Positions 1 to 64,000 of a stretch of 64,000 nt of DNA are shown here, piece by piece. This DNA is from Draconibacterium aestuarii (GTDB lineage Bacteria; Bacteroidota; Bacteroidia; Bacteroidales; Prolixibacteraceae). The notes beneath the pieces were generated by a model. The model was not told the origin of the DNA. It worked only from the letters and a program-made list of their open reading frames with translations, and made no database searches. The DNA is taken from the NCBI GenBank assembly GCA_026671195.1, contig JAPOHD010000007.1, positions 124,001-188,000 on the forward strand, written 5' to 3'. The number at the start of each line of letters is the position of its first letter. The first letter of the stretch is position 1. The position numbers and the translations under genes are program-made.

Positions 1-1546
1 CAGCACCTAAAGCCTGTGCATAACCGTAACGTCCGTCTTCATGGCGTTCGTATGGGATACCCGGCATTTGGTGAAAAATTTCCGCCCAGTCAAGATCTTC
101 CAAATCTTTCCACGAACCTGAGATATTGGTTCCTACCTTCACGTTATCAAGTATAGAACCTTCCCAGTTCATCCTGAAATTATAACGCTTCGACCATGTA
201 TCAGGAGTGATACCTTCCTGGTCGAGATAGCCAAGGGAGAAATTGTACAAAGTCTTTTCTGTACCACCGGCGAAGGAGAAAAAGTGCGAGTGAACGGGTG
301 CACTATCACCTAACCACACATCTACCCAGTCTACATTCGGAGTCATGATCGGATCGCTAGAACTTTTCCATAAATCAATTTCCGATTGTGCAAAAATAGG
401 TGCCATACCAACATTTGCATAGGCCTCGTTACCCATTTCCATGTAGGTGGCAAAATCGCTTAAATAATCCTTTTTACGGGTGGTCGACTGTATCCCGTAG
501 TAGCCGTTGTAGGTTACCTTCAGTTTACCAATCGCTCCTTTTTTCGATGTAATCAGGATAACCCCATTTGCTGCCCTCGAACCATAAATCGCTGATGAAG
601 CGGCATCCTTTAAAACAGAAATACTTTCCACGTCATTCGGATTAATATCGCTCATCGACGACTCGATACCATCAACCAAAACCAAGGGATTTGAATCGTT
701 CAAGGTTCCTATACCCCGGATACGGATGGTTGCTTCATCTCTACCCGGCTGACCATCGGACTGAGAAACGTAAACACCTGTTGCCAATCCAGAAAGTGCA
801 TTCGACATATTGGTAATCGGACGGGCGTCGAGTTCCTTGGCTGTAACATTTGAGATTGCACCGGTAAGGTTTACTTTTTTCTGAGTACCGTAACCAACTG
901 CTACTACTTCTTCAATACCGATGGCATCAATTTTCATGGCAACATCTATTTTACTTTGGTTAGCAACAGGAATTTCCTGGCTTAACATTCCCACAAAAGA
1001 GAAAAGTAAAATATCGCCGGAAGTAACGTCTGTGATTGTATAGTTTCCGTCAATATTGGTAACAGCACCTTTGGTAGTTCCTTTTATTACAATAGTAACA
1101 CCAGGCAGAGGTTCACCATTTTCATCGGTAACTTTACCTGTAACCTCACCTTGTTTGGCCGGGATCACATAAGAGCTGTTACTTTTTGAACGAACCAGAA
1201 TCAAACGATCCTTTTCTTTCCATGTTAAATCTGTTCCTTCAAAGATTTCGGTAAGAACATCTGCAATCTCACGATCCTCAACTTTTACTGTAACTTTTTT
1301 GGTTAAATCTACCTGTTCATTGTCGTAAAAGAAACGATATTGGCTGAGTTCTTCTATCTCTTCAAAAACCTCAAGTAAAGTGACATTCTTCATTTTCAAA
1401 TCCAGCTTTCCGGTTTGGGAATAACTATTGGCTGAAATTTGCATAAAGCTGATTAGAATTAATAGTGTTGTTAGTTTTGCCATAAGCAATAATTTTTTCA
1501 ATGGAGAGAATATACTCCTCTCACAATGCAGTCTGTTTTTTTTCAT
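1..1546 (-). CDS. SusC-like TonB-dependent receptor with STN signalling domain (PUL A), C-terminus off window
   Basis: Outer-membrane receptor that imports oligosaccharides with a SusD partner; the partner gene would lie left of the window. Only about the first 515 residues are visible. The reading frame runs open to base 1. From the start there is a signal segment after a basic leader, and a short secretin/TonB N-terminal (STN) domain at roughly residues 45-110. A carboxypeptidase-regulatory-like domain follows (motif GEPLPGVTIVIKGTT), then a TonB box (EEVVAVGYG) and the plug domain (IRGIGT, VLVDGIE, SRAANGVILIT). I chose the ATG at 1546 rather than 1483 because the extra 21 residues resemble the basic leader of the other two SusC proteins in the window. 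An STN domain together with fecR and ECF sigma genes just upstream means this receptor should signal to its own regulator. Confidence 0.93.
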   Translation of the reverse strand, partial: MKKNRLHCERSIFSPLKKLLLMAKLTTLLILISFMQISANSYSQTGKLDLKMKNVTLLEVFEEIEELSQYRFFYDNEQVDLTKKVTVKVEDREIADVLTEIFEGTDLTWKEKDRLILVRSKSNSSYVIPAKQGEVTGKVTDENGEPLPGVTIVIKGTTKGAVTNIDGNYTITDVTSGDILLFSFVGMLSQEIPVANQSKIDVAMKIDAIGIEEVVAVGYGTQKKVNLTGAISNVTAKELDARPITNMSNALSGLATGVYVSQSDGQPGRDEATIRIRGIGTLNDSNPLVLVDGIESSMSDINPNDVESISVLKDAASSAIYGSRAANGVILITSKKGAIGKLKVTYNGYYGIQSTTRKKDYLSDFATYMEMGNEAYANVGMAPIFAQSEIDLWKSSSDPIMTPNVDWVDVWLGDSAPVHSHFFSFAGGTEKTLYNFSLGYLDQEGITPDTWSKRYNFRMNWEGSILDNVKVGTNISGSWKDLEDLDWAEIFHQMPGIPYERHEDGRYGYAQALGA

Positions 1547-1559
1547 ACATTTGTAATGT

Positions 1560-1663
1560 TAAGTTTTAGACTATAGCCTTATGCCGGCTATATGTTTTTA
1601 ATATTTCGGAAATGAAAATTTCTGTAACAAGCGGGAAATGTTGACGCATTTTCCGCTTTTTTT
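1560..1663 (+). ncRNA. candidate cis-antisense RNA to the susC leader (locus A)
   Basis: On the strand opposite susC, TACATTTG (1546-1553) fits the Bacteroidota -7 box TAnnTTTG and overlaps the susC start codon. About 100 bases on, an 11-bp hairpin (1630-1657, loop TTGACG, one G-U pair) ends in seven T. A 7-bp hairpin (TATAGCC/GGCTATA, 1572-1592) lies in between. A transcript of about 100 nt would be fully antisense to the susC leader. Loci B and C show the same layout. In Bacteroides, DonS-type antisense RNAs at this position repress susC homologues. The 5' end is an estimate, and I see no clear -33 box. Confidence 0.6.
1630..1663 (+). terminator. intrinsic terminator on the plus strand, fecR-susC gap, locus A
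   Basis: Stem 1630-1640 pairs with 1647-1657 (11 bp with one G-U), loop TTGACG, then T at 1657-1663. No plus-strand protein gene precedes it, so it most plausibly ends the antisense RNA. On the minus strand the T-run would precede the hairpin as an A-run. Confidence 0.7.
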
Positions 1664-1692
1664 AGTTCATAGTTTCTACATAGGCAATCCGC

Positions 1693-2694
1693 TTAATTTA
1701 GTTTGATGTATAACTTGTTTTTTTCGTATTTGTAATCTATGGGTTCTATTGATGTACTTTTTACGGCTTCAATAAACGTAAAAATGTTATCGTCGATGCT
1801 AATGGTACCGCTAAACCTTTTCGATTTTAATACCTCATCCTGAAAGATAATTTGGGTATTATAAATTCGGTCTATTCTTACCGCAAGGTCTTCGAGTGTT
1901 TCGTTCCTGAATTCATAAATACCTTTGTGCCAGTATTCATAAAAACCATCCGGGACTTTTGCCTCATATACTCTCCCGGATGATTGATCTAATACTAAAC
2001 TATGCGATGGTTTAACCATGTATGAATTAAAACCATCTTCTTTATTGCGAATATCGAATTGAATTTTCCCCTCTACCAAATCAGCCCGCACTTCGTTATC
2101 TCCCGGATATGCAGTTACCGAAAAACGGGTTCCCAAAACCTGTATACGATTGGGGCCGATATTTACGATAAACGGCTTCTTCTTATTGTGTGTTACTTCA
2201 AAATAAGCCTCCCCTTCAAGTTTAAGTTCCCGTGTATTACCCGTAAACTTAGACGGGAATGAAATTATTGAGTTATTCGATAACCAAACTTTGGTTCCAT
2301 CGGGTAAATTAAATGATGAACGACTTCCTTTGGGAACTGATATTTGCTGATAAACCAGTTCGTTGTTTTTAGATTGAAATAAATAATTTGTTAGAAACAC
2401 CAATGAGATAACAAAAAACAAAACTGCAGAAATCTGTAATGCATAATAAACAAATGGCCTTACAGTTTTTCTTTTTCCAAATTGATTTTTACGGTTTTTA
2501 AATTTGTGGTAAATCGTAGAATTATCATGAAACTGTTTTGGGTTGAATTCCCAGATTTGAAGTAAACGGTTGAACACCTTTTTGTTTTCTTTGTCACTGT
2601 TTATCCACTCCTGTACAGCTTTTTCATCGGCGTTGTTGTATTCGCCGGTAATTTTGTTTGTAATATTTTCCCAAATGGTATTCTTATCCATCAA
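1693..2694 (-). CDS. FecR-type anti-sigma factor (PUL A)
   Basis: Inner-membrane anti-sigma factor that holds the neighbouring ECF sigma until the SusC STN domain signals through it. 333 residues, usual length. An N-terminal cytoplasmic part (about 1-85) carries the Trp-rich sigma-binding region. One membrane helix follows at about 85-106. The periplasmic FecR domain starts with VPKGSRSSFNLPDGTKVWL, and GEAYFEVTH and VLGTRFSV are typical. A C-terminal domain of the DUF4974 kind ends the protein (about 255-333). It lies 76 bases downstream of the ECF sigma gene and 146 bases upstream of susC, the standard order for these PUL switches. Confidence 0.93.
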   Translation of the reverse strand: MMDKNTIWENITNKITGEYNNADEKAVQEWINSDKENKKVFNRLLQIWEFNPKQFHDNSTIYHKFKNRKNQFGKRKTVRPFVYYALQISAVLFFVISLVFLTNYLFQSKNNELVYQQISVPKGSRSSFNLPDGTKVWLSNNSIISFPSKFTGNTRELKLEGEAYFEVTHNKKKPFIVNIGPNRIQVLGTRFSVTAYPGDNEVRADLVEGKIQFDIRNKEDGFNSYMVKPSHSLVLDQSSGRVYEAKVPDGFYEYWHKGIYEFRNETLEDLAVRIDRIYNTQIIFQDEVLKSKRFSGTISIDDNIFTFIEAVKSTSIEPIDYKYEKNKLYIKLN

Positions 2695-2770
2695 TTTTAA
2701 TGCTTATATCTCCTATAACAGGAGGATTTTGAGAATGTCCTAAAAGAAAAATGAAAAAATGCGTGTTTTT

Positions 2771-3406
2771 TTATTTATCAGGAATAATCATCTGAAACAG
2801 AACAACAAAATTTTTATCGTCACCCTGTTCCTGAAGATAAGTTTTTATTGCCTCCCCGATTTTTTTCAGTGCAATTGAAAGTTGGTGGTTTATGGTTTTA
2901 ACCGAGATTTCGAGCAGCTCTCCAATTTCTTTGTATTTCATCTGCTCTACTTTGGCCATTTTGTAAATGATCTTACAACGGGATGGCAAATCTTCAATGG
3001 CAGCGTCAATCAGTTCTTTCAGCTCTTGATTGATCAGTTCGGTTTCGGGACAAAGCAAATCAATGCCTAAATCCACTTCAATATCTTCCAACGAAATTGC
3101 CTTTTTTCGTTTTATCTCATCAAGATAGTTAAGCGAAGTATTATAAGTAGCTTTAAACAAGTAAGCTTTTACATTTTGGATATTCACCAGCTCACTGCGG
3201 TTAAGCCAGACTTTAAAGAATACATCCGATACGGCTTCTTCGGCTACCGATTTATTTTTGAGAAAAGAAAATGCAAACTGATAAAGCCGGCCGGCAAATA
3301 AATCGAAAAACTGCTTAAATGCACGTTCGTCATCTTCAACAGAAATTTTCGTTTGTAATATTTTAATATTTTGGCTTAACTCCAAGTTGTTTTTAAATTT
3401 TTGCAA
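2771..3406 (-). CDS. ECF RNA polymerase sigma factor (PUL A)
   Basis: Sigma-70 family factor of the extracytoplasmic-function type, 211 residues. Region 2 is at about residues 25-95 (FAFSFLKNKSVAEEAVSDVF, then KAYLFKATYNTSLNYL). Region 4 is at about 130-190 with the helix-turn-helix YKEIGELLEISVKTINHQLS. It directs RNA polymerase to the PUL promoters once FecR releases it. It is the first gene of the sigma-fecR-susC run. A dyad-rich region of 444 bases separates it from the divergent orphan gene at 3851. I could not see a convincing TAnnTTTG box upstream of it. Confidence 0.93.
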   Translation of the reverse strand: MQKFKNNLELSQNIKILQTKISVEDDERAFKQFFDLFAGRLYQFAFSFLKNKSVAEEAVSDVFFKVWLNRSELVNIQNVKAYLFKATYNTSLNYLDEIKRKKAISLEDIEVDLGIDLLCPETELINQELKELIDAAIEDLPSRCKIIYKMAKVEQMKYKEIGELLEISVKTINHQLSIALKKIGEAIKTYLQEQGDDKNFVVLFQMIIPDK

Positions 3407-3850
3407 AAGTGGAAAAAAAATAACAACAAATCAAAATGAATTCGGCTCAAATACATTACTGTCCGGAGAACTTTGAAAAAGTTCCACACCATCAAATAAA
3501 GAAAATTCTTAAAGTTGACTATCCCCGTGTTAAACCACGAGGAATTCGTTGATTTAACAAAATATGCTATTAAGCATATTGTCTGTTATTGACTTTTATT
3601 TTACAGATGTTTACCTTGCATAGCAAACATAAAAACAATCCGCGTAGCCCGAACGCCGCAAATAACTATATATAAGATTAATAACCCGTAACCCATTAAT
3701 ATTGTAAAAACCGTATCAACCCTGTAAAACCGATGTATAAGCAACAATAGTATAAAAATAAACCGGCAAGCTATAGCAGAGCCTGCCGGTTAGAGATAAA
3801 TAACGTCCCTTGCAAGGGACACAATATTAACTATTCAAATATATTAATTT
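3407..3850. promoter_or_regulatory. dyad-rich divergent intergenic region upstream of the orphan gene
   Basis: No gene seen in these 444 bases between the divergent ECF sigma gene and the orphan plus-strand gene. It holds several dyads. 3523-3542 has CCCCGTG/CACGAGG around TTAAAC with one mismatch. 3561-3580 has AATATGCT/AGCATATT around ATTA (perfect 8 bp). 3761-3791 has AACCGGCA/TGCCGGTT with a 15-base loop. 3805-3820 is GTCCCTTGCAAGGGAC, a perfect 16-bp palindrome, 30 bases before the ATG of the next gene. The last two could be operators or structures in the 5' untranslated RNA of the plus-strand gene. No T-run follows any of them, so they are poor terminator candidates. Confidence 0.6.
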
Positions 3851-4594
3851 ATGAGTAATCAAAACGATTATGACGAATTACTGGAAACGATTAAAGCAAT
3901 TCCAAATGACCAGTTAAAAGAACCGAACATCCCGGTGGATGTTGCACTACAGGAGTCGGAAGACCTCTACAAATGGACTGGAAAAGATGTTGCCAGGTTA
4001 GCTACCGCTGGTTTTACACAGGAAAAGCTCGACAACCTGCTGGTGCGAACAGGAGCCTGCCGCGAAGCGCAGTCGATATGGACTGAAGAATTCCGCTCGC
4101 AGCAGGATGCGCAGGAACAGTGGAACGAATTGGCACCTCAGGCCTACCATTTGCGGGATTACATACTACATGCCATGCGTTATGCATACCGGAACAACGA
4201 GGCATTACTAAACCGCGTACGGGCCATAGCCGAGGGCAGCGGAGATGCCGATATGATCCAGGATTTGAACGACGTGAAGGTTCTGGGGCAAAAAAATCCT
4301 GATCCCCTCACCGAAATTACTTTTGACATGAACATGCTCACCAGTGCCGGCACCATGTCGGACCAACTGGCCGGAATCAGGGCCGAGGCCAACGGTGAAC
4401 GGATGGAACAAAGCGAATCGCGCGTTATCCGCGACAAGGCCTACATGTACATGAAAGAACTGGTGGACGAAATCCGTGCTGCCGGCAAATACCTGTTTTG
4501 GAAAGACCCGGAACGGCTGAAGGGATATTCGAGCCAGTACTGGAAAAAGCACAACAGAAAAAAAGATGACACACCGGACGAAGTAACTGAATAA
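3851..4594 (+). CDS. unrecognised soluble, mostly helical protein (orphan plus-strand gene)
   Basis: I do not recognise this 247-residue protein. It has no signal peptide, lipobox or membrane helix, so it is probably cytoplasmic. The sequence looks almost wholly helical and acidic, with a charged C-terminal tail (KKHNRKKDDTPDEVTE). Possible anchor motifs are KWTGKDVARLATAGFT (about 41-56), WNELAPQAYHLRDYILHAM (about 92-110) and AYMYMKELVDEIRAAGKYLFW (about 198-218). It is a real gene rather than a shadow: the ATG starts a long frame, codon use is ordered, and no minus-strand frame here resembles a protein. G+C is clearly higher than in the neighbours (hand counts of two 60-base lines, 4081-4140 and 4201-4260, give 33 and 36). 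It is the only intact plus-strand gene in 64 kb, with palindromes upstream and a repeat array directly after its stop. Confidence 0.8.
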   Translation: MSNQNDYDELLETIKAIPNDQLKEPNIPVDVALQESEDLYKWTGKDVARLATAGFTQEKLDNLLVRTGACREAQSIWTEEFRSQQDAQEQWNELAPQAYHLRDYILHAMRYAYRNNEALLNRVRAIAEGSGDADMIQDLNDVKVLGQKNPDPLTEITFDMNMLTSAGTMSDQLAGIRAEANGERMEQSESRVIRDKAYMYMKELVDEIRAAGKYLFWKDPERLKGYSSQYWKKHNRKKDDTPDEVTE

Positions 4595-4596
4595 GA

Positions 4597-4823
4597 GCGC
4601 CCTGTTAAGGTTTTGGGTTCCCTGCATGGGGAAATACCCTTCCTGTTACCTGTTTTGCCGCCCTGTTAAGGTTTTTAGCATCCCTGTTATACAGGGAGCA
4701 TTAAAACTCCAACAGGGCGGCTCTATTTTATAACAGGGCGGCTAAACCCCTTACAAGGATTACATAATTCCCCAACAGGGCGGGTGATTTTGTTACAGGA
4801 AGATGACTCGCGGTAACAGGGCG
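4597..4823. repeat. array of CGCCCTGTTA repeats in both orientations
   Basis: Between two convergent genes, CGCCCTGTTA occurs forward at 4598 and 4659 (both continuing AGG). It occurs reversed as TAACAGGGCG or CAACAGGGCG at 4710, 4731, 4773 and 4814. The centre holds CCCTGTTATACAGGG (4682-4696). The steps 4710-4731-4773-4814 are 21, 42 and 41 bases, close to whole pairs of helical turns. GCCGCCCTGTTA at 4657-4668 and its exact complement at 4731-4742 could form a 12-bp stem over a 62-base loop. No T-run follows, so simple termination does not explain it. It could be a protein-binding array, a structured 3' end of the orphan gene, or a small mobile repeat. Confidence 0.75.
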
Positions 4824-4833
4824 TTCACTTTGC

Positions 4834-7251
4834 TTAATTAAAGATTTCTAATTTATACATCATATTTGCCTGAGTGGGAAAAGAAATTACACCTGAATTA
4901 TCAGGCCTTGCTTTTAAATCTTTCCCATCCGGACCGGAGATTTTTATAGGAAACAAACTTCTGATTGAACAAGAGCCACCATTTACAGATTCGATGGTTG
5001 CCGTTTGTATTTTCCCCTCTTCCCATTCCATACTTATTTCAAATCTGCCCCTGGCGCGTAAGCCTGAAACAGAGCCTTTTGCCCATTCTTTTGGCAAGGC
5101 CGGAAGTAATTCGATAACTCCACCATCAGATTGAAGCAACATTTCTGCAATTCCGGCACATCCACCAAAGTTGCCATCTATCTGAAATGGAGGGCAAACA
5201 TCAAAAAGGTTAGGATGTGTACTGTTTTTTAAAAGCTCTGCAAGCATTTTATGGGCATAATCGCCCTGATGAAGACGAGCGCGGAAATTCACTTTCCATG
5301 CTTTCGACCAACCTGTACCTCCATCGCCACGGTGTTTTAGCGTAACTTTGCAAGCCTCTGCCAGTTCCGGTGTTTTGTAAGGATCGATAAGTCCACCAGG
5401 ATGAAGCGACCAAAGGTGGGCAATGTGCCTGTGTTGAAACTCAGGAGCTTCCATGTCCCAGTCGTCGAGCCATTCCTGTAATTGCCCTGCTTTTCCTATT
5501 TGTAATGGTGGTAGTTTAGCAAGTGCTGCTGTTAACTCTATCTGAAATGATTCATCAGTACTAAGTATTGATGATGCTTCAAGACAGGCGTTAAACAAAA
5601 ACCGTATAATAGCCATGTCTTTTGTAGGTCCGGCACATACAGTTACACGACCTTTAACATGCGGTATGCCATTCTCAGGTGAATTGGCAGGGCAGGTTAC
5701 CAGGTATCCCTTTTCGGGATGTTCGATCATGTAATCAAGTAAAAAGCGAGCTGCTCCTTTCATTATTGGGTAAGCACGTTCTTTCAGAAAGGATTGATCG
5801 CCATTAAACAGGTAATGTTCCCACAGGTGAGTGCTGAGCCAGGCGCCGCCGGTAACCCACATTCCCCATATTGCACCATCAACGGGTGCAGCACCTCTCC
5901 ATAAGTCGGTGTTATGGTGTAATACCCATCCGCGGCAACCGTAATGTTTTTGGGCTACTTCGCCACCGGTTTCAACAAGGTCGTCCAGCATATCAAATAG
6001 AGGTTCATGAAACTCTGAAAGGTTGGTTACTTCTGCCGGCCAGTAATTCATTTCGGTATTAATATTTACTGTATACTTACTGCCCCATGGTGGAGTAGTA
6101 TGTTCATTCCAGATTCCCTGGAGATTTAATGGCTGGCTACCCGGACGCGAACCGCTAATCATCAGGTATCGGCCAAACTGGAAATACAGGGCTTCTAACT
6201 GCGTATCTGTCACGCCATTTTTATAGTTAGCCAAACGTTCGTCAGTAGGGAGATTATTAATACTATCGTTCTGGCCAAGATTCAGTTGCACCCGATTGAA
6301 ATAATTTTGATAGTCGCTGATGTGGTCTGAACGCATTTGAGCATAGCTTTTATCTTCAGAAATTTCAAGATCCTGCTGGCAACGCTTCTCCGGATCTGCA
6401 CTGATATCCTTGTAGTTATTAAAACTTGTTGCAGTCACCAGGCGAATTGTTACTGCACTGGCTTTCCTGATTTGAATTTGATTGTTTTTTGCATTAACAG
6501 AGCCATCTTCGTTATCAACTTTCAGGTGTGTTTCAAAACGCATTCCAGGCCCTTCAACACCGGCAATAAGTGGTCTGTTTTTACCATCGCCAATCCATTG
6601 CCCTTGCATTACCAACAGATTATTGTTTCTTGCCTCAGAAGTGTACTTGTGAGAACTGCTGAAAGCAACATCTGTGTTTAATGCTCCTTTTTTGTCGGAA
6701 GTAAGGCGGATGATGATTGATTGGTCGGGGTGCGAACTGAAAACTTCCCGGGTATAAGTAACGCCGTCCTGTTTATATTGAACTTTTACAATAGCTTCAT
6801 CCAAATCAAGTTCTCTGGAATATTCACTTATCTTGCCGGTATCGGGATAAGTTAGCCACAGGTCGCCAAGAGGCTGGTAGGCCTGCATATACCTGGGATT
6901 ACCCATCATATTGGCATCGATATACTTGCTGGCCTTTGCATATTGATTTGAATAAATTAACTCCCGCGCCTTATCCAGGTGTTCTTTTGCTCCGGGATTG
7001 GTATAGTTATGCGGTCTTCCCGACCAAAATGTATCGTCGTTGAGCTGGATACGCTCTTTTTCGGTTTTTCCGAATACCATGGCGCCCAGTCTTCCGTTGC
7101 CGATTGGAAGAGCTTCGTTCCAGTCTTTAGCCGGAGATGTATACCATAATGAATGGTTTAACTGTTCCTCTGATTTACTTCCAGAGTTACACGAATATAC
7201 CCCGGACAGAAACAATGCAGGTATAATGTATATAAATAATAATTTCTTCAT
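4834..7251 (-). CDS. GH95 alpha-L-fucosidase (or alpha-L-galactosidase), lipoprotein
   Basis: 805 residues, typical length for GH95, an inverting enzyme that removes terminal alpha-1,2-linked L-fucose or L-galactose. An N-terminal lipobox (LSGVYSC) points to a lipid-anchored periplasmic or surface enzyme. The N-terminal beta-sandwich starts with WNEALPIGNGRLGAMVFG (about 44-61). The (alpha/alpha)6 catalytic domain runs from about 310 to 720. The family's catalytic set is visible: N396 and N398 in VNINTEMNYW, E526 in CPANSPEN, H608/H611 in QHRHIAHLW and D692 in FQIDGNFGG. It is the last gene of the PUL B run, 87 bases after GH43. It looks intact, unlike two of its relatives in this window. GH95 also covers L-galactose, so fucose specificity is not proven. 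Confidence 0.9.
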   Translation of the reverse strand: MKKLLFIYIIPALFLSGVYSCNSGSKSEEQLNHSLWYTSPAKDWNEALPIGNGRLGAMVFGKTEKERIQLNDDTFWSGRPHNYTNPGAKEHLDKARELIYSNQYAKASKYIDANMMGNPRYMQAYQPLGDLWLTYPDTGKISEYSRELDLDEAIVKVQYKQDGVTYTREVFSSHPDQSIIIRLTSDKKGALNTDVAFSSSHKYTSEARNNNLLVMQGQWIGDGKNRPLIAGVEGPGMRFETHLKVDNEDGSVNAKNNQIQIRKASAVTIRLVTATSFNNYKDISADPEKRCQQDLEISEDKSYAQMRSDHISDYQNYFNRVQLNLGQNDSINNLPTDERLANYKNGVTDTQLEALYFQFGRYLMISGSRPGSQPLNLQGIWNEHTTPPWGSKYTVNINTEMNYWPAEVTNLSEFHEPLFDMLDDLVETGGEVAQKHYGCRGWVLHHNTDLWRGAAPVDGAIWGMWVTGGAWLSTHLWEHYLFNGDQSFLKERAYPIMKGAARFLLDYMIEHPEKGYLVTCPANSPENGIPHVKGRVTVCAGPTKDMAIIRFLFNACLEASSILSTDESFQIELTAALAKLPPLQIGKAGQLQEWLDDWDMEAPEFQHRHIAHLWSLHPGGLIDPYKTPELAEACKVTLKHRGDGGTGWSKAWKVNFRARLHQGDYAHKMLAELLKNSTHPNLFDVCPPFQIDGNFGGCAGIAEMLLQSDGGVIELLPALPKEWAKGSVSGLRARGRFEISMEWEEGKIQTATIESVNGGSCSIRSLFPIKISGPDGKDLKARPDNSGVISFPTQANMMYKLEIFN

Positions 7252-7338
7252 TTTACTTATGTGTTAAAATTATCTCTATGAAACTTTTAAGGATCACGTT
7301 TTTGATTCAAATTACGTTGAAGGCTGGTTATTCTTTGT

Positions 7339-8274
7339 TTACTTGTATTTTCTGTCAATCTGACTCAAATCATCCGACATTAAACCATTTTCATCATAAC
7401 TAACCGGGGCAATAAAACAATCTCTTATCCGATCAACAGAGCGGTCTTTGTATTTGCACCATACGTGATACCAATCATCTTTCCATTGGAAGAAATCGCC
7501 ATGTGCATAGCCAGTATCCAAACCAAATCCCTCGCCAACAAGCCCTTTTGTTTCATAAGGCCCGTATAAATTCCGGGATGTTGCATAATAGCCTGAACAA
7601 CTGAGATAGTAAATTCCGTTATGTTTATGCAGGGAATTCTTATCAGTATCAGGGAAATGGGTTGTACGGTTAATCACTATTTCTTTGGGTTCTTCATCAA
7701 GCTCAATCATCGAATCCTTTAGCCTGGCAATTTTGTAGGTGTGGTGCCCGTATATAATGTAGGGCGTATTATCATCGTCAACAAAAATGCTCGGGTCAAA
7801 AGAATCAACGAGAGGCTTTCCAGTGGCGTCAACGTACGGCCCTTCTGGTTTTGAAGCTACCATAACACCGGCAGTTTTATTGTGATTCGAAAAATACCAG
7901 TAATATTTACCGTTTCTTTTTACGATATCACCGGCCCAACAATTTGTATTGCCTTTTCCCATAAAGTTATCTTCAGGACTGATAGTGCCTACATGCTCCC
8001 ACGATTGAAAGTCGCTGGTGCGGTAAATACGCCATGCCGGCATTATCCAATCGGGCACCCCGAATCCAATATCATACCCGGTAAATACATAACAATAGTC
8101 GCCTTCCACCAATACATGTGGATCAGACATGCCGGGTGAATCGACTAATGGATTTTTAAGCTTTATTGTTGATTGCCGGGTTGTTTCATTGGCCAGAACC
8201 GAAGAAAATTTTAAACAATATAGACCTCCGGTCAATAGCCCTACGTTTCTGATAAATTTGCGTCTGTTTTTCAT
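7339..8274 (-). CDS. GH43-type five-bladed beta-propeller glycosidase, Tat-type signal
   Basis: 311 residues, the size of a single-domain GH43 enzyme (alpha-L-arabinofuranosidase, beta-xylosidase or exo-galactosidase activities). The N-terminus NRRKFIRNVG followed by a hydrophobic run fits a twin-arginine export signal. The likely catalytic base is the Asp in SPGMSDPHVL (about residue 52), and the pKa-modulating Asp is in DSFDPSIFVDDD. The usual acid motif (EGP before a YYL strand) reads DTDKNSLHKHNGIYYLS here, so the general acid is not obvious. Its 5' end and upstream bases (8254-8293) recur with one mismatch at 20287-20326. It starts 27 bases after the GH123-like gene stop. The exact substrate cannot be told from sequence. 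Confidence 0.8.
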   Translation of the reverse strand: MKNRRKFIRNVGLLTGGLYCLKFSSVLANETTRQSTIKLKNPLVDSPGMSDPHVLVEGDYCYVFTGYDIGFGVPDWIMPAWRIYRTSDFQSWEHVGTISPEDNFMGKGNTNCWAGDIVKRNGKYYWYFSNHNKTAGVMVASKPEGPYVDATGKPLVDSFDPSIFVDDDNTPYIIYGHHTYKIARLKDSMIELDEEPKEIVINRTTHFPDTDKNSLHKHNGIYYLSCSGYYATSRNLYGPYETKGLVGEGFGLDTGYAHGDFFQWKDDWYHVWCKYKDRSVDRIRDCFIAPVSYDENGLMSDDLSQIDRKYK

Positions 8275-8293
8275 GGTAATAAAATTTGAAATT
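8254..8293. repeat. 40-base repeat, copy 1 (start of the GH43 gene)
   Basis: This stretch covers the first seven codons of the GH43 gene and 19 bases upstream. It matches 20287-20326 at 39 of 40 positions, with the last 33 bases identical. The second copy sits at the start of an IS3-type transposase remnant, so one copy arose by duplication or rearrangement. Confidence 0.85.
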
Positions 8294-8301
8294 ATAGTAA
8301 A

Positions 8302-11244
8302 TTAGTTCTGAATAATAATAAGCCAGCCTTTACGAGCCTCAATATTAATTTTTTGATTCAACTTGAAAGTTTTTTCAGGCTGAAAATCCTCAATTTCCGG
8401 AGCTGTTAATTTTACGTTATCAGCCTTTATGCCTAATGCATCAAAATCGATATTAAGTGAAATTATTTTTGGAGAATCAGAAAAATTACCGATGGACAAA
8501 AGTACTTTCCCTTGATTTTTATACACTGTTACCTTTACACTTTTATCGTTTGTTGTAACTAACGGTTTGTCTTCCCAAAAACCAATCATTTCTGCCTCCT
8601 GAATCTGAAATTCATCCCAAATCTTCCATACCGGACGTGGATCGGCTTTTATTTTATCCGAGGACCACGGTAAACGGGTAGTCATTCCAAATAACATACC
8701 TAACCATCGGTTTCCTCCACCTTGTAACATATCCCCCATTAGTCCATAAGGAATACCTGAGACTTCTACCAACCAGTTTTCAGGAGACATCTTATTATAT
8801 TGGAAACTTTCGCCAAACCACAGTTTATCGAGATAAGGGAAATACTCAGCATATTGAGTTGCCGGTCCTTTTGAAAATCCTGTATTGGAATGCAAATCAA
8901 TCATACAACCAGGTTTTGTTCCGTCAAGTACTTTTCGTATCCGTTTAACGGTTCGTCGATCGTATGATACATCATCGAGATATAATCCATCAATATCAAC
9001 TTTTTCTACCAGCCATTTTAATCCTTCGATGTAGTAGTTATACCAGCGTGAATCACCTGGAGCATTAACAATTGATGCATCAGCACTTTTATCGGGGAAC
9101 CATTGGTACCATTGCGGACGATAACCCGAAACCAGATGCTCCCGTAACCAGGGATAACCTCCTCCCCTGCCATCACCAAGAATTTCATTACCCAGGCTGC
9201 GAAGCGCCCATATCTCGGTAGTGTAGTTCGTAAGTTCACGTATGGTATAATAAATTTTCACTTTTTGTCCTTTTTGATGTAATTTGAATACAAACCACTT
9301 CATTGAGTCCACTGCAACAAAGGGATAATTTATATGTGGATTATATTGATTGGCATGGTGAAGATTAACAATTTTAACTCCGGCCTTAAGATCTTCTTCA
9401 GCTGGCATTGGCTCTCCTCCATTGTGATAGTAACGGTCGGTAAACTGACTTTTATAATTGATATCTTTTACCGGAGTAAGCAACATCGACCATTCAAATA
9501 CTAATTCCTGCCCCTCTTCCATGCCGCGACTGCCTGAATAAACAATTGCCTTCATTTCATTCTTATTGCTTTCGATCCTAAAACCGCCTTTGTTTTCATT
9601 AAACCACGACGTTGGATATTCGGGTCGATACAAATTCAACAACGGCCCACTATAACCTTCTCCGCGCAACTCACACCAGATACCTGCATCAGTGTTCCCC
9701 ATCCAGAAACTATCGTGGGGTCCCTCCCATTTAGCCTCATGTTTTTTAGGGACTGAAATTCCGGGTAATCCCATTCCCATCATATAATTGGCAACATCTT
9801 TTCTGAATGGGATTTCCAGGCGAACATCTTTTAAATAAACCTTTTTAAGCGCCTTCAGTTTCAATTTATAATTAATATAGCCGTCGGATTCGATGGTACC
9901 AACTCCTTCTATCTTAAAATTAGAAGATCTGCTTTCCCATGCGCCCTGCATTACTCCCGGCTTATTTTTCAATAATTGAACATTTTGTGGTTTTGTGAAA
10001 TTTTCTGTACCAGATCCGGTTTCAACAATAAACGCAACAGGGCCATTAAGGATTTCTGTCCCTTTTATATCAAATGAAGCAGGAAACCCCTTTTCCCCTA
10101 AGATCATTGTTTTCCCGGTAAAACCATACTCGTTCTCTCCCAAAACAGAAATCGGCTGGTAGGGTTTTGTGGGTTGCTCGTCAATCCCCAGAGTTGAATT
10201 TAACCAACGCAAACGGGAGTGACGCCAGTTTTCGTTATCACCTCTATCAGCAAGAATTACATCACCAATTTTAATTTGAATGTTTATTTTCTGAGGTGCA
10301 GCATTTTCTGCCAAAACAGTAATTTCGCCACTATACTTCCCACTTTGAACATCTTCAGGAATATCAACACCAATCCACAACGGCTGTACATTTCCTTTCT
10401 CCAGATCAAGCCGTTTTGTAAATGGCTTTCCGTAAGGATCTGTTCCGCCGGTATTGAAACAGGTTAGTGACGAAGCCGGAATCTTAACATTACCGTTCTT
10501 TAATGATGTGAACTCAACTTTTAAGTCTGACAAATCTTTCTGCCCCGCATAAACACCAAGCTGTAACGCATAATATTCATTCTTATGTGCTTCGCCTTCA
10601 AATTGGTTTGATGGTCCTGAAAGCACCCATTTTTGGGGTATCTCATCCAGCATACGGATTGGATATTTACGGTCCTCCGGAAAAACAAGGAAATCGTTTT
10701 TGTAAATATCAAGCAATGAATCTTTTTCGGACTGAAGTGCAATTACCTCCATTGGATAGAAACTATCAAAACTGCTACGCGACTGAAATTCCTGCAACCT
10801 TGCTTTTTTGATATTTTCATTTTTTTTTGTTTTTCCCAGCCAATTTTGATCCGGTGCCTCTTCCGGTTTTAAGTATCCTTTGTTATAAAATCCATAATTC
10901 TCCTGCACATCATATGGCAGATAATAAAAAAAGTACTTACCGGCCTTTTCGACCGGTCCAAACGTTAAGTGGCACCGTTCGTTGTCTACATGAATACGGT
11001 TAATGTTTTTTACTTTATCTCCACTTTCGTGAATGATGATAAACCTCTTTTGTTCAGGCGCCCTGTCATGCCTACGCCATAAAATATCGAGTGACACTGC
11101 CTCTGCCGGTTCATCAATTTCTAATATCGCACGATGGTTTCCCAAATTTTCAGGCCAAAGAGTATCCGATACAGAGTATTTGGGCTGTTCTCCTTCAGAA
11201 CAACTGTAAAACAGGAAAAAAATAATTATTGCAATATATCTCAT
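8302..11244 (-). CDS. large lipoprotein glycosidase-like protein, GH123/DUF6067-like
   Basis: 980 residues with a lipobox (LFYSCSE) at the start. The N-terminal half (about 20-480) looks like beta-sandwich modules. The C-terminal part (about 600-900) looks like a TIM-barrel catalytic region, with IDGLYLDDVSYDRR at 751-764 and CMIDLHSNTGF near 779-789. This arrangement and the acidic LYLDD strand end recall the GH123-like proteins often labelled DUF6067 in Bacteroidota PULs. I base this on pattern memory, not a search, and the substrate is unknown. GH123 proper is a beta-N-acetylgalactosaminidase, but that activity should not be assumed here. It lies between the GH3 remnant (46 bases) and GH43 (27 bases) and is probably co-transcribed with GH43. 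Confidence 0.6.
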   Translation of the reverse strand: MRYIAIIIFFLFYSCSEGEQPKYSVSDTLWPENLGNHRAILEIDEPAEAVSLDILWRRHDRAPEQKRFIIIHESGDKVKNINRIHVDNERCHLTFGPVEKAGKYFFYYLPYDVQENYGFYNKGYLKPEEAPDQNWLGKTKKNENIKKARLQEFQSRSSFDSFYPMEVIALQSEKDSLLDIYKNDFLVFPEDRKYPIRMLDEIPQKWVLSGPSNQFEGEAHKNEYYALQLGVYAGQKDLSDLKVEFTSLKNGNVKIPASSLTCFNTGGTDPYGKPFTKRLDLEKGNVQPLWIGVDIPEDVQSGKYSGEITVLAENAAPQKINIQIKIGDVILADRGDNENWRHSRLRWLNSTLGIDEQPTKPYQPISVLGENEYGFTGKTMILGEKGFPASFDIKGTEILNGPVAFIVETGSGTENFTKPQNVQLLKNKPGVMQGAWESRSSNFKIEGVGTIESDGYINYKLKLKALKKVYLKDVRLEIPFRKDVANYMMGMGLPGISVPKKHEAKWEGPHDSFWMGNTDAGIWCELRGEGYSGPLLNLYRPEYPTSWFNENKGGFRIESNKNEMKAIVYSGSRGMEEGQELVFEWSMLLTPVKDINYKSQFTDRYYHNGGEPMPAEEDLKAGVKIVNLHHANQYNPHINYPFVAVDSMKWFVFKLHQKGQKVKIYYTIRELTNYTTEIWALRSLGNEILGDGRGGGYPWLREHLVSGYRPQWYQWFPDKSADASIVNAPGDSRWYNYYIEGLKWLVEKVDIDGLYLDDVSYDRRTVKRIRKVLDGTKPGCMIDLHSNTGFSKGPATQYAEYFPYLDKLWFGESFQYNKMSPENWLVEVSGIPYGLMGDMLQGGGNRWLGMLFGMTTRLPWSSDKIKADPRPVWKIWDEFQIQEAEMIGFWEDKPLVTTNDKSVKVTVYKNQGKVLLSIGNFSDSPKIISLNIDFDALGIKADNVKLTAPEIEDFQPEKTFKLNQKINIEARKGWLIIIQN

Positions 11245-11290
11245 CTTGTTTATGGTTTTAATGTTTACTTCAGATATTTCTTTCAGTTAT

Positions 11291-11533
11291 CTATTCAAAT
11301 TTCACGACTGACTTTTGAAAAATGTGCTCAGACGAATTTCCGACCATAATTTCAAACTCACCGGGTTCAACCACATAATTCATACTTCTGTCCCAAATCC
11401 CCAATTCATTGTATGTAATTTCGAAATCAATAGTTTTTGATTCTCCCGGCCGTAAATCAATCTTTTTAAATCCTTTTAAAACTTTTACCGGTGTGGCTAC
11501 AGAACTCTCATTATCGTTAACATACAATTGATT
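11291..11533 (-). pseudogene. C-terminal remnant of a GH3 enzyme (fibronectin-III-like domain)
   Basis: About 80 codons reading from QLYVNDNESS to a normal stop at 11291. They align over their whole length with the C-terminus of the intact GH3 at 43548-45911: TPVKVLKGFKKIDLRPGES here against TPVKLLKGFQKIELQPGES there, then VVEPGEFEI against VVEPGDFEV. The catalytic domains are missing and there is no start. Upstream the frame is joined to a different decayed gene (11534-12096). The likely cause is one large deletion that removed most of a GH3 gene and the end of its upstream neighbour. Confidence 0.85.
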
Positions 11534-12096
11534 CGTTCAGTTAGCTGCGTGACTGGCTGGTATGGTCTTCCTCGTTCTCACGGTTATAAGCAGGAGAAAT
11601 AAGTTCGACAGCAATTTTTTCCAACAGGTTCTCAAATTTGTACCAGCCCAAAGATTTTCAGCATAAACAAAAGTAGTCAACTTTGCTTCGTTCTCCCACT
11701 CAAGAACACAAGTAGCCATTTCAATTTCGAGCCTGACCGTTTTGACTTCACCCAACGCATTAATATCAAACCCGAGTGCTCACCCGGCGTTTTTCGAAGG
11801 TACGGCAACCTTGCTGTATGACGAGTCAAACTCTTTTTTAAATAATGTCATATTTATCTTCTGTCTAATGTTTATGTACATTCTGAAAATTCCATTTGTT
11901 AAGATCCGTCCCTTTCATAGGGCGTAAATCCCAAAGTTCGGCCAGGCCGAGCGAAAAACGCAGATTCCCGTTTTTTTTGCCAAACGAGATTCCCTACTAT
12001 TCCGTTTCCAAGCGGTATAGCCTCGTCCCAGGTTTGAGCTAATTCCGGGAATTCAAGGTTTTGTCCCGGGAATCGAGTGTTCACTATTTTAATCAC
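11534..12096 (-). pseudogene. N-terminal remnant of a GH95-like enzyme, multiple frameshifts
   Basis: Three frames together give a GH95-like N-terminus. AQTWDEAIPLGNGIVGNLVW is in one frame (to about 11990). After a shift at the A-run come GNLRFSL and ELWDLRPMKGTDLNKWNF. Later come LGEVKTVRLEIEMATCVLEW, LTTFVYAENL and, shifted again, GWYKFENLLEKIAVELISPAYN. It then stops at the junction with the GH3 remnant. No signal peptide is seen. It begins at the very end of the GH2 gene, overlapping its stop by a few bases. The decay is too strong for function. Together with 11291-11533 it marks a deletion scar of two glycosidase genes. Confidence 0.8.
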
Positions 12097-14944
12097 ACAA
12101 TAATATTATTCTTCCTTCAGGTGTTCCTTTCAGTTTGATCCGCTTTTGATAGTTGTTCCACAACAGGCTATTGTAATCCCATAAGTCGTTAATGATAATT
12201 GTATTGATCCCATCTATTTTATCAAACCGGCAGGCCTGACTTCCATCTGAAAAAACTTTAACTGTCGAATTTGATACCGATAATGACCAGGAATAGATAT
12301 TTTCTTTTAACGACCGAACAATATTTGTATATGAAGGTTTTTCTTCCTGACCGAAATAATAAAAACTTGTTGGATCAAATGCCCAATTGTGTTCTGGTTT
12401 TTCTCTGTAATTCATTTTTGTTTTTTCAGAGAGTAGTACCTCGCCTTTTGCCGCACCCAAATCATTTTCAGGATATACCGTAAAGTATGCATTCCTGTCC
12501 CAATCCATTTTATTAAAGCTTTCACCGGTATAAAATTTAATACCAACTTCCTGAATATATATATCCGTGGGCGCATCACTAATTTTATAACGAATATCCA
12601 ACAATCCGTTCTCGTCAATTTGAACCGTGAATCCGGCAGATATTTTGTCATAGGTTCCCGTTGTATGCAGGGTGGCTATCCCATCATTCACTTCAAATTT
12701 AAAACTACTTTGCTTCCAGTTTTTTGCATAATCATCTATTCTGAAATTTGTGCCCTGATTTTTTTCCCCGGGAAATTTCAAATTGATGTAAGGCCCTGAT
12801 TTCAATAAAAGTTCATTATTCACTTTCAAATCTTCGATTAAACCTGTATTCTTGTTCAATTTCAACTTGAAACGCTCGCCTGCAATAAAAACAACACTAT
12901 CTGTTTCATTAACATTAAGTTTTCCTTTTGAGCAAACGGGTAACTCCACCTTTTTTTCACCCAGTTGCAGGTTATATTCATCTACCAAAATGGTATCATT
13001 TGAATAGAACTTTATGTTTAATTTCTCATCAAAATTCCAGTGTGCCGGCGGAAATACGAGTTGTCCTTTCTTATGTGGCTCCAGATTTACTTGCTCTAAT
13101 TCACCGGTTTGCTCCCCGTATTTCCAGACTATTTTCAACTCAGAAAAATTAGTATGGTCAAACCGGTTATGCACAGGAATAATAAGTTTGTCATTTGGCA
13201 GAAAATCCTGTACTACCTTGGTGTAAATTTTAGTAGGAGAATAAGACTTTTTAGTTGCCCAGAACTCTGGTTTCCTGCGACGCCATGTATCCACAATCCC
13301 CCATTCTCCATACCCTACAGTTTCTTTGGGAAGCATAAAGGTTTCATCAAGAAAACACCAGATAGCTCCTCCCAGTCCACCTTCTACTTCAAAAATGTTT
13401 GTCCACATACTATCCAAAGTGTGAGCCCAAAAACTACGCACATTGGGATCTTCTCTTAACTCAAATTTGTTGTAACAGGCAACGTGTGCCCATTCATCAA
13501 AAATGGCAGGCATCCCGGGATATTCAAAACCTTTTATAGTAACTTCTTTATACCTTGCATTAGTACCACGCCAGTCGGGATAGTGGCTACTAAAAATGTC
13601 AAAAGCCTGAGCACCATCGGGGACATATTGAGGGTAACTAAAAATAACCGGTCGGGTTTTGTCGTTCTTTTTTACCCAGTTGTATGATTTTTGGAAATTA
13701 TCGCCAAATCGATTTTCATTACCAATGGACCAAATAATTATACATGCATGATTCCGATGATTCTGTACCATTTCTTCGCATTGGGAAAGATACTGAGTCC
13801 ATTCAGGATCAGAACGTGTCGCATCAATTGAATTATATTCCCCGGAGCGATTCGTCGCCACAAAACATACGGCACTTTCATCTTCAACATAAAGTCCATA
13901 GCGATCGCAATACTCAAGAAACTTTTCAGATGGTGGATAATGGGAAGTTCGGATAAAGTTGATATTTGCTTCTTTTGCCAGCAAAACATCCTGTAGATCG
14001 TATTCAGGAGTACTCATCCTCCCAAGAGTTGGATGAACATCATGGCGGCAAGCTCCCCGAAGTTTCACCGGTTTGCCATTAACGAGAAGTTTATTCCCAT
14101 CTATTTTTACTTCACGGAAACCTATGTCTTCTGATTTTTTCAAAATTTCTTCTTTCCCATCGAAAAGTATTGTGACCAAGGTGTACAAATTCGGGTGTTC
14201 CGCATCCCATTTCTCCGGGTTCTCAACCTGAATCTGAAATTGTCCTGACTTTGAGCTTGTTTCCTGTTCAAGTGATTTAACCAGCTTGCCATCTTTGCTA
14301 AACAAATCAATTTTTATTTTTGAAGGAGAATCCTGCTTCAGCTCATAAAAAACTTTTAAATCTGCATTTTGATAACTTTTGTCCAACTCTGTTTCAAAAT
14401 ACAATAGTTTGAAATTTTGCTTCGGTAACGCAGTCAGTTCCACATCGCGAAGTATTCCTCCAATCTGATGTTTTGCATAACCACTTGCATATGAAATATC
14501 GTTGGTTTTATCGCAAACCTCAACTTTTAATTCAACTTCTTCTCCGGGTCTAACAAGCTCTGTTATATCGCATGTCCATTTTGTAAAGCCACCGCTGTGG
14601 TCGCGAACATAAGTGCCATTCACCCAACAACGTGCATAACTGTACACACCATAAAAGTTTATACCGATTTGTTTTCCGGAATAATCAGAAGGAACAGTAA
14701 ATGTAGTTTTGTATGTGTAAGTTTTATCGTGTTTTATGGCAAATCCCTGCATTTGCAGTTCACCAGGCACCTGTACATCCGACCAGTTTTTTTCATCCAT
14801 GGAAAACTGCCATGTACCATTTAGCGAAACGACGGGAGTTTTTACATCTTTTACCCATATCTTTGTTAAAACATTATTCCTGCTATTGCAGGCAAAAGAA
14901 GCCAAAAGGATTCCAATTATCGTTAAACATTTGAATACTTTCAT
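12089..14944 (-). CDS. GH2 family beta-glycosidase, likely beta-galactosidase-type, lipoprotein
   Basis: 951 residues. A lipobox (LLASFAC) gives a lipid-anchored export signal. The order is a sugar-binding beta-sandwich (about 30-175), an immunoglobulin-like domain (about 180-280), a TIM barrel (about 285-580) and C-terminal beta domains. GH2 signatures are INFIRTSHYPPSEKFLEYCD, the acid/base E410 in WSIGNENRFG, and a probable nucleophile E484 in PAIFDEWAH. GH2 includes beta-galactosidases, beta-glucuronidases and beta-mannosidases. The length and C-terminal layout favour a beta-galactosidase-type enzyme, but the specificity is open. It follows GH29 by 209 bases and precedes the deletion scar. 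Confidence 0.88.
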   Translation of the reverse strand: MKVFKCLTIIGILLASFACNSRNNVLTKIWVKDVKTPVVSLNGTWQFSMDEKNWSDVQVPGELQMQGFAIKHDKTYTYKTTFTVPSDYSGKQIGINFYGVYSYARCWVNGTYVRDHSGGFTKWTCDITELVRPGEEVELKVEVCDKTNDISYASGYAKHQIGGILRDVELTALPKQNFKLLYFETELDKSYQNADLKVFYELKQDSPSKIKIDLFSKDGKLVKSLEQETSSKSGQFQIQVENPEKWDAEHPNLYTLVTILFDGKEEILKKSEDIGFREVKIDGNKLLVNGKPVKLRGACRHDVHPTLGRMSTPEYDLQDVLLAKEANINFIRTSHYPPSEKFLEYCDRYGLYVEDESAVCFVATNRSGEYNSIDATRSDPEWTQYLSQCEEMVQNHRNHACIIIWSIGNENRFGDNFQKSYNWVKKNDKTRPVIFSYPQYVPDGAQAFDIFSSHYPDWRGTNARYKEVTIKGFEYPGMPAIFDEWAHVACYNKFELREDPNVRSFWAHTLDSMWTNIFEVEGGLGGAIWCFLDETFMLPKETVGYGEWGIVDTWRRRKPEFWATKKSYSPTKIYTKVVQDFLPNDKLIIPVHNRFDHTNFSELKIVWKYGEQTGELEQVNLEPHKKGQLVFPPAHWNFDEKLNIKFYSNDTILVDEYNLQLGEKKVELPVCSKGKLNVNETDSVVFIAGERFKLKLNKNTGLIEDLKVNNELLLKSGPYINLKFPGEKNQGTNFRIDDYAKNWKQSSFKFEVNDGIATLHTTGTYDKISAGFTVQIDENGLLDIRYKISDAPTDIYIQEVGIKFYTGESFNKMDWDRNAYFTVYPENDLGAAKGEVLLSEKTKMNYREKPEHNWAFDPTSFYYFGQEEKPSYTNIVRSLKENIYSWSLSVSNSTVKVFSDGSQACRFDKIDGINTIIINDLWDYNSLLWNNYQKRIKLKGTPEGRIILLCD

Positions 14945-15153
14945 ATAATATCAATTAGCAAGTACTTTTATTTTTTTATAATATTTATTCAAAAACAAGC
15001 TCAAAAGTAAGTATAATCTGACTTTGTTACCAGACGTATATTTACTATTGCTTACACTATATTTTCCTGTTCCCTCATTTGTATTTGATGGTTTAACTGA
15101 AACCTCAAAACCACATCTTCCAGCTCACCCGGAACAAACAGATAAAATTCTGG

Positions 15154-16842
15154 TCAGTATGTAATTCTGCGTAACTGAATATCTCCTATCGATGAACCAC
15201 CTGTTGACTTCGCCTGAACCTTAAAAATTGTTTTAAAATCATCAAGCGTTTGTTGGGATCGGGTAATGAAAAACCGATAGGGCTTAGCCTTTATCAGTTC
15301 CGGATGCTCCTGCCCGTATATATTTAATTTCCAGTCTTTAAATTCCAATCCGGAGCCTCTAACGGAACGGTCTCGCGCAATCGTACGAAAGAATAGCTCG
15401 TATTCTCCAATTTCATTGACATAAGGTGTCAGGTCTATTTCATAATCCGAAAATTCCTTACCAAAAGTATCTTGATCCCATCCTCCCAGGCGAATAATCT
15501 CCTCTTTTTGTTCATTTAGTTCCATATCAACTCCTACATGATACACAGCAAATGTTCGGATACGGGGCTTGTCTTTTGATTCGAGAATAGTCAGACGGAT
15601 ATAGCATGCCTCAACCGAATTTAAAAAGTCTATTTTCTTATTTCCTATCGAAGTGCCTTCAACAACTTTTTGCCAGTTTTTTGCATCAGAAGATGTTTCC
15701 ACCTGATATTTCAAAACACGCTGCCCGTATTCCAGTTTTTCCTGGAGGACTACATGGTCGATGGATTCCGATTGTTTCAATTTCAATGTTATTACTTTAC
15801 CGTTACCACTTGTACTGCCTACAGGATAATCAAAACGTCTACGAATTTCTTCGCCGAATTCTTTATAACGCGCCACATGGGCACTAGGAATGAGGCCGGT
15901 TGTGTCTGGTGTAGAATTAAGCAAAAGTACAGAGCCGCGGCCAACCGATTTGTAGTATAAATCAACAAACTGTTCACGTGTCATCATCAGGGAATCGGTT
16001 CCCGGAGCCCAAAACCATTTATGACCTCCGTTTTTCAGGAAGGGAACATCACATTCGATAGGAGCATAAGCATCTCCATCAGATGTAGAGTGGAAGGCAG
16101 TTGATACGCCAGTTTTTAAATCTGCCGAATCAAGCGTTGCCCAGTTGGGATCCGGGGCAATGCCATCTTCATTGCCTACCCAGCGTAAGTTTGTCAGGGG
16201 GCTTTGTAAAACAACTGCTTCATCAAGGTGCGGAGTCAGGATGTCGTCAATGTAAATTTTACAACTTCCATCGAACCATATTTCGCGAATGGGACCGTAG
16301 TTGTTCCAAACTTCTTTCAACTGAGTACGCAATACTTTATTGTATGCCTCTTGTTTTGACGGATCAGTAGTAATACCGCCGCTGCCAATGCCTGCACCCC
16401 AGTCGCCATCACCAGGATAAACATAAACACCGAGATCAAGACCATATTTTTTGCACGACTCAGATACTTCCCTGAGAATATCCCTTTTAATAGGCGTATT
16501 CATTGAATTGTTGTGTGTAGTTTGCGTATCCCACCAACAAAATCCGCCAACGTGTTTCGCCACAAAAAGAATCATTTTGGCATCCCAGCTTTTAGCCACT
16601 TCGCACCACTGGTCGGTATTAAGTTGGGTAGGATTAATCCGCTCCAGGGGCGTGGTTAAATTATCGTACTCGCGGTGCTGCCAGGTAGCAGGGCCAAAAT
16701 GAACAAACATAATTCGTTCAGTATCTAACCAGTGTAACTGAACTTTCGATGGTATTGGATTTGTTGATTTATCCTTACTACTTGAATAAAATGGTAGAAA
16801 GAATAAGAAAGCAAAGAATAAAAAGGTTGTTTTCATTGTCAT
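15154..16842 (-). CDS. GH29 alpha-L-fucosidase with C-terminal beta-sandwich domains
   Basis: 562 residues, exported by an N-terminal signal peptide (hydrophobic to about residue 20). The GH29 TIM barrel spans about 35-335: HWLDTERIMFVHFG, the histidine motif AKHVGGFCWW, and the probable nucleophile D191 in REIWFDGSC. This retaining enzyme removes alpha-linked L-fucose. After the barrel, about 345-435 looks like an F5/8-type carbohydrate-binding domain (VETSSDAKNWQKV), and about 440-560 is a further beta-rich module. The frame runs on past the stop for about 30 codons (PEFYLFVPGELEDVV, ending about 15055). This may be chance or an old tail. The gene lies 209 bases upstream of GH2. Confidence 0.9.
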   Translation of the reverse strand: MTMKTTFLFFAFLFFLPFYSSSKDKSTNPIPSKVQLHWLDTERIMFVHFGPATWQHREYDNLTTPLERINPTQLNTDQWCEVAKSWDAKMILFVAKHVGGFCWWDTQTTHNNSMNTPIKRDILREVSESCKKYGLDLGVYVYPGDGDWGAGIGSGGITTDPSKQEAYNKVLRTQLKEVWNNYGPIREIWFDGSCKIYIDDILTPHLDEAVVLQSPLTNLRWVGNEDGIAPDPNWATLDSADLKTGVSTAFHSTSDGDAYAPIECDVPFLKNGGHKWFWAPGTDSLMMTREQFVDLYYKSVGRGSVLLLNSTPDTTGLIPSAHVARYKEFGEEIRRRFDYPVGSTSGNGKVITLKLKQSESIDHVVLQEKLEYGQRVLKYQVETSSDAKNWQKVVEGTSIGNKKIDFLNSVEACYIRLTILESKDKPRIRTFAVYHVGVDMELNEQKEEIIRLGGWDQDTFGKEFSDYEIDLTPYVNEIGEYELFFRTIARDRSVRGSGLEFKDWKLNIYGQEHPELIKAKPYRFFITRSQQTLDDFKTIFKVQAKSTGGSSIGDIQLRRITY

Positions 16843-17098
16843 AATATTATAATTTTAAGAAATCAATTAATAGTGGATACTTTAAAAGCCACAGGCTGTT
16901 AGTTGTTTTTAATTAAGTCTTTTGATATCCATTTAATCGTATTTTGCATATAATTTCTCTAAGAAACATCTTGTCAGATAGGGAGATTAGTGCTTTTGTT
17001 TTAACTAAAATCAATCGTTAAATCTAATCGTTATGATATAACTTAAAAATTCAAATTATTTTTTTGAGGCGGTTTTAATCCCGGCATTAAGACAAAAG

Positions 17099-19871
17099 TT
17101 ATTTTTTCGTGGCCAATTTGGTTAAACTCCGGTCAAAAATATTTTTATCCTTTGGCCTCAAAATAATGATATCGGCCTTTTTTGTTTTAAGTGTAAACCG
17201 TGCCCCATTAACAACTTCTGACACTTTTCCGTTACGGAACACCTGTACACTTTTTCCAGGCCATGGATTAACTATAATACAATCACGCCCCTTTTCACTA
17301 ATAATTTCTACATACTGTACCTTGCCATTTGTGAACTCACTCGACACCAAAAAAGCGCCTTTGGCACGCAATGTCGAGAATTGGGCTGGTTTTGATTTCG
17401 GCCATGCCGGAAATAGACGTAAAACATCTTCGTGACTCTGCAACAACATGGCATTAATAGCTTCAGTGCCTCCACTGGTCTCAATTCCTCCACCATGCTC
17501 ACGTACGGTGGCATTAGGTCGCATTTTGGCATTGATGCACGCTCTAAGATTCTTGTAGAGGTCATCTGCATCCCAACCAATACGAGTTGCCTGAGCAAAG
17601 ATATTTGGAAAAGCATTGCCATGCATCCAGGTTGTGTTATTAGGGTCAGAGTTCATGTGATGAATCGTATTACGGGCAATTTGTAATAGTTCCGGATCGG
17701 AATCTAACCCAATATCCTCTGCAGGAAAGATCATTTGTAAATGCGCAGGATTATCCCCAACGCCATTGTTTTCAAGCGATATTCGATCCAGGTTTTCCTG
17801 TTCCTTAAAAACAGTCATCTTTCCCACTTTAGAAGTAGGGTAGTTACTCATGTGGTCAAAAATGTGCTGCCATTTATCTCGACGTTGGGAGTCAACACCT
17901 AAATCCTTGCTGGCAATAATGCAGGCTTTGGCGAGAAATTTTATCATACCCAGAGCATACGCGCAGTTACGCGAATTGAAGTTTTCTCTAGCAGCACTAT
18001 CAACCAGCACATATCTCCCGTTTTCAAAAATTAAATAGTCTTCGTAGAAACTTATAGCAGCGATCATAAACGGATAAGCCTGTTCTCGCAAAAAAGTGTA
18101 ATCAAGTGTGTAATAATAGTGGTTGATGAAATTGATCGCAAGGAATGCGGGGTTATCGAGCTGGTCATTTGGCAGCTTTTGACGATTCTTTTGTGGAGCA
18201 ACCGGAATCATATTGGGTTGAGAACCATGAAATCCCATCGGACCGATTCCGCGCGGAAGCATCATCCCCTTATATCCAGCTGCATGTGCGTAGCGAATAC
18301 CATGTAGAAGATGGTATAACATATTAAGGTAATAAGGCTGTGCAAGCTCAGGACGATTACCGGAATACACGCCATAAAAAGGGGACTCACTGTTGTAGTT
18401 ACTGGTCTTGCCGTTACCCCACCAATTCAAATCCGAGTTAATCCCCCCCCATAATCCGGGACACTCGTGCTTGCCTCGAGAGCAACTGGCAAGCGCATAG
18501 TAAGCTCCATACCAGTACTGATTCATGAGTTTGTCATTTAAATCGACATACGACTTGAGCCAAAATTCCTTCCACCACGCAAGACGCTCTTGCGACCATA
18601 GTTCAGGTGCAGAGGGCTTTAGAGACCTTAAACGCAAGGCGGCGGCTTCTTTCCAGTGCTCAGACTGTTTAATTTCATCGCGAAGCCCCCCTTCGCCTTC
18701 CACAGCCACAATTAAGGTTGTGCAATCCCCAGGCTTCAGAGCAAATTCAATGGTGCTCGCATTCACTGCGGTCACATCACCATCTAACAGTCGGAATGCA
18801 ACTATGCCACATGCGCCATATGCCCCTTGTACATACTCCCGACCCGACCAACAAACCGTTCCGTTGTTCCCAGACACCTTCGGCAAGGCCACACCCGGAA
18901 TCACATCAAACTGCCAACCTCCATTTTTTATATGGTGAGCTCCTGCCCATGACATTCCCGGTAATTCATCCGGCAAGTAGAGGCAAACCTCATCAGACTG
19001 GGTAACTTCCTTGTCAGTTTCTATAAAAATCTGCTTTTTTGCTGCAACATTGATAATAGAAGGACGACCACGAGGTCCCTTCCCCAATTTCCAACACGCT
19101 CGTGAATCAGCCTTTGGATCCTTAATCTTCTTACAATAGACATTCCGGTCATCATCATCATCACCAACCATTGCATAGTTACCTGTTTCTGCATTCTTAA
19201 GGTTAAAAACACCAGCTCGAACATTTTCAAAAAACCAGTACTTTCGTTCCTGAATATTCGGAGACCCCACTTTCAACATACCTTCTGCATCATAAAGTTT
19301 ATCCGCCCAACTTGTCGTTGTCGTATACGCCCCAATGGTTACTGGGTAAGAGTAGGAACCATTAACCAATTTTTCCTGATGAGGGATTTCCATTGCACTC
19401 CAAGCCTTTGCCTTAAAGCTTACAGGCTGCTTGGACCTGTTCGTCACCTTTAGAACCATTACAGGATCATGAATAGCAGTATAAGCTGTCATCTCTACAG
19501 GATTGCCATCAATTGTAACATCCATACGCAGCTCGGCCTTTTCCATGTCTTGTTCATAACGAAACGAGTCTTTTGCAGTACCTTTTTTTGTTGCCACTAT
19601 ATCAAGGCCTCCCAACGCACGGTTCCAGAAATCAATTCGATTAAAGAAAAACGTCTGCTTCGAGGGTGAACCTCCAACAGTTGCCCCCAATAACCCCATT
19701 CCCAAGCAGGGGCCCCTCGGTATAGGTCTCTGTCTGGGTATCGTATTGAAGATCAGAATAGCTACCTGCTGACTCTTTCAGTAACTTTTGAATCTGTATC
19801 CATTTTTGCTCCTCTTTGCTCAAGTTTACTGTATTGCATCCAAAGACCAATAGCAGTATTACCCCAGTCAT
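17099..19871 (-). pseudogene. GH95-like glycosidase broken by a frameshift near its N-terminus
   Basis: The N-terminal part, with a lipobox (LLLVFGC) and ending LLGNGVIGGN, lies in one frame. The remaining 868 codons, starting LLGATVGGSPSKQTFFFNRI, lie in the next. Reading five G as four at 19684-19688 (C-run on the plus strand) restores GNGVIGATVGGSP. The intact paralogue at 26864 has GNGFTGVAISGQPEK at the same place. The rest of the (alpha/alpha)6 protein looks intact (FWLKSYVDLND, MLPRGIGPMGFHG, EHGGGIETSGGTEAINAML). So this is either a recent one-base insertion, a sequencing error, or a switch at a G-tract. The likely start is the ATG at 19871; the frame opens to 19991. Base composition looks richer in G+C than the neighbours. 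Confidence 0.82.
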
Positions 19872-20065
19872 TATATTTTTATATTTACTAATTACTCTTT
19901 TTACTTCTAAGCCTGATGTGGTTGCAATGGATGACAAACCTATAATCCCCACCAGAGTTCCTATATACACACTTTTTATTTGATCACGCATAAATTACCG
20001 TTTTATTAAAAAAATTATAGCGAAGAGAGTTTACCAACAATGCAAGAACCATTTAATTCCACTAA

Positions 20066-20290
20066 TGGATATGCAACAAAAAGTTGGACGCTCAGTTAAG
20101 CTATGCAACTAATTTTTGATTATTGTTTAAAAATTCAAATTCTTCTATCGTTTTATATCCCAAAGCTGAGTAAAAAATAAGTTCTTGGTTGATTGGGCGG
20201 TTTCTTTCTGCCATTCTCCATGCAGCAATGATTGTTTCCTCTGCGGTCATACCTTTGCTCATAGACCACCCAAACACCTTACGGTCAAAT
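20066..20290 (-). mobile_element. remnant of an IS3-family insertion sequence, right end kept
   Basis: The end of an IS3-family transposase is followed by a likely element terminus at about 20066 (TGGATATGCAACAAAAAGTT), which resembles an IS3-type terminal inverted repeat. The other end and orfA are gone. I found no matching inverted terminus nearby. The element sits between the frameshifted GH95-like gene and the GH95 C-terminal remnant and probably took part in the rearrangement of this spot. Confidence 0.65.
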
Positions 20291-20307
20291 TCGCGTCTGT
20301 TTTTCAT
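20101..20307 (-). pseudogene. IS3 transposase fragment with an internal deletion, fused to a borrowed gene start
   Basis: 68 codons. The first seven (MKNRREF) and the upstream bases match the GH43 gene start. From DRKVFGWSMSKGMTAEET to NRPINQELIFYS the sequence is the catalytic core region of an IS3-family transposase, stopping just where the DRG motif should come. It then jumps to the family's C-terminus (GYKTIEEFEFLNNNQKLVA). So the middle of the transposase is deleted in frame, the N-terminal half is missing, and the start has been supplied by another gene. It is not an active transposase. Whether the short hybrid is made is unknown. Confidence 0.75.
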
Positions 20308-20326
20308 GGTAATAAAATTTGAAATT
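20287..20326. repeat. 40-base repeat, copy 2 (start of the transposase fragment)
   Basis: Differs from 8254-8293 by one base; the last 33 bases are identical. See copy 1. It probably marks a lost Tat-type gene of which only the first codons remain. Confidence 0.85.
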
Positions 20327-20338
20327 GTATTTAATGTT

Positions 20339-20576
20339 TTAAAAGTATTTATTGTCAAGGTTCAATTCTTCCCCTTTAGCTAAATTAAGTTGATAATCTT
20401 TGTCGTTATACCTTAATATCCCTTTCTTCCCAAGTAATGATTTAACTTTTGCCATTACCAGTTTCCCTTCATTCCATTTTATATCCACTTCAAAACCGTT
20501 TACGCCACACAATCCCGATATTTCACCTTCCCCTTTACAGCGGTGATGCTGAGCAACTCAGTAAAATTCGTTCATT
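20339..20576 (-). pseudogene. C-terminal remnant of a GH95 enzyme (copy 1)
   Basis: Reading leftward, GEGEISGLCGVNGFEVDIKW and then NEGKLVMAKVKSLLGKKG end at a stop at 20339. This is the C-terminal beta domain of GH95 (compare SVSGLRARGRFEISMEWEEG in the intact GH95 at 4834). Another frame a little upstream has ERILLSCSASPL. No catalytic region remains. A more decayed copy occurs at 36120-36240. Together with the following leader-like sequence they form a long diverged direct repeat. Confidence 0.75.
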
Positions 20577-20606
20577 TTTCAACCTTAAATTATTTGTCTT
20601 GAAAAG

Positions 20607-20634
20607 AAAGGGCAGAATTATATCCTGCCCCAGT
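20607..20634 (-). terminator. probable intrinsic terminator of the PUL B transport operon
   Basis: Downstream of the MFS stop on the minus strand, GGGCAG and CTGCCC (20610-20630) form a 9-bp stem counting one wobble and the inner pairs. A T-rich tract, TTTCTTTTC, follows. On the plus strand the same hairpin is followed by the TAACCTAACCAAA leader motif and a six-codon frame (20660-20680). Confidence 0.55.
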
Positions 20635-20680
20635 CTTTAACCTAACCAAATCTATTTCTATGAAAAACCTTAATGACTGA
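20631..20680 (+). promoter_or_regulatory. leader-like motif with orphan six-codon frame (copy 1)
   Basis: TTTAACCTAACCAAA (20637-20650) and then TATTTCTATGAAAAAC lead into ATG AAA AAC CTT AAT GAC TGA. Copies occur at 36314-36360 and 55592-55630. It resembles the 5' leader and first codons of a susC gene left behind without the gene. It overlaps the 3' end of the MFS gene. Confidence 0.45.
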
Positions 20681-22001
20681 TTACTACATTATTCATCTCT
20701 TCAAGTGTTTTACCCCTGGTTTCAACCAAATATCTTTTATAAAAAAAGTATGCTATTATTGTTGTTATACCATAAAAAATAAAAGAATACCCCAGACCAA
20801 TACGTTCAGGGAAGGCTGCCAGGACTATCGGAAAAAGGAAGGATGAAGCAGAATTAACCAGCCAGTTGGAAAAAGAAGAAACGGAGCATGCCCTTGCCCT
20901 GATTGAGTTTGGAAATAGTTCGGATATTAAAACCCAAATCGTAACTCCAGATGAAGCTGCAAAAGAAAATGCAAATCCTACCAATAAAACCAATAAACCA
21001 TATCCTTGATACCCTGTAAGTGTTAATATTCCAAATAGAAGTAAAAATCCGGCCATAGATAACGATCCTGTAAGTAATAATTTCTTCCTTCCCACTTTAT
21101 CAATTAATGACATTCCGATAATAGTTGCAACCAAATTAGTCGCGCCAATTATAACGGTTTGCCAAATGGCTGAATCTGTTGTAAAACCAACAGAACGAAA
21201 GATATCAGCACTATAGTACATGACGATATTTATTCCGGTTAATTGATTAAAAACAGCTACGGCAATACCAATTAATACCAAATTCAGATTCGTACCTTTA
21301 AATAAATTCTCCTTTTTCTTACCTTCTTCTGAAGCCAGTGATTGTTTTATCTCGTTTATTAATGAACCGGCATCAGAAACCGCCAATTGAAGTAAAACTC
21401 TTTTTGCTTCTTTTTCTTTTCCTGCTTTTACCAGCCATCTGGGGCTACTGGGAACAAAGAACAACATGGCAAAGAAAGCAATAGCAGGGATCCCTCCCGA
21501 TAAAAACATAAATCGCCAGTTATTCTCGCCAGTATTTAACAGGGCCAGATCTGATGCAAAAGCCAGCAGTATACCAATTACAATAGCCAGCTGAAATACT
21601 GACCCCAACCTGCCTCTGAATTCGGCAGGTGATATTTCGGAGATATAAACCGGAGAAAGCACCGAAGCTCCACCTATTGCAATTCCGCCAATTATTCTGG
21701 CAATAATAAATATTGTGAAGTTTGGTGCTAATCCTGTACCCAGTGCTGTAACAACAAACAAAACAGCAAGAAATTTCAGCATCGACCTGCTCCCAAAAAT
21801 ATCACTTGGTTTCCCAATAAAAATTGCCCCAATTACGCAGCCTATTAAACCGGAACTAACCGACCACCCCTGCATGGCTCCATCCAGAGCAAAATGTTCG
21901 CTAAAAAAAGGCAATGCCCCGTTAATAACAGCTGTATCGAAACCAAATAACAAGCCACCAATAGCAGCTGTAAAGGTATAGAGTAGAATATTGTTTTTCA
22001 A
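20670..22001 (-). CDS. MFS sugar porter (H+-sugar symporter type)
   Basis: 443 residues with twelve predicted membrane helices. It has the sugar-porter motifs RIIGGIAIGGASVLSPVYIS (helix 4), EFRGRLGS, PSSPRWLVKAGKEKEAKR at the central loop, and DKVGRKKLLLTGS. It should bring a monosaccharide, freed in the periplasm, across the inner membrane with protons. The family includes xylose, glucose, arabinose and galactose carriers; the substrate cannot be read here. It is nine bases after the URO-D-type gene and ends the PUL B transport run before the hairpin at 20610. Confidence 0.9.
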   Translation of the reverse strand: MKNNILLYTFTAAIGGLLFGFDTAVINGALPFFSEHFALDGAMQGWSVSSGLIGCVIGAIFIGKPSDIFGSRSMLKFLAVLFVVTALGTGLAPNFTIFIIARIIGGIAIGGASVLSPVYISEISPAEFRGRLGSVFQLAIVIGILLAFASDLALLNTGENNWRFMFLSGGIPAIAFFAMLFFVPSSPRWLVKAGKEKEAKRVLLQLAVSDAGSLINEIKQSLASEEGKKKENLFKGTNLNLVLIGIAVAVFNQLTGINIVMYYSADIFRSVGFTTDSAIWQTVIIGATNLVATIIGMSLIDKVGRKKLLLTGSLSMAGFLLLFGILTLTGYQGYGLLVLLVGFAFSFAASSGVTIWVLISELFPNSIRARACSVSSFSNWLVNSASSFLFPIVLAAFPERIGLGYSFIFYGITTIIAYFFYKRYLVETRGKTLEEMNNVVISH

Positions 22002-22010
22002 AATAATGAT

Positions 22011-23069
22011 TTAAATTGTTCCTTCTCTCCGTCTGATTTCTCTTACTGCATCAACCATCGCCTGAAAACCTTCAACGGGGATATAATCAGGTATTGAATT
22101 CCCCGAGCCTAATCCATATCCTTTGGTAATGCTTCGGTATCGGGTACCCTTTTCTAACACCTCGCTAAAAACATCATCGTATTTGTTAAGCATTAAAAGA
22201 TTTAAGTCGAAGCCACCCAAAAGTCCAATTCTGTCATTATACAACTCTATCCATTTGTCGAAAGGAGCTATCTGGTCTTCGTTCGAGTGTTTTGCATCAA
22301 TTCCGACCCCAATTATTTCTTCCATTACATTGAATATCTTTCCACAACTGTGAAGGAGAAATTTCTTTTTTGCCCCATGAACTAAGTCAATAACCCTTTT
22401 GTACTGAGGTATAATATGTTCTTTTATGGTTTCGGGTTCCAGAAGAGTATTTGACTTAAATCCAAGGTCATCACCCATCCTGTAAAAGACAAAAATATCG
22501 TCGTAACGTTTTATCATTTCGGACCAGAGTGTTACATACAGATCACCAATTTTTTTATACAAATCAGCGAAAAGGTCAGGATCCAAATATTGCATTACTC
22601 TTAGATATTCGTAGCCTACCAGATCTTCGCTGGCTTCAAAAATCCCATAACCACAACCGCCATACGCTTTCATTCCTGCAGGCATTACCTTTCTGATTGC
22701 TTCTAAATGAGGAGTGTATTTTTCCCAGAAAATTCTCGGAATATCATCAAAAGGAAATTTTTCAAAATCCTCGCGATTTTGAATAGGACCTTTCATGCCA
22801 CCTTTAATTGCTCCATGCCCCGGAAAAACCTCACAAACAAGTGCTTCATATGAGAAAGCATCGTATTCATTTTTTTTCCAGAATCCAATTACTTTTTTAT
22901 AATGTTCTTCAAGATCGGCTTGTGTGTTTCCAAATGGAATTTCTTCACCCAGGTATTTCTCAATAAATGGAAGATCAATATTATGTTCATACAATGGAAG
23001 CCTTCCAGGCTTTTCGTTGTATAACACTTTCAGTAAGTTTCTATAATCAGGTTGAAAAGTATTCATCAT
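22011..23069 (-). CDS. URO-D superfamily protein, corrinoid methyltransferase-like
   Basis: 352 residues, soluble, no signal. The uroporphyrinogen decarboxylase fold includes haem-pathway HemE and the methyltransferases MtaA/MtbA that move methyl groups between corrinoid proteins and thiols. HSCG at 240-243 carries the His and Cys that are zinc ligands in the MtaA/MtbA branch. HemE's substrate motifs are not seen. Location in a glycan PUL beside a second URO-D gene, a GH38-like enzyme and a sugar importer suggests handling of a methylated sugar, but no corrinoid protein is encoded in the window. Spacing is 19 bases from the preceding gene. Confidence 0.75.
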   Translation of the reverse strand: MMNTFQPDYRNLLKVLYNEKPGRLPLYEHNIDLPFIEKYLGEEIPFGNTQADLEEHYKKVIGFWKKNEYDAFSYEALVCEVFPGHGAIKGGMKGPIQNREDFEKFPFDDIPRIFWEKYTPHLEAIRKVMPAGMKAYGGCGYGIFEASEDLVGYEYLRVMQYLDPDLFADLYKKIGDLYVTLWSEMIKRYDDIFVFYRMGDDLGFKSNTLLEPETIKEHIIPQYKRVIDLVHGAKKKFLLHSCGKIFNVMEEIIGVGIDAKHSNEDQIAPFDKWIELYNDRIGLLGGFDLNLLMLNKYDDVFSEVLEKGTRYRSITKGYGLGSGNSIPDYIPVEGFQAMVDAVREIRRREGTI

Positions 23070-23088
23070 ATTAAAATTTAGGTAGTTT

Positions 23089-24153
23089 CTATAAAATTGG
23101 ATAATTGCCGTATTCTTTTACCGCAGCAATAAATGCCAGAACATTTTCGGTCGAAATGTCATCGTGGATACTATGATCTGTAGCAATAATGTAGCCTCCA
23201 CCAGGTGCCCCAAGACGAATACATTCTTTCACTTCAGTTTTTATGGTTTCAGGAGTACCGGTAACCATAGTCGTTTTATTGTTTACATTTCCAACAGGAC
23301 AGATTTTTCCCTGAAACTTTGTTTTAACCAACTGCAGATCCATTCCGGCAGATTTTTCAACAGGATGATATCCTTTTATTCCGGTATTTACCAAATCGTC
23401 TAAAACATCCCAGATATTGCCGTCGTTATGCATAATTACAGGAACTCCCAGTTCTGTAAGTCCTTTTACCAATCGCTCAAACGCGGGAATGAAAAATTCC
23501 CTGAATTGTTCCGGAGAAATAAGTAATGCATTTGTTCCTCCCCAATCGTCCGATATCTGGAACGCATCTATACCTCCCTCATTAAATGCCAGAGTAGCCG
23601 CCTCAATTGCCCAGTCGACGTATGCTTCATTCATTTCATGAATCAGTTCGGGATCCATAAATAAATTCATTGAAAAACTTTCGAAGTCAGAAAAATACCA
23701 TGAAGCCATTGTAAAAGGCCCGAGTAAACCAACCACAATGGCAAGATTACCTTTGTTTGCCTGAACAGCTTCTTGAATTATTTTTGTTCTGTAAGGTGTC
23801 TTTACTTCGGGTAATTTATAGTTACCCCAATCCGTTCTGTCCTTAACGGGACATGCTACCTAGGCAATAATTGGCCATCCGTTTTTTTTGTAAGTTACGC
23901 CCCATTCGTCCTTATAAATTTCATTTTCCTGATGGGGAGTTTCTTCAATACCACAAAAACCATTAATGGGTACCCATAACATATCAATTCCTACTTTTGT
24001 CGCCAGCTCAGCCTGAGCTGCTCCCTCATACAAAACTGTATTGTAACCCAATATTTCCTTTTGCAGCTTTAAGCTAAAAAGATGTTCTGCTATTGGTACC
24101 CTATCCGGTGTTCCACCGTTCAGTGCTGTTAAAAAACGTTCTTTTGGTGTCAT
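23089..24153 (-). pseudogene. second URO-D superfamily gene with an in-frame TAG at codon 98
   Basis: One open frame of 355 codons is interrupted only by TAG at 23860-23862. The frame continues without shift through ACPVKDRTDWGNYKLPEVK into VGLLGPFTMASWYFSDFES and on to the stop at 23089. The first 97 codons start MTPKERFLTALNGGTPDRVP, typical of this family. The stop falls in WPIIA*VACPVKD, where a Gln would fit, so a single CAG to TAG change explains it. The zinc motif reads HNDG here rather than HSCG. Either it is a recent pseudogene or the stop is read through. Bacteroidota are not known to use pyrrolysine. Confidence 0.8.
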
Positions 24154-24170
24154 ATAGTTTATGGTATAAT

Positions 24171-26852
24171 TTATTTCAGGATAAAGCTTGCAGGAGCGTA
24201 CTTTCCAAGATTAAAACGAAACATCCCATTTTTTACTGCGATACTATCTCCTGTTTTTTCTCCTCTCAAATTAACTGGTTGAGCCTTATTGATCTTTACT
24301 TCAGAAGGAATTGTTATTGTTAATTCACCCGAATCTCCTGCTTGTTCCCAAACGCGTAACAACAAGCCATCCTCTCTTTTATTGAAGGCAGTCACCTCAA
24401 TCCCTTTTCTCGACAGGCTAATGCCTTGTTGCATTGCAGGAAGCACTCCCTTTTTACCATCTGCCTCAGCAACCAGCAGTGGTGTTCGTGCTTCAAACGA
24501 AGGAATTTGCAAGCGATCGGCTTCTGTAACAGTACTATCAAAAGTCCAGATTCGTACTCTTGAGCTCCACGTTCCGGGATACCAATACCTGAAATTGGTA
24601 TTCCACTGGTTGTTGTATAAATTTAAATAAACAACCGGTTTTTGTGGGATATATTGATTTGAGTATTTCCACATACCGGGCTCGCCAAGGCTAATCAGCG
24701 GATGGTCGAGCGGGCAAACCGTAACTCCGGTACCGTCAGCATCGGTAATACTAACTCCTGAACCAACGGCATACAAATGACGGTTTGAACCTTCCACAAT
24801 ATCTGTTAAAGGATTCATTGTACCCAGTGTTCTTCCAACCGTAAATGTTGGTTGGTTTATATTGAACGGAAGGCACAACCAATCAGCTTCAGGCCAGTTA
24901 TCCCTGGCTTTGTCTTTTATAGTTATCTCAAGATCAATATATGGCATATCGTTTTGTAATGTAATGGAAACGGATGAAGCCGGAAGATGACAGGACTCAT
25001 CGGCAGGAAAATCAACAGTCATTACCTGTATAAATTCATTTTTTGAAATATTTACCGTTCCGTTTTTTGACGTTGCCTGACGGTACGGAACCTCTTTCCC
25101 TGAAATCATACCCGGCTTATTTATTCCGGGATGGGGCCAGTCACCATCGGTTCCAAACGATTTAACCGCCCTGCCCTGTTGATATTGCATGGTATAATTC
25201 AGGGTCTGTTCATAGGTAAATCTTTCGTTCATGTATTGGCCAAGCCCGTTTGTTGAATTTACGGCAGCCCACTCCTTCTCTGTGCGCTTGTCAACAAAAG
25301 AAGAAATCATGCCGGCAACCGGGTCGAAAGTAATTTTATAAAAACTGTTCTCAATTGTGTTATTGCTATTTCCTTTTTCGCTGACAGGAGGTACCTTCGC
25401 TTCAATTTTATCGGCAGAAAACGTTTTATATCCGCTTGCAGGAATATCTTCAGCATAAAAATATTCTTCCGAGCCGGGCAGTTTTACCCAATCGCTACGG
25501 CTCCAGGGCAAGGAATTATAAACAACAATCCTTTTACCTTTCGTATTTATATTTTTTGCCAGAGTTTCCAGATTGGTAGCCAACAATTTCCCTGTTGTGT
25601 TATCAGCCTTTTTTATATAGTCAGTTTTATCATCCCACGAACCTTCAAGATTCTGATAACTTTCAGGAGCAAGTTCTTTAAATGCTTCTCCATACTGATT
25701 TATACTTTTCGAACCGCCCCAGGTATGTTCGGCATACAGCAGGGTATTTTCAAACGCCTCTGCAATTTCTCCTCCCGCATCAGGAACATCAACTCCCCAT
25801 TGCTGAAGTTGTGTATTCAGTAATTCGGCAGCCGGAAGAAGGGGTTGCACGTTTCTAAGTTTTTTCATTCCACCCGGATCGCATCCATAACCATGAATCC
25901 AGGTATCGGGAGCTTCTTTTTTTATTACCGGAATATTTGGGTGTTTCGCTAATATGGCATCAGCAAAATCCTCAAGTGTACCCATTCGTATGTTAACATC
26001 AGGCAGAAATTTATTGGCTTCAACAAATAACTTTTGAATATCATCGGCAGTTGGCGGGCCTGAATTATCGGGTGTTACAATAATGGCCGGCCAAACCGGA
26101 TAAGGCCAGTCGGTTGGTGGAATCAGATTTTTTCCCAATGTTTGGTCTGTCGGATACTGGTCTGTCCACACCTCGGGATACAAACCGACTGTAGTACCAT
26201 AAACATGCGAATAACCGGTTAAAATACGGCTGCCGTCAGGCCCTTCCCACCAGAACAACGGCGGATATTTTACATATCCCGATGGCCAGTTGCACCCAAG
26301 ATGTAAAAATTTTGTCCCTCCATTTGCCAAAACAGTAGCAAGAACATTACTCTGCGAAGGCACATCAGTCATTTTTGCACCCCGCGGGATTGGTAATCCG
26401 TATTTATTACAGATATCGTCGGAAAACGAAAATCCCCGGACAATCCCTTCAGGAAACATACTTTCCGATTCAAGTGTAAAAGGAACGGCATGAACCACAA
26501 AACGTCCCGATTTAAAAGCATCATCGAGCCGTTGGCGGCGTAAAGGCGTTTGTCCGGGCCAGTCTTCCAGAACCTTCGACATTACCCAGCCGGGGGCTGT
26601 CCACGAAAACTGCTGTTCTTCAGGAAGGTTTTTTGTATTGTCCATAATATCCAGCGCCTTATCGATCATTTCGGTCTGATAATACGGGATCAGGTCTTTT
26701 ACCCTGTGTGTGTAACCGATATCGAAATGCGTTTTGCAGATAACGATTATCTCTTTTACATTTTGATTGATGTAAGTAGTGTCGCCTGGTTTTATCTGTC
26801 CCAATGCCGCCACGTTAAACAGTAAAATTATTGCTAACAGTTTTAGTCTCAT
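24171..26852 (-). CDS. GH38-related alpha-mannosidase-like enzyme (DUF5054 type), exported
   Basis: 893 residues with a signal peptide (to about residue 19). The N-terminal domain begins EIIVICKTHFDIGYTHRVKD (about 34-53). His42 and Asp44 correspond to the metal-binding HxD of GH38, here in the variant CKTHFDIGYT form found in DUF5054 proteins. LGCNWPSGYVKYPPLFWWEG and NTLLYAEHTWGG are further catalytic-domain segments. The C-terminal half (about 480-893) is beta-rich, as in GH38 enzymes. The likely role is removal of an alpha-linked sugar in the periplasm; mannose is the default guess but is unproven for this branch. It is 17 and 11 bases from its neighbours, so it is firmly in the PUL B operon. 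Confidence 0.78.
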   Translation of the reverse strand: MRLKLLAIILLFNVAALGQIKPGDTTYINQNVKEIIVICKTHFDIGYTHRVKDLIPYYQTEMIDKALDIMDNTKNLPEEQQFSWTAPGWVMSKVLEDWPGQTPLRRQRLDDAFKSGRFVVHAVPFTLESESMFPEGIVRGFSFSDDICNKYGLPIPRGAKMTDVPSQSNVLATVLANGGTKFLHLGCNWPSGYVKYPPLFWWEGPDGSRILTGYSHVYGTTVGLYPEVWTDQYPTDQTLGKNLIPPTDWPYPVWPAIIVTPDNSGPPTADDIQKLFVEANKFLPDVNIRMGTLEDFADAILAKHPNIPVIKKEAPDTWIHGYGCDPGGMKKLRNVQPLLPAAELLNTQLQQWGVDVPDAGGEIAEAFENTLLYAEHTWGGSKSINQYGEAFKELAPESYQNLEGSWDDKTDYIKKADNTTGKLLATNLETLAKNINTKGKRIVVYNSLPWSRSDWVKLPGSEEYFYAEDIPASGYKTFSADKIEAKVPPVSEKGNSNNTIENSFYKITFDPVAGMISSFVDKRTEKEWAAVNSTNGLGQYMNERFTYEQTLNYTMQYQQGRAVKSFGTDGDWPHPGINKPGMISGKEVPYRQATSKNGTVNISKNEFIQVMTVDFPADESCHLPASSVSITLQNDMPYIDLEITIKDKARDNWPEADWLCLPFNINQPTFTVGRTLGTMNPLTDIVEGSNRHLYAVGSGVSITDADGTGVTVCPLDHPLISLGEPGMWKYSNQYIPQKPVVYLNLYNNQWNTNFRYWYPGTWSSRVRIWTFDSTVTEADRLQIPSFEARTPLLVAEADGKKGVLPAMQQGISLSRKGIEVTAFNKREDGLLLRVWEQAGDSGELTITIPSEVKINKAQPVNLRGEKTGDSIAVKNGMFRFNLGKYAPASFILK

Positions 26853-26863
26853 ATTCTTATATC

Positions 26864-29113
26864 TTACAAATTCAGTTTTATTGTCTCATTCACTGATGTT
26901 TGAAAAGAAATCACATCTCCTTCCAAAATTTCACTCCCTTTTCCGTTACGTGCTAACCTCACTTTGTTTCCCGGCCAGGGATTTTTTATGGTACATGTTT
27001 TCCCTTTTTCACTGTTAATAGTTACAAAAGATACTTTCCCTCCTTTCAATTCGCTGGATACGAGGAAAGCACCATAGGTTCTCAGGTTATAAAAAGTAGC
27101 GTCTTTCTGTTCAGGCCACACCGGGAAAACGCGTAATATACCTCCATGCCCCATACACAACATTTCGTTGATTGTATTGGGAACCGTACTATAGTTTTCA
27201 ATGCCATGAGGATTATTAAGCTGGAAACCGTTGGGATAAGTATTTTTACAATATTTCTGCATTTTTACAAGAATGGTATCCGGATTATATCCCACACGCA
27301 CTGCCGCAGGGAAGAAACTGTTTGAGCCGTTAAAATCAATCCAGCGTTGCATTACATCAACCGTGTTATGAGCCACTTCTAATAAATCAGGATCACTATT
27401 TAATCCAATCTGGCCTCCGGGATAAATATGTTGAATTCCAAGCGTGTTATTCCCCCACCAGGCCGTGCCCTTTTCGGTGTACCGAAACACAGTTTTTCCG
27501 TCACGTTCCTGATATGAAAAATCAGATAAATTATCGAGTATATGCTGCCACTTTTCAATACGGTCAGTGTCTTTCCCTAATTCGTGGCTCATATCGGTAG
27601 CTGTTTGCATTACCAAAGGAATAAAACCGAGTGCAAGGATTGGATTTACTGTGCCAACTGTACCTTCGTGAATGGCATCGTTGTAATCAACATAACGACC
27701 ATTTTCCCAGGTTAAATGATTTTCCCAAAAAGTAGCTACCCCTTTTACAAATGGATAGTATTTTTCGGTGTATTCTTTATCGTAGCTAGTGTAAAAGTGC
27801 ATGGCCATGTTTACTACTGCATACGAAGAGTTGCTTTTCTGCCCATAAAACAATCCTTCATCTTCAACATTACCTTCTTCAATCCAACGCGTTCGATGTT
27901 TTTCCATTAGCTCATTCCTGCGGGTTGTCTCAATTCCGAGCGGACCTGCTCCCACAGGCAACATTATTCCTCCTTTTATTCCACACACTTTCTCTGAATA
28001 ATACTCTCCCCGTTCCTGTTGTGCCAGGATACTCATGTTACAGGGAATTGCCAGTTCGGCGTGATTGGATGAGAATAATCCGTAATAAGGTGCAAAATGG
28101 TTATAGTTCAAATGGTAATCACCACTCCAATATGGTCTTTCTTTGGTAATACAGGTTCCAAAAATGGATGGAGGAAAATCCTTGTCGCGGCTGAAACTTG
28201 CCAGGCTGTAGTTGGAAAGGTAATATTGTTTTTCAATTATTGAATCGTTGATATCGACATAGGACTTCGACCAAAAATCGGCCCACCAGTTTTCGTGTTC
28301 CGATTCAATTTCTTTGATTTCTTTTAAATTTAATCCGGCCACCCGGTTTTTGACAACCTGCAAACAATCTTCACTCTTAAAATTGCTTGAAAAAGCAAGG
28401 ACTATTGTTACTGGTTTTCCTTCCGATATCTCGAAACTGTTTGATTCGTTCCCAATAATATTTAACGCACAGGTTGCCTGTATGGGTATATCCACATCTT
28501 CTTCAAAGGCTCTGGAAATGTAATAAATGCCATCTTCTGTTTTCCCTCTGTCGGTTACGGCCGGGAAAATCAAATCGAAAGGAGGCTTATTTATAAATTC
28601 CTTTTTCCCGGGAAGCTGAAGATTAACACTGCCTGATAATTTACCCTCCCCCGTATAATTTATTTCGAGTAACATTACATCTTCGTTGGCTGCAACATAG
28701 GTTTTAAACTGAACTTCGTGGTTGTCTGTTCTAAATTTCGAGTATGTTTTTGCCGAATATAAATCCTGCTCAACCAGGTACGAAGCATCTTTCAATCCCG
28801 GAATGGTAACTTCCACTTTACCAAGCACAGCCGGAAACGATTGGTTAAACGATGATTTCAAACGCCAGAAGTCGTTTCTGGCCAGATAATAAACCTGTTT
28901 CTCAGGTTGACCCGAAATAGCAACTCCTGTAAATCCGTTTCCAAGCATTGGGGCATCAACTGAGTACGGAACAGGGATCTTTTTTGGAGGCTGAGTAAAT
29001 ACAGCTTTGTGTTTGCCAATAATCTGTTTGGCCGGATTGGCCTCTCTTTTTTGGCAGGCACAAAGCTGAATAACTATAATTAAAAGTAACGGTAATCGGA
29101 GAAATACTTTCAT
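26864..29113 (-). CDS. GH95-like (alpha/alpha)6 glycosidase, lipoprotein (intact paralogue)
   Basis: 749 residues with a lipobox (IQLCAC). It is related to the broken gene at 17099-19871: PMLGNGFTGVAISG, FWSKSYVDINDSI, MLPVGAGPLGIETTRR, GIENYSTVPNTINEML and the C-terminal GAFLVSSELKGGKVSFVTINSEKG. It belongs to the clan of GH95 and related (alpha/alpha)6 barrels but lacks the exact NINTEMNYW motif of typical GH95, so the activity may differ. It is the first enzyme gene after susD in PUL B, separated by 94 bases with a stem-loop. Confidence 0.75.
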   Translation of the reverse strand: MKVFLRLPLLLIIVIQLCACQKREANPAKQIIGKHKAVFTQPPKKIPVPYSVDAPMLGNGFTGVAISGQPEKQVYYLARNDFWRLKSSFNQSFPAVLGKVEVTIPGLKDASYLVEQDLYSAKTYSKFRTDNHEVQFKTYVAANEDVMLLEINYTGEGKLSGSVNLQLPGKKEFINKPPFDLIFPAVTDRGKTEDGIYYISRAFEEDVDIPIQATCALNIIGNESNSFEISEGKPVTIVLAFSSNFKSEDCLQVVKNRVAGLNLKEIKEIESEHENWWADFWSKSYVDINDSIIEKQYYLSNYSLASFSRDKDFPPSIFGTCITKERPYWSGDYHLNYNHFAPYYGLFSSNHAELAIPCNMSILAQQERGEYYSEKVCGIKGGIMLPVGAGPLGIETTRRNELMEKHRTRWIEEGNVEDEGLFYGQKSNSSYAVVNMAMHFYTSYDKEYTEKYYPFVKGVATFWENHLTWENGRYVDYNDAIHEGTVGTVNPILALGFIPLVMQTATDMSHELGKDTDRIEKWQHILDNLSDFSYQERDGKTVFRYTEKGTAWWGNNTLGIQHIYPGGQIGLNSDPDLLEVAHNTVDVMQRWIDFNGSNSFFPAAVRVGYNPDTILVKMQKYCKNTYPNGFQLNNPHGIENYSTVPNTINEMLCMGHGGILRVFPVWPEQKDATFYNLRTYGAFLVSSELKGGKVSFVTINSEKGKTCTIKNPWPGNKVRLARNGKGSEILEGDVISFQTSVNETIKLNL

Positions 29114-29152
29114 CGTTTTTGTAATATTTATGTGGCAAAAAGGATAATATTA

Positions 29153-29176
29153 GGGAACAGTAAAAAAACTGCTCCC
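29153..29176 (-). promoter_or_regulatory. stem-loop between susD and the enzyme genes of PUL B
   Basis: GGGAACAGT (29153-29161) pairs with ACTGCTCCC (29168-29176), 9 bp with one G-U. On the minus strand the loop is T-rich, but no T-run follows. It may damp or process the transcript between the highly expressed susCD genes and the enzymes. It is a weak terminator at best. Confidence 0.45.
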
Positions 29177-29207
29177 CAATAAACAATGTTAAAATTTTAT
29201 ACCTGTA

Positions 29208-30782
29208 TTAATTATAATCCGGATTTTGAACCAAAGCCCCGTAATTCCTGTCAATTTCCGACTGAGGGAAAGGGAAATGGTAGTTTTTCTTTACAAAACT
29301 TTTCCCGTATATCGATCCGTCAGGAGAGATATTTAAAACATCTTCGGCAATCTTCCATCGTTTCACATCATCGTACCTAAAGCCCTCGAAAGCCAATTCA
29401 ATGCGTCTTTCATGACGAATGGCATTTCTCATTTCATCCTTGCCTAATCCTTGCGGAACCGCAGGCATCTGAATATCGGCTCTTGCCCTGATGCGGTTAA
29501 TAGCATCGTATACCTGGGCTGTCGGGCCATCTACTTCGTTTGCAGCCTCTGCATACATCAGTAAAACTTCTGCAAAACGCATTAACGGCCAGTCACTTCC
29601 ATCGGTTTTGTCAAACTCGGATTGATCCTGCGTATCAGAGCTCATAATTCCTTTGTAATAAGTATATCCGGTTGAAGGGCTATTCAAATTATAAACAAAT
29701 CCATCCTCAAACGTTACTGAAAATGAGAACATCGTTTTATACATCCGGGGATCCCTGTTCTCGTAAACATTATCCGGATTGTATAACGGGTTACTTGTAG
29801 AGAACGGAGTACCATCATTAAATTCAAAAGTATTGGCAAACTCAGGCAATACAGCTACTCTTTCTCCAGAACCATTGGAAATATGAGTAGCTGCCCTGCT
29901 CCATCCAAAACAGCTCGCAAAATTATCTGGAGCAAGATAATTAACATAAAAGATTACTTCCTTATTATTATTTTGCTCGCCAAGATCCTCAGCAAAAAGT
30001 CCCCTGAAACTTGGTGCAATGTCGTAATAATTCTTACTGATGATATCATTGGTTATGGATTTAACCTCAGACATAACAGCCGATTTGGCAACTCCTCCAT
30101 CATCATAGGCATCAAACATTAATACTCTTGCTTTAATAACCTGCGCAGATGATTTAACAAAATGACCATTATTTTGGTAAAATGCTTTATCCGGCAAGTT
30201 CGAAACGGCAAAATCAATATCCGCATTTATTTGATTTAAAACCTGGTCGGCACCAACTTTAGGCTGATATTGTTCTTCAATTGTAACAGGTTCAGTAACC
30301 AGAGGAACATCGCCGTAGAATTTATATAATTCAAAATACCGGATTGCACGCAATAACCTAACTTCTGCTTCATACTGAGCCCTAATTGCATCGGTTATAT
30401 CATCCCCTTCATAATCACTCAAAGTTTTCAGGAAGATATTATACCTCGCTATCTCTTTATACGAGTTAAAATAAATATCATTAACATATCCTCCAATTGT
30501 GGGAGTAATAGGCCCTCTTGCTATATCAGTAGTATTATATCCCGAATGGGTTTGTTGTGCATTATCAGAAAGGCAATCAAACAAGCAGGCATTCGTAGTG
30601 TACATTGAGTTCTGTAACGTCGCATAACAAGATGTTAATGCCAAATCAATACTGTTCTTGGAATCGTAGAATACCTCTGCAGACAAGGCATCAGTTGGAT
30701 GTTTCTCTAAAAAATCCTCAGAACATGAATTAAAGGCGACAATTGTTGCTATAAATAATAAAATGCTAAATATATTTTTCAT
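29208..30782 (-). CDS. SusD/RagB-type surface glycan-binding lipoprotein (PUL B)
   Basis: 524 residues. The lipobox (FNSC) comes at about residue 20, followed by the family start SEDFLEKHPTDALS. The helical TPR-like part includes RAIRYFELYKFYGDVPLV and the C-terminal hallmark MRNAIRHERRIELAFEGFRYDDVKRW. It caps the SusC barrel and captures the glycan at the cell surface. It is five bases downstream of susC, as expected for a co-transcribed pair. It looks intact. Confidence 0.95.
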   Translation of the reverse strand: MKNIFSILLFIATIVAFNSCSEDFLEKHPTDALSAEVFYDSKNSIDLALTSCYATLQNSMYTTNACLFDCLSDNAQQTHSGYNTTDIARGPITPTIGGYVNDIYFNSYKEIARYNIFLKTLSDYEGDDITDAIRAQYEAEVRLLRAIRYFELYKFYGDVPLVTEPVTIEEQYQPKVGADQVLNQINADIDFAVSNLPDKAFYQNNGHFVKSSAQVIKARVLMFDAYDDGGVAKSAVMSEVKSITNDIISKNYYDIAPSFRGLFAEDLGEQNNNKEVIFYVNYLAPDNFASCFGWSRAATHISNGSGERVAVLPEFANTFEFNDGTPFSTSNPLYNPDNVYENRDPRMYKTMFSFSVTFEDGFVYNLNSPSTGYTYYKGIMSSDTQDQSEFDKTDGSDWPLMRFAEVLLMYAEAANEVDGPTAQVYDAINRIRARADIQMPAVPQGLGKDEMRNAIRHERRIELAFEGFRYDDVKRWKIAEDVLNISPDGSIYGKSFVKKNYHFPFPQSEIDRNYGALVQNPDYN

Positions 30783-30787
30783 GACCG

Positions 30788-33700
30788 TTAAAATTTAATA
30801 TTAAAACCAAATGATACTACCTTATTTTGCGGATAGGCCAGAAATCTTCCACTTCCTTCTCTTTCGGGATCGAGTCCTTCATATTTTGTGAAGGTCAGCA
30901 AATTATCGCCTGAGAAATAAATACGAACATTATCTATTCCCAATTCCTCTATCCATCTTGAGGGCAGGGTATATCCAAGCTGTAAAGCTTTTAATCGCAA
31001 ATATGAATTATCTTTTAAACGATAAGTTGAATTTCTGCCATAAGAGATTGGATCACCAATCATAACTGTTGTTGTTGAATGATTTTCAGGCGTCCAGGCC
31101 TCTTCCAAAATCTTTTTTGTTGGAGGAGATCCTTGTACAAATGGTTCAAATCCCCAACCACTAACAAACGTTTTTTGTCCTGCAACACCCTGAAATAGTG
31201 CGTAGATATCAAATCCTTTCCAGTCGGCGCCTAAATTGAAAGCATAAGTGGCTGAAGGGAACACACCTTTTTCCATTGGTACCCTGTCATAATTGTCAAT
31301 TTTGTTATCAGGTACTCCATCAGGTCCACTAACGTCTTTAAATTTAAGCATTCCCGGTTGTGTATTTGCACCATACTGACTTGGCGAATTGGCCACCTCT
31401 TCTGCAGATTGAAAAATCCCTTCCACTTGTAGCAAATAAAAAGTATTCCAAGGCCTTCCTTCTTCCCGTAAATACCATCCACCATCCTGAACTGCACCAT
31501 ATTTCATCAGCTTATTTTTATATGAACTTAAAATAACCTGGGCATAAAAGTTCATTCCCGTAAGTGCACCTGATTTAATCTGGTCTCTGTAAGTTAAGTC
31601 CAAATCGAAACCAACATTCTGCATTTCACCATCATTAATTGTCGGAGCAGATAAACCAACAACTCCAGTTGTTTGAGCAGAACGAAGTATATCTTTCGTG
31701 TACTTCTTATATACATCAATGCTCATTGATAGTTTATTGAAAAGTGTAAGGTCTAATCCTACATCTGTAGTCGTGGTGGTTTCCCACATAATATTACGGT
31801 TATTTAAACTTGTCTGGGCCACACCTTGCGTAAGAGAAGTATTATCGAATGAATAGGCTCCTGTAAAACTAAGCATGGCCTGGTAAGGATATAAACCGAT
31901 ATTCTGGTTACCTAGTTTACCCCATGATCCCCTGATTTTTACATTTGACAACCAACCTTTAGTTGATTCCATAAACGCTTCTTCACTTAAACGCCAGGCT
32001 GCCGAGAATGATGGGAAGACCCCCCATCGTGATTCAGAAGGCAACCTTGAAGTTCCATCATAACGCACATTCCCTTCAAAAAGATATTTGCTTTTATAAT
32101 TATAAGTCAACCTTCCGAACAAAGACTTTAATGCCCAGGCATTGCTACTCCCTTTTGTATATTGTCCATCAGTTGCTGCGGCATTTATTTCCGGAGTATA
32201 CGGTGAAGCAAAACCCTTTCTGTATCCTTGCAGATATTCGTAATTGTATTCTTCCTGACTATACCCGGCCAAAGCACCAAAATTATGATTTTCAATACTT
32301 TTATCATAATTCAGAGTAGAATAAACATTTGTGTATAACTCATCGCTATGCGTTTTTCTCATCCATGATGATAAAGCATATCCTTTAACCGAAGAATCTC
32401 TGTACAAACGCTCTGTGAGGTTGTTGGGGATATACTCCATTACTTTATTATAACCATATCTTGCAGCACCTTTAATATTCCAGTGTAATCCTTCTACTAT
32501 TTCGTAATCAGACCACAATTGAGCAGATGTGGTGTAATTTTCATCTGTCCTGAATTCTTCTTTTAATTTTAGGTATGGATTCCAGTTATTAAATTCAAAT
32601 TCATATGCTCTCCATGAATAATGAAGTCCATCTGTTGTTATTGGTAACCGAGTAGGAGCCTGAGCCAGTACCGTTAAATAATAATTGGATTGTCCTGTTC
32701 TTTCACTATTAGTAAATCCCTTTTTCAACAAAATGTTTCCACCCACTTTAAGTTTTTCACTTACCTCAGAGACAATATTTAGCTGTGCATCATATCGCCT
32801 GTACCTGAATGCTTCCATTGTACCTTGCTGATCTGAATATCCAACAGACAAATTGTAACGGGTTTTGTCACTACCACCACTGACACTTAAATTATGCATA
32901 ATGGTAGGAGAAGCATTTATCATATAATCCTGCCAATCGAAACTCGGATACTCATCAGAAGGATTCTCGTATTTGGCAATCTCTGATTCAGGATACATTT
33001 TAGCAGTAATCGGTGTCCCATAATTTTTATTTATTATATCTGTATTCCAGGCTCTCATATAATCTGGAGAATAGGTTACGAGGTCAACTAGTTTGGTTGG
33101 CGTATTTACTCCGTAATTAAAATCGTATTCAACAGTAAGTTTTCCTTTTTTGCCACTTTTAGTAGTAACCAGAATAACTCCGTTTGCTGCTCGCGAACCA
33201 TATATTGAAGCGGATGCTGCATCTTTTAATACAGAAATTGACTCTATACTTTTGGGATTAATTGAAGAAAGCGATCCCGGCACACCATCAATAAGTACCA
33301 ATGGAGAAGAACCAGCACCACTAAAAGTACCTTGCCCCCTGATTTTTATATCAATACCTCCTTCCTGAGGTTGGCCATTGGCCTGAGTAACTTGTACACC
33401 AGGTAAAACTCCTTGTAACATTGAAGCGGTATTGGTAACAGGCCTCTTTGCCAGGGTTTCGCCCTGAACTGTTGATACTGAACCGGTAAGGTTAATTTTC
33501 TTTTGTGTTCCATATCCAACGGCAACTACTTCTTCAATCCCAATGGCATCTGTTTTCATTGCAATGTTGATTGAGGTTTGGGTACCCACTTCAACTTCCT
33601 GGGTAAGCATACCAACAAAAGAAAAAACCAGCGCGGCACCGTCAGGAATATTTGAGATGGTATAATTACCATCCATATTGGTAACTGTACCATTTGTTGT

Positions 33701-34153
33701 TCCTTTAATAATTACTGTAACTCCAGGTAGTGGTTGGCCAGCTTCATCGGTTACATTCCCGCTTACAGATTTTTGTTGTGGAGCGACCGTAAATTTCGGG
33801 CTTATTACAATTTGATTGTTTATCCGGTGAAAGGTTACATCTTCATCAGGAAATAATTCATTTAGGATTTCATCGATACTTGCATCCTGCATATCAATAT
33901 CGACCTTACGTGTAACATCCACCAGATCTTTATTATACATGAATCCAATTTCAAATTGATTTTCAAGTTCCAAGAGAACTTTTTCGATCGTTACATTTCT
34001 GTAATCTACCGAAATTTTTCCCTGAGCCAGGGTATTTCCGGCAATCGACTGAAACACAATAAATATTATTACTAAAACAGTTAATTTCATTTTTAATAAT
34101 AGATTTCGAAAGTTAGGATAAAATATCCCTCTCTCCGTTACTAATTTTTTCAT
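30788..34153 (-). CDS. SusC-like TonB-dependent receptor with STN domain (PUL B)
   Basis: 1121 residues, full length. A basic leader comes before a hydrophobic signal (about 22-43). The STN domain is at about 46-112 and the carboxypeptidase-regulatory-like domain at about 130-215 (GQPLPGVTVIIKGTTNG). The TonB box is EEVVAVGYG, and the plug is at about 225-345 (SLSSINPKSIESISVLKDA, SRAANGVILVTTKSG). The 22-stranded barrel ends in a C-terminal aromatic (FGFNIKF). It imports glycan fragments with its SusD partner and signals to FecR through the STN domain. Its start codon lies on an antisense-strand TAAATTTG box (34153-34160). Confidence 0.95.
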   Translation of the reverse strand: MKKLVTERGIFYPNFRNLLLKMKLTVLVIIFIVFQSIAGNTLAQGKISVDYRNVTIEKVLLELENQFEIGFMYNKDLVDVTRKVDIDMQDASIDEILNELFPDEDVTFHRINNQIVISPKFTVAPQQKSVSGNVTDEAGQPLPGVTVIIKGTTNGTVTNMDGNYTISNIPDGAALVFSFVGMLTQEVEVGTQTSINIAMKTDAIGIEEVVAVGYGTQKKINLTGSVSTVQGETLAKRPVTNTASMLQGVLPGVQVTQANGQPQEGGIDIKIRGQGTFSGAGSSPLVLIDGVPGSLSSINPKSIESISVLKDAASASIYGSRAANGVILVTTKSGKKGKLTVEYDFNYGVNTPTKLVDLVTYSPDYMRAWNTDIINKNYGTPITAKMYPESEIAKYENPSDEYPSFDWQDYMINASPTIMHNLSVSGGSDKTRYNLSVGYSDQQGTMEAFRYRRYDAQLNIVSEVSEKLKVGGNILLKKGFTNSERTGQSNYYLTVLAQAPTRLPITTDGLHYSWRAYEFEFNNWNPYLKLKEEFRTDENYTTSAQLWSDYEIVEGLHWNIKGAARYGYNKVMEYIPNNLTERLYRDSSVKGYALSSWMRKTHSDELYTNVYSTLNYDKSIENHNFGALAGYSQEEYNYEYLQGYRKGFASPYTPEINAAATDGQYTKGSSNAWALKSLFGRLTYNYKSKYLFEGNVRYDGTSRLPSESRWGVFPSFSAAWRLSEEAFMESTKGWLSNVKIRGSWGKLGNQNIGLYPYQAMLSFTGAYSFDNTSLTQGVAQTSLNNRNIMWETTTTTDVGLDLTLFNKLSMSIDVYKKYTKDILRSAQTTGVVGLSAPTINDGEMQNVGFDLDLTYRDQIKSGALTGMNFYAQVILSSYKNKLMKYGAVQDGGWYLREEGRPWNTFYLLQVEGIFQSAEEVANSPSQYGANTQPGMLKFKDVSGPDGVPDNKIDNYDRVPMEKGVFPSATYAFNLGADWKGFDIYALFQGVAGQKTFVSGWGFEPFVQGSPPTKKILEEAWTPENHSTTTVMIGDPISYGRNSTYRLKDNSYLRLKALQLGYTLPSRWIEELGIDNVRIYFSGDNLLTFTKYEGLDPEREGSGRFLAYPQNKVVSFGFNIKF

Positions 34154-34165
34154 AAATTTGTAATT

Positions 34166-34238
34166 GATTAATTTAAACGATTAATTAAAAACTCAGGTTT
34201 GATGTGGGTAATGTTGGAGCATTACTCACATTTTTTTT
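34166..34238 (+). ncRNA. candidate cis-antisense RNA to the susC leader (locus B)
   Basis: On the plus strand TAAATTTG (34153-34160) fits the -7 box and overlaps the susC start codon. The transcript would end at the hairpin at 34202-34231 (12 bp with one G-U, loop TTGGAG) and eight T (34231-34238). Length is about 73 nt, close to DonS-type RNAs. The hairpin core ATGTTGGAGCAT parallels ATGTTGACGCAT at locus A and ATGTTAGAGCAT at locus C. The 5' end is an estimate. Confidence 0.65.
34202..34238 (+). terminator. intrinsic terminator on the plus strand, fecR-susC gap, locus B
   Basis: Stem 34202-34213 with 34220-34231, loop TTGGAG, G-U at the same place as in locus A, and T-run 34231-34238. Thirteen bases further lies TACATAGGCA (34251-34260), also present at locus A (1677-1686). 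Confidence 0.75.
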
Positions 34239-34268
34239 GATAGTTAGATTTACATAGGCATTAAAATT

Positions 34269-35369
34269 TTATTGGTTCACTATTCTTTTAGTATCTTTTA
34301 TAATAATTACACGTGCCTGAGTATAGGAGAAATCATCATTTTGTTTTGGTTTAATGTACCTGTATTTTATGGGGGCCGAAAGTGTCAGGAAATCCAATAC
34401 CTGCTCAAAACTCTCTCCCTTTAATATGGCATTGTACTTATAATCTGCAACATCTTCATCTTCAATACGAATTGAAACATTATAACGTCTTTCCAAAGTT
34501 CGAACGATTGTTGCCAGTGTAGCATCCCTGAAGATAAGTACTCCGTCTTTCCACTTTATAAACCTATCGATATCTGTTTCAACGATTTCGAGGATGCGTT
34601 TTTGTTTATTATATTTCGATATCTCCCCCGGTTTCAGGAATACTTCCTTATTACTTATTTTTAAAGATACTTTCCCTTCAGCAAGGGCTACAATCACATT
34701 ATCTTCGTTATTGTGTGCATTTACACTAAATTCAGTGCCATATACTTTTACCTGCGGCCCGGCGTTGTTTACAAAAAACGGGGTGTTATCTTTTTTAATT
34801 TCAAAATAAGCCTGGCCTTCCAGTGTAACTTCACGTTTATCGCCAGTAAAATATGCAGGGTATTTAATTTCCGAACCTGCATCCAGGCAAACGTTTGAAC
34901 CATCAGGTAATTGTAAATTAACCTGTCCGCCCAGGGGGGCATTAACAGTCACAGTTTTTTGCTGCAATTGTTTGGTTACCTGAGCAAATTCGCTCTTTAC
35001 AGACATGTTGTTTTGATATAACCAGATAACAGCGATGATAAGTGGAAGAATTAAAACAGCCGCAGCTCTCACCATCCATGACAAAATAATTTTGGCAGAT
35101 GAATATTGCTTTGTCGTATTCAGGCGTTTCTCTGTCTTATCCCAAATATATTCTATTTCGCTATTTGAAATATTTGGTGGTTGAAATTGAAGTAACTGAA
35201 CAGTTTTTATTGCTTCTTCCAATTCAGTTTGAAAATCGGGATGATTTTCCCTCCATTTTTCCCAATAACCGGATCCCGATTTATCTCTGCCCGACGCCCA
35301 GTTAACAAACTGGCTATCTGACATTAAGTTTTCGTATATATTATTCTTAAAACGATTCATTTTTCCCAT
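34269..35369 (-). CDS. FecR-type anti-sigma factor (PUL B)
   Basis: 366 residues. A cytoplasmic N-terminal region (about 1-90, with WDKTEKRLN) is followed by one membrane helix (about 93-117) and the periplasmic FecR domain (VNAPLGGQVNLQLPDGSNV, GQAYFEIKKD, VYGTEFSV). The C-terminal DUF4974-like domain spans about 280-355. It links the STN domain of SusC to the ECF sigma at 35412. It lies 42 bases after the sigma gene and 115 before susC. Confidence 0.93.
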   Translation of the reverse strand: MGKMNRFKNNIYENLMSDSQFVNWASGRDKSGSGYWEKWRENHPDFQTELEEAIKTVQLLQFQPPNISNSEIEYIWDKTEKRLNTTKQYSSAKIILSWMVRAAAVLILPLIIAVIWLYQNNMSVKSEFAQVTKQLQQKTVTVNAPLGGQVNLQLPDGSNVCLDAGSEIKYPAYFTGDKREVTLEGQAYFEIKKDNTPFFVNNAGPQVKVYGTEFSVNAHNNEDNVIVALAEGKVSLKISNKEVFLKPGEISKYNKQKRILEIVETDIDRFIKWKDGVLIFRDATLATIVRTLERRYNVSIRIEDEDVADYKYNAILKGESFEQVLDFLTLSAPIKYRYIKPKQNDDFSYTQARVIIIKDTKRIVNQ

Positions 35370-35411
35370 GTCTATTTAAAGGAGGGGAAAATGCAATTTT
35401 ATACTCAGTAA

Positions 35412-36014
35412 TTACAACCTTTTTTTTGAAAAAAGTGCGAAAAGGATAAGTTCAATGTTATCATGACCGTGAAAACCAATGTCTTTCAAATCGTTCCTCA
35501 GCTTTTCCAATGCCCGAAATAACAGGTTTCGAACCGATTGAACATTCATTCTCAACACCTCTGCCAACTCTTCAAAACACAGGTTATGAAAAAACCTCAG
35601 CATTATAACTTCACGTTGTCGTTCTGATAACTTATTTAAACTAACCACCAGTCTTTCGTTTAAATGTCTGGAGTCTTCTTCATTTATGAGAAAATCTTCG
35701 ATAGTCAGTGTAAATGGTTCAAGGTAATTACTATCTTTTTCTGAAACGTAATGTCTTTTTGATTCATGAATAAGTTCATTTCGTACAGCAACTAACAAAT
35801 AAGACTTTACTTTAACCACCTGCCCGAGATTATCTCTCTTTTCCCATAACTGTACAAACATTTCCTGAATAACATCTTTCACAAGTTCAGGTATCGGAAC
35901 AATCTTTAGTCCATAGAAATACAATTCCTTGTAATAAATTTGAAAGATTTTCCCCAAAGCTTCCCGGTCGCCATCCTTAAAAAGAGACCAGTATTTTTGA
36001 TTGTTTTGCACCAA
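35412..36014 (-). CDS. ECF RNA polymerase sigma factor (PUL B)
   Basis: 200 residues. Region 2 is at about 15-85 (LYFYGLKIVPIPELVKDVIQ, EMFVQLWEKRDNL). Region 4 is at about 125-180 (LSERQREVIMLRFFHNLCFE, then ELAEVLRMNVQSVRNLLFRA). It activates the PUL B promoters when FecR is relieved. A TATATTTG box lies upstream at 36045-36052 on the same strand, giving a leader of about 25 bases. So this gene probably also has a housekeeping promoter. Confidence 0.93.
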   Translation of the reverse strand: MVQNNQKYWSLFKDGDREALGKIFQIYYKELYFYGLKIVPIPELVKDVIQEMFVQLWEKRDNLGQVVKVKSYLLVAVRNELIHESKRHYVSEKDSNYLEPFTLTIEDFLINEEDSRHLNERLVVSLNKLSERQREVIMLRFFHNLCFEELAEVLRMNVQSVRNLLFRALEKLRNDLKDIGFHGHDNIELILFALFSKKRL

Positions 36015-36044
36015 TTTACCGTTTAACTTTTGTTAGTTGATGGA

Positions 36045-36052
36045 CAAATATA
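36045..36052 (-). promoter_or_regulatory. -7 promoter box for the PUL B sigma gene
   Basis: Read on the minus strand this is TATATTTG, an exact match to the Bacteroidota TAnnTTTG box, 31 bases before the ATG at 36014. A TTTG-type -33 box is not present at the usual distance, so confidence is moderate. Confidence 0.5.
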
Positions 36053-36119
36053 AAGAATCTTGCAAAGAGGAAACTGAAAATTATAATTTTATTCAGTTGA
36101 CACTGTCAGCTCCAAACAT

Positions 36120-36240
36120 CGCTTTTACTTTTGCCAAAATGAGCTTTCCATTATATTACGTTATATCCACTTCAAAAACGGTTACAGTGTTTATCCCATT
36201 ATTTCACCTTTCCCCTTACATCGGGGATTGCGGAACAACT
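36120..36240 (-). pseudogene. C-terminal remnant of a GH95 enzyme (copy 2, more decayed)
   Basis: It aligns base by base with 20449-20558: the TATATCCACTTCAAAA and ATTTCACCTT stretches are shared. The protein frame is broken several times, and only fragments such as GKLILAKVKA can be read across frames. It sits directly upstream of the PUL B sigma gene. With the following leader motif it makes the second copy of a diverged repeat. Confidence 0.6.
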
Positions 36241-36360
36241 CAGTAAAATTTGTTCATTTTTTCAACCTCAATTTATTTCTATGGAAAAAAAAGGGCAGAA
36301 CTATAATCTACCTCAGTCTTTAACCTAACATAACCTATTTTTATGAAAAACTACCAGTAG
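36241..36360 (+). repeat. leader-like repeat, copy 2, with orphan five-codon frame
   Basis: It matches 20559-20667 closely: CAGTAAAATT near the start, GGGCAGAA, CAGTCTTTAACCTAAC and TATGAAAAAC at the end. It ends in ATG AAA AAC TAC CAG TAG (36343-36360). The hairpin arm CTGCCC of copy 1 is altered to CTACCTC, so the terminator is weakened. The rest of 36015-36432 holds the sigma promoter box (36045-36052) and copy 2 of the GH95 remnant; I see nothing else in it. Confidence 0.7.
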
Positions 36361-36432
36361 ACTTTAAGCTATCTGCTTATTAAAAAATTGAACTTTACTT
36401 TCTGTATTTATTCTAATTACTCATTTCTGATT

Positions 36433-37953
36433 TCAATCCTCATAAAATTTCATAAATCGGGGTCCCAGAACCTTTTTGTATTCTTTTGGAGTGTATTGAC
36501 GCAATTCCTTAGCAACAGAATTATAGGTATCGATGCCAATCAGGTTATTGTAATCATCCGGATCATTCGCCTCATTATATAGCTCTTCGCCACCATCATA
36601 ATATTGAATATACCTCCAATTTTTATAACAGACAGCAAAATTACCAGGCCCATGAGTCATAATGGCGGGATGTTCCCAGTCACATTCCGGATTTTTTATT
36701 AACGGCACCAAACTATGCCCATCCTTTGGCTGGTCTTTTTCAAAGCCACATAATTCGGTAAGCGTCGGATAGATATCCAGCAATGAAACCGGTGTTGAAA
36801 CAGCTTCAAATTTATTGTTGGCAGGAAGGTTTATAATCAAAGGAGTCCTGGTGCCCTGTTCCCAAAGCGTCATTTTGCGCCAGTGTTCTTTCTCACCCAG
36901 GTGCCAGCCATGGTCGCTCCAAAGAATAATGATGGTATTATCGCGATATTCACTTTCCATTAAAGCATTTACTACTTTTCCGACCATTGCATCGGTATGT
37001 GCACTGCTTGCCAGGTAAGCCCTTACAAGTTGTTTCCACATATCAGGCTGACCGGTAATCCGGGAATGTTCATCCGGATCAGTGTGAAAAAAACCAAAGA
37101 TATTATGTGCAAAAATCTTCCCCATCTCAGGTGTATCATCAAGATCACCTTCAGGAACATCAGGTAATATAATTGAATCAAGATCAAACTTGTTGAAATA
37201 TTCTTGAGGTGCAACCCAGGGTAAATGAGGTTTTTCAAATCCTACCGCTAAGAAGAAAGGTCTGTCGTGCTTCTGCTTTAATTTCTCAGCGGCCCACTCG
37301 GCATATTGCCTGTCGTGCATCTTCAACTCATCTTCAGCTGAGATTGGTCCGATCTGAAAATCAGAAATGGGGCGTCCACCCTTGGGAATAACAGTTTCAG
37401 GATTATCAGGATCGGGAAAAACCCGATCATTTGGCGATTTAAAATAGATTTCAAAATCATTATTTACCACCTGATAGTGATCTATCTTTCCACACCCGGC
37501 TGTATAATAACCGTGTTCACGGAATACTGCAGGTAATGATTTTAAATTGGTAAACACGTCCATGTTTTTGGGATTATAAACATCGTGATGACCGTATGAT
37601 CTCGATTTGTAGGGCTGTATGCCATATAACAAGGAAGTCCTGGATGGGCCACATGCCGGCCCCGAACAATATGCATTCCGAAACACAATCGAACTACTTG
37701 CCAGCTTATCCATTTGCGGTGTATGTGCCTGAGGATGCCCCCCCAGAAAACCTGTCCAGTCATTTAAATCATCTATTGCAATAAACAGAACATTGGGTTT
37801 TAAAAGCTCTTTGTTTTTTTGCTGACAAGAATAAAAAAGCAAAACTGCCAGTAAAAAAGCAAATCTGCTTAAAGCAATAAATTTCACTCCCCGATTGGCT
37901 TTATTTGTTTCTTGAGTCGGATTAAACCAAAACACTCCAAAAATCCTCTTCAT
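36433..37953 (-). CDS. S1-type sulfatase (formylglycine-dependent), exported
   Basis: 506 residues. The S1 sulfatase core starts at PNVLFIAIDDLNDW, where D61 and D62 bind calcium. The maturation motif C-x-P-S-R is present as CGPSR with C101 as the residue converted to formylglycine. TSLLYGIQPYKSR, HGWHLGEKEHWRKMTLWE and LYNEANDPDDYNNL follow. It removes a sulfate ester from a sugar, of the iduronate-2-sulfatase-like branch by general look, so activity on a fucan or uronate cannot be separated. The hydrophobic signal and lipobox (LLFYSC) begin only at about residue 25, so the true start may be the GTG at codon 23. It is the only intact sulfatase here and needs a maturation enzyme from elsewhere. 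Confidence 0.9.
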   Translation of the reverse strand: MKRIFGVFWFNPTQETNKANRGVKFIALSRFAFLLAVLLFYSCQQKNKELLKPNVLFIAIDDLNDWTGFLGGHPQAHTPQMDKLASSSIVFRNAYCSGPACGPSRTSLLYGIQPYKSRSYGHHDVYNPKNMDVFTNLKSLPAVFREHGYYTAGCGKIDHYQVVNNDFEIYFKSPNDRVFPDPDNPETVIPKGGRPISDFQIGPISAEDELKMHDRQYAEWAAEKLKQKHDRPFFLAVGFEKPHLPWVAPQEYFNKFDLDSIILPDVPEGDLDDTPEMGKIFAHNIFGFFHTDPDEHSRITGQPDMWKQLVRAYLASSAHTDAMVGKVVNALMESEYRDNTIIILWSDHGWHLGEKEHWRKMTLWEQGTRTPLIINLPANNKFEAVSTPVSLLDIYPTLTELCGFEKDQPKDGHSLVPLIKNPECDWEHPAIMTHGPGNFAVCYKNWRYIQYYDGGEELYNEANDPDDYNNLIGIDTYNSVAKELRQYTPKEYKKVLGPRFMKFYED

Positions 37954-37959
37954 CTGTAG

Positions 37960-40101
37960 TTATTTCTTTTCTAAATTTTGTTTAACCTCATGGTCAAACG
38001 CTTCAATAATACTTAATGGAAGTTTTGCCTTTCTCATCCATACTTCATTACCATATACACCTGCTAACCTATAATCAAATGGTATAAACCCAACCTGCTT
38101 AATACTTCGCTTGTTTTTAAACTTAAAATCGTACTTTAAGGCATCTTTAAAATAAGGGTTGGCAATGACACTGTTTTTATCGTTACCACTCTTTTTCCAC
38201 TCCTTAAATGCCTGACCATTGAAATCATAATTATCGCCACTATAGTTCCAATACAGATTATTGTCCATGTAAATATCTATTTTCTCCCATGAACCTTTCA
38301 ACACAACGCCCTCATCAAAAACTACAATATTATTCTGAAAATTGAATGAACGGTGTTTTTCAACTCGTGTACACTGCACCTGGTACAGTTTGGCAAAGGC
38401 AAAAATATTGTTCCGGATAGTATTATTTTTCCCGTAATGCTGATGAAAACCACCCGTTTTAGTACTGTATACCAGATTGTTTTCCATCACAATATCCGAA
38501 GAACCTTCATCTGTATACAATCCCCAACCTCCATAAGAATAAGCATGTACGTGATGCACAACATTATTACTTATTATAGTTCCTTCAGATTTCCCTAAGG
38601 TATAAACGGCTGCCATATCGCTAAGCAATGCCCAGCCTATATGATGAATATGATTGTTTGTAATCGTGTTTCTTTTAGCGTTACTGTGATCATATCCCCA
38701 AATCCAGCCTACAGAAATTCCGGAATAGTAAAAATTCGCTATATCATTATGCGAAATTTCATTATCGGAGCTGTGGCCAACCCATACGCCTACAGCCGAT
38801 GGAAATTCCTGTCCACCTGTTTGAATGATATTATTATGCAGCCGAATGTTTCGAGTGTGACTATTACCTTGCTGTGGAGAAAAATCGCCAAGATAAATTC
38901 CTCCTCCACCCAAATCATTCAGGTAACAATGTTCAACATTGCTGTCGCTACAACCTTTCCCAAACCATAAGGCATGTTGACCTGTTTGAGAGATTTCACA
39001 ATCAACGAAAGAAATATTTTTTGCCCCCTCAAGCATTACAGCTGCATTAATCAACGCTGCTGCCTGATTGGGTTCAGAACCGGTTTTGGGTATCTTGTAA
39101 TGGCAATGCGTGAATGCAATTCCCTCAAAACGAATGTTCTCAACCAGGTTATTGTTTACAGCGTCACCCTCCACTGAAATCAGATTCTCTAGAACAGGAG
39201 CTACTATTTCTGTGTTTTCTGGTGTTTCGCCGGAACGTGGAAAATAATACAATGTACCATGATGATTCAGATACCACTCACCCGGGTCATCAAGGGCAGC
39301 AGCATAATTCTCAAATACAATCCTTCCTCCTTTAAATAAAGGATTCCATGGTTTCATTCCCTTACCAGAGGTATAAATCCGTGTACTGTCTTTTTCCATT
39401 TTATCGAGATATCGCATTGTAAAATCCCACTTATGATAAGCTCTGAAACGAACATCTTCTACCTCTTCGTCCGTAATATTTTGAAGCGACGCAAAATTAT
39501 CCTCATCAAAGGAGAGAATCTGCTGTGCCTTATCAGCCACACGCTCAGTGCCTCTTTCCCAAATATGCTGATTTACTCCGCCTATTTTTAAAAACCCTTT
39601 ATTGGGAGTGCGGGCCAGTATGGCTCTTTTTCCATTGACATACAATTGATCGAAACGCCAGTTGTACCTTTTACATTCGGGTACTACCACCTCCCATATT
39701 CCATTTTCAAGCACCTTAAATCCAGAGATTGTTTTACCTCCACTAAAAACAGGTACAGCTCCCTCTTCGGCGCTATATACCACCGGATACTCTTCAGTAC
39801 CACCGTCCTGAGGCAACAAAAGCAATGGCTCTCTCATTTCGTATCGACCATCTTTAATAGTGATCAACACTGACAAGGCCTTCTTATTCACTTTTTTTAT
39901 CCTACGAACAGCATCTCGTGCTCCTGTAAGAGAAGCTAATGGTTGAGCTTCTGTTCCTGGATTATTATCATCTCCATCAGGCGAAACAAAAATTTGTATG
40001 TTATTTTCATTGCACTCTTCTGTGGTTTGAGCAAAACCAACACCTGCACAAAAAATTGCTAACAGAAAGCAAAAACACATTTTCGTTGTAAATATTCTCA
40101 T
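37960..40101 (-). CDS. right-handed parallel beta-helix glycosidase, GH141-like
   Basis: 713 residues with a signal peptide ending near GVGFAQ. The start IQIFVSPDGDDNNPGTEAQP, then GARDAVRRIKK and a beta-sandwich-like insert (about 120-300), lead into a long beta-helix (about 300-640) with repeated N-rich turns (NNLVENIRFEGIAFTHCHY, DNEISHNDIANFYYSG). This layout matches GH141-type proteins, a family that includes the alpha-L-fucosidase acting on rhamnogalacturonan II. That would fit the fucosidase-rich setting. The catalytic residues cannot be assigned by eye, so a lyase or epimerase is also possible. It lies six bases before the sulfatase. Confidence 0.68.
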   Translation of the reverse strand: MRIFTTKMCFCFLLAIFCAGVGFAQTTEECNENNIQIFVSPDGDDNNPGTEAQPLASLTGARDAVRRIKKVNKKALSVLITIKDGRYEMREPLLLLPQDGGTEEYPVVYSAEEGAVPVFSGGKTISGFKVLENGIWEVVVPECKRYNWRFDQLYVNGKRAILARTPNKGFLKIGGVNQHIWERGTERVADKAQQILSFDEDNFASLQNITDEEVEDVRFRAYHKWDFTMRYLDKMEKDSTRIYTSGKGMKPWNPLFKGGRIVFENYAAALDDPGEWYLNHHGTLYYFPRSGETPENTEIVAPVLENLISVEGDAVNNNLVENIRFEGIAFTHCHYKIPKTGSEPNQAAALINAAVMLEGAKNISFVDCEISQTGQHALWFGKGCSDSNVEHCYLNDLGGGGIYLGDFSPQQGNSHTRNIRLHNNIIQTGGQEFPSAVGVWVGHSSDNEISHNDIANFYYSGISVGWIWGYDHSNAKRNTITNNHIHHIGWALLSDMAAVYTLGKSEGTIISNNVVHHVHAYSYGGWGLYTDEGSSDIVMENNLVYSTKTGGFHQHYGKNNTIRNNIFAFAKLYQVQCTRVEKHRSFNFQNNIVVFDEGVVLKGSWEKIDIYMDNNLYWNYSGDNYDFNGQAFKEWKKSGNDKNSVIANPYFKDALKYDFKFKNKRSIKQVGFIPFDYRLAGVYGNEVWMRKAKLPLSIIEAFDHEVKQNLEKK

Positions 40102-40114
40102 TTTAATCTATTGT

Positions 40115-41935
40115 TTATTGTTTACCAATCTGTTCGGCATATTTTCTCACTGCTTTGTCCATTCCTTCATCGCTGTGCAATTCTTTATAGTGATTATTAA
40201 ATCCGTAGGGCAGATAAAGTGTAGCACATTGTTTATTATTCGCTTTCAACTCATTATACTCTTTCCAAAGCAATTCATATTTCTGAAATGCTTTTTGAAC
40301 AGCTTCCTTATTGTATGTTTCGTTTTTATCCCCTTGCAGACCTTTTAACATGATAGTCCAGGCCTGCTCAATGATTTCATATTTTATCCGGCCATAGGCA
40401 CATGATACACAAACATAATCTCTGAATGTATCATCTCCTGTGGTAAGCTGACCAGCCAGTATCTCCATTTCTTTCCAGATGGCAACAGCCTGAGCCTTCT
40501 CCTCAAGAACAGGATCGACCAGGCCTTTTTCCACAATCTCTTTAAACTCTTTGTTGGTCTTTCCCCAGGCTTCATCGGTATGAGCATTAAATCCGGGATC
40601 TGTCAATCCTCCCATAAACTGATCGCGAATCCACCAGGGATTGATTTGTGTTAGTTTACTGCTGCGCCCCAATAGAACTCCACGACTGGAGAGCATGGCA
40701 ATTTTTCTGAACAAAACGGCATCGTCCGTCGATAATCCATGCAGAACAGAATATTGATTAAAGATCTCAACCTCCGTCTTGCCTTTACCCTGAGCCCACT
40801 GGCTTAACACATAAGCATTCAGGTCGCACCACAATTCATTGGTGATGTACGGACCTTTCCATCCGCCACCACGCGACCAGGTCCAAACTCCTTTAAGATT
40901 AGGATTCGATTTAAGATCATTCAACCCAAGAATACCTTCCATCCCCTCATATTCTTCAAATCCGTTCAGGATGGCTTCCGCCACGTAATTGGGATGAGCT
41001 CCTTTCCCTTCGTATTCTCTTTGACACTGGGCTTCTACAATTTGAGCATGTTTACCGATTCCCAGGGTTGGATTGAACGGGAAAGTTCGCAAAAAATCTC
41101 CCTTTGTGTGCTTTATTGAAAAAATCAGATTCTCGTGAGGTTCTACCTGATCAGTAATAGCCAGATAAACGTCGGGCTCCGTATGAAACCAACCAAAATC
41201 CCAGGTACGGTAAAAGAGTTTTTTATTTCGTTTTACACATACTTCTTCGCGAAGGATATTTATCAGTTTAACATGATCTTTTATGCCCTGCTCTCCTTCA
41301 TTTACAGGTTTTCCGCCCATGTGAAAAGGAGTATCGTGCAGATACGTTTCACCAAAACGGATTACCAGTCCGTCTAACGAAGGGAAACGCCCGAAGATAC
41401 CTGCAATCTGAGCCCGCATTAAACGTTCAATCATGGGCTGCCGGATATTGGGTTTTCTCACATTTTTTACGTCCCCGCCATAACCGTGTAAATTGGTTTC
41501 CTGTTGTCCCATTTCTTCTCCATACTTCGCCCATACAGACCGGGGAGCAACAAAGACATCTGTAAATGCATATACATTCATTCCGGCAGCATCACATGCC
41601 TTCAGTTTTTCATCAATCATTGAGGCACGGGCCTCTATCCATTGCCTTTCTTCGCTCCCTTCGGGCACAATCCCTTTCTCAAAATTATCGTAGGTAACGG
41701 CACAGTTGATATACCATTGGGGAACCATTCCGTTATAGCCTCTTGCTTTCACAAATTCCGGATCGTTATAGGCAGAAACTGTTGGTTCTTCTCCCGGATT
41801 ATTGTGTACCATGTCCAAAATATAGGGAACACCTTTGTCTTTATTCCCTTCTTCATTTTTGCGTCCCTGATGTGTGCATGCAATCCCACAACAAATCAAA
41901 AACAAATAAAATGCAATGTGTACTCTTATCATCAC
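40115..41935 (-). CDS. unrecognised exported lipoprotein, TIM-barrel glycosidase-like
   Basis: 606 residues with a lipobox (CGIAC). I do not recognise the family. Segments look like strand ends of a TIM barrel carrying acidic residues: PSLDGLVIRFGETYLHDTP, LFYRTWDFGWFHTEPDVYLA, HTKGDFLRTFPFNPTLGIGK, and GVWTWSRGGGWKGPYI with aromatic residues. A loose resemblance to alpha-glucuronidase-type barrels (GH67) is possible but uncertain. The C-terminal third (about 440-606) is helical. It sits among fucosidases, sulfatase and beta-helix proteins, 14 bases after GH141-like on one side and 124 bases before GH29 on the other, so it probably attacks the same glycan. Confidence 0.6.
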   Translation of the reverse strand: MMIRVHIAFYLFLICCGIACTHQGRKNEEGNKDKGVPYILDMVHNNPGEEPTVSAYNDPEFVKARGYNGMVPQWYINCAVTYDNFEKGIVPEGSEERQWIEARASMIDEKLKACDAAGMNVYAFTDVFVAPRSVWAKYGEEMGQQETNLHGYGGDVKNVRKPNIRQPMIERLMRAQIAGIFGRFPSLDGLVIRFGETYLHDTPFHMGGKPVNEGEQGIKDHVKLINILREEVCVKRNKKLFYRTWDFGWFHTEPDVYLAITDQVEPHENLIFSIKHTKGDFLRTFPFNPTLGIGKHAQIVEAQCQREYEGKGAHPNYVAEAILNGFEEYEGMEGILGLNDLKSNPNLKGVWTWSRGGGWKGPYITNELWCDLNAYVLSQWAQGKGKTEVEIFNQYSVLHGLSTDDAVLFRKIAMLSSRGVLLGRSSKLTQINPWWIRDQFMGGLTDPGFNAHTDEAWGKTNKEFKEIVEKGLVDPVLEEKAQAVAIWKEMEILAGQLTTGDDTFRDYVCVSCAYGRIKYEIIEQAWTIMLKGLQGDKNETYNKEAVQKAFQKYELLWKEYNELKANNKQCATLYLPYGFNNHYKELHSDEGMDKAVRKYAEQIGKQ

Positions 41936-42059
41936 TATTATTAATGTATTTAAACTCTCTTTCCTTCACGCCAGCCATCCGGAAGGAAAATATACTTGCT
42001 ATAAAAAAAATAATCAAAGCCAGGCCACATGATCAAGAACAAGCTCTCAGGCACAGCAA

Positions 42060-43490
42060 CTATTTTCCATTTCCCATTTTCCCGATGACCTGGAATGTGC
42101 TGATTAACGGGCAGGCAAGTGCGTTATTTATCTTCAGGCGCACTGCATCCGTTGCAGGGAATTCAACATCAGCCGCAGAAGCCCTTCCTTCGAGAACAAT
42201 ACGTTTGAAACCGATTTTTCTACCGGAAAAAACTTCCTCCCATTTACCATTAACCCGGCATTCAATTGTATACCCTTCAACACGTTGCCCCTGCTCAATA
42301 AATTCCTGTATGATAAAGCCACCTATCTCCTGAGTTTCTCCCAGACTGACCTCTAATACGGCACTTGTAACATTATCGTCGGTGGCAAAATAGGTTTCAT
42401 AATCTCCATCAACAACCATTTGTGGAGAATACTCTTTTACACCTCCCCTGAAACTATCGGCTGTAACTTTAGCTTTTTCAGAACGGGCAAGATCATTTTC
42501 ATTTAATCTATCAATCCAGGCTTTAAACTTTGAAATTTCTTCAACCGTACCCTCATCGATTAAACCATCGGTATTAGGAGCCAGGTTCATTAATGGTGTT
42601 ACCCCATAACCTACAGAAGTGAGGTAGTAATTCTGCATTCTTTCAAGGCTAACCACAGGTGTATTATTATGAAACCAGTTCCCCTGCAGGATAATTGAAG
42701 GCTCAGCCGGGTACCAACGCTTTTCTCCATCAATTTCAACGCGGTAATTCTGATCGGGAGTAATCCCGCCATGAGCACCCGGCCATGCAATGCTTCGATC
42801 CAGCAAGTACTTCACCATCGTTCCCGAATCATAAATGACCGCATTCGGCTGGTTTTCCTTTATCATCTCAGCTATCTTTTTATAATCCATTTTCAACTCA
42901 TCGGCCTGATATCCATCAAACCAATATTCATCAATGGTTCCATATCTGGTACTTAATTCTTTAAGTTGTGCCAGGTAATACTCTCCATATTCGGTATATT
43001 TATCCGATCCGGCATGCTCAAAATGCTTATCTATAATAGACACATAAATTCCGAAATAGACACCACTTTCACGACACGCTTCGCTCAATTCTTTGATAAT
43101 ATCGCCTTTCCCATCTTTCCATGGAGAAGACTTCACGCAATGATCTGTTGTTTCGGTTTGCCAGTTACAGAAACCATCATGGTGTTTTGCTGTAATGACA
43201 ATCCCCTTAAAACCGCCTGCCTTAGCGGCCTTAACCCATTGACGGGCATCAAAACCAACGGGTTTAAATTTTCCGGGATCTTCCTCGCCATACCCCATGT
43301 GATCATCGCTGGGATAGAAAGTTTTCATTCCAAAATGGGCAAACATAATATACTCAGCTTTATGCCAGTTTAATTGAGCGGCATTGGGCACGGGATAAAA
43401 AGGCTCCGGGGGTGTTACGCTTTTTTCACACCCTGTTAAGCCGGTAAAGCAAACAAGGATGAGAACAAATAATTTTAGCATTTCAGTCAT
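42060..43490 (-). CDS. GH29 alpha-L-fucosidase with C-terminal beta-sandwich (PUL C)
   Basis: About 476 residues from the ATG at 43490 (an upstream ATG at 43529 adds 13 residues before the signal). The lipobox is GLTGC. The GH29 barrel has NWHKAEYIMFAHFGMKTFY, the histidine motif TAKHHDGFCNW and the nucleophile Asp of DEYWFDGYQADE. It is a retaining alpha-L-fucosidase, shorter than the one at 15154. The C-terminal part (about 345-475) is an F5/8-type module (QMVVDGDYETYFATDDNV, RVNGKWEEVFSG) likely to bind sugar. Barrel residues differ clearly from the other GH29, so the two probably cut different fucose linkages. Confidence 0.9.
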   Translation of the reverse strand: MTEMLKLFVLILVCFTGLTGCEKSVTPPEPFYPVPNAAQLNWHKAEYIMFAHFGMKTFYPSDDHMGYGEEDPGKFKPVGFDARQWVKAAKAGGFKGIVITAKHHDGFCNWQTETTDHCVKSSPWKDGKGDIIKELSEACRESGVYFGIYVSIIDKHFEHAGSDKYTEYGEYYLAQLKELSTRYGTIDEYWFDGYQADELKMDYKKIAEMIKENQPNAVIYDSGTMVKYLLDRSIAWPGAHGGITPDQNYRVEIDGEKRWYPAEPSIILQGNWFHNNTPVVSLERMQNYYLTSVGYGVTPLMNLAPNTDGLIDEGTVEEISKFKAWIDRLNENDLARSEKAKVTADSFRGGVKEYSPQMVVDGDYETYFATDDNVTSAVLEVSLGETQEIGGFIIQEFIEQGQRVEGYTIECRVNGKWEEVFSGRKIGFKRIVLEGRASAADVEFPATDAVRLKINNALACPLISTFQVIGKMGNGK

Positions 43491-43547
43491 GGTTTTAAAT
43501 TTTGATTTTATAGATTTTATTGTCAACAACAGATGGGGAATTAGCCA

Positions 43548-45911
43548 CTATTCTACCACCATAAATTTTCCTTCTAACCGGATATCATCGGATGAACTTC
43601 CTATCTGTACCTCAAAATCACCCGGTTCAACCACTTTATGCATTTCCAGGTTGTAAAGGCTCAACTCATCATAATCAACTGAGAATTCAATTTTTTCGGA
43701 TTCTCCGGGTTGCAACTCAATTTTTTGAAATCCTTTTAACAATTTTACCGGTGTGGTAACAGAACTGACTACATCGCGCAGATACAATTGAACCACCTCT
43801 TTACCAACTCTGTCTCCTGTATTCTTTATCATTACTGACACTTTTACAGGTTCGCCTTCCTTAATCTCTTTGGTTGCAATGTTAAGGTTCGAATATTCGA
43901 AACTGGTATAACTAAGCCCATGTCCGAAACAAAACAGTGGATCGGGCGAAGAAAAAACATAGTCGCGCCCGGGATTTTCAGGAGTACCGCGACGATGGTA
44001 ATAACCACGTCCGGATGGTTTGTAATCGTAAACCGTTGGAACATGCGCTGCACTGCGTGGTACCGATACCGGCAATTTCCCCGAAGGATTTACCTTCCCG
44101 AAAAGTACATTCGCAATTGCCAGTCCTCCTTGCTCTCCCGGGTACCAGGCTTCCACAATGGCCGGGATATTTTCTTTTTCCCAACCAATGGAATACGGAC
44201 GTCCGTGAATCATTACCAACACAACTGGTTTGCCTGTTTCGTAAATTGCACGGATCAGTTCCGGCTGCACACCCGGAGGATCGAGTGTGGCACGGTCCAG
44301 TCCTTCGCCACAGGTATTGTGTTTGTCCGGTTTATCATCGCCCCAACCAATACCGGAATAGATTAAACTGGTTCCTCCAATGGCCAGCACCACTGCATCG
44401 CTGTTATTTGCTGCTGCAACAGCTTCTTCAAAGCCACTTTTATCCAGGTCGGTAATGCCACAGCCCCGCGCGTAGTTAATTTGCACATCGTCGCCTGCTA
44501 TCTGCTCTATACCTTGCAAAAGGGTAACTCCGTAGTCGTTGCTTTTCGTAACAGTATAATCGCCAAACTGCACCTGGGCAGCATTGGGGCCAATTACCGC
44601 TACTGACTTGATTTTATTTTTATCCAATGGCAACAACTGATCACTGTTTTTTAATAACACTATGGACTCTTCTGCCATTTTTCGGGCATGGGTAACATAT
44701 TCCGGTGTATGAATCAACTCTCCACGTTTTTTGGAAACATTAAATGGTCGGTCGAACATCCCTGTCTTAAATTTTGCTGCAAGGATTCTTTTTACAGAAA
44801 TATCAACAACCGATTCATCCAGTTCGCCATTTTCGATCAGTGTTTTAAGCTCTCCGTAAACCGAACGTCCGGGAGCCTCCAGGTCAACTCCGGCAGTTAT
44901 TGCTTTACGAGCCGTTTCTTTTTTTGTTCCGGTAGTTTTATGCATAGACTGCATCATTTGAATGGCTGTATAATCGGAGAATACATACCCTTCAAATCCC
45001 CACTCTTTCCTTAGTACATCTGTTAACAACCAACGGCTTCCGTGAACCGGCACCCCGTCAACTTCATGATAACCGGGCATCACACTGTAGATATTTGCTT
45101 TCTTTACTGCGTCTTCGAAAGGTTTGAGATGAAGGCTTCTCAATTCGCGTTCTCCTGCGACGGCAGGGGCAATAAAAATCCCGGCTTGTGGAATTCCACA
45201 ACCGACAAAATGTTTTGCTGTACACATTACCCGATTTTCGGGGATGCGTGTTTTAGTTACCTCAGGATCACCCTGCATACCCTTTACAAAAGCAATTCCC
45301 ATTTGAGATACCAGGTGTGCATCTTCGCCATAACACTCTTCAATTCTTCCATAACGCGGATCGCGTCCCAAATCGAAAAGAGGTGAAAGCGCCTGATCCA
45401 CTCCAGATAAAGAAGCCTCGGTGGAAATAATCTCCCCCATTTTGTGCATCAGTTCCGGATTCCAGGTACTTCCCTGTCCAATGGCCTGGGGAAAAATGGT
45501 AGCCCCCAGTGCCATTTGCCCGTGCAGGCATTCGGCAATCTGAATTCCGGGAATCCCCAGACGTGTCTTTTCGCGTAAGTATTTATCGGCGGCTTCCGAG
45601 TATTTTGCAATTTTTTCGTGTTCAATAAACGGACTTTCCAAACATCCAATGCTTTGGCCACCAAATAGTTTTTCGAGCGATTCGACTGTCACCTCTCCAT
45701 TCTCATCGAGTTTAAGTTGATTTAAACTCTTCATGGATAACTGATCGATCTTTTCATCCAGTGTCATTCTTAATAAAAGATCATTCACACGCTCCTCAAT
45801 CGACAATTTCGGATTCTGGTATGGCAAATATTTTTTTTGAGCTGTCGCGGTCGTACAAAAAACCGTTGCAGTTAGTAACAACAGTACTATTTTATGTCTC
45901 ATTAATCTCAT
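43548..45911 (-). CDS. GH3 family beta-glycosidase (beta-xylosidase/glucosidase type)
   Basis: 787 residues with a signal peptide ending near TATAQ. The GH3 N-terminal barrel holds DLGRDPRYGRIEECYGED, KHFVGCG and the nucleophile D313 in GYVFSDYTAIQ. The alpha/beta sandwich follows (about 420-640, with KSVAVIGPNAAQVQFGDY). The fibronectin-III-like tail ends TPVKLLKGFQKIELQPGES. Members act on exo beta-glucosides, xylosides or galactosides, and specificity is open. The intact tail is the reference that identifies the remnant at 11291-11533. Confidence 0.9.
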   Translation of the reverse strand: MRLMRHKIVLLLLTATVFCTTATAQKKYLPYQNPKLSIEERVNDLLLRMTLDEKIDQLSMKSLNQLKLDENGEVTVESLEKLFGGQSIGCLESPFIEHEKIAKYSEAADKYLREKTRLGIPGIQIAECLHGQMALGATIFPQAIGQGSTWNPELMHKMGEIISTEASLSGVDQALSPLFDLGRDPRYGRIEECYGEDAHLVSQMGIAFVKGMQGDPEVTKTRIPENRVMCTAKHFVGCGIPQAGIFIAPAVAGERELRSLHLKPFEDAVKKANIYSVMPGYHEVDGVPVHGSRWLLTDVLRKEWGFEGYVFSDYTAIQMMQSMHKTTGTKKETARKAITAGVDLEAPGRSVYGELKTLIENGELDESVVDISVKRILAAKFKTGMFDRPFNVSKKRGELIHTPEYVTHARKMAEESIVLLKNSDQLLPLDKNKIKSVAVIGPNAAQVQFGDYTVTKSNDYGVTLLQGIEQIAGDDVQINYARGCGITDLDKSGFEEAVAAANNSDAVVLAIGGTSLIYSGIGWGDDKPDKHNTCGEGLDRATLDPPGVQPELIRAIYETGKPVVLVMIHGRPYSIGWEKENIPAIVEAWYPGEQGGLAIANVLFGKVNPSGKLPVSVPRSAAHVPTVYDYKPSGRGYYHRRGTPENPGRDYVFSSPDPLFCFGHGLSYTSFEYSNLNIATKEIKEGEPVKVSVMIKNTGDRVGKEVVQLYLRDVVSSVTTPVKLLKGFQKIELQPGESEKIEFSVDYDELSLYNLEMHKVVEPGDFEVQIGSSSDDIRLEGKFMVVE

Positions 45912-45931
45912 TTTTCAATTTTAAACAGTTC

Positions 45932-48331
45932 TTACTTTTTATACCCGAATGCCTCAAATTCAGCCACACTGAATAAAGCATTTTCATTTTTGGCTACAAT
46001 GCGCAGATAGCGATAAGGTTGATGATGATTTAGAAATACCTCCCACATGTTGCTGCATTTTGTATCGGTCTTGTAATAAGAAACCACCTCATTTTTAGAG
46101 GCCAGTACCTTATAATCATCAAAAGTTTGATCGTTTGAAGCCTGAACCTCGTAATTAGAACGAAACTCCGCTTCGAAACGTTCTTTAACCGGAATGATTA
46201 ACACTTTTTCAATAACATATTCTGATCCCATGTCCACCTGGTACCAGGCATCTCCGGTTGCATCAGGTGCTGTATGCCAGTAAGTATGCCAGTCGTTGTC
46301 ATTCCCATGGGCGGCAACATTTTCAACTTCTTGCGAAGAGCAAGTTACAGGTTTGTCTTTTAGCAGACTTTCATGCCCATACGAATTTTCTGCCAGCTTC
46401 CTGTAATCTTGTTCCACACCGGCATTTGCCATGATAACCTTAGCAGAATCAGGCCAGTTTCCATCCTCAATAAAATGATAATTAATCAACTGGGCACCAC
46501 CGGCACTTTTACATGGTGCATCGCCGTAATTACTGTCGAAAATCACCCGGTTCGAAGACGACATCCACGCGCGACAAACATGTTCTGCGTTTGAACCTTT
46601 ACTCACATTGTTCTGCCAGCGGGAATCGTTGCTCCAGTTATCGGCATAAAAAACATCCATCACATTATGACTCGTGTATACTGCGTAATTTTCTTCCACC
46701 AGGCAGTTGGGGTAATAACCATGTGTGTAGAGCGTTCCCCCGTCGCGGATACCCCACTTGTGCATAGCTGAAGTTCGTGAAATCAGGTTCCGACGATACG
46801 TTAAACGACCAATGCCCGTATGATGCGTGGGTTTATCGCCAATACGAGCATGAACACCGGCATAGGCAATGTCGGAAATATCGTTGTTCTCAATAATGAC
46901 ATCGTAGGCTGCAAAGGTATTGATTGCGCTGGCCTGGTAGTAATCGCGCCCGATGTTGCGCACTACATTATTTCGGATTAAGGTGTGCTTACAAATGGTG
47001 CTGTCTGGACAAAGCAATTTGTCGGTATACCATTTACCGGTACTGATGGCAGCCGCACTAAGATCGTAAAAATAATTCCCTTCAATGCGGATGCGGTTTG
47101 TTCCTTCGTAGGGTTGAATACCACTTGAACCCAGGTGGCGGAATACAGAATTTTTTATCTGTACATCATTAGCATAATTTAACACCAGCTGCCCCGGCAC
47201 TTCACTATCGTACTGACCGGTGATTTCGGCCTGCGACCTTCCCAGCATATGTTTCTCGGGGTAATTCCAGTTTCCGTGCTGCAAGACAAAACCGTCAAAC
47301 TGTATATTCTTTATCGGTTGATCTGCAGTGCCGTTTAAATGGATAAGCCCTTCCACCACCGGCACATATGCTTCTAGTTTATCCATTTGCTCCCAGGGGT
47401 GCGGATAGTAATAAATCTTTTTTTCTGTAGTATTCAGACACCATTCGCCGGGCTCATCCAGTTCTTCAATGGCATTAATAACGTAATGCCCCATTGCCCC
47501 CGATGCGTCCTGCCAGGTAGTCCACCATTCAAAATCGGGATTTGGTAACCGAAAGATGTAGGAAGTGTCTGTTTCTATAATTTCTTCCACCGAAATCTGA
47601 AGCATTTTGAAAACCAGAAGGGCATGGAGGCTGAGATCCTTCACATTTGAATATGGCTGTTTCATGTCGGCCTTACTAAATTCAATGCCATCCAGTTTTG
47701 CCTCTGTTTCAGGGTCGTTCCACCAATGTCGGGTGGCATGCTTGCTTATGGCTGAACGCACACCTTTCCCCTGAACATCGCCTGATTTTGGTGCAGATAT
47801 TGATCTGTACGGCCGGTTAGACATGGCTTGCTGCGCCCGCACGCCATTTACATAAAGCTGCTTAAAATAAGAGGCATAACCTTTGCTTTCAGAAACATCG
47901 GCCACATAATACTTTTGTCCGGCAACTTTTTCCCAACCTTCCACTTTACGGCCACCGCAAATCACCGGTTTGTCTTCATTCTGATTCTTATAGATTACGT
48001 TGTATCCATTTGAGCCGGAATCTTCTGGCTTAAAAACCACTGTCTGCTTAGATTCATAACGGCCCGGAGCAAAATAAACGTAAAGGTCCGACTTCATATT
48101 TTTATTCCATGCTTTCCGTTGAATCAGGTCTCTTGCCCCTTCCAGGGTTTTTAATGCAAACTCCGGTGTTGTTCCATTTGCGTTGTCATCACCATCGGGG
48201 CTAACATAAATTGCTGCAGTGTTTGAGCTTACTTCAAATTGGTTTACACTTGATTTTTTCCACACTTTACATCCTAGTAAAAGCATAGGAAGCATAAATC
48301 CTGCAAAAATTATTCTTTTACTAAAGTTCAT
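45932..48331 (-). CDS. right-handed beta-helix protein with C-terminal discoidin-like domain
   Basis: 799 residues with a lipobox (MLLLGC). It is a second member of the GH141-like group: AAIYVSPDGDDNANGTTPEF, LEGARDLIQRK, VICGGRKVEGWEKV and QLYVNGVRAQQAMSN match the protein at 37960 in order. The beta-helix is at about 330-600. The tail (about 640-795) looks like an F5/8-type C domain: DNDWHTYWHTAPDATGDAWYQVDM, split here as DNDWHTYW then AWYQVDMGSEYV, and EVQASNDQTFDDYK. The domain may hold the enzyme on the polymer. It is a likely glycosidase, perhaps an alpha-L-fucosidase; catalytic residues are not assigned. It is 56 bases after the sulfatase remnants. Confidence 0.7.
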   Translation of the reverse strand: MNFSKRIIFAGFMLPMLLLGCKVWKKSSVNQFEVSSNTAAIYVSPDGDDNANGTTPEFALKTLEGARDLIQRKAWNKNMKSDLYVYFAPGRYESKQTVVFKPEDSGSNGYNVIYKNQNEDKPVICGGRKVEGWEKVAGQKYYVADVSESKGYASYFKQLYVNGVRAQQAMSNRPYRSISAPKSGDVQGKGVRSAISKHATRHWWNDPETEAKLDGIEFSKADMKQPYSNVKDLSLHALLVFKMLQISVEEIIETDTSYIFRLPNPDFEWWTTWQDASGAMGHYVINAIEELDEPGEWCLNTTEKKIYYYPHPWEQMDKLEAYVPVVEGLIHLNGTADQPIKNIQFDGFVLQHGNWNYPEKHMLGRSQAEITGQYDSEVPGQLVLNYANDVQIKNSVFRHLGSSGIQPYEGTNRIRIEGNYFYDLSAAAISTGKWYTDKLLCPDSTICKHTLIRNNVVRNIGRDYYQASAINTFAAYDVIIENNDISDIAYAGVHARIGDKPTHHTGIGRLTYRRNLISRTSAMHKWGIRDGGTLYTHGYYPNCLVEENYAVYTSHNVMDVFYADNWSNDSRWQNNVSKGSNAEHVCRAWMSSSNRVIFDSNYGDAPCKSAGGAQLINYHFIEDGNWPDSAKVIMANAGVEQDYRKLAENSYGHESLLKDKPVTCSSQEVENVAAHGNDNDWHTYWHTAPDATGDAWYQVDMGSEYVIEKVLIIPVKERFEAEFRSNYEVQASNDQTFDDYKVLASKNEVVSYYKTDTKCSNMWEVFLNHHQPYRYLRIVAKNENALFSVAEFEAFGYKK

Positions 48332-48387
48332 CTCCTTATAATTTTAAAATCTTAGTGGAAGTATATTTCCTTTGATTATTTACTGAT

Positions 48388-48946
48388 TCAATTTCTTATC
48401 GCAACGCTTCTTCCCCCTTTTTTTTGTTCTATCAGGAGTTTTTTCATCTCATCCACCTTCTCAGGAAATTGCTCATATAAGTTGGTTGTTTGTTGCGGAT
48501 CTGATTTTAAATTATACAACTCGCCCGGAAATGAATGTGCCTGAACGTTGCGTTCTTCCTTAAACCAATCCGGCTCCCTGCTTTCAGCTCCGGTATGATG
48601 GTCGATATACACCCATTCATTTTTTCGAATGGCAAACTTCCCGCTGGCGGTGTGGTGAATAATAGATTCCCAAACGGGATTATTAAGTTTTTCGCCTTTC
48701 AGCAGTGCTAATATACTTTTGCTGTCTTCGCCTACATTGTTGAATAATTCTTCTCCTACCATATCGGCAAACGTTGTCAGCCAATCAGTCAGTCCAACCA
48801 AATCATCGGCATAGATAAAAACAACATTGGGATTTTTTTTTATTTTCTGAAGTGTGTTTTTCTTTGCATGCACACAGAAACAATATTATAATTCCAGCAC
48901 AAATTATAGTATTAATCTTAAAATTATCGATCATTTTTTTCTTCAT
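48388..48946 (-). pseudogene. sulfatase reduced by a large internal deletion and an A-tract frameshift
   Basis: From the ATG at 48946 there is a lipoprotein signal (GIIILFLCAC). A shift at nine A (48833-48841) moves to PNVVFIYADDL, the first strand of the S1 sulfatase core. This jumps at once to GLTDWLTTFADMVGEELF, which belongs to the last third of such proteins, and runs to the normal end (LYNLKSDPQQTTNLYEQFPE). The C-x-P-S-R maturation site and most of the active site are lost. The two halves are in frame after the shift, so a short product is possible, but it cannot be a sulfatase. Confidence 0.85.
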
Positions 48947-48958
48947 TTAAAATCGCAC

Positions 48959-49204
48959 CTAATTTTCAGTTAATTCAATCTTTTTCAATAATCCGGTATT
49001 TCCTTTCTCCAATAATGGCATCAACTTTTGAACGATATCGGGATTTTCTTCTGTAACATTTACACTTTCATAAGGATCGGATTTATGATCATACAATTTT
49101 ATTTCCGGCTTTTCAGCTCTGAAATAACTGGCAGGCCGGTATTGTGGTGACTGCAACGTAATTCGATTTTGAATTACTAATACATCCACCTTACAATTCT
49201 GCAA
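48959..49204 (-). pseudogene. C-terminal remnant of a second sulfatase
   Basis: About 80 codons ending KLYDHKSDPYESVNVTEENP and DIVQKLMPLLEKGNTGLLK, the typical C-terminus of an S1 sulfatase. There is no catalytic core and no real start: the first 25 codons no longer look like protein. It lies 12 bases upstream of the other sulfatase remnant. The sequence is not a duplicate of it, so two sulfatase genes decayed side by side. Confidence 0.8.
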
Positions 49205-49303
49205 ACTAAATAAACAAATACAATTAACCTATTTCCCGGGTCATAATCCTCATTAGCTATCATTAAATAAAAAAATCCTAAAAACGATATGCATTATATA
49301 TAT

Positions 49304-49344
49304 AAAAAAAGACCATGAAACAACACGTGGGCTGTTTCATGGTC
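49304..49344 (-). terminator. strong intrinsic terminator after PUL C susD
   Basis: GACCATGAAACA (49311-49322) pairs perfectly with TGTTTCATGGTC (49333-49344): 12 bp, 10-base loop. On the minus strand seven T (49304-49310 on the plus strand are A) follow. It lies seven bases after the susD stop, so most transcripts should end there and the enzyme genes would be read at a lower level. Confidence 0.88.
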
Positions 49345-49351
49345 TTTTGTA

Positions 49352-51067
49352 TTACTCACCCGCTGCATAACCGGGATTCTGCGCCAACTCAGCTCCCGGG
49401 TTCTTCTCTATTTCACCATACGGAATAGGAAACAGATTATTATACGACTCAATATCATCAGCATTGTATGGATTATACTTTTTCGTTCTATCGTAAACCA
49501 AACCAAGCCTTGCAAGCGTTAACCTTCTTTTTTCTTCTATACCCAACTCCCTCATACGTTCATCAAGTATATAATCGATGTCAACATCACCGACACTCAC
49601 ATCCGAGGCATTAGCCCTTCTTCTGATTACGTTCAAATCAGCTGCTGCTTTATCAGGTTGTCCCATTCCCAGATAAGCTTCAGCTCTAATCAGATAAACT
49701 TCAGGTAAACGCAGCATATAATGGTCGCGATACGTAGCGCCGGCTGCTCCCAATAACAGGCCGGTTTCTTTATTAGAATATAATGCGTCGGGGTGATTAC
49801 CTGGGGTTGTAGATTTTGTTTGATAGGGATATAAATTCCTTGGCCACTGACCGGTAGTGGCTAAACTGTTCACACACTCCGGGTTCGTTTCTGAATCAAA
49901 AATCACTCCCTGTAAATCATCTGCACCATTTGGATTGTTGAATAAAAATTTTCTAGGAAAATTGTATTCAGAATTACGCATATCATTATCAAAATCACTC
50001 TGCCAGATAATATTTGTAAAATGGTATGTTGGGATCATCCAGCCAATTCCACGTCCTCCTGTATAATCAGAGGTTGGCCACTGAAAACCGGCTTTTACAC
50101 TTGCATTATCCATCCGTTTGGCATCGCGGAATAACGGTGGATGATGACGTTCCCAAAGCGGTCCTGATTGAGAAGTAGAGTTTAAACCACCTGCAGGTTG
50201 GTCTAGTTCAAACTGAATAACCCATAAACCTTCTTTATTTTCCGATAAGTTCTGGTTTCCTCTTCTGAACAAGTCCCAGTAAACATCTCCGGATTCACTC
50301 ATTCTTGTTCCAAAACGTTCGTACATTAATCCTACATTAGACGAGTTAATCGTTTTAGTGGCAGCCTGAACTGCTTCTGAAAACTGGCCATTGGCGACAT
50401 AAGCTTCTGCCAGAAAGAAATTGGCAACTTCTTGTGAAACTTCACCTGGTTTTACCTCACTTTTTTGAGGCATATTATTAGCTGCAAAACTAAAATCCTC
50501 AATCATCGCTTCATAAACATCAGTTCTGCTAGCCCGTACAAAGTCTGTTTTAGGTTCTGTAACCTCATCCAAAACTAAAGGTACCCCTCCATATAAATAC
50601 GATAATGTACGATACCCTATACCTCTGAAGAAGCGGGCATAAGCTTCAATTTCAGTCTTTTGTTCATCAGTGAGATCTGCCTCTTTTGATCTCGTTAATA
50701 TAGTATTGGAATTAGCAATTATTCTGTAAGATGTTTTCCAGTGCCAATTTACCGGCCCTGACGTAGGATTAAGATATACAGCATAATCCCCAACCCGCGT
50801 TCCGGCACTGTGTTGTCCACTATGTACCAAATCGGTTCCATACTGATGATCATATGAATATTCCGGGTATCCACTCTGCGTATAAAAGTAATATCTTACC
50901 AGGTCATAATTTTTAACCAGGCCGGATTGAAAATTATCATAAGTTACATAGGCATTATTTTCATCCAAGCCGTCCAATCGAACTTCGTTCAGAAATTCCT
51001 CTTCATTACAGGAAGTAACTGCAATAATTGCACTTACCAGGAATATTATATTTTTAAGTATTTTCAT
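49352..51067 (-). CDS. SusD/RagB-type surface glycan-binding lipoprotein (PUL C)
   Basis: 571 residues. Lipobox VTSC at the start, then EEEFLNEVRLDGLDENNAY. The TPR-like part has FFRGIGYRTLSYLYGGVPLV. The C-terminal mark is VYLIRAEAYLGMGQPDKAAA and then DLNVIRRRAN and IDYILDERMRELGIEEKRR. It works with the SusC at 51101 to bind the glycan outside the cell. It is 33 bases downstream of susC and followed by a strong terminator. Confidence 0.95.
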   Translation of the reverse strand: MKILKNIIFLVSAIIAVTSCNEEEFLNEVRLDGLDENNAYVTYDNFQSGLVKNYDLVRYYFYTQSGYPEYSYDHQYGTDLVHSGQHSAGTRVGDYAVYLNPTSGPVNWHWKTSYRIIANSNTILTRSKEADLTDEQKTEIEAYARFFRGIGYRTLSYLYGGVPLVLDEVTEPKTDFVRASRTDVYEAMIEDFSFAANNMPQKSEVKPGEVSQEVANFFLAEAYVANGQFSEAVQAATKTINSSNVGLMYERFGTRMSESGDVYWDLFRRGNQNLSENKEGLWVIQFELDQPAGGLNSTSQSGPLWERHHPPLFRDAKRMDNASVKAGFQWPTSDYTGGRGIGWMIPTYHFTNIIWQSDFDNDMRNSEYNFPRKFLFNNPNGADDLQGVIFDSETNPECVNSLATTGQWPRNLYPYQTKSTTPGNHPDALYSNKETGLLLGAAGATYRDHYMLRLPEVYLIRAEAYLGMGQPDKAAADLNVIRRRANASDVSVGDVDIDYILDERMRELGIEEKRRLTLARLGLVYDRTKKYNPYNADDIESYNNLFPIPYGEIEKNPGAELAQNPGYAAGE

Positions 51068-51100
51068 GATATCTTGTTTTATTAATTGATTGATACAGTT

Positions 51101-54100
51101 TTAAAACGATAGCTCTACTCCGAATGAAACAGCTTTCATTACCGGCACGCCGCTAGTACTATACCCTTGTCCTGTTTCCGGATCCCATCCATTCCAGTCA
51201 GTCAGTGTAAAAAGGTTTTTACCGCTTACATATATTTTAGCACCATCGATACCGAAACGTTGGAGCTGGTATTTATTAAAGTTATACGCCAGCGAAACAT
51301 CCTGAACTCTTATAAAGCTTCTGCTTTTATACGGTGACGGATTGATGGCTCCATTCGTTCCGGGAATCTTGTATTCTGCATCGGGATTAGATGGTGTCCA
51401 GTAGTCAATATCCGCGAACATTGAATGTTTAGAGGCATTCTCTGTACCGGAGTAACCACCATCTGACCATGGATTATTACCGGCCAAATAACCATCTTTA
51501 CCTCCCTGGATAGAATTGATAAACATTTTGAAAGTAAAGTTTTTATAGCTTAAGGTATTCTGAATACTAAACCTGTATGCCGGCTCGGTTCTTCCGATAA
51601 TCACCCTGTCGTCTTCAGGCCGTATTTCGCCATCATCATTTTGATCTTTTATCTTATAAGTACCAAGATAATAACCTTTAGGCACATCATCTCCTACCTG
51701 ATAGATCCCCTCAATCTCATACGTATAAATCGATCCTATCGATCGTCCGATAAACAGACCACTAGAGATTAAATCATCTTCAACACCATCGCCATCTTCA
51801 TCTTTTCCTTCCAAGGCAATAATTTCGTTGGTATTACGTGAAAAATTAGCCGTAATCTCCCAATTGAAATCACCTTTTTTTACAATGTTCCCGGTAAGAG
51901 AAAACTCGATTCCCCGGTTATCTATCTGTCCAACATTATTGGTAATACTGGAATATCCAGTAATATTCGGAATAGCAATATTATAGATAAGATCGTTGGT
52001 TGTTGTCTTATAGTACTCTATATTACCATTTAACCTGCCATTATATATAGCAAAATCGGTTCCCAGGTTGATCCCTTTCGTTCTTTCCCAACCTAACGAA
52101 CTGTTTCCAAGACTGGTTTTTTCTCTTCCAAATTCAGTACTGACTCCATCTCCAAAATAGTAGGAAGCTCCTGTTGAAACAAGGCCTAACGATGAATATC
52201 TGCCTACAAGGTTTCCGTTAATCCCATACGAGAAACGAAATTTAAGGAAATCCAACCAATTAACAGAAGACATAAAATCTTCATTGGAAATAACCCATCC
52301 ACCTCCAACAGAAGGGAAGTATCCTATTTTATTGTCGCTGGCAAATCTTGAAGAGCCATCCCTACGAATAGTTGAAGTCAACAGGTATTTATCCTTGTAA
52401 TTGTAATTTAACCTCATCATCTGATAAACATAAGTCTCCTCCCAGGCACCAGAACTCACCGTTGGAGTACTTCCTAATTCCAATGCATGGTAGCCCAATG
52501 ACATATCAACATAATCTTTATTGTTTGCACTGGTTGATTCGCTATAATTTTTTCTTGCACCATACAATAAAGTAACATCAATTTTATTGTTTTCATTAAT
52601 GGCTTTATTATACTTCAGGATATTGTCGATGGTATAATCGTATCTGGAAAAGTTCGCTTTATAGGCTATTCCTGTTTTAGCTTCTCCATTATATTCACTG
52701 GAGTAGTAATGCTGGTTCCACCTGTAATTATTACCATAATTCAAACGATAACTCAATCCCTTAATATAGGGAATTTTTATATCAGCATAAAAATTTCCGG
52801 TTAAGCTATTTTGTTTATCATAGTCATTATTCATCGTGGGCAGGAATGGATTCGTTAATGACCCCATGCGTACCAGAAAGTTCCCGTCACTATCATATCC
52901 TGAAACCATTGGATTGAGTAATGTAATCATCCTCATATTTGGAGATGCACCTGAGAGATCCCTGAACGAACCATTGGTTTGAGCCCCAATTGTCAACCAG
53001 TCAGTCAATTTATTTTCCAGATTAATCCTGAACGTTTTACGTTCAAAATTATCGTTCTTGATCAGGTTTTGTTGATCAGTAAAACTACCCGACATATAAT
53101 AATTAAACTTTTCAGACCTACCACTGATGCTTAACTGGTGGGTATGTATATATGCATTTTGTGTACATGCATCCCACCAATCGTGTTCAGTACCATTATT
53201 ATAACCATCCTTAGTTGTCTGATCAAACAACATGCTCTCCAAGTCAAAGTCTGGATTTGCTTGTAAATATCCTGATTCTTCAGTATAGGCATTTAAATAG
53301 TTAACATCCCTTACTTTTTGCAGGAATTCATCTCTTGTTTCCATTGCAAGAGCATCAGCACTCTGAAAAGTATATGAACCAGAATAGTGGAAAGTTGCTT
53401 TCTCACTTGTTCCCCTGCGGGTAGTAATAAGGAGAACGCCATTGGCAGCCTGTGCTCCATAAATAGCCATACTACTGGCATCTTTTAAAACATCAATGGA
53501 TGCCACATCGTTAGGATTGATTTCAGAAAAACTGCCACTAAAAATTATTCCGTCAAGTACAATGAGCGGACTCGTGCCTCCACTTAATGATGTACGTCCC
53601 CTTACCGATAAACCAGGAGATGATCCTGCTGAAGTGGTTTGACCAACATTAAGCCCAGGAATGGCACCTTGCAAGGAAACTCCAATATTTGTATTTGGCG
53701 CCTCTTTGAAAGATTCTAAATCGGCCCGTACGACAGAACCGGTTAAATCGCTCTTTTTAGCAATTCCATAACCTATGGCTACTACTTCTTCAATACCGAT
53801 TGCATCGGCTACCAAGGTAATGTTAACTGTTGCCTGACTTCCAACTTCAACTTCCTGAGTTTTCATTCCCACAAATGAGAATTGTAAAACGGCATCTTCC
53901 GGGATCCCGTTTAAGGAATATTCCCCGTTAACATTTGAAACAACACCGCTTGTTGTTCCTTTTATTAAAACGGTTACTCCGGGGAGCGGTTCCCCGTTTT
54001 CGTCAGTAACTTTTCCGGAAATTATTTTATCCTGTTGGATATCCGTTTTAGTGGTATTAACAATATTCTCATTGACCAACAGTATTAATTTTTCTTCCTT

Positions 54101-54430
54101 AATCGTATAAGTAATATCTGTTCCGTTAAAAATATCCGTCAGAATTTCTTCTACGGATGCATTTTGGGTTTGCACTGTTACCCTGCGGTTCAGATCAACT
54201 TGTTCGTTCTGATAGAAGAAGCGAAATTCGCTGTTGTCTTCAATTTCATTTAAAACCTCGATAACCTTTTGGTTTTTTAGGTTGATCGAAAATTTAACTG
54301 ACTGAGAATATACCGATGCAGAAACCTGAAGCATCCCCGCAAGTAGTAATATCCAAGTAAGTTTCATAATAATCATTAATTTTCGTGCCATCCTGAAATA
54401 AGGAATGGAACGGTTAATAAAAAATTTCAT
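51101..54430 (-). CDS. SusC-like TonB-dependent receptor with STN domain (PUL C)
   Basis: 1109 residues, full length. The leader and signal are at about 1-44 and the STN domain at about 46-115 (VIEVLNEIEDNSEFRFFYQN). The carboxypeptidase-regulatory-like domain follows (GEPLPGVTVLIKGTTSG), then the TonB box EEVVAIGYG, the plug with GLSVRGRTSLSGGTSPLIVL, and the barrel ending FGVELSF. It is clearly different from the receptor of PUL B, so the imported glycan should differ. Its start overlaps an antisense TAAATTTG box at 54430-54437. Confidence 0.95.
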   Translation of the reverse strand: MKFFINRSIPYFRMARKLMIIMKLTWILLLAGMLQVSASVYSQSVKFSINLKNQKVIEVLNEIEDNSEFRFFYQNEQVDLNRRVTVQTQNASVEEILTDIFNGTDITYTIKEEKLILLVNENIVNTTKTDIQQDKIISGKVTDENGEPLPGVTVLIKGTTSGVVSNVNGEYSLNGIPEDAVLQFSFVGMKTQEVEVGSQATVNITLVADAIGIEEVVAIGYGIAKKSDLTGSVVRADLESFKEAPNTNIGVSLQGAIPGLNVGQTTSAGSSPGLSVRGRTSLSGGTSPLIVLDGIIFSGSFSEINPNDVASIDVLKDASSMAIYGAQAANGVLLITTRRGTSEKATFHYSGSYTFQSADALAMETRDEFLQKVRDVNYLNAYTEESGYLQANPDFDLESMLFDQTTKDGYNNGTEHDWWDACTQNAYIHTHQLSISGRSEKFNYYMSGSFTDQQNLIKNDNFERKTFRINLENKLTDWLTIGAQTNGSFRDLSGASPNMRMITLLNPMVSGYDSDGNFLVRMGSLTNPFLPTMNNDYDKQNSLTGNFYADIKIPYIKGLSYRLNYGNNYRWNQHYYSSEYNGEAKTGIAYKANFSRYDYTIDNILKYNKAINENNKIDVTLLYGARKNYSESTSANNKDYVDMSLGYHALELGSTPTVSSGAWEETYVYQMMRLNYNYKDKYLLTSTIRRDGSSRFASDNKIGYFPSVGGGWVISNEDFMSSVNWLDFLKFRFSYGINGNLVGRYSSLGLVSTGASYYFGDGVSTEFGREKTSLGNSSLGWERTKGINLGTDFAIYNGRLNGNIEYYKTTTNDLIYNIAIPNITGYSSITNNVGQIDNRGIEFSLTGNIVKKGDFNWEITANFSRNTNEIIALEGKDEDGDGVEDDLISSGLFIGRSIGSIYTYEIEGIYQVGDDVPKGYYLGTYKIKDQNDDGEIRPEDDRVIIGRTEPAYRFSIQNTLSYKNFTFKMFINSIQGGKDGYLAGNNPWSDGGYSGTENASKHSMFADIDYWTPSNPDAEYKIPGTNGAINPSPYKSRSFIRVQDVSLAYNFNKYQLQRFGIDGAKIYVSGKNLFTLTDWNGWDPETGQGYSTSGVPVMKAVSFGVELSF

Positions 54431-54442
54431 AAATTTGAATGT

Positions 54443-54522
54443 TTTAGTAATTAATTATGGTGTTAGAGCACCGTTATTAAACTCAAATGCCGGTTGATGT
54501 TAGAGCATCGCCGGCTTTTTTT
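54443..54522 (+). ncRNA. candidate cis-antisense RNA to the susC leader (locus C)
   Basis: The box TAAATTTG (54430-54437) overlaps the susC start codon on the opposite strand. Two hairpins follow: GGTG/CACC around TTAGAG (54459-54472), and the terminator hairpin GCCGG...CCGGC (54489-54515) with the same loop TTAGAG, then seven T (54516-54522). A transcript of about 80 nt is antisense to the whole susC leader. The two hairpins share a loop, a feature not seen at loci A and B. The 5' end is an estimate. Confidence 0.62.
54489..54522 (+). terminator. intrinsic terminator on the plus strand, fecR-susC gap, locus C
   Basis: Stem GCCGG/CCGGC plus GATG/CATC with one U-G pair and one bulged base, loop TTAGAG, then T 54516-54522. 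It resembles the terminators at 1630 and 34202 in position, loop and T-run. Confidence 0.72.
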
Positions 54523-54553
54523 CACAACACAGCTAGGTTTTTCTCATAAATGT

Positions 54554-55552
54554 TTATTTGATTTTAGTTATTATTATTTTCTGTCCGATAATTTCATATT
54601 TAAGTGGAAGTGTAAGGGCAATTAAATCGAGTATTTCCAGCAAGGTTTCGTTTTTGATGGTACCGGTATAATGCAGATTTTGAATATCAGAACCTGAAAT
54701 CTCAATATCTACTCCGAACTTGCGTTCCAGAAGCACAAAAAGCTCATCTAAATCCATGTTAATGAAAATCAACTTATTATCTTTCCATGCTGTGTATATT
54801 TTTGTATTTACCTCGCTTAAAATGCCCTTTCTCGTTTCTTTATTTAAGGAAAATTGTTCTCCGGGTTTTAATTCTGGAGAATAGGCAAGTGCCAGTTCTT
54901 CGTTTGAACTAATTATTACCTTGCCATTAACCAGTGTTGTTGTAATTTCATCGTCCACATTGTAAGCTTTTACATTAAACTGAGTTCCTGTAACGTTTAC
55001 ATTATAATGCGATGTTTTTACGACAAATTTCCGTTCCGGATTATGATGGACATCGAACCACGCTTCACCGTTTAGTCGGACCTCATTCACCTGATTATTT
55101 TTCCCCAATGCATACTCAAGTCGGGAACCAGCATTTAAAACAACCAGGCTGCCATCGGGCAGCACCGTTTCTGAAATGGAACCTTTTGGGGCATGTGCAG
55201 TAAAGTAGGCAGGTTCATAAGGCGATTGTTTTAAATACGAAACAAAATATCCGGCTACCAAACCGATTACTAACGCTGCAGCAACCCTGACAAAAATATT
55301 TCTCAGATTATTCCCACCTCTCTTCGTCTCTTCCTCAAGCCAGATTCTACTGGTAATTTTTTCAAAAACCTGACCTTCGGGTTGTTCTGATTTTTGATCC
55401 TTATAAGCCTCCCAGGAATCCTCGAGTAAAGGTTCTATTTCCTTATATTCAGAACTACTCCGAAACCATTTTTTAATCTGTAGATAGTCTTTTATAGAAT
55501 AGTTACCCTTTAAATATCTTGTTATTATCGTATGTTTATCTGTCTTGCTCAT
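54554..55552 (-). CDS. FecR-type anti-sigma factor (PUL C)
   Basis: 332 residues. Cytoplasmic part (about 1-82), membrane helix (about 84-106) and periplasmic FecR domain (APKGSISETVLPDGSLVVL, GEAWFDVHHN, VTGTQFNV). The C-terminal DUF4974-like domain is at about 255-332 (LDELFVLLERKFGVDIEISG). It controls the ECF sigma at 55738 and receives the signal from SusC at 51101. It is 185 bases after the sigma gene, a gap that holds a leader-like motif on the other strand. Confidence 0.93.
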   Translation of the reverse strand: MSKTDKHTIITRYLKGNYSIKDYLQIKKWFRSSSEYKEIEPLLEDSWEAYKDQKSEQPEGQVFEKITSRIWLEEETKRGGNNLRNIFVRVAAALVIGLVAGYFVSYLKQSPYEPAYFTAHAPKGSISETVLPDGSLVVLNAGSRLEYALGKNNQVNEVRLNGEAWFDVHHNPERKFVVKTSHYNVNVTGTQFNVKAYNVDDEITTTLVNGKVIISSNEELALAYSPELKPGEQFSLNKETRKGILSEVNTKIYTAWKDNKLIFINMDLDELFVLLERKFGVDIEISGSDIQNLHYTGTIKNETLLEILDLIALTLPLKYEIIGQKIIITKIK

Positions 55553-55563
55553 TTTTAACTGAA

Positions 55564-55630
55564 TAAAAAGAGGAAGAGTATTACATCTCCCTCCTTTATA
55601 ACCTAACCAAACCTATTTATGCGAAACATA
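55564..55630 (+). promoter_or_regulatory. leader-like motif, copy 3, between PUL C sigma and fecR
   Basis: A GA-rich/TC-rich dyad (55570-55595) is followed by TAACCTAACCAAACC and ATTTATGCGAAAC. The same order, hairpin then TAACCTAACCAAA then ATG, occurs at 20610-20662. The plus-strand frame from 55619 (RYSNYYIIKCRKSLTLFLLF) looks like the start of a SusC leader and signal segment but soon loses sense. On the minus strand the dyad could end the sigma transcript. Confidence 0.4.
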
Positions 55631-55737
55631 AATTCAAATCGCTATTCTAATTACTACATCATAAAATGCAGAAAATCCCTAACGTTATTTTTACTTTTTT
55701 TACGAAAAAAACAAAAAAACAAATACAAACTAATGAT

Positions 55738-56391
55738 TTACAAGCTATTACGAATCACATTTTTCCCCATGTGTAATAGCATAAAATGCAGAACAATACC
55801 CGAAATACCCATTGATTTAAATTCTTCTCTTAAATATTTCATGGCTTTGGTAATATGATACTCTACCGCTTTTACTGAAATATTTAGTTCATGAGCAATG
55901 TCTTTAGCCTTTTCTCCTTCCAGTTTTTTCTTACAAAATATAAACCTTCTTTCGTCAGGCATTTTCTCAATCAATTCTTCCAGTTTTTTTAACAAGTCTT
56001 CATAACTATCGTCAAGAGAAAATTTTTCTGAATTCCGGGTTAAAGCCACAAGTAATTCATCTTTCAATTCTTTTTCTTTCGAGAGGTTATTATAGGAATG
56101 ACGAATTAAATTTAAAGCAATGGTTTTAAGCAAAGAATTAAATGAGCCGGTTGTTTTTATAAATGACTTTCTATTCCAGATCTTAATAAAAGTTTCCTGA
56201 ACAATATCCTCAGCTGCATCTTTCGATTTTAAAAGGTTGTAAGAAAAACAATATAACTGAGGGCTGTATTTTTCATACAGTTCTTTGAAGCTTGAATGCT
56301 TTCCTTCATTCAATCCTTTTATCAGTAATATGTCAGACTCTTTAGTTTTTCCACCCATTATTGTCAGTGATTTCTTTCTAAGAAATTTCAC
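55738..56391 (-). CDS. ECF RNA polymerase sigma factor (PUL C)
   Basis: 217 residues. Region 2 is at about 25-95 (LYCFSYNLLKSKDAAEDIVQ, ETFIKIWNRKSFI). Region 4 is at about 135-190 (LEGEKAKDIAHELNISVKAV, EYHITKAMKYLREE). It is the sigma factor for PUL C, first gene of its run, 133 bases after the GH78 gene. The gap of 133 bases shows no clear TAnnTTTG box. Confidence 0.93.
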   Translation of the reverse strand: MKFLRKKSLTIMGGKTKESDILLIKGLNEGKHSSFKELYEKYSPQLYCFSYNLLKSKDAAEDIVQETFIKIWNRKSFIKTTGSFNSLLKTIALNLIRHSYNNLSKEKELKDELLVALTRNSEKFSLDDSYEDLLKKLEELIEKMPDERRFIFCKKKLEGEKAKDIAHELNISVKAVEYHITKAMKYLREEFKSMGISGIVLHFMLLHMGKNVIRNSL

Positions 56392-56524
56392 AAAGATTGC
56401 GAAAATAAAGAAATCGTTAACAAATTCAAAAAAAGGATATAAGAATCAACTAGCTACATCTATAGAATATAGTTATCGTATTCCGGTAAGATCTTATAAA
56501 ATTTATTGAAGAATTTTATCTGTT

Positions 56525-59500
56525 TCACAATTTAGATTGAAACACATAGCTCCCCGATGAAATCCGGAAAACAGCATGTCCATCTTTATACTCAATCTCC
56601 GACGATTTAAACAAACTTGTAAGTTTTTTTCCATCAACTGATACTCTGTCAATACTTTGAGCAGGAATACAAACCGTTGCCGTTGTATTGGCGGGCACAG
56701 TACAAATGTATTCGAAACTGTTACCTTCCTTTTTCCATTTGGCCTCTATTTTACCACTTATTGAATGGTAACTTCCTTCGGCCCAGGTTAACGAGCCACC
56801 GGGTAGCGGTTTTAAAATAAAATGTGTAAATCCGGGATGATCAGGATCAAGCTGAATCCCGAGAATATTTTGATACATCCATTCGCCTACAGCACCAAAA
56901 GAATAATGATTAAAAGAGTTCATACCGGCGCCTTGTAATCCGCGACCTTTCACATAACCATCCCAGCGTTCCCAAATCGAGGTAGCGCCTTGCTCAATTG
57001 AATACCCCCACGACGGGAATTCGGTGGTTTCGAGCAACTGAAATGCTTTATCAACATATCCACGTTTTACAAGCTCCTTCATTAGTGGAAGAGTGGAATG
57101 AAAACCTGTATTCATTCTTCCATCATAAGGAATAAATTTATCGATCATTCGCCTTTCGAAATTTGCTTCCTGCTCTTCAGGATAAATATCATAATAAAGA
57201 GCCAGCGCATAACACGATTGCGCATCTCCATTAATTTTGCCTTCGTCGTCAATAAAGTTTTGGGCAAAAGCATTCTTTATATTAGATGCCAATTGGCTGT
57301 ATTGCTCAGCTTTATCGTTTCTACCCACTGTTTTTGCCATTTTCGACAAATTGACCACAGAGTTGTAATACATAATTGTAGCAAAAACTTCGGAAGGAAT
57401 CTGTGCTCCTGTTTTTGGGAAACCTTCAGCATGCAGCGTGTTTCCGTTTAACCAGTCGCCATAATTATTACCGAGTCCGTTTCGCCAGATAAAATCAGGA
57501 TTGTTACCCGATATACTTTCAATGTATTTTTCGTAGGCTTCAAAATGATCCTCGATAATTTCTTTATCATCGTAATTCTGATATAGAATATACGGTACCT
57601 GAATACCGGCATCGGCCCATCCGGGAACCCCGGTAAAATGTTTTTCGTATGCAAACGGGTGTGGTGCAATGTCGGGGAAAGTTCCGCGTTCTGATTGTGC
57701 ATCTATAATATCAACGATCCATTTGTTATAGAATGCGGCCATATCCCTGTTGTATATTGAAGTTTGAGCAAAGATATATGCATCGCCCATCCAGCCGCAA
57801 CGTTCGTCGCGCTGCGGACAGTCGGTAGGAACTCCGTGCATGTTGCTCACGTGCGATCGGTTAATGTTTTTATAAAGCTGATTAAGCATTGGATTGGAAC
57901 ACGCAAAATATCCGGTTCGCGGCTGATCGGATGCCACTACTTTTGCTTCCAATATACTTTTGTCAGGTTTGTTGCGCAGTCCTTTCACTTCAACAAAGCG
58001 AAATCCGTGGTAGGTAAATTTAGGTTCGTAGGTTAATTTTCCTGTTTCTCCCAAAATCACCGAATCGATCTGAACTGCCATTCCCAGGTTTTCGATATAC
58101 AATTCTCCTTCCTCTGTTAACATTTCGCCATGCTGCAGCACCACAACATCGCCCGGTTCACCTTCCAATTGTATTTTACACCAACCCGCTATATTTTCTC
58201 CCACATCGAAAATAAAATGTCCTTCCTTTGTTTCAGATACGCTTTTAGCAGGCAACGTTTCAATAACTTTAATGGGTTGATTAATTTGAGGAACCAGGTT
58301 GATGTTCTCGTCGTTGTCAACCATCACATTTTTCCAGATTGAGTCGTCAAATTCAGCAGTTTGCCAGTCTTTTACCTCTTTGTTGGCATCGTATGTTTCG
58401 CCTAAAAAATTATCGGCCAAACGAATGGGGCCATCGGTATATATTTTCCACGATCCGTCGCTAATAAATGTTTCTTTTTCTCCACCCGGATACACCACTT
58501 CCATTTGAAAAAGCAGACGGCGGTCTAAACCATAAGCCCCTCTTTTGGGGAAATAAGGACTCCAGCGGACCGGTCCCAACATACCGGCATACCAACCATC
58601 GGCCAATTGGGCTCCAATTACATTGGATCCCTCATTTAACATCCCGCTCACATCAAAAACCTGGTATTGTACGCGCGTGTTATAGTCCGTCCATTCGGGT
58701 GCCAGTACCCGTTGATCAGGCAAGTGTTGATTAAATGTAATTTGGTATAATCCCAGTGCCGAAACATACGCGATTGCCTGCGCCGGTTTCTCTTTTAGCT
58801 GTATTGTTTTTCGCAACAAAGGAGATGGCGGAATTGCCCTTCGTTTTGGATGTGGTGGCGTATTGGTAATCCCGTCGACCAGCATATCCGGATCAAATCC
58901 GTCTTCCCTGTCAATTTTAATCAATGCATCTTTACAAGTTATATCGCTGCTTAAGGAAACCACTTCCCCGTTGTTTGTTACTTCCAGTTCGGCCAACGAA
59001 AATGCATAATATTTGGTTCGATTGCTGCGGTCGTTCGGATTGTAATTTATATGATCATATTTTTGGAGTTTTGTGGCGGTAAAACGAAGATATCGTGCCT
59101 TAATCTGATCCAATTTATGAATGACCGGCTTCCCTTTTGGTTTGGCTGCTGATTTTTCTGAAACAATTTGTTTCCAGTTTTTTGCATCATTACTTACTTC
59201 AATTCGATACGCAAGCGGGAAATAGTAGTCAATAATTTCGCGTCGGTTTTCTTCTGTTGGATAGAGTTTTATCTGGTTAAAATCGGTAGCTTCTCCCATA
59301 TCCAGCACTACCCATTTTTTTTCGTTTTGATTATCGGTATATTCACTCAAATACCCCATGTGTTTGTATAGCAACGGGTAATCTAGTGGCTTTTCCGGTT
59401 TATCACCTATCCAGTTGGCTTTCCAGTCGTTTTCACTGTATGCACCGGTAATAAAACCAGCAGGTTCGCTCCATTTCGAAACCTTTCCATCGCGATCCCA

Positions 59501-59848
59501 AACACGTACTTTCCAGTAATATTTAGTAAACGAGCTCAGCTTATTCCCCTGCCATTGAATATTATATGTTTCATTTCCTTTGGTCTTTCCACTGTCCCAA
59601 ACAGTTCCGTTGTCAGCTTTAATTTGTGCCGGATCATCGCTTAAAATAACTTGCCAGGCTGTTTGTTTTTGGTTTTTCTCCGGTGTTGCAATTTCCCAGC
59701 TGAATCGTGGGGATTTTTTTACTACCAGGGCTTCTTTCATGTATTCGCACCTCAGACGAACAACATCAATAGTATCGTTTTCCCGGGTTGAACAGGATTG
59801 AATTAAAAGAATTACAAAAACGAACAAAATGGAAGTGTACTGTCTCAT
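56525..59848 (-). CDS. GH78 alpha-L-rhamnosidase with an inserted discoidin-like domain
   Basis: 1107 residues, larger than a usual GH78. Lipobox LLIQSC. The N-terminal fibronectin-like domain (about 28-140) ends at ANWIG. The next rhamnosidase domain, which normally follows at once, is interrupted from about 165 to 345. The insert looks like an F5/8-type C domain (WVVLDMGEATDFNQIKLYP, YRIEVSNDAKNWKQIVSE, ARYLRFTATKL). The frame then resumes at LLRKTIQLKEKPAQAIAYVS. The (alpha/alpha)6 catalytic domain includes GVPTDCPQRDERCGWMGDA, where D681/E682 lie in the conserved acidic cluster (E682 is the probable general acid). It cleaves terminal alpha-L-rhamnose. It is separated by 172 bases from nagB, so it has its own promoter. 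Confidence 0.9.
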   Translation of the reverse strand: MRQYTSILFVFVILLIQSCSTRENDTIDVVRLRCEYMKEALVVKKSPRFSWEIATPEKNQKQTAWQVILSDDPAQIKADNGTVWDSGKTKGNETYNIQWQGNKLSSFTKYYWKVRVWDRDGKVSKWSEPAGFITGAYSENDWKANWIGDKPEKPLDYPLLYKHMGYLSEYTDNQNEKKWVVLDMGEATDFNQIKLYPTEENRREIIDYYFPLAYRIEVSNDAKNWKQIVSEKSAAKPKGKPVIHKLDQIKARYLRFTATKLQKYDHINYNPNDRSNRTKYYAFSLAELEVTNNGEVVSLSSDITCKDALIKIDREDGFDPDMLVDGITNTPPHPKRRAIPPSPLLRKTIQLKEKPAQAIAYVSALGLYQITFNQHLPDQRVLAPEWTDYNTRVQYQVFDVSGMLNEGSNVIGAQLADGWYAGMLGPVRWSPYFPKRGAYGLDRRLLFQMEVVYPGGEKETFISDGSWKIYTDGPIRLADNFLGETYDANKEVKDWQTAEFDDSIWKNVMVDNDENINLVPQINQPIKVIETLPAKSVSETKEGHFIFDVGENIAGWCKIQLEGEPGDVVVLQHGEMLTEEGELYIENLGMAVQIDSVILGETGKLTYEPKFTYHGFRFVEVKGLRNKPDKSILEAKVVASDQPRTGYFACSNPMLNQLYKNINRSHVSNMHGVPTDCPQRDERCGWMGDAYIFAQTSIYNRDMAAFYNKWIVDIIDAQSERGTFPDIAPHPFAYEKHFTGVPGWADAGIQVPYILYQNYDDKEIIEDHFEAYEKYIESISGNNPDFIWRNGLGNNYGDWLNGNTLHAEGFPKTGAQIPSEVFATIMYYNSVVNLSKMAKTVGRNDKAEQYSQLASNIKNAFAQNFIDDEGKINGDAQSCYALALYYDIYPEEQEANFERRMIDKFIPYDGRMNTGFHSTLPLMKELVKRGYVDKAFQLLETTEFPSWGYSIEQGATSIWERWDGYVKGRGLQGAGMNSFNHYSFGAVGEWMYQNILGIQLDPDHPGFTHFILKPLPGGSLTWAEGSYHSISGKIEAKWKKEGNSFEYICTVPANTTATVCIPAQSIDRVSVDGKKLTSLFKSSEIEYKDGHAVFRISSGSYVFQSKL

Positions 59849-60020
59849 GGTTATTGTTGATTTAAGGTTCCAAATAAAGTTCTAAATATTGGTTTTTACA
59901 AATTCATTCCTTAATCAAATCGCTACTTAACCAATAAGAATAACGCAGCAATTTGATTACGTTTTTTTGTTTTTTTACAGGAAAACGAAAGTTTGTGAAT
60001 TAAGAATTACAAAATGACTT

Positions 60021-60818
60021 TTAAATAACACCTTCATCAAGCCACTCGCTGTTGTTATCCAACAAAGAAGCTGCCGGTTTATCAAGGTACAAAACTGTAT
60101 CAGGATGTGTACGCAAAATAGTTGCCGGGCATTTTGTAGAAATCTCAGTATTAATTGTATCAAAAACAGCCTTTGCTTTTCTTTCGTCGGGAACTACACA
60201 ACTAATTTTTTTGCATTGCATTATGGCCGGAATCGTCAGGCTTAATGCATACTTTGGCACATCGTCAAACGATTCGAACCAACCTTCGTTGTATTGTTGC
60301 ATGCGGCAATCATTGTCCAGTTCGACAATTTTAACCAGTTTTGGATCGTTAAAATCGGCCACCGGCGGATCGTTAAAGGCCAGGTGCCCATTCTCACCAA
60401 TTCCAATACAAGCCACATCAATGGGATGATTACGAAGCAGTTCTTCATAGTTGGAAATTTCGGTTTCCAGGTCTTCAACATCGCCGTTTAAAAGATACAC
60501 TTTACCCGGTTTTACCTGGGTTAAAATGCGTTCTTTTAAATACTTCCGAAAACTTGCCGGATGTGTGTCGGGTAAATCTTTGTATTCATCCAAATGAAAA
60601 ACGGTAACTTTTCCCCATTCAATATTTTGCTTTTGAAGGCTTTTTAAAAACTCAAACTGAGAGGCGCCTGTCGCAAGAATTAAGTTTGCATTTCCTCTAT
60701 CTGAAACTGCCTGATTCAGAATTTCGGCTACCGAAACAGCAGCTGCTTCTCCCAAATTTTCATTATTCGAATAAACTTCAACATTCAGTTTATCCTTTTT
60801 TAATTTATATTCCAACAT
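60021..60818 (-). CDS. nagB: glucosamine-6-phosphate deaminase
   Basis: 265 residues, usual length. It turns glucosamine 6-phosphate into fructose 6-phosphate and ammonia. Motifs are LATGASQ (phosphate loop, about 48-54), FHLDEY with the catalytic Asp region (74-79), and IGIGENGHLAFNDPP (138-152) with the Glu-Asn-Gly-His active-site loop. It is cytoplasmic. Last gene of the cluster with NRAMP-like, NagA-like and oxidoreductase genes, eight bases from its neighbour. A plain NagB, although the partner NagA-like protein carries an export signal. Confidence 0.92.
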   Translation of the reverse strand: MLEYKLKKDKLNVEVYSNNENLGEAAAVSVAEILNQAVSDRGNANLILATGASQFEFLKSLQKQNIEWGKVTVFHLDEYKDLPDTHPASFRKYLKERILTQVKPGKVYLLNGDVEDLETEISNYEELLRNHPIDVACIGIGENGHLAFNDPPVADFNDPKLVKIVELDNDCRMQQYNEGWFESFDDVPKYALSLTIPAIMQCKKISCVVPDERKAKAVFDTINTEISTKCPATILRTHPDTVLYLDKPAASLLDNNSEWLDEGVI

Positions 60819-60826
60819 ATTAAAGT

Positions 60827-62065
60827 TTAAAATAATTCAACAATAGCGAACCAGGTTGTGACAAACGAAAAAAGTATCACTGCCATGATTCCAATATTTT
60901 CTTTCAGTTTTGCACGGTGTATATTCATTAACTTTGCGCGGTTAATCAAAACCAGAATTGGGATGGCCACTGCAGGCAGGATACAAGCCTGAAAAGCCTG
61001 CGAAAAAACCATTAATGCGGGCGGTTTATGCTCCATTAAAACAGATCCAAAAGCAAATAGCATAGCAAAAAGTATAAGCGCACGAGACAACGGAGAATGA
61101 ATATTTCTTTCCTTCCCGGTATAATCTGAGATCAACCATGGCGCAATTAATACGATCGGGAATATGGTTGAAAGCCCGGCGCCAACAATTCCAAGTATTA
61201 AAATAAAAGCGGCCAGCTTCCCTCCAATTGGTTCAAAAAGGTCGATCATTTCAACCGTATTTTCCAGTTTTAAACCCATTACATGCAATGTACCTGCCGC
61301 CACAGCCATTATTATCCCACTTAAAAAAAGCATCATAGAAGCCGACACAAAAGCATCCTTTTTTTCATTCCTTAAATGTTTAATAGTCCAGCCCTTTTCG
61401 GCAACAACCGTACTTCGCATAACAAAAACGGCAGCTGAACAAGTGGTTCCGGCAATTGCAGCCACCAACCCAAAAGCCCCCGGCGTATCCGGTATTCTGG
61501 GAATCATTCCACCTGCCAGCGACGACAGACTTGGTTTTACCATTACAAATACAACCAAAAAAGAGAGTCCCATCAGAATAACAAATATCGTAAGTACTTT
61601 TTCGAAGGCTTTATAACGCCCAAACCAGAGCAGAATACTCAGTGCTACTACAAAAAAGAGGATAATGTAAACCGTTTCGACGTAGGCACCATCAAAAAGC
61701 AAACGAATACCTTCCTGAACCAGGTCGGCAACAATTCCCATCACTCCCATTAATGCCAGTAGTTCGCCAATAATCAAAGCAATTAAAATGTAAAGTGATA
61801 ATATCCACCCGTATTTAAATTCGGTTTTAATATTGAATAAGGCAGTTTTACCTGTAACCAGGGTAACCTTTCCGTAGGCAACCATTAAAATAAAGGTAAA
61901 TACACACGACAATACTAAAGCCCAAAACAAATTCATTCCGTGTTCGGCTCCCGTTTTTGCCATGGTAGTAACACTGCCCGTACCAATGTTGTATCCGATT
62001 AAAAATAATCCAGGTCCAACTGCACTCAATGCAATCAGAATTTTTTTAGCTATGCTTTTTTTCAT
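60827..62065 (-). CDS. NRAMP-superfamily transporter lacking the canonical metal-binding motifs
   Basis: 412 residues, about eleven membrane helices. It has the NRAMP fold opening (SAVGPGLFLIGYNIGTGSVT). The helix-1 motif that binds metal in true NRAMP proteins, DPGN, is replaced by GYNIG, and the helix-6 MPH motif reads VMR (AAVFVMRSTVVAEKG). So transport of manganese or iron is doubtful. The cluster with NagB and a NagA-like deacetylase suggests an amino-sugar-linked substrate or an ion needed there, but this is inference. Spacing is 8 and 18 bases to its neighbours. Confidence 0.72.
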   Translation of the reverse strand: MKKSIAKKILIALSAVGPGLFLIGYNIGTGSVTTMAKTGAEHGMNLFWALVLSCVFTFILMVAYGKVTLVTGKTALFNIKTEFKYGWILSLYILIALIIGELLALMGVMGIVADLVQEGIRLLFDGAYVETVYIILFFVVALSILLWFGRYKAFEKVLTIFVILMGLSFLVVFVMVKPSLSSLAGGMIPRIPDTPGAFGLVAAIAGTTCSAAVFVMRSTVVAEKGWTIKHLRNEKKDAFVSASMMLFLSGIIMAVAAGTLHVMGLKLENTVEMIDLFEPIGGKLAAFILILGIVGAGLSTIFPIVLIAPWLISDYTGKERNIHSPLSRALILFAMLFAFGSVLMEHKPPALMVFSQAFQACILPAVAIPILVLINRAKLMNIHRAKLKENIGIMAVILFSFVTTWFAIVELF

Positions 62066-62083
62066 AAATAGGAATTAATAGGA

Positions 62084-63328
62084 TTATTCTGGCGAACTAT
62101 ACACCAATTTACCTTTAACATAGGTTCTTTTTACATCCATTTTATAATCGTCGAGAGTAAACACAACCAGGTCGGCACGTTTACCAACTCCTAGTGTGCC
62201 GCGGTCGGTTAACCCATATAATTTTGCTGAATTGGTACTGGCCATTTTAATAGCATCGGCGAGCGAACACCCTGTAACCTTCATAACATGACCAACTCCC
62301 TTATTGATTGCAGAAGCAGAACCAGCCAACACCTTTTGTGCCGGATACTGCACGATTCCGTCGGCTGTTAACTCCAAATCATCTCCTATCATATTCTTGT
62401 AAATGCCGGGTTCTAGGCCTGCAAATTTTGTTACATCCGAGGTAATTATTGTTTTGTCGTAACCTTTTGCCCGGGTAAAAACCTTTATCTCTTCCGGGCG
62501 TAAATGAAAACCATCACAAATAATGCTTATCATCAAATTTTCGTTGGCAAGCTGCGGCCACAACGGATTATCGTGCCTGTTAATCATATTGGCGCAACCA
62601 TTTCCGAGATGGGTACAGGTTTTAGCGCCATTTTCAACCGCCTCATTAATTTGTTGCGCATTTCCGTTGTGATGTCCCAATGAAACCACAATTCCTTTGT
62701 TGTTGCATTTTTTGATAAAGTCCATTGCTCCTTCTATTTCAGGAGCCACAGTAACCGTTAAAATATTTTCATTCGAAGCTTCGTAAAGCTCCATAAATTC
62801 TTCCCAGTCGGGTTCCTTAACATACTTCAAAGCATGCGCTCCACGAAATCCGTCAATCGATGAAATATAAGGTCCTTCAAGATGAAATCCGGGGATAGAA
62901 CCTAAAAGGGCTTTATCTTCTTTGGCTTTGGCCAAAATGGAAAAGTTCTTCAGTAATAATTTATGATCGCTTGTTACCAACGTTGGGAAATATGTAGTAA
63001 CTCCCCGCTCCCACAACGCTTTGGTTGCCGTTGTTACATCTTCGAGCGTTAAATCGCCGCCACCAAAACCAAATGTTACTCCTTTAAAACCATTCACCTG
63101 ATTATCGATCAGTCCCGGTGCGATGTATTTGTTTTTGTTCTCGGGCGTCAGCCCATCAACACTTTCTATTCTGGTAATTTTTCCATCTTTAATTTCAACC
63201 GAAATCGGTTTCCCGTCGATATATGATAAACCTTCTATTTTTTGTTGAGCATACAAACTGCCTGCAACAAAGAAACAGAACAACGACAGCAATACAACCC
63301 TATTCAATTTTTCAGAAAAATATGACAT
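62084..63328 (-). CDS. NagA-like N-acetylglucosamine-6-phosphate deacetylase with an export signal
   Basis: I chose the ATG at 63328: it begins MSYFSEKLNRVVLLSLFCFF and ends the signal at SLYAQ, while the longer frame from 63415 would overlap the upstream gene. The 414-residue protein has the amidohydrolase pattern of NagA: LIDNQVNGFKGVTFG, where QxN replaces HxH as in E. coli NagA. FHLEGPYIS with the metal Glu, VSLGHHNG, THLGNGCANM and IITSDVTKFAG follow. NagA is normally cytoplasmic and needs a phosphorylated sugar, so an exported form should act on another acetylated amino sugar. It lies between the oxidoreductase (10 bases) and the NRAMP-like gene (18 bases). Confidence 0.8.
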   Translation of the reverse strand: MSYFSEKLNRVVLLSLFCFFVAGSLYAQQKIEGLSYIDGKPISVEIKDGKITRIESVDGLTPENKNKYIAPGLIDNQVNGFKGVTFGFGGGDLTLEDVTTATKALWERGVTTYFPTLVTSDHKLLLKNFSILAKAKEDKALLGSIPGFHLEGPYISSIDGFRGAHALKYVKEPDWEEFMELYEASNENILTVTVAPEIEGAMDFIKKCNNKGIVVSLGHHNGNAQQINEAVENGAKTCTHLGNGCANMINRHDNPLWPQLANENLMISIICDGFHLRPEEIKVFTRAKGYDKTIITSDVTKFAGLEPGIYKNMIGDDLELTADGIVQYPAQKVLAGSASAINKGVGHVMKVTGCSLADAIKMASTNSAKLYGLTDRGTLGVGKRADLVVFTLDDYKMDVKRTYVKGKLVYSSPE

Positions 63329-63338
63329 ACCTCTTATT

Positions 63339-64000
63339 TTACAATGAAACGTTTTCAACTTTAACCCAATCTTCTGAAACATATGATTTCTCAAGTGCTT
63401 CAAGAACGGCAACACATTTTAAAATACTCTCGTAACTTCGTGGTTCTTTTCCTGTTCGGAACATCTCCACCATATCAACATTGTTCTTTTTGGGTTCCTC
63501 TTCTGTAATGCGGGATTTTAGTTCAGTGATTCCGTTTTTTGTCTCAGCAAAGGTTTGCCAGCCATAATGATCCTGGTTAAACACAATTGTTGCAAACAAG
63601 CCATTTTTGAATACGAGAGCGGCACTTCCTTTTATTCCGTTCCGGGTGACTTTAACTTTATTTATATCGTCGCCGAACATATACATTAGAGGCTGTACGG
63701 TATGTACACCGTAAAAAAACACATTCCCGTATTTCGATTCAAATTCTCCCGGACCATAGCGCACTACATTCTTTATTTCACCCATTTCGGCAATTTGTTT
63801 TTTAATGTCTTCGGTTTCGGCGGTATGGGCAATTGAGCTGTACGAAGTAACCGGCGTGCCATACTCGCGGGCCAGCCTAAGAAATTTCTTCCCTTCTTCC
63901 AAACGATAACAAAAAGGTTTATCGATAAATGTAGGAATACCGGCTTTTATAAACGGAACAGCCGCTTCAAGGTGATATTTGGGATGACGGTGATCTACAA
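63339..64000 (-). CDS. Gfo/Idh/MocA-family oxidoreductase, N-terminus off window
   Basis: The frame is open to the right edge. About 220 residues are visible, starting VDHRHPKYHLEAAVPFIKAG and IPTFIDKPF, the end of the NAD(P)-binding fold with the conserved Lys-Pro. The C-terminal alpha/beta domain ends DWVKVENVSL. Such enzymes oxidise or reduce sugars or inositols with NAD(P). It is upstream of the NagA-like gene and probably heads or joins that operon. No substrate can be inferred beyond an amino sugar from context. Confidence 0.88.
   Translation of the reverse strand, partial: VDHRHPKYHLEAAVPFIKAGIPTFIDKPFCYRLEEGKKFLRLAREYGTPVTSYSSIAHTAETEDIKKQIAEMGEIKNVVRYGPGEFESKYGNVFFYGVHTVQPLMYMFGDDINKVKVTRNGIKGSAALVFKNGLFATIVFNQDHYGWQTFAETKNGITELKSRITEEEPKKNNVDMVEMFRTGKEPRSYESILKCVAVLEALEKSYVSEDWVKVENVSL

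Follow-up and report, generated by a model that had tools for sequence, protein, structure and literature searches.

The window, that is the whole stretch of 64,000 nucleotides that was analysed, carries three ECF-sigma/fecR/susC switches (loci A, B and C), all on the minus strand. At locus B, the ORF list and protein matches place an ECF-type sigma gene at 35412–36014, a fecR anti-sigma gene at 34269–35369 and susC at 30788–34153, whose start codon appears on the plus strand as CAT at 34151–34153. On this plus strand, opposite susC, lies a candidate −7-type promoter box, TAAATTTG, at 34153–34160, which overlaps the start codon such that its first T faces the A of the susC ATG. Further along the same strand is a terminator hairpin (34202–34231, −16.6 kcal/mol), in which 34202–34213 pair with 34220–34231 to form a 12-bp stem with one G·U around the loop TTGGAG (34214–34219). 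It runs into eight T (34231–34238), the first of which doubles as the last stem base. Box, hairpin and T-run thus lie where an earlier note on this DNA had placed them, whereas its spacing of 70 bases was loose: the stem begins 49 nt and the T-run finishes 85 nt past the first box base. The predicted antisense RNA comprises 73 nt (34166–34238, plus strand), its 5' end being placed by the box spacing and by a preference for G about 12 nt past the first box T, and the region 34167–34238 folds with a z of −5.05 against 200 shuffles. A sigma-70 scan, which leaves Bacteroidota promoters uncovered, gave no promoter-like site at the box.

The same parts recur in the same order on the plus strand of loci A and C, as the note had claimed, but with the box read as TACATTTG at locus A and with a bulge in the stem at locus C. 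In both, as at locus B, the box has the form TAnnTTTG and its first T faces the A of the susC ATG. At locus A the box occupies 1546–1553 and the predicted RNA of 106 nt spans 1558–1663, with the hairpin at 1629–1658 and T to 1663 (fold z −5.15 against 200 shuffles for 1560–1664); its susC falls outside the ORF list and was read as junction L056. At locus C the box, again TAAATTTG, reads at 54430–54437, and the predicted RNA of about 82 nt spans 54441–54522, with the hairpin at 54489–54515 and T to 54522 (fold z −5.10 against 200 shuffles for 54444–54518). Locus C has a second plus-strand hairpin (54457–54474), without a T-run, whose loop TTAGAG is that of the terminator.

The hairpin cores are indeed nearly alike (ATGTTGACGCAT at 1638, ATGTTGGAGCAT at 34211 and ATGTTAGAGCAT at 54497): a pattern spanning them, which was itself written from the three cores, matches 3 times in the window versus 0.14 expected, and 0/100 shuffles reach 3. 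The G-U pair that had been described at one shared place dissolves upon counting by eye, which puts the wobbles inside stems A, B and C at 6, 7 and 5 pairs from the loop; the sole wobble common to all three is a possible U·G beside the loop (34214·34219 in B). Stem bases do vary while pairing is kept, yet this observation alone is a weak argument for a conserved structure, because terminators that have been chosen by their folding will show it in any case. All three hairpins have the makings of an intrinsic terminator, with a stable stem followed immediately by T in the antisense direction only.

Occurrence at fecR–susC junctions and in relatives

The whole assembly contains 38 FecR_C matches, from which 8 were dropped (7 weak ones within or adjacent to the following gene, plus L059, which is in a 919-aa frame), so that 30 junctions remained. 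L055, L058 and L060 among them, with gaps of 12, 32 and −44 nt, lack the unit and were left out since the genes there are not SusC. This was decided by reading the proteins because the SusC list scored 56 of 114 candidates, for which reason the 30 fecR-less susC genes used as controls are a sample. At 25 of the remaining 27 fecR–susC junctions, a TAnnTTT(G/A) box sits on the susC start codon and is followed by a hairpin and a T-run on the strand opposite susC; 23 of these hairpins were found by script at −12 kcal/mol or better, and those of L037 and L077 were added via a covariance model. The suggestion that every PUL of this type in the genome has its own antisense unit is thereby borne out, with two exceptions: L049, with a 30-nt gap, has a box but no hairpin, and L054 has a weak hairpin without a box.

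We applied one generous box rule to these junctions and to the controls, which admits any in-frame ATG within 130 nt and G or A as the last base. By this rule the box occurs at 26/27 junctions, compared to 4/207 general ORF starts and 1/30 fecR-less susC genes. The script for the relatives' loci had favoured the in-frame ATG that bears a box, and the same rule was later applied to the controls. At the first ATG, CAAANNTATG is found at 0/207 long ORFs (from 400 kb) versus 16/30 junctions, a figure that predates the correction of two start codons; L040 was given its second ATG as start, and L077 a start set by hand. An ordinary start context is thus an unlikely explanation of the box, given 0/207 at first ATGs and 4/207 by the generous rule. 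Terminators on the antisense strand accompany 24/30 fecR junctions versus 4/30 fecR-less susC genes, and those on the sense strand 4/30 versus 9/30; with sense terminators at 4/30 fecR junctions, a sense-strand attenuator is unlikely. At L136 (G000:C20:405524-407124), one of the 4 fecR-less susC genes with an antisense terminator, a complete unit lies about 190 nt upstream of a susC that has no adjoining fecR, with its box where a 10-codon ORF, MKKHLHYLKT, starts. The box there lies off the susC start, which indicates that it follows the hairpin rather than the start of susC.

The earlier note had also made its reading depend on hairpin and T-run persisting in near relatives that retain susC. 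Both persist in the nearest relatives found for SusC B: in L230 and L231 (52% and 49% identity) together with the box TAAATTTG, and in L091 (55% identity) with the variant box TACCTTGC. Bacteroidota bin63 (55% identity) has the hairpin and a variant box, and in Prolixibacteraceae UBA10471 the hairpin comes with TAAATTTA as box; both parts are absent from Telluribacter, where no fecR adjoins susC. In its two testable extrapolations, the earlier interpretation is hence supported at the sequence level.

More broadly, 28 junction loci were fetched around the window genome, 21 of them from the same genus; among the 20 of these that were read, the box is present in 20/20 and both parts in 17/20. Searching 37 genomes of the genus with SusC B yielded 29 further loci, of which 28 have a fecR (both parts in 26/28) and a lone fecR-less one has no box and a weak hairpin. 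In the order, 15/22 loci read have the box and 13/22 both parts; in the class outside the order, where gaps are <80 nt in 17/36, the numbers are 9/36 and 6/36; and outside the class 0/14 junctions read have both parts. L224 and L276 stand outside these counts, L147 and L239 are one junction, and the L157 junction (read as L258) has neither box nor hairpin. In 12 of 13 hand-picked pairs, the RNA region is more alike than the first 600 nt of susC, and pooled over these pairs identity is 86% in the hairpin, 82% in the linker and 71% in the 50 nt past the T-run. Read from sequence, these data show box, linker and one-sided terminator to be a unit under selection that is tied to fecR-controlled susC.

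Box, hairpin and loop features

The Bacteroidota housekeeping promoter has TTTG or TTG at −33 and TAnnTTTG at −7. The box corresponds to the −7 element of this consensus. Among 96 distinct units (the sets of 78, 85, 94 and 96 units used here are non-independent, as they include orthologues) its two middle bases vary between constant flanks, a constancy owing in part to selection; the final position holds G in 18 and A in 7 of the 25 complete units of the genome itself, and G in 75% of the 96. For a TTG or TTTG at −33, no spacing exceeds 4/96 units. Immediately upstream of the box the sequence is T-rich, owing to AAA codons in susC. About 12 nt past the first box T, 55% of units have a G, which fits the expected RNA start provided that the box covers −12 to −5, the position taken for the −7 element from an excerpt of PMC9723704. 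We infer that the box is a promoter −7 element read by housekeeping-sigma polymerase. In most junction SusC proteins a second Met, at the signal peptide, is preceded by about 20 extra N-terminal residues, often MKK..., and the extra codons (34094–34153, minus strand, at locus B) underlie the antisense promoter region.

We built a covariance model, R1, from 33 hairpins. In the genome itself R1 has 16 matches at E ≤10, the best 11 of which (E ≤0.021) are without exception antisense and upstream of a susC; 7 of these are training sequences, among them hairpin B (E 1.3e-5), and 4 are not (L077, L136, L037 and locus C, the last with E 0.019). At junction L036 the match falls on the sense strand. 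Across the class, 45/296 genomes contain a match at E ≤0.01. Among 29 loci that were read, 14 sit at a fecR–susC junction in antisense orientation (13 of the 14 with a box, and 2 of the 14 training sequences) and 15 lie elsewhere; outside its own genome R1 is not specific. In the 33 hairpins 98.1% of paired positions pair and 10/11 pairs have changed on both sides, a covariation that we do not use as proof because these hairpins were picked by folding. A search of Rfam gave no match above the gathering score.

The loops show preferences of their own. A YUNNNR loop, a stricter form than YUNR, counted on either strand, is present in 16/21 units of the genome versus 22/124 generic terminators, and in 53 of 78 distinct units (25/78 are without), this pattern, like the twin loops and the start-stop pattern described below, having been spotted first and tested after. 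YU thus stands on the 5' side of the loop in one partner, as a U-turn would require, a likeness that is one of sequence pattern; some units have their U-turn on the sense strand. In the accessible part of PMC6562991, a YUNR U-turn in either partner is described as able to speed antisense pairing. The loop shape is unlikely to be a general habit of terminators in this genome, as GUUNNN(N)GC occurs in 2/124 generic terminators versus 7/21 units.

In 8 of 85 units with an upstream hairpin, the two hairpins share all six loop bases while their stems differ (L033, L034, L035, L046, which is locus C, L053, L160, L167 and L240; L033 and L167 are orthologues). Swapping loops between loci gives a mean of 0.54 and a maximum of 4 such cases. 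At five of six bases the excess is weak, with 12 cases versus 5.8 and a maximum of 12 in 200 swaps. The twin loop sequence is the same within one unit and different from locus to locus. Separately, the nearly identical orthologues L233 and L234 have the stem in common, the loop of one being the exact inverse of the other's, and a third unit, L250, has nearly the same stem with another loop.

A putative DonS-type brake on susC

A family of PUL antisense RNAs called DonS was reportedly described in Bacteroides fragilis by Cao et al. in 2016, so that such RNAs are, as a kind, already known from Bacteroides. According to the portions of the papers available to us, DonS RNAs are 78–128 nt long and lie opposite the 5' end of susC in mucosal-glycan PULs (PMC7366714), and DonS-type RNAs occur at 15 B. 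fragilis PULs, some of them shown to act negatively (PMC9723704). The predicted RNAs likewise lie opposite the susC 5' end, and their lengths of 73 (B), 82 (C) and 106 nt (A) follow from predicted ends. The pairing of DonS-type RNAs with sigma/anti-sigma PULs was the earlier note's own; excerpts of PMC7366714 speak of mucosal-glycan PULs. For B. thetaiotaomicron, excerpts report 32 annotated DonS-like antisense RNAs with both positive and negative PUL correlations (PMC10994844) and a canonical promoter for 52% of antisense RNAs (PMC7366714); these DonS-like RNAs also lie opposite susC homologues, a likeness drawn from descriptions and not from sequences. The units described here differ in lying outside Bacteroides and in being predicted from sequence. 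They also have a start-codon box, U-turn loop classes and twin loops; the papers searched, as far as their text was accessible and leaving aside the original DonS paper, mention neither start-codon box nor loop classes nor twin loops, nor such susC antisense RNAs outside Bacteroides.

Other small RNAs resemble the predicted ones in part. FopS/GibS, in the available sections of PMC11697453, are sRNAs present in multiple copies that act close to the start codon to prevent susC translation; they share the susC start region as target but act in trans through a common seed and are not encoded at each susC. In hok/Sok, pIP501 RNAII/RNAIII and bsrE/SR5, a YUNR loop speeds contact and some systems need two loop pairs, as set out in part of PMC6562991. 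These control plasmids or toxin-antitoxin pairs, and the likeness is one of working and not of homology.

We consider it likely that the unit encodes a DonS-type cis-antisense RNA that base-pairs with the leader of susC and reduces susC expression, which is the best explanation of the data we have; that the predicted RNA is expressed and represses is argued by analogy with DonS. RNA polymerase with the housekeeping sigma would read the box as a −7 element, and the RNA would run from a point some 13 nt upstream of the susC ATG, in leader coordinates, to the T-run, complementary to most of the susC leader while leaving the ATG itself uncovered. First contact would be a kiss between U-turn loops that then zips into a duplex, hiding the A/T-rich initiation region and lowering both susC translation and mRNA. 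Once sugar activates the ECF sigma, abundant susC mRNA would overrun the antisense RNA. The junction count of 25/27, the box controls, the one-sided terminators, conservation, the loops, L136 and the DonS precedent favour this reading. It is weakened by the lack of a −33 element, by boxes ending in A in a quarter of cases, by scarcity beyond the order and, in an excerpt of PMC10994844, by positive correlations of some B. thetaiotaomicron PUL antisense RNAs with their PUL. The recurrence of the design in many related bacteria makes it probable that such local braking of sugar-uptake genes is widespread.

The one-sidedness of the hairpin, which points to fecR, could also mean that it guards against stray antisense transcription, stopping it before fecR and sigma and leaving a short RNA without function. 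Such transcription would come from the AT-rich susC start, and the accessible text of PMC9723704 describes pervasive antisense transcription in flavobacteria. A guard would need neither a linker of 82% identity nor a loop preference nor twin loops, and it is scarce at fecR-less susC (4/30); we regard it as unlikely. Still less probable, in our estimate, is that box and hairpin act in the susC mRNA leader, as start-codon context and 5' stabilising stem-loop. The sense leader does fold (−12.9 kcal/mol, z −2.74), and sense-strand U-turns and the sense match at L036 would agree with such a role, whereas at most junctions the T-run is on the antisense side only, CAAATTTATG departs from the general start context (A, not T, at −3) and the box of L136 lies away from the susC start. 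Repression by polymerase collision at the susC start, the RNA product being irrelevant, would be compatible with two opposed transcription units that are predicted to overlap within about 110 nt; conserved or twin loops are not explained by collision, and we give this account very little weight.

Beyond the antisense brake itself, we tentatively raise the possibility, which we hold to be doubtful, of a class-wide RNA family with its promoter in the start codon of its target and loops that serve as an address code, built from an anticodon-like U-turn frame, YUNNNR, with a variable centre and sometimes doubled as one loop on two hairpins. Such a code, if true, would keep about 25 parallel PUL brakes apart in one cell. 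Recent work calls for functional study of PUL antisense RNAs, as stated in an excerpt of PMC10994844. Here, a single sequence signature, independent of RNA-seq, flags candidates at almost all ECF/anti-sigma susC genes of a genome and recurs in several families of the class. From it follow testable predictions of the 5' end, of the terminator and of which loop should be important. If the antisense reading is right, an RNA layer would be a standard component of the ECF/anti-sigma sugar switch.

Two further observations concern the surroundings of the unit. A sense element, TTGCCTATG (34250–34259 of the window, minus strand), is flanked by the fecR stop and the hairpin and is found at 34/65 junctions. 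For 29/45 ATGs of the element, codon 2 or 3 is a stop, versus 24/103 for other ATGs of the zone, and the element may represent either a start-stop mini-ORF or a portion of the susC promoter. A GCCTATG element might be a classical ECF promoter, but no −35 lies at a fixed distance from it. Elsewhere in the window, two adjoining genes at 22011–23736 are matches to the uroporphyrinogen decarboxylase family. For the gene at 23089–23736 the match starts at profile position 142, which leaves the N-terminal part either absent or located elsewhere.
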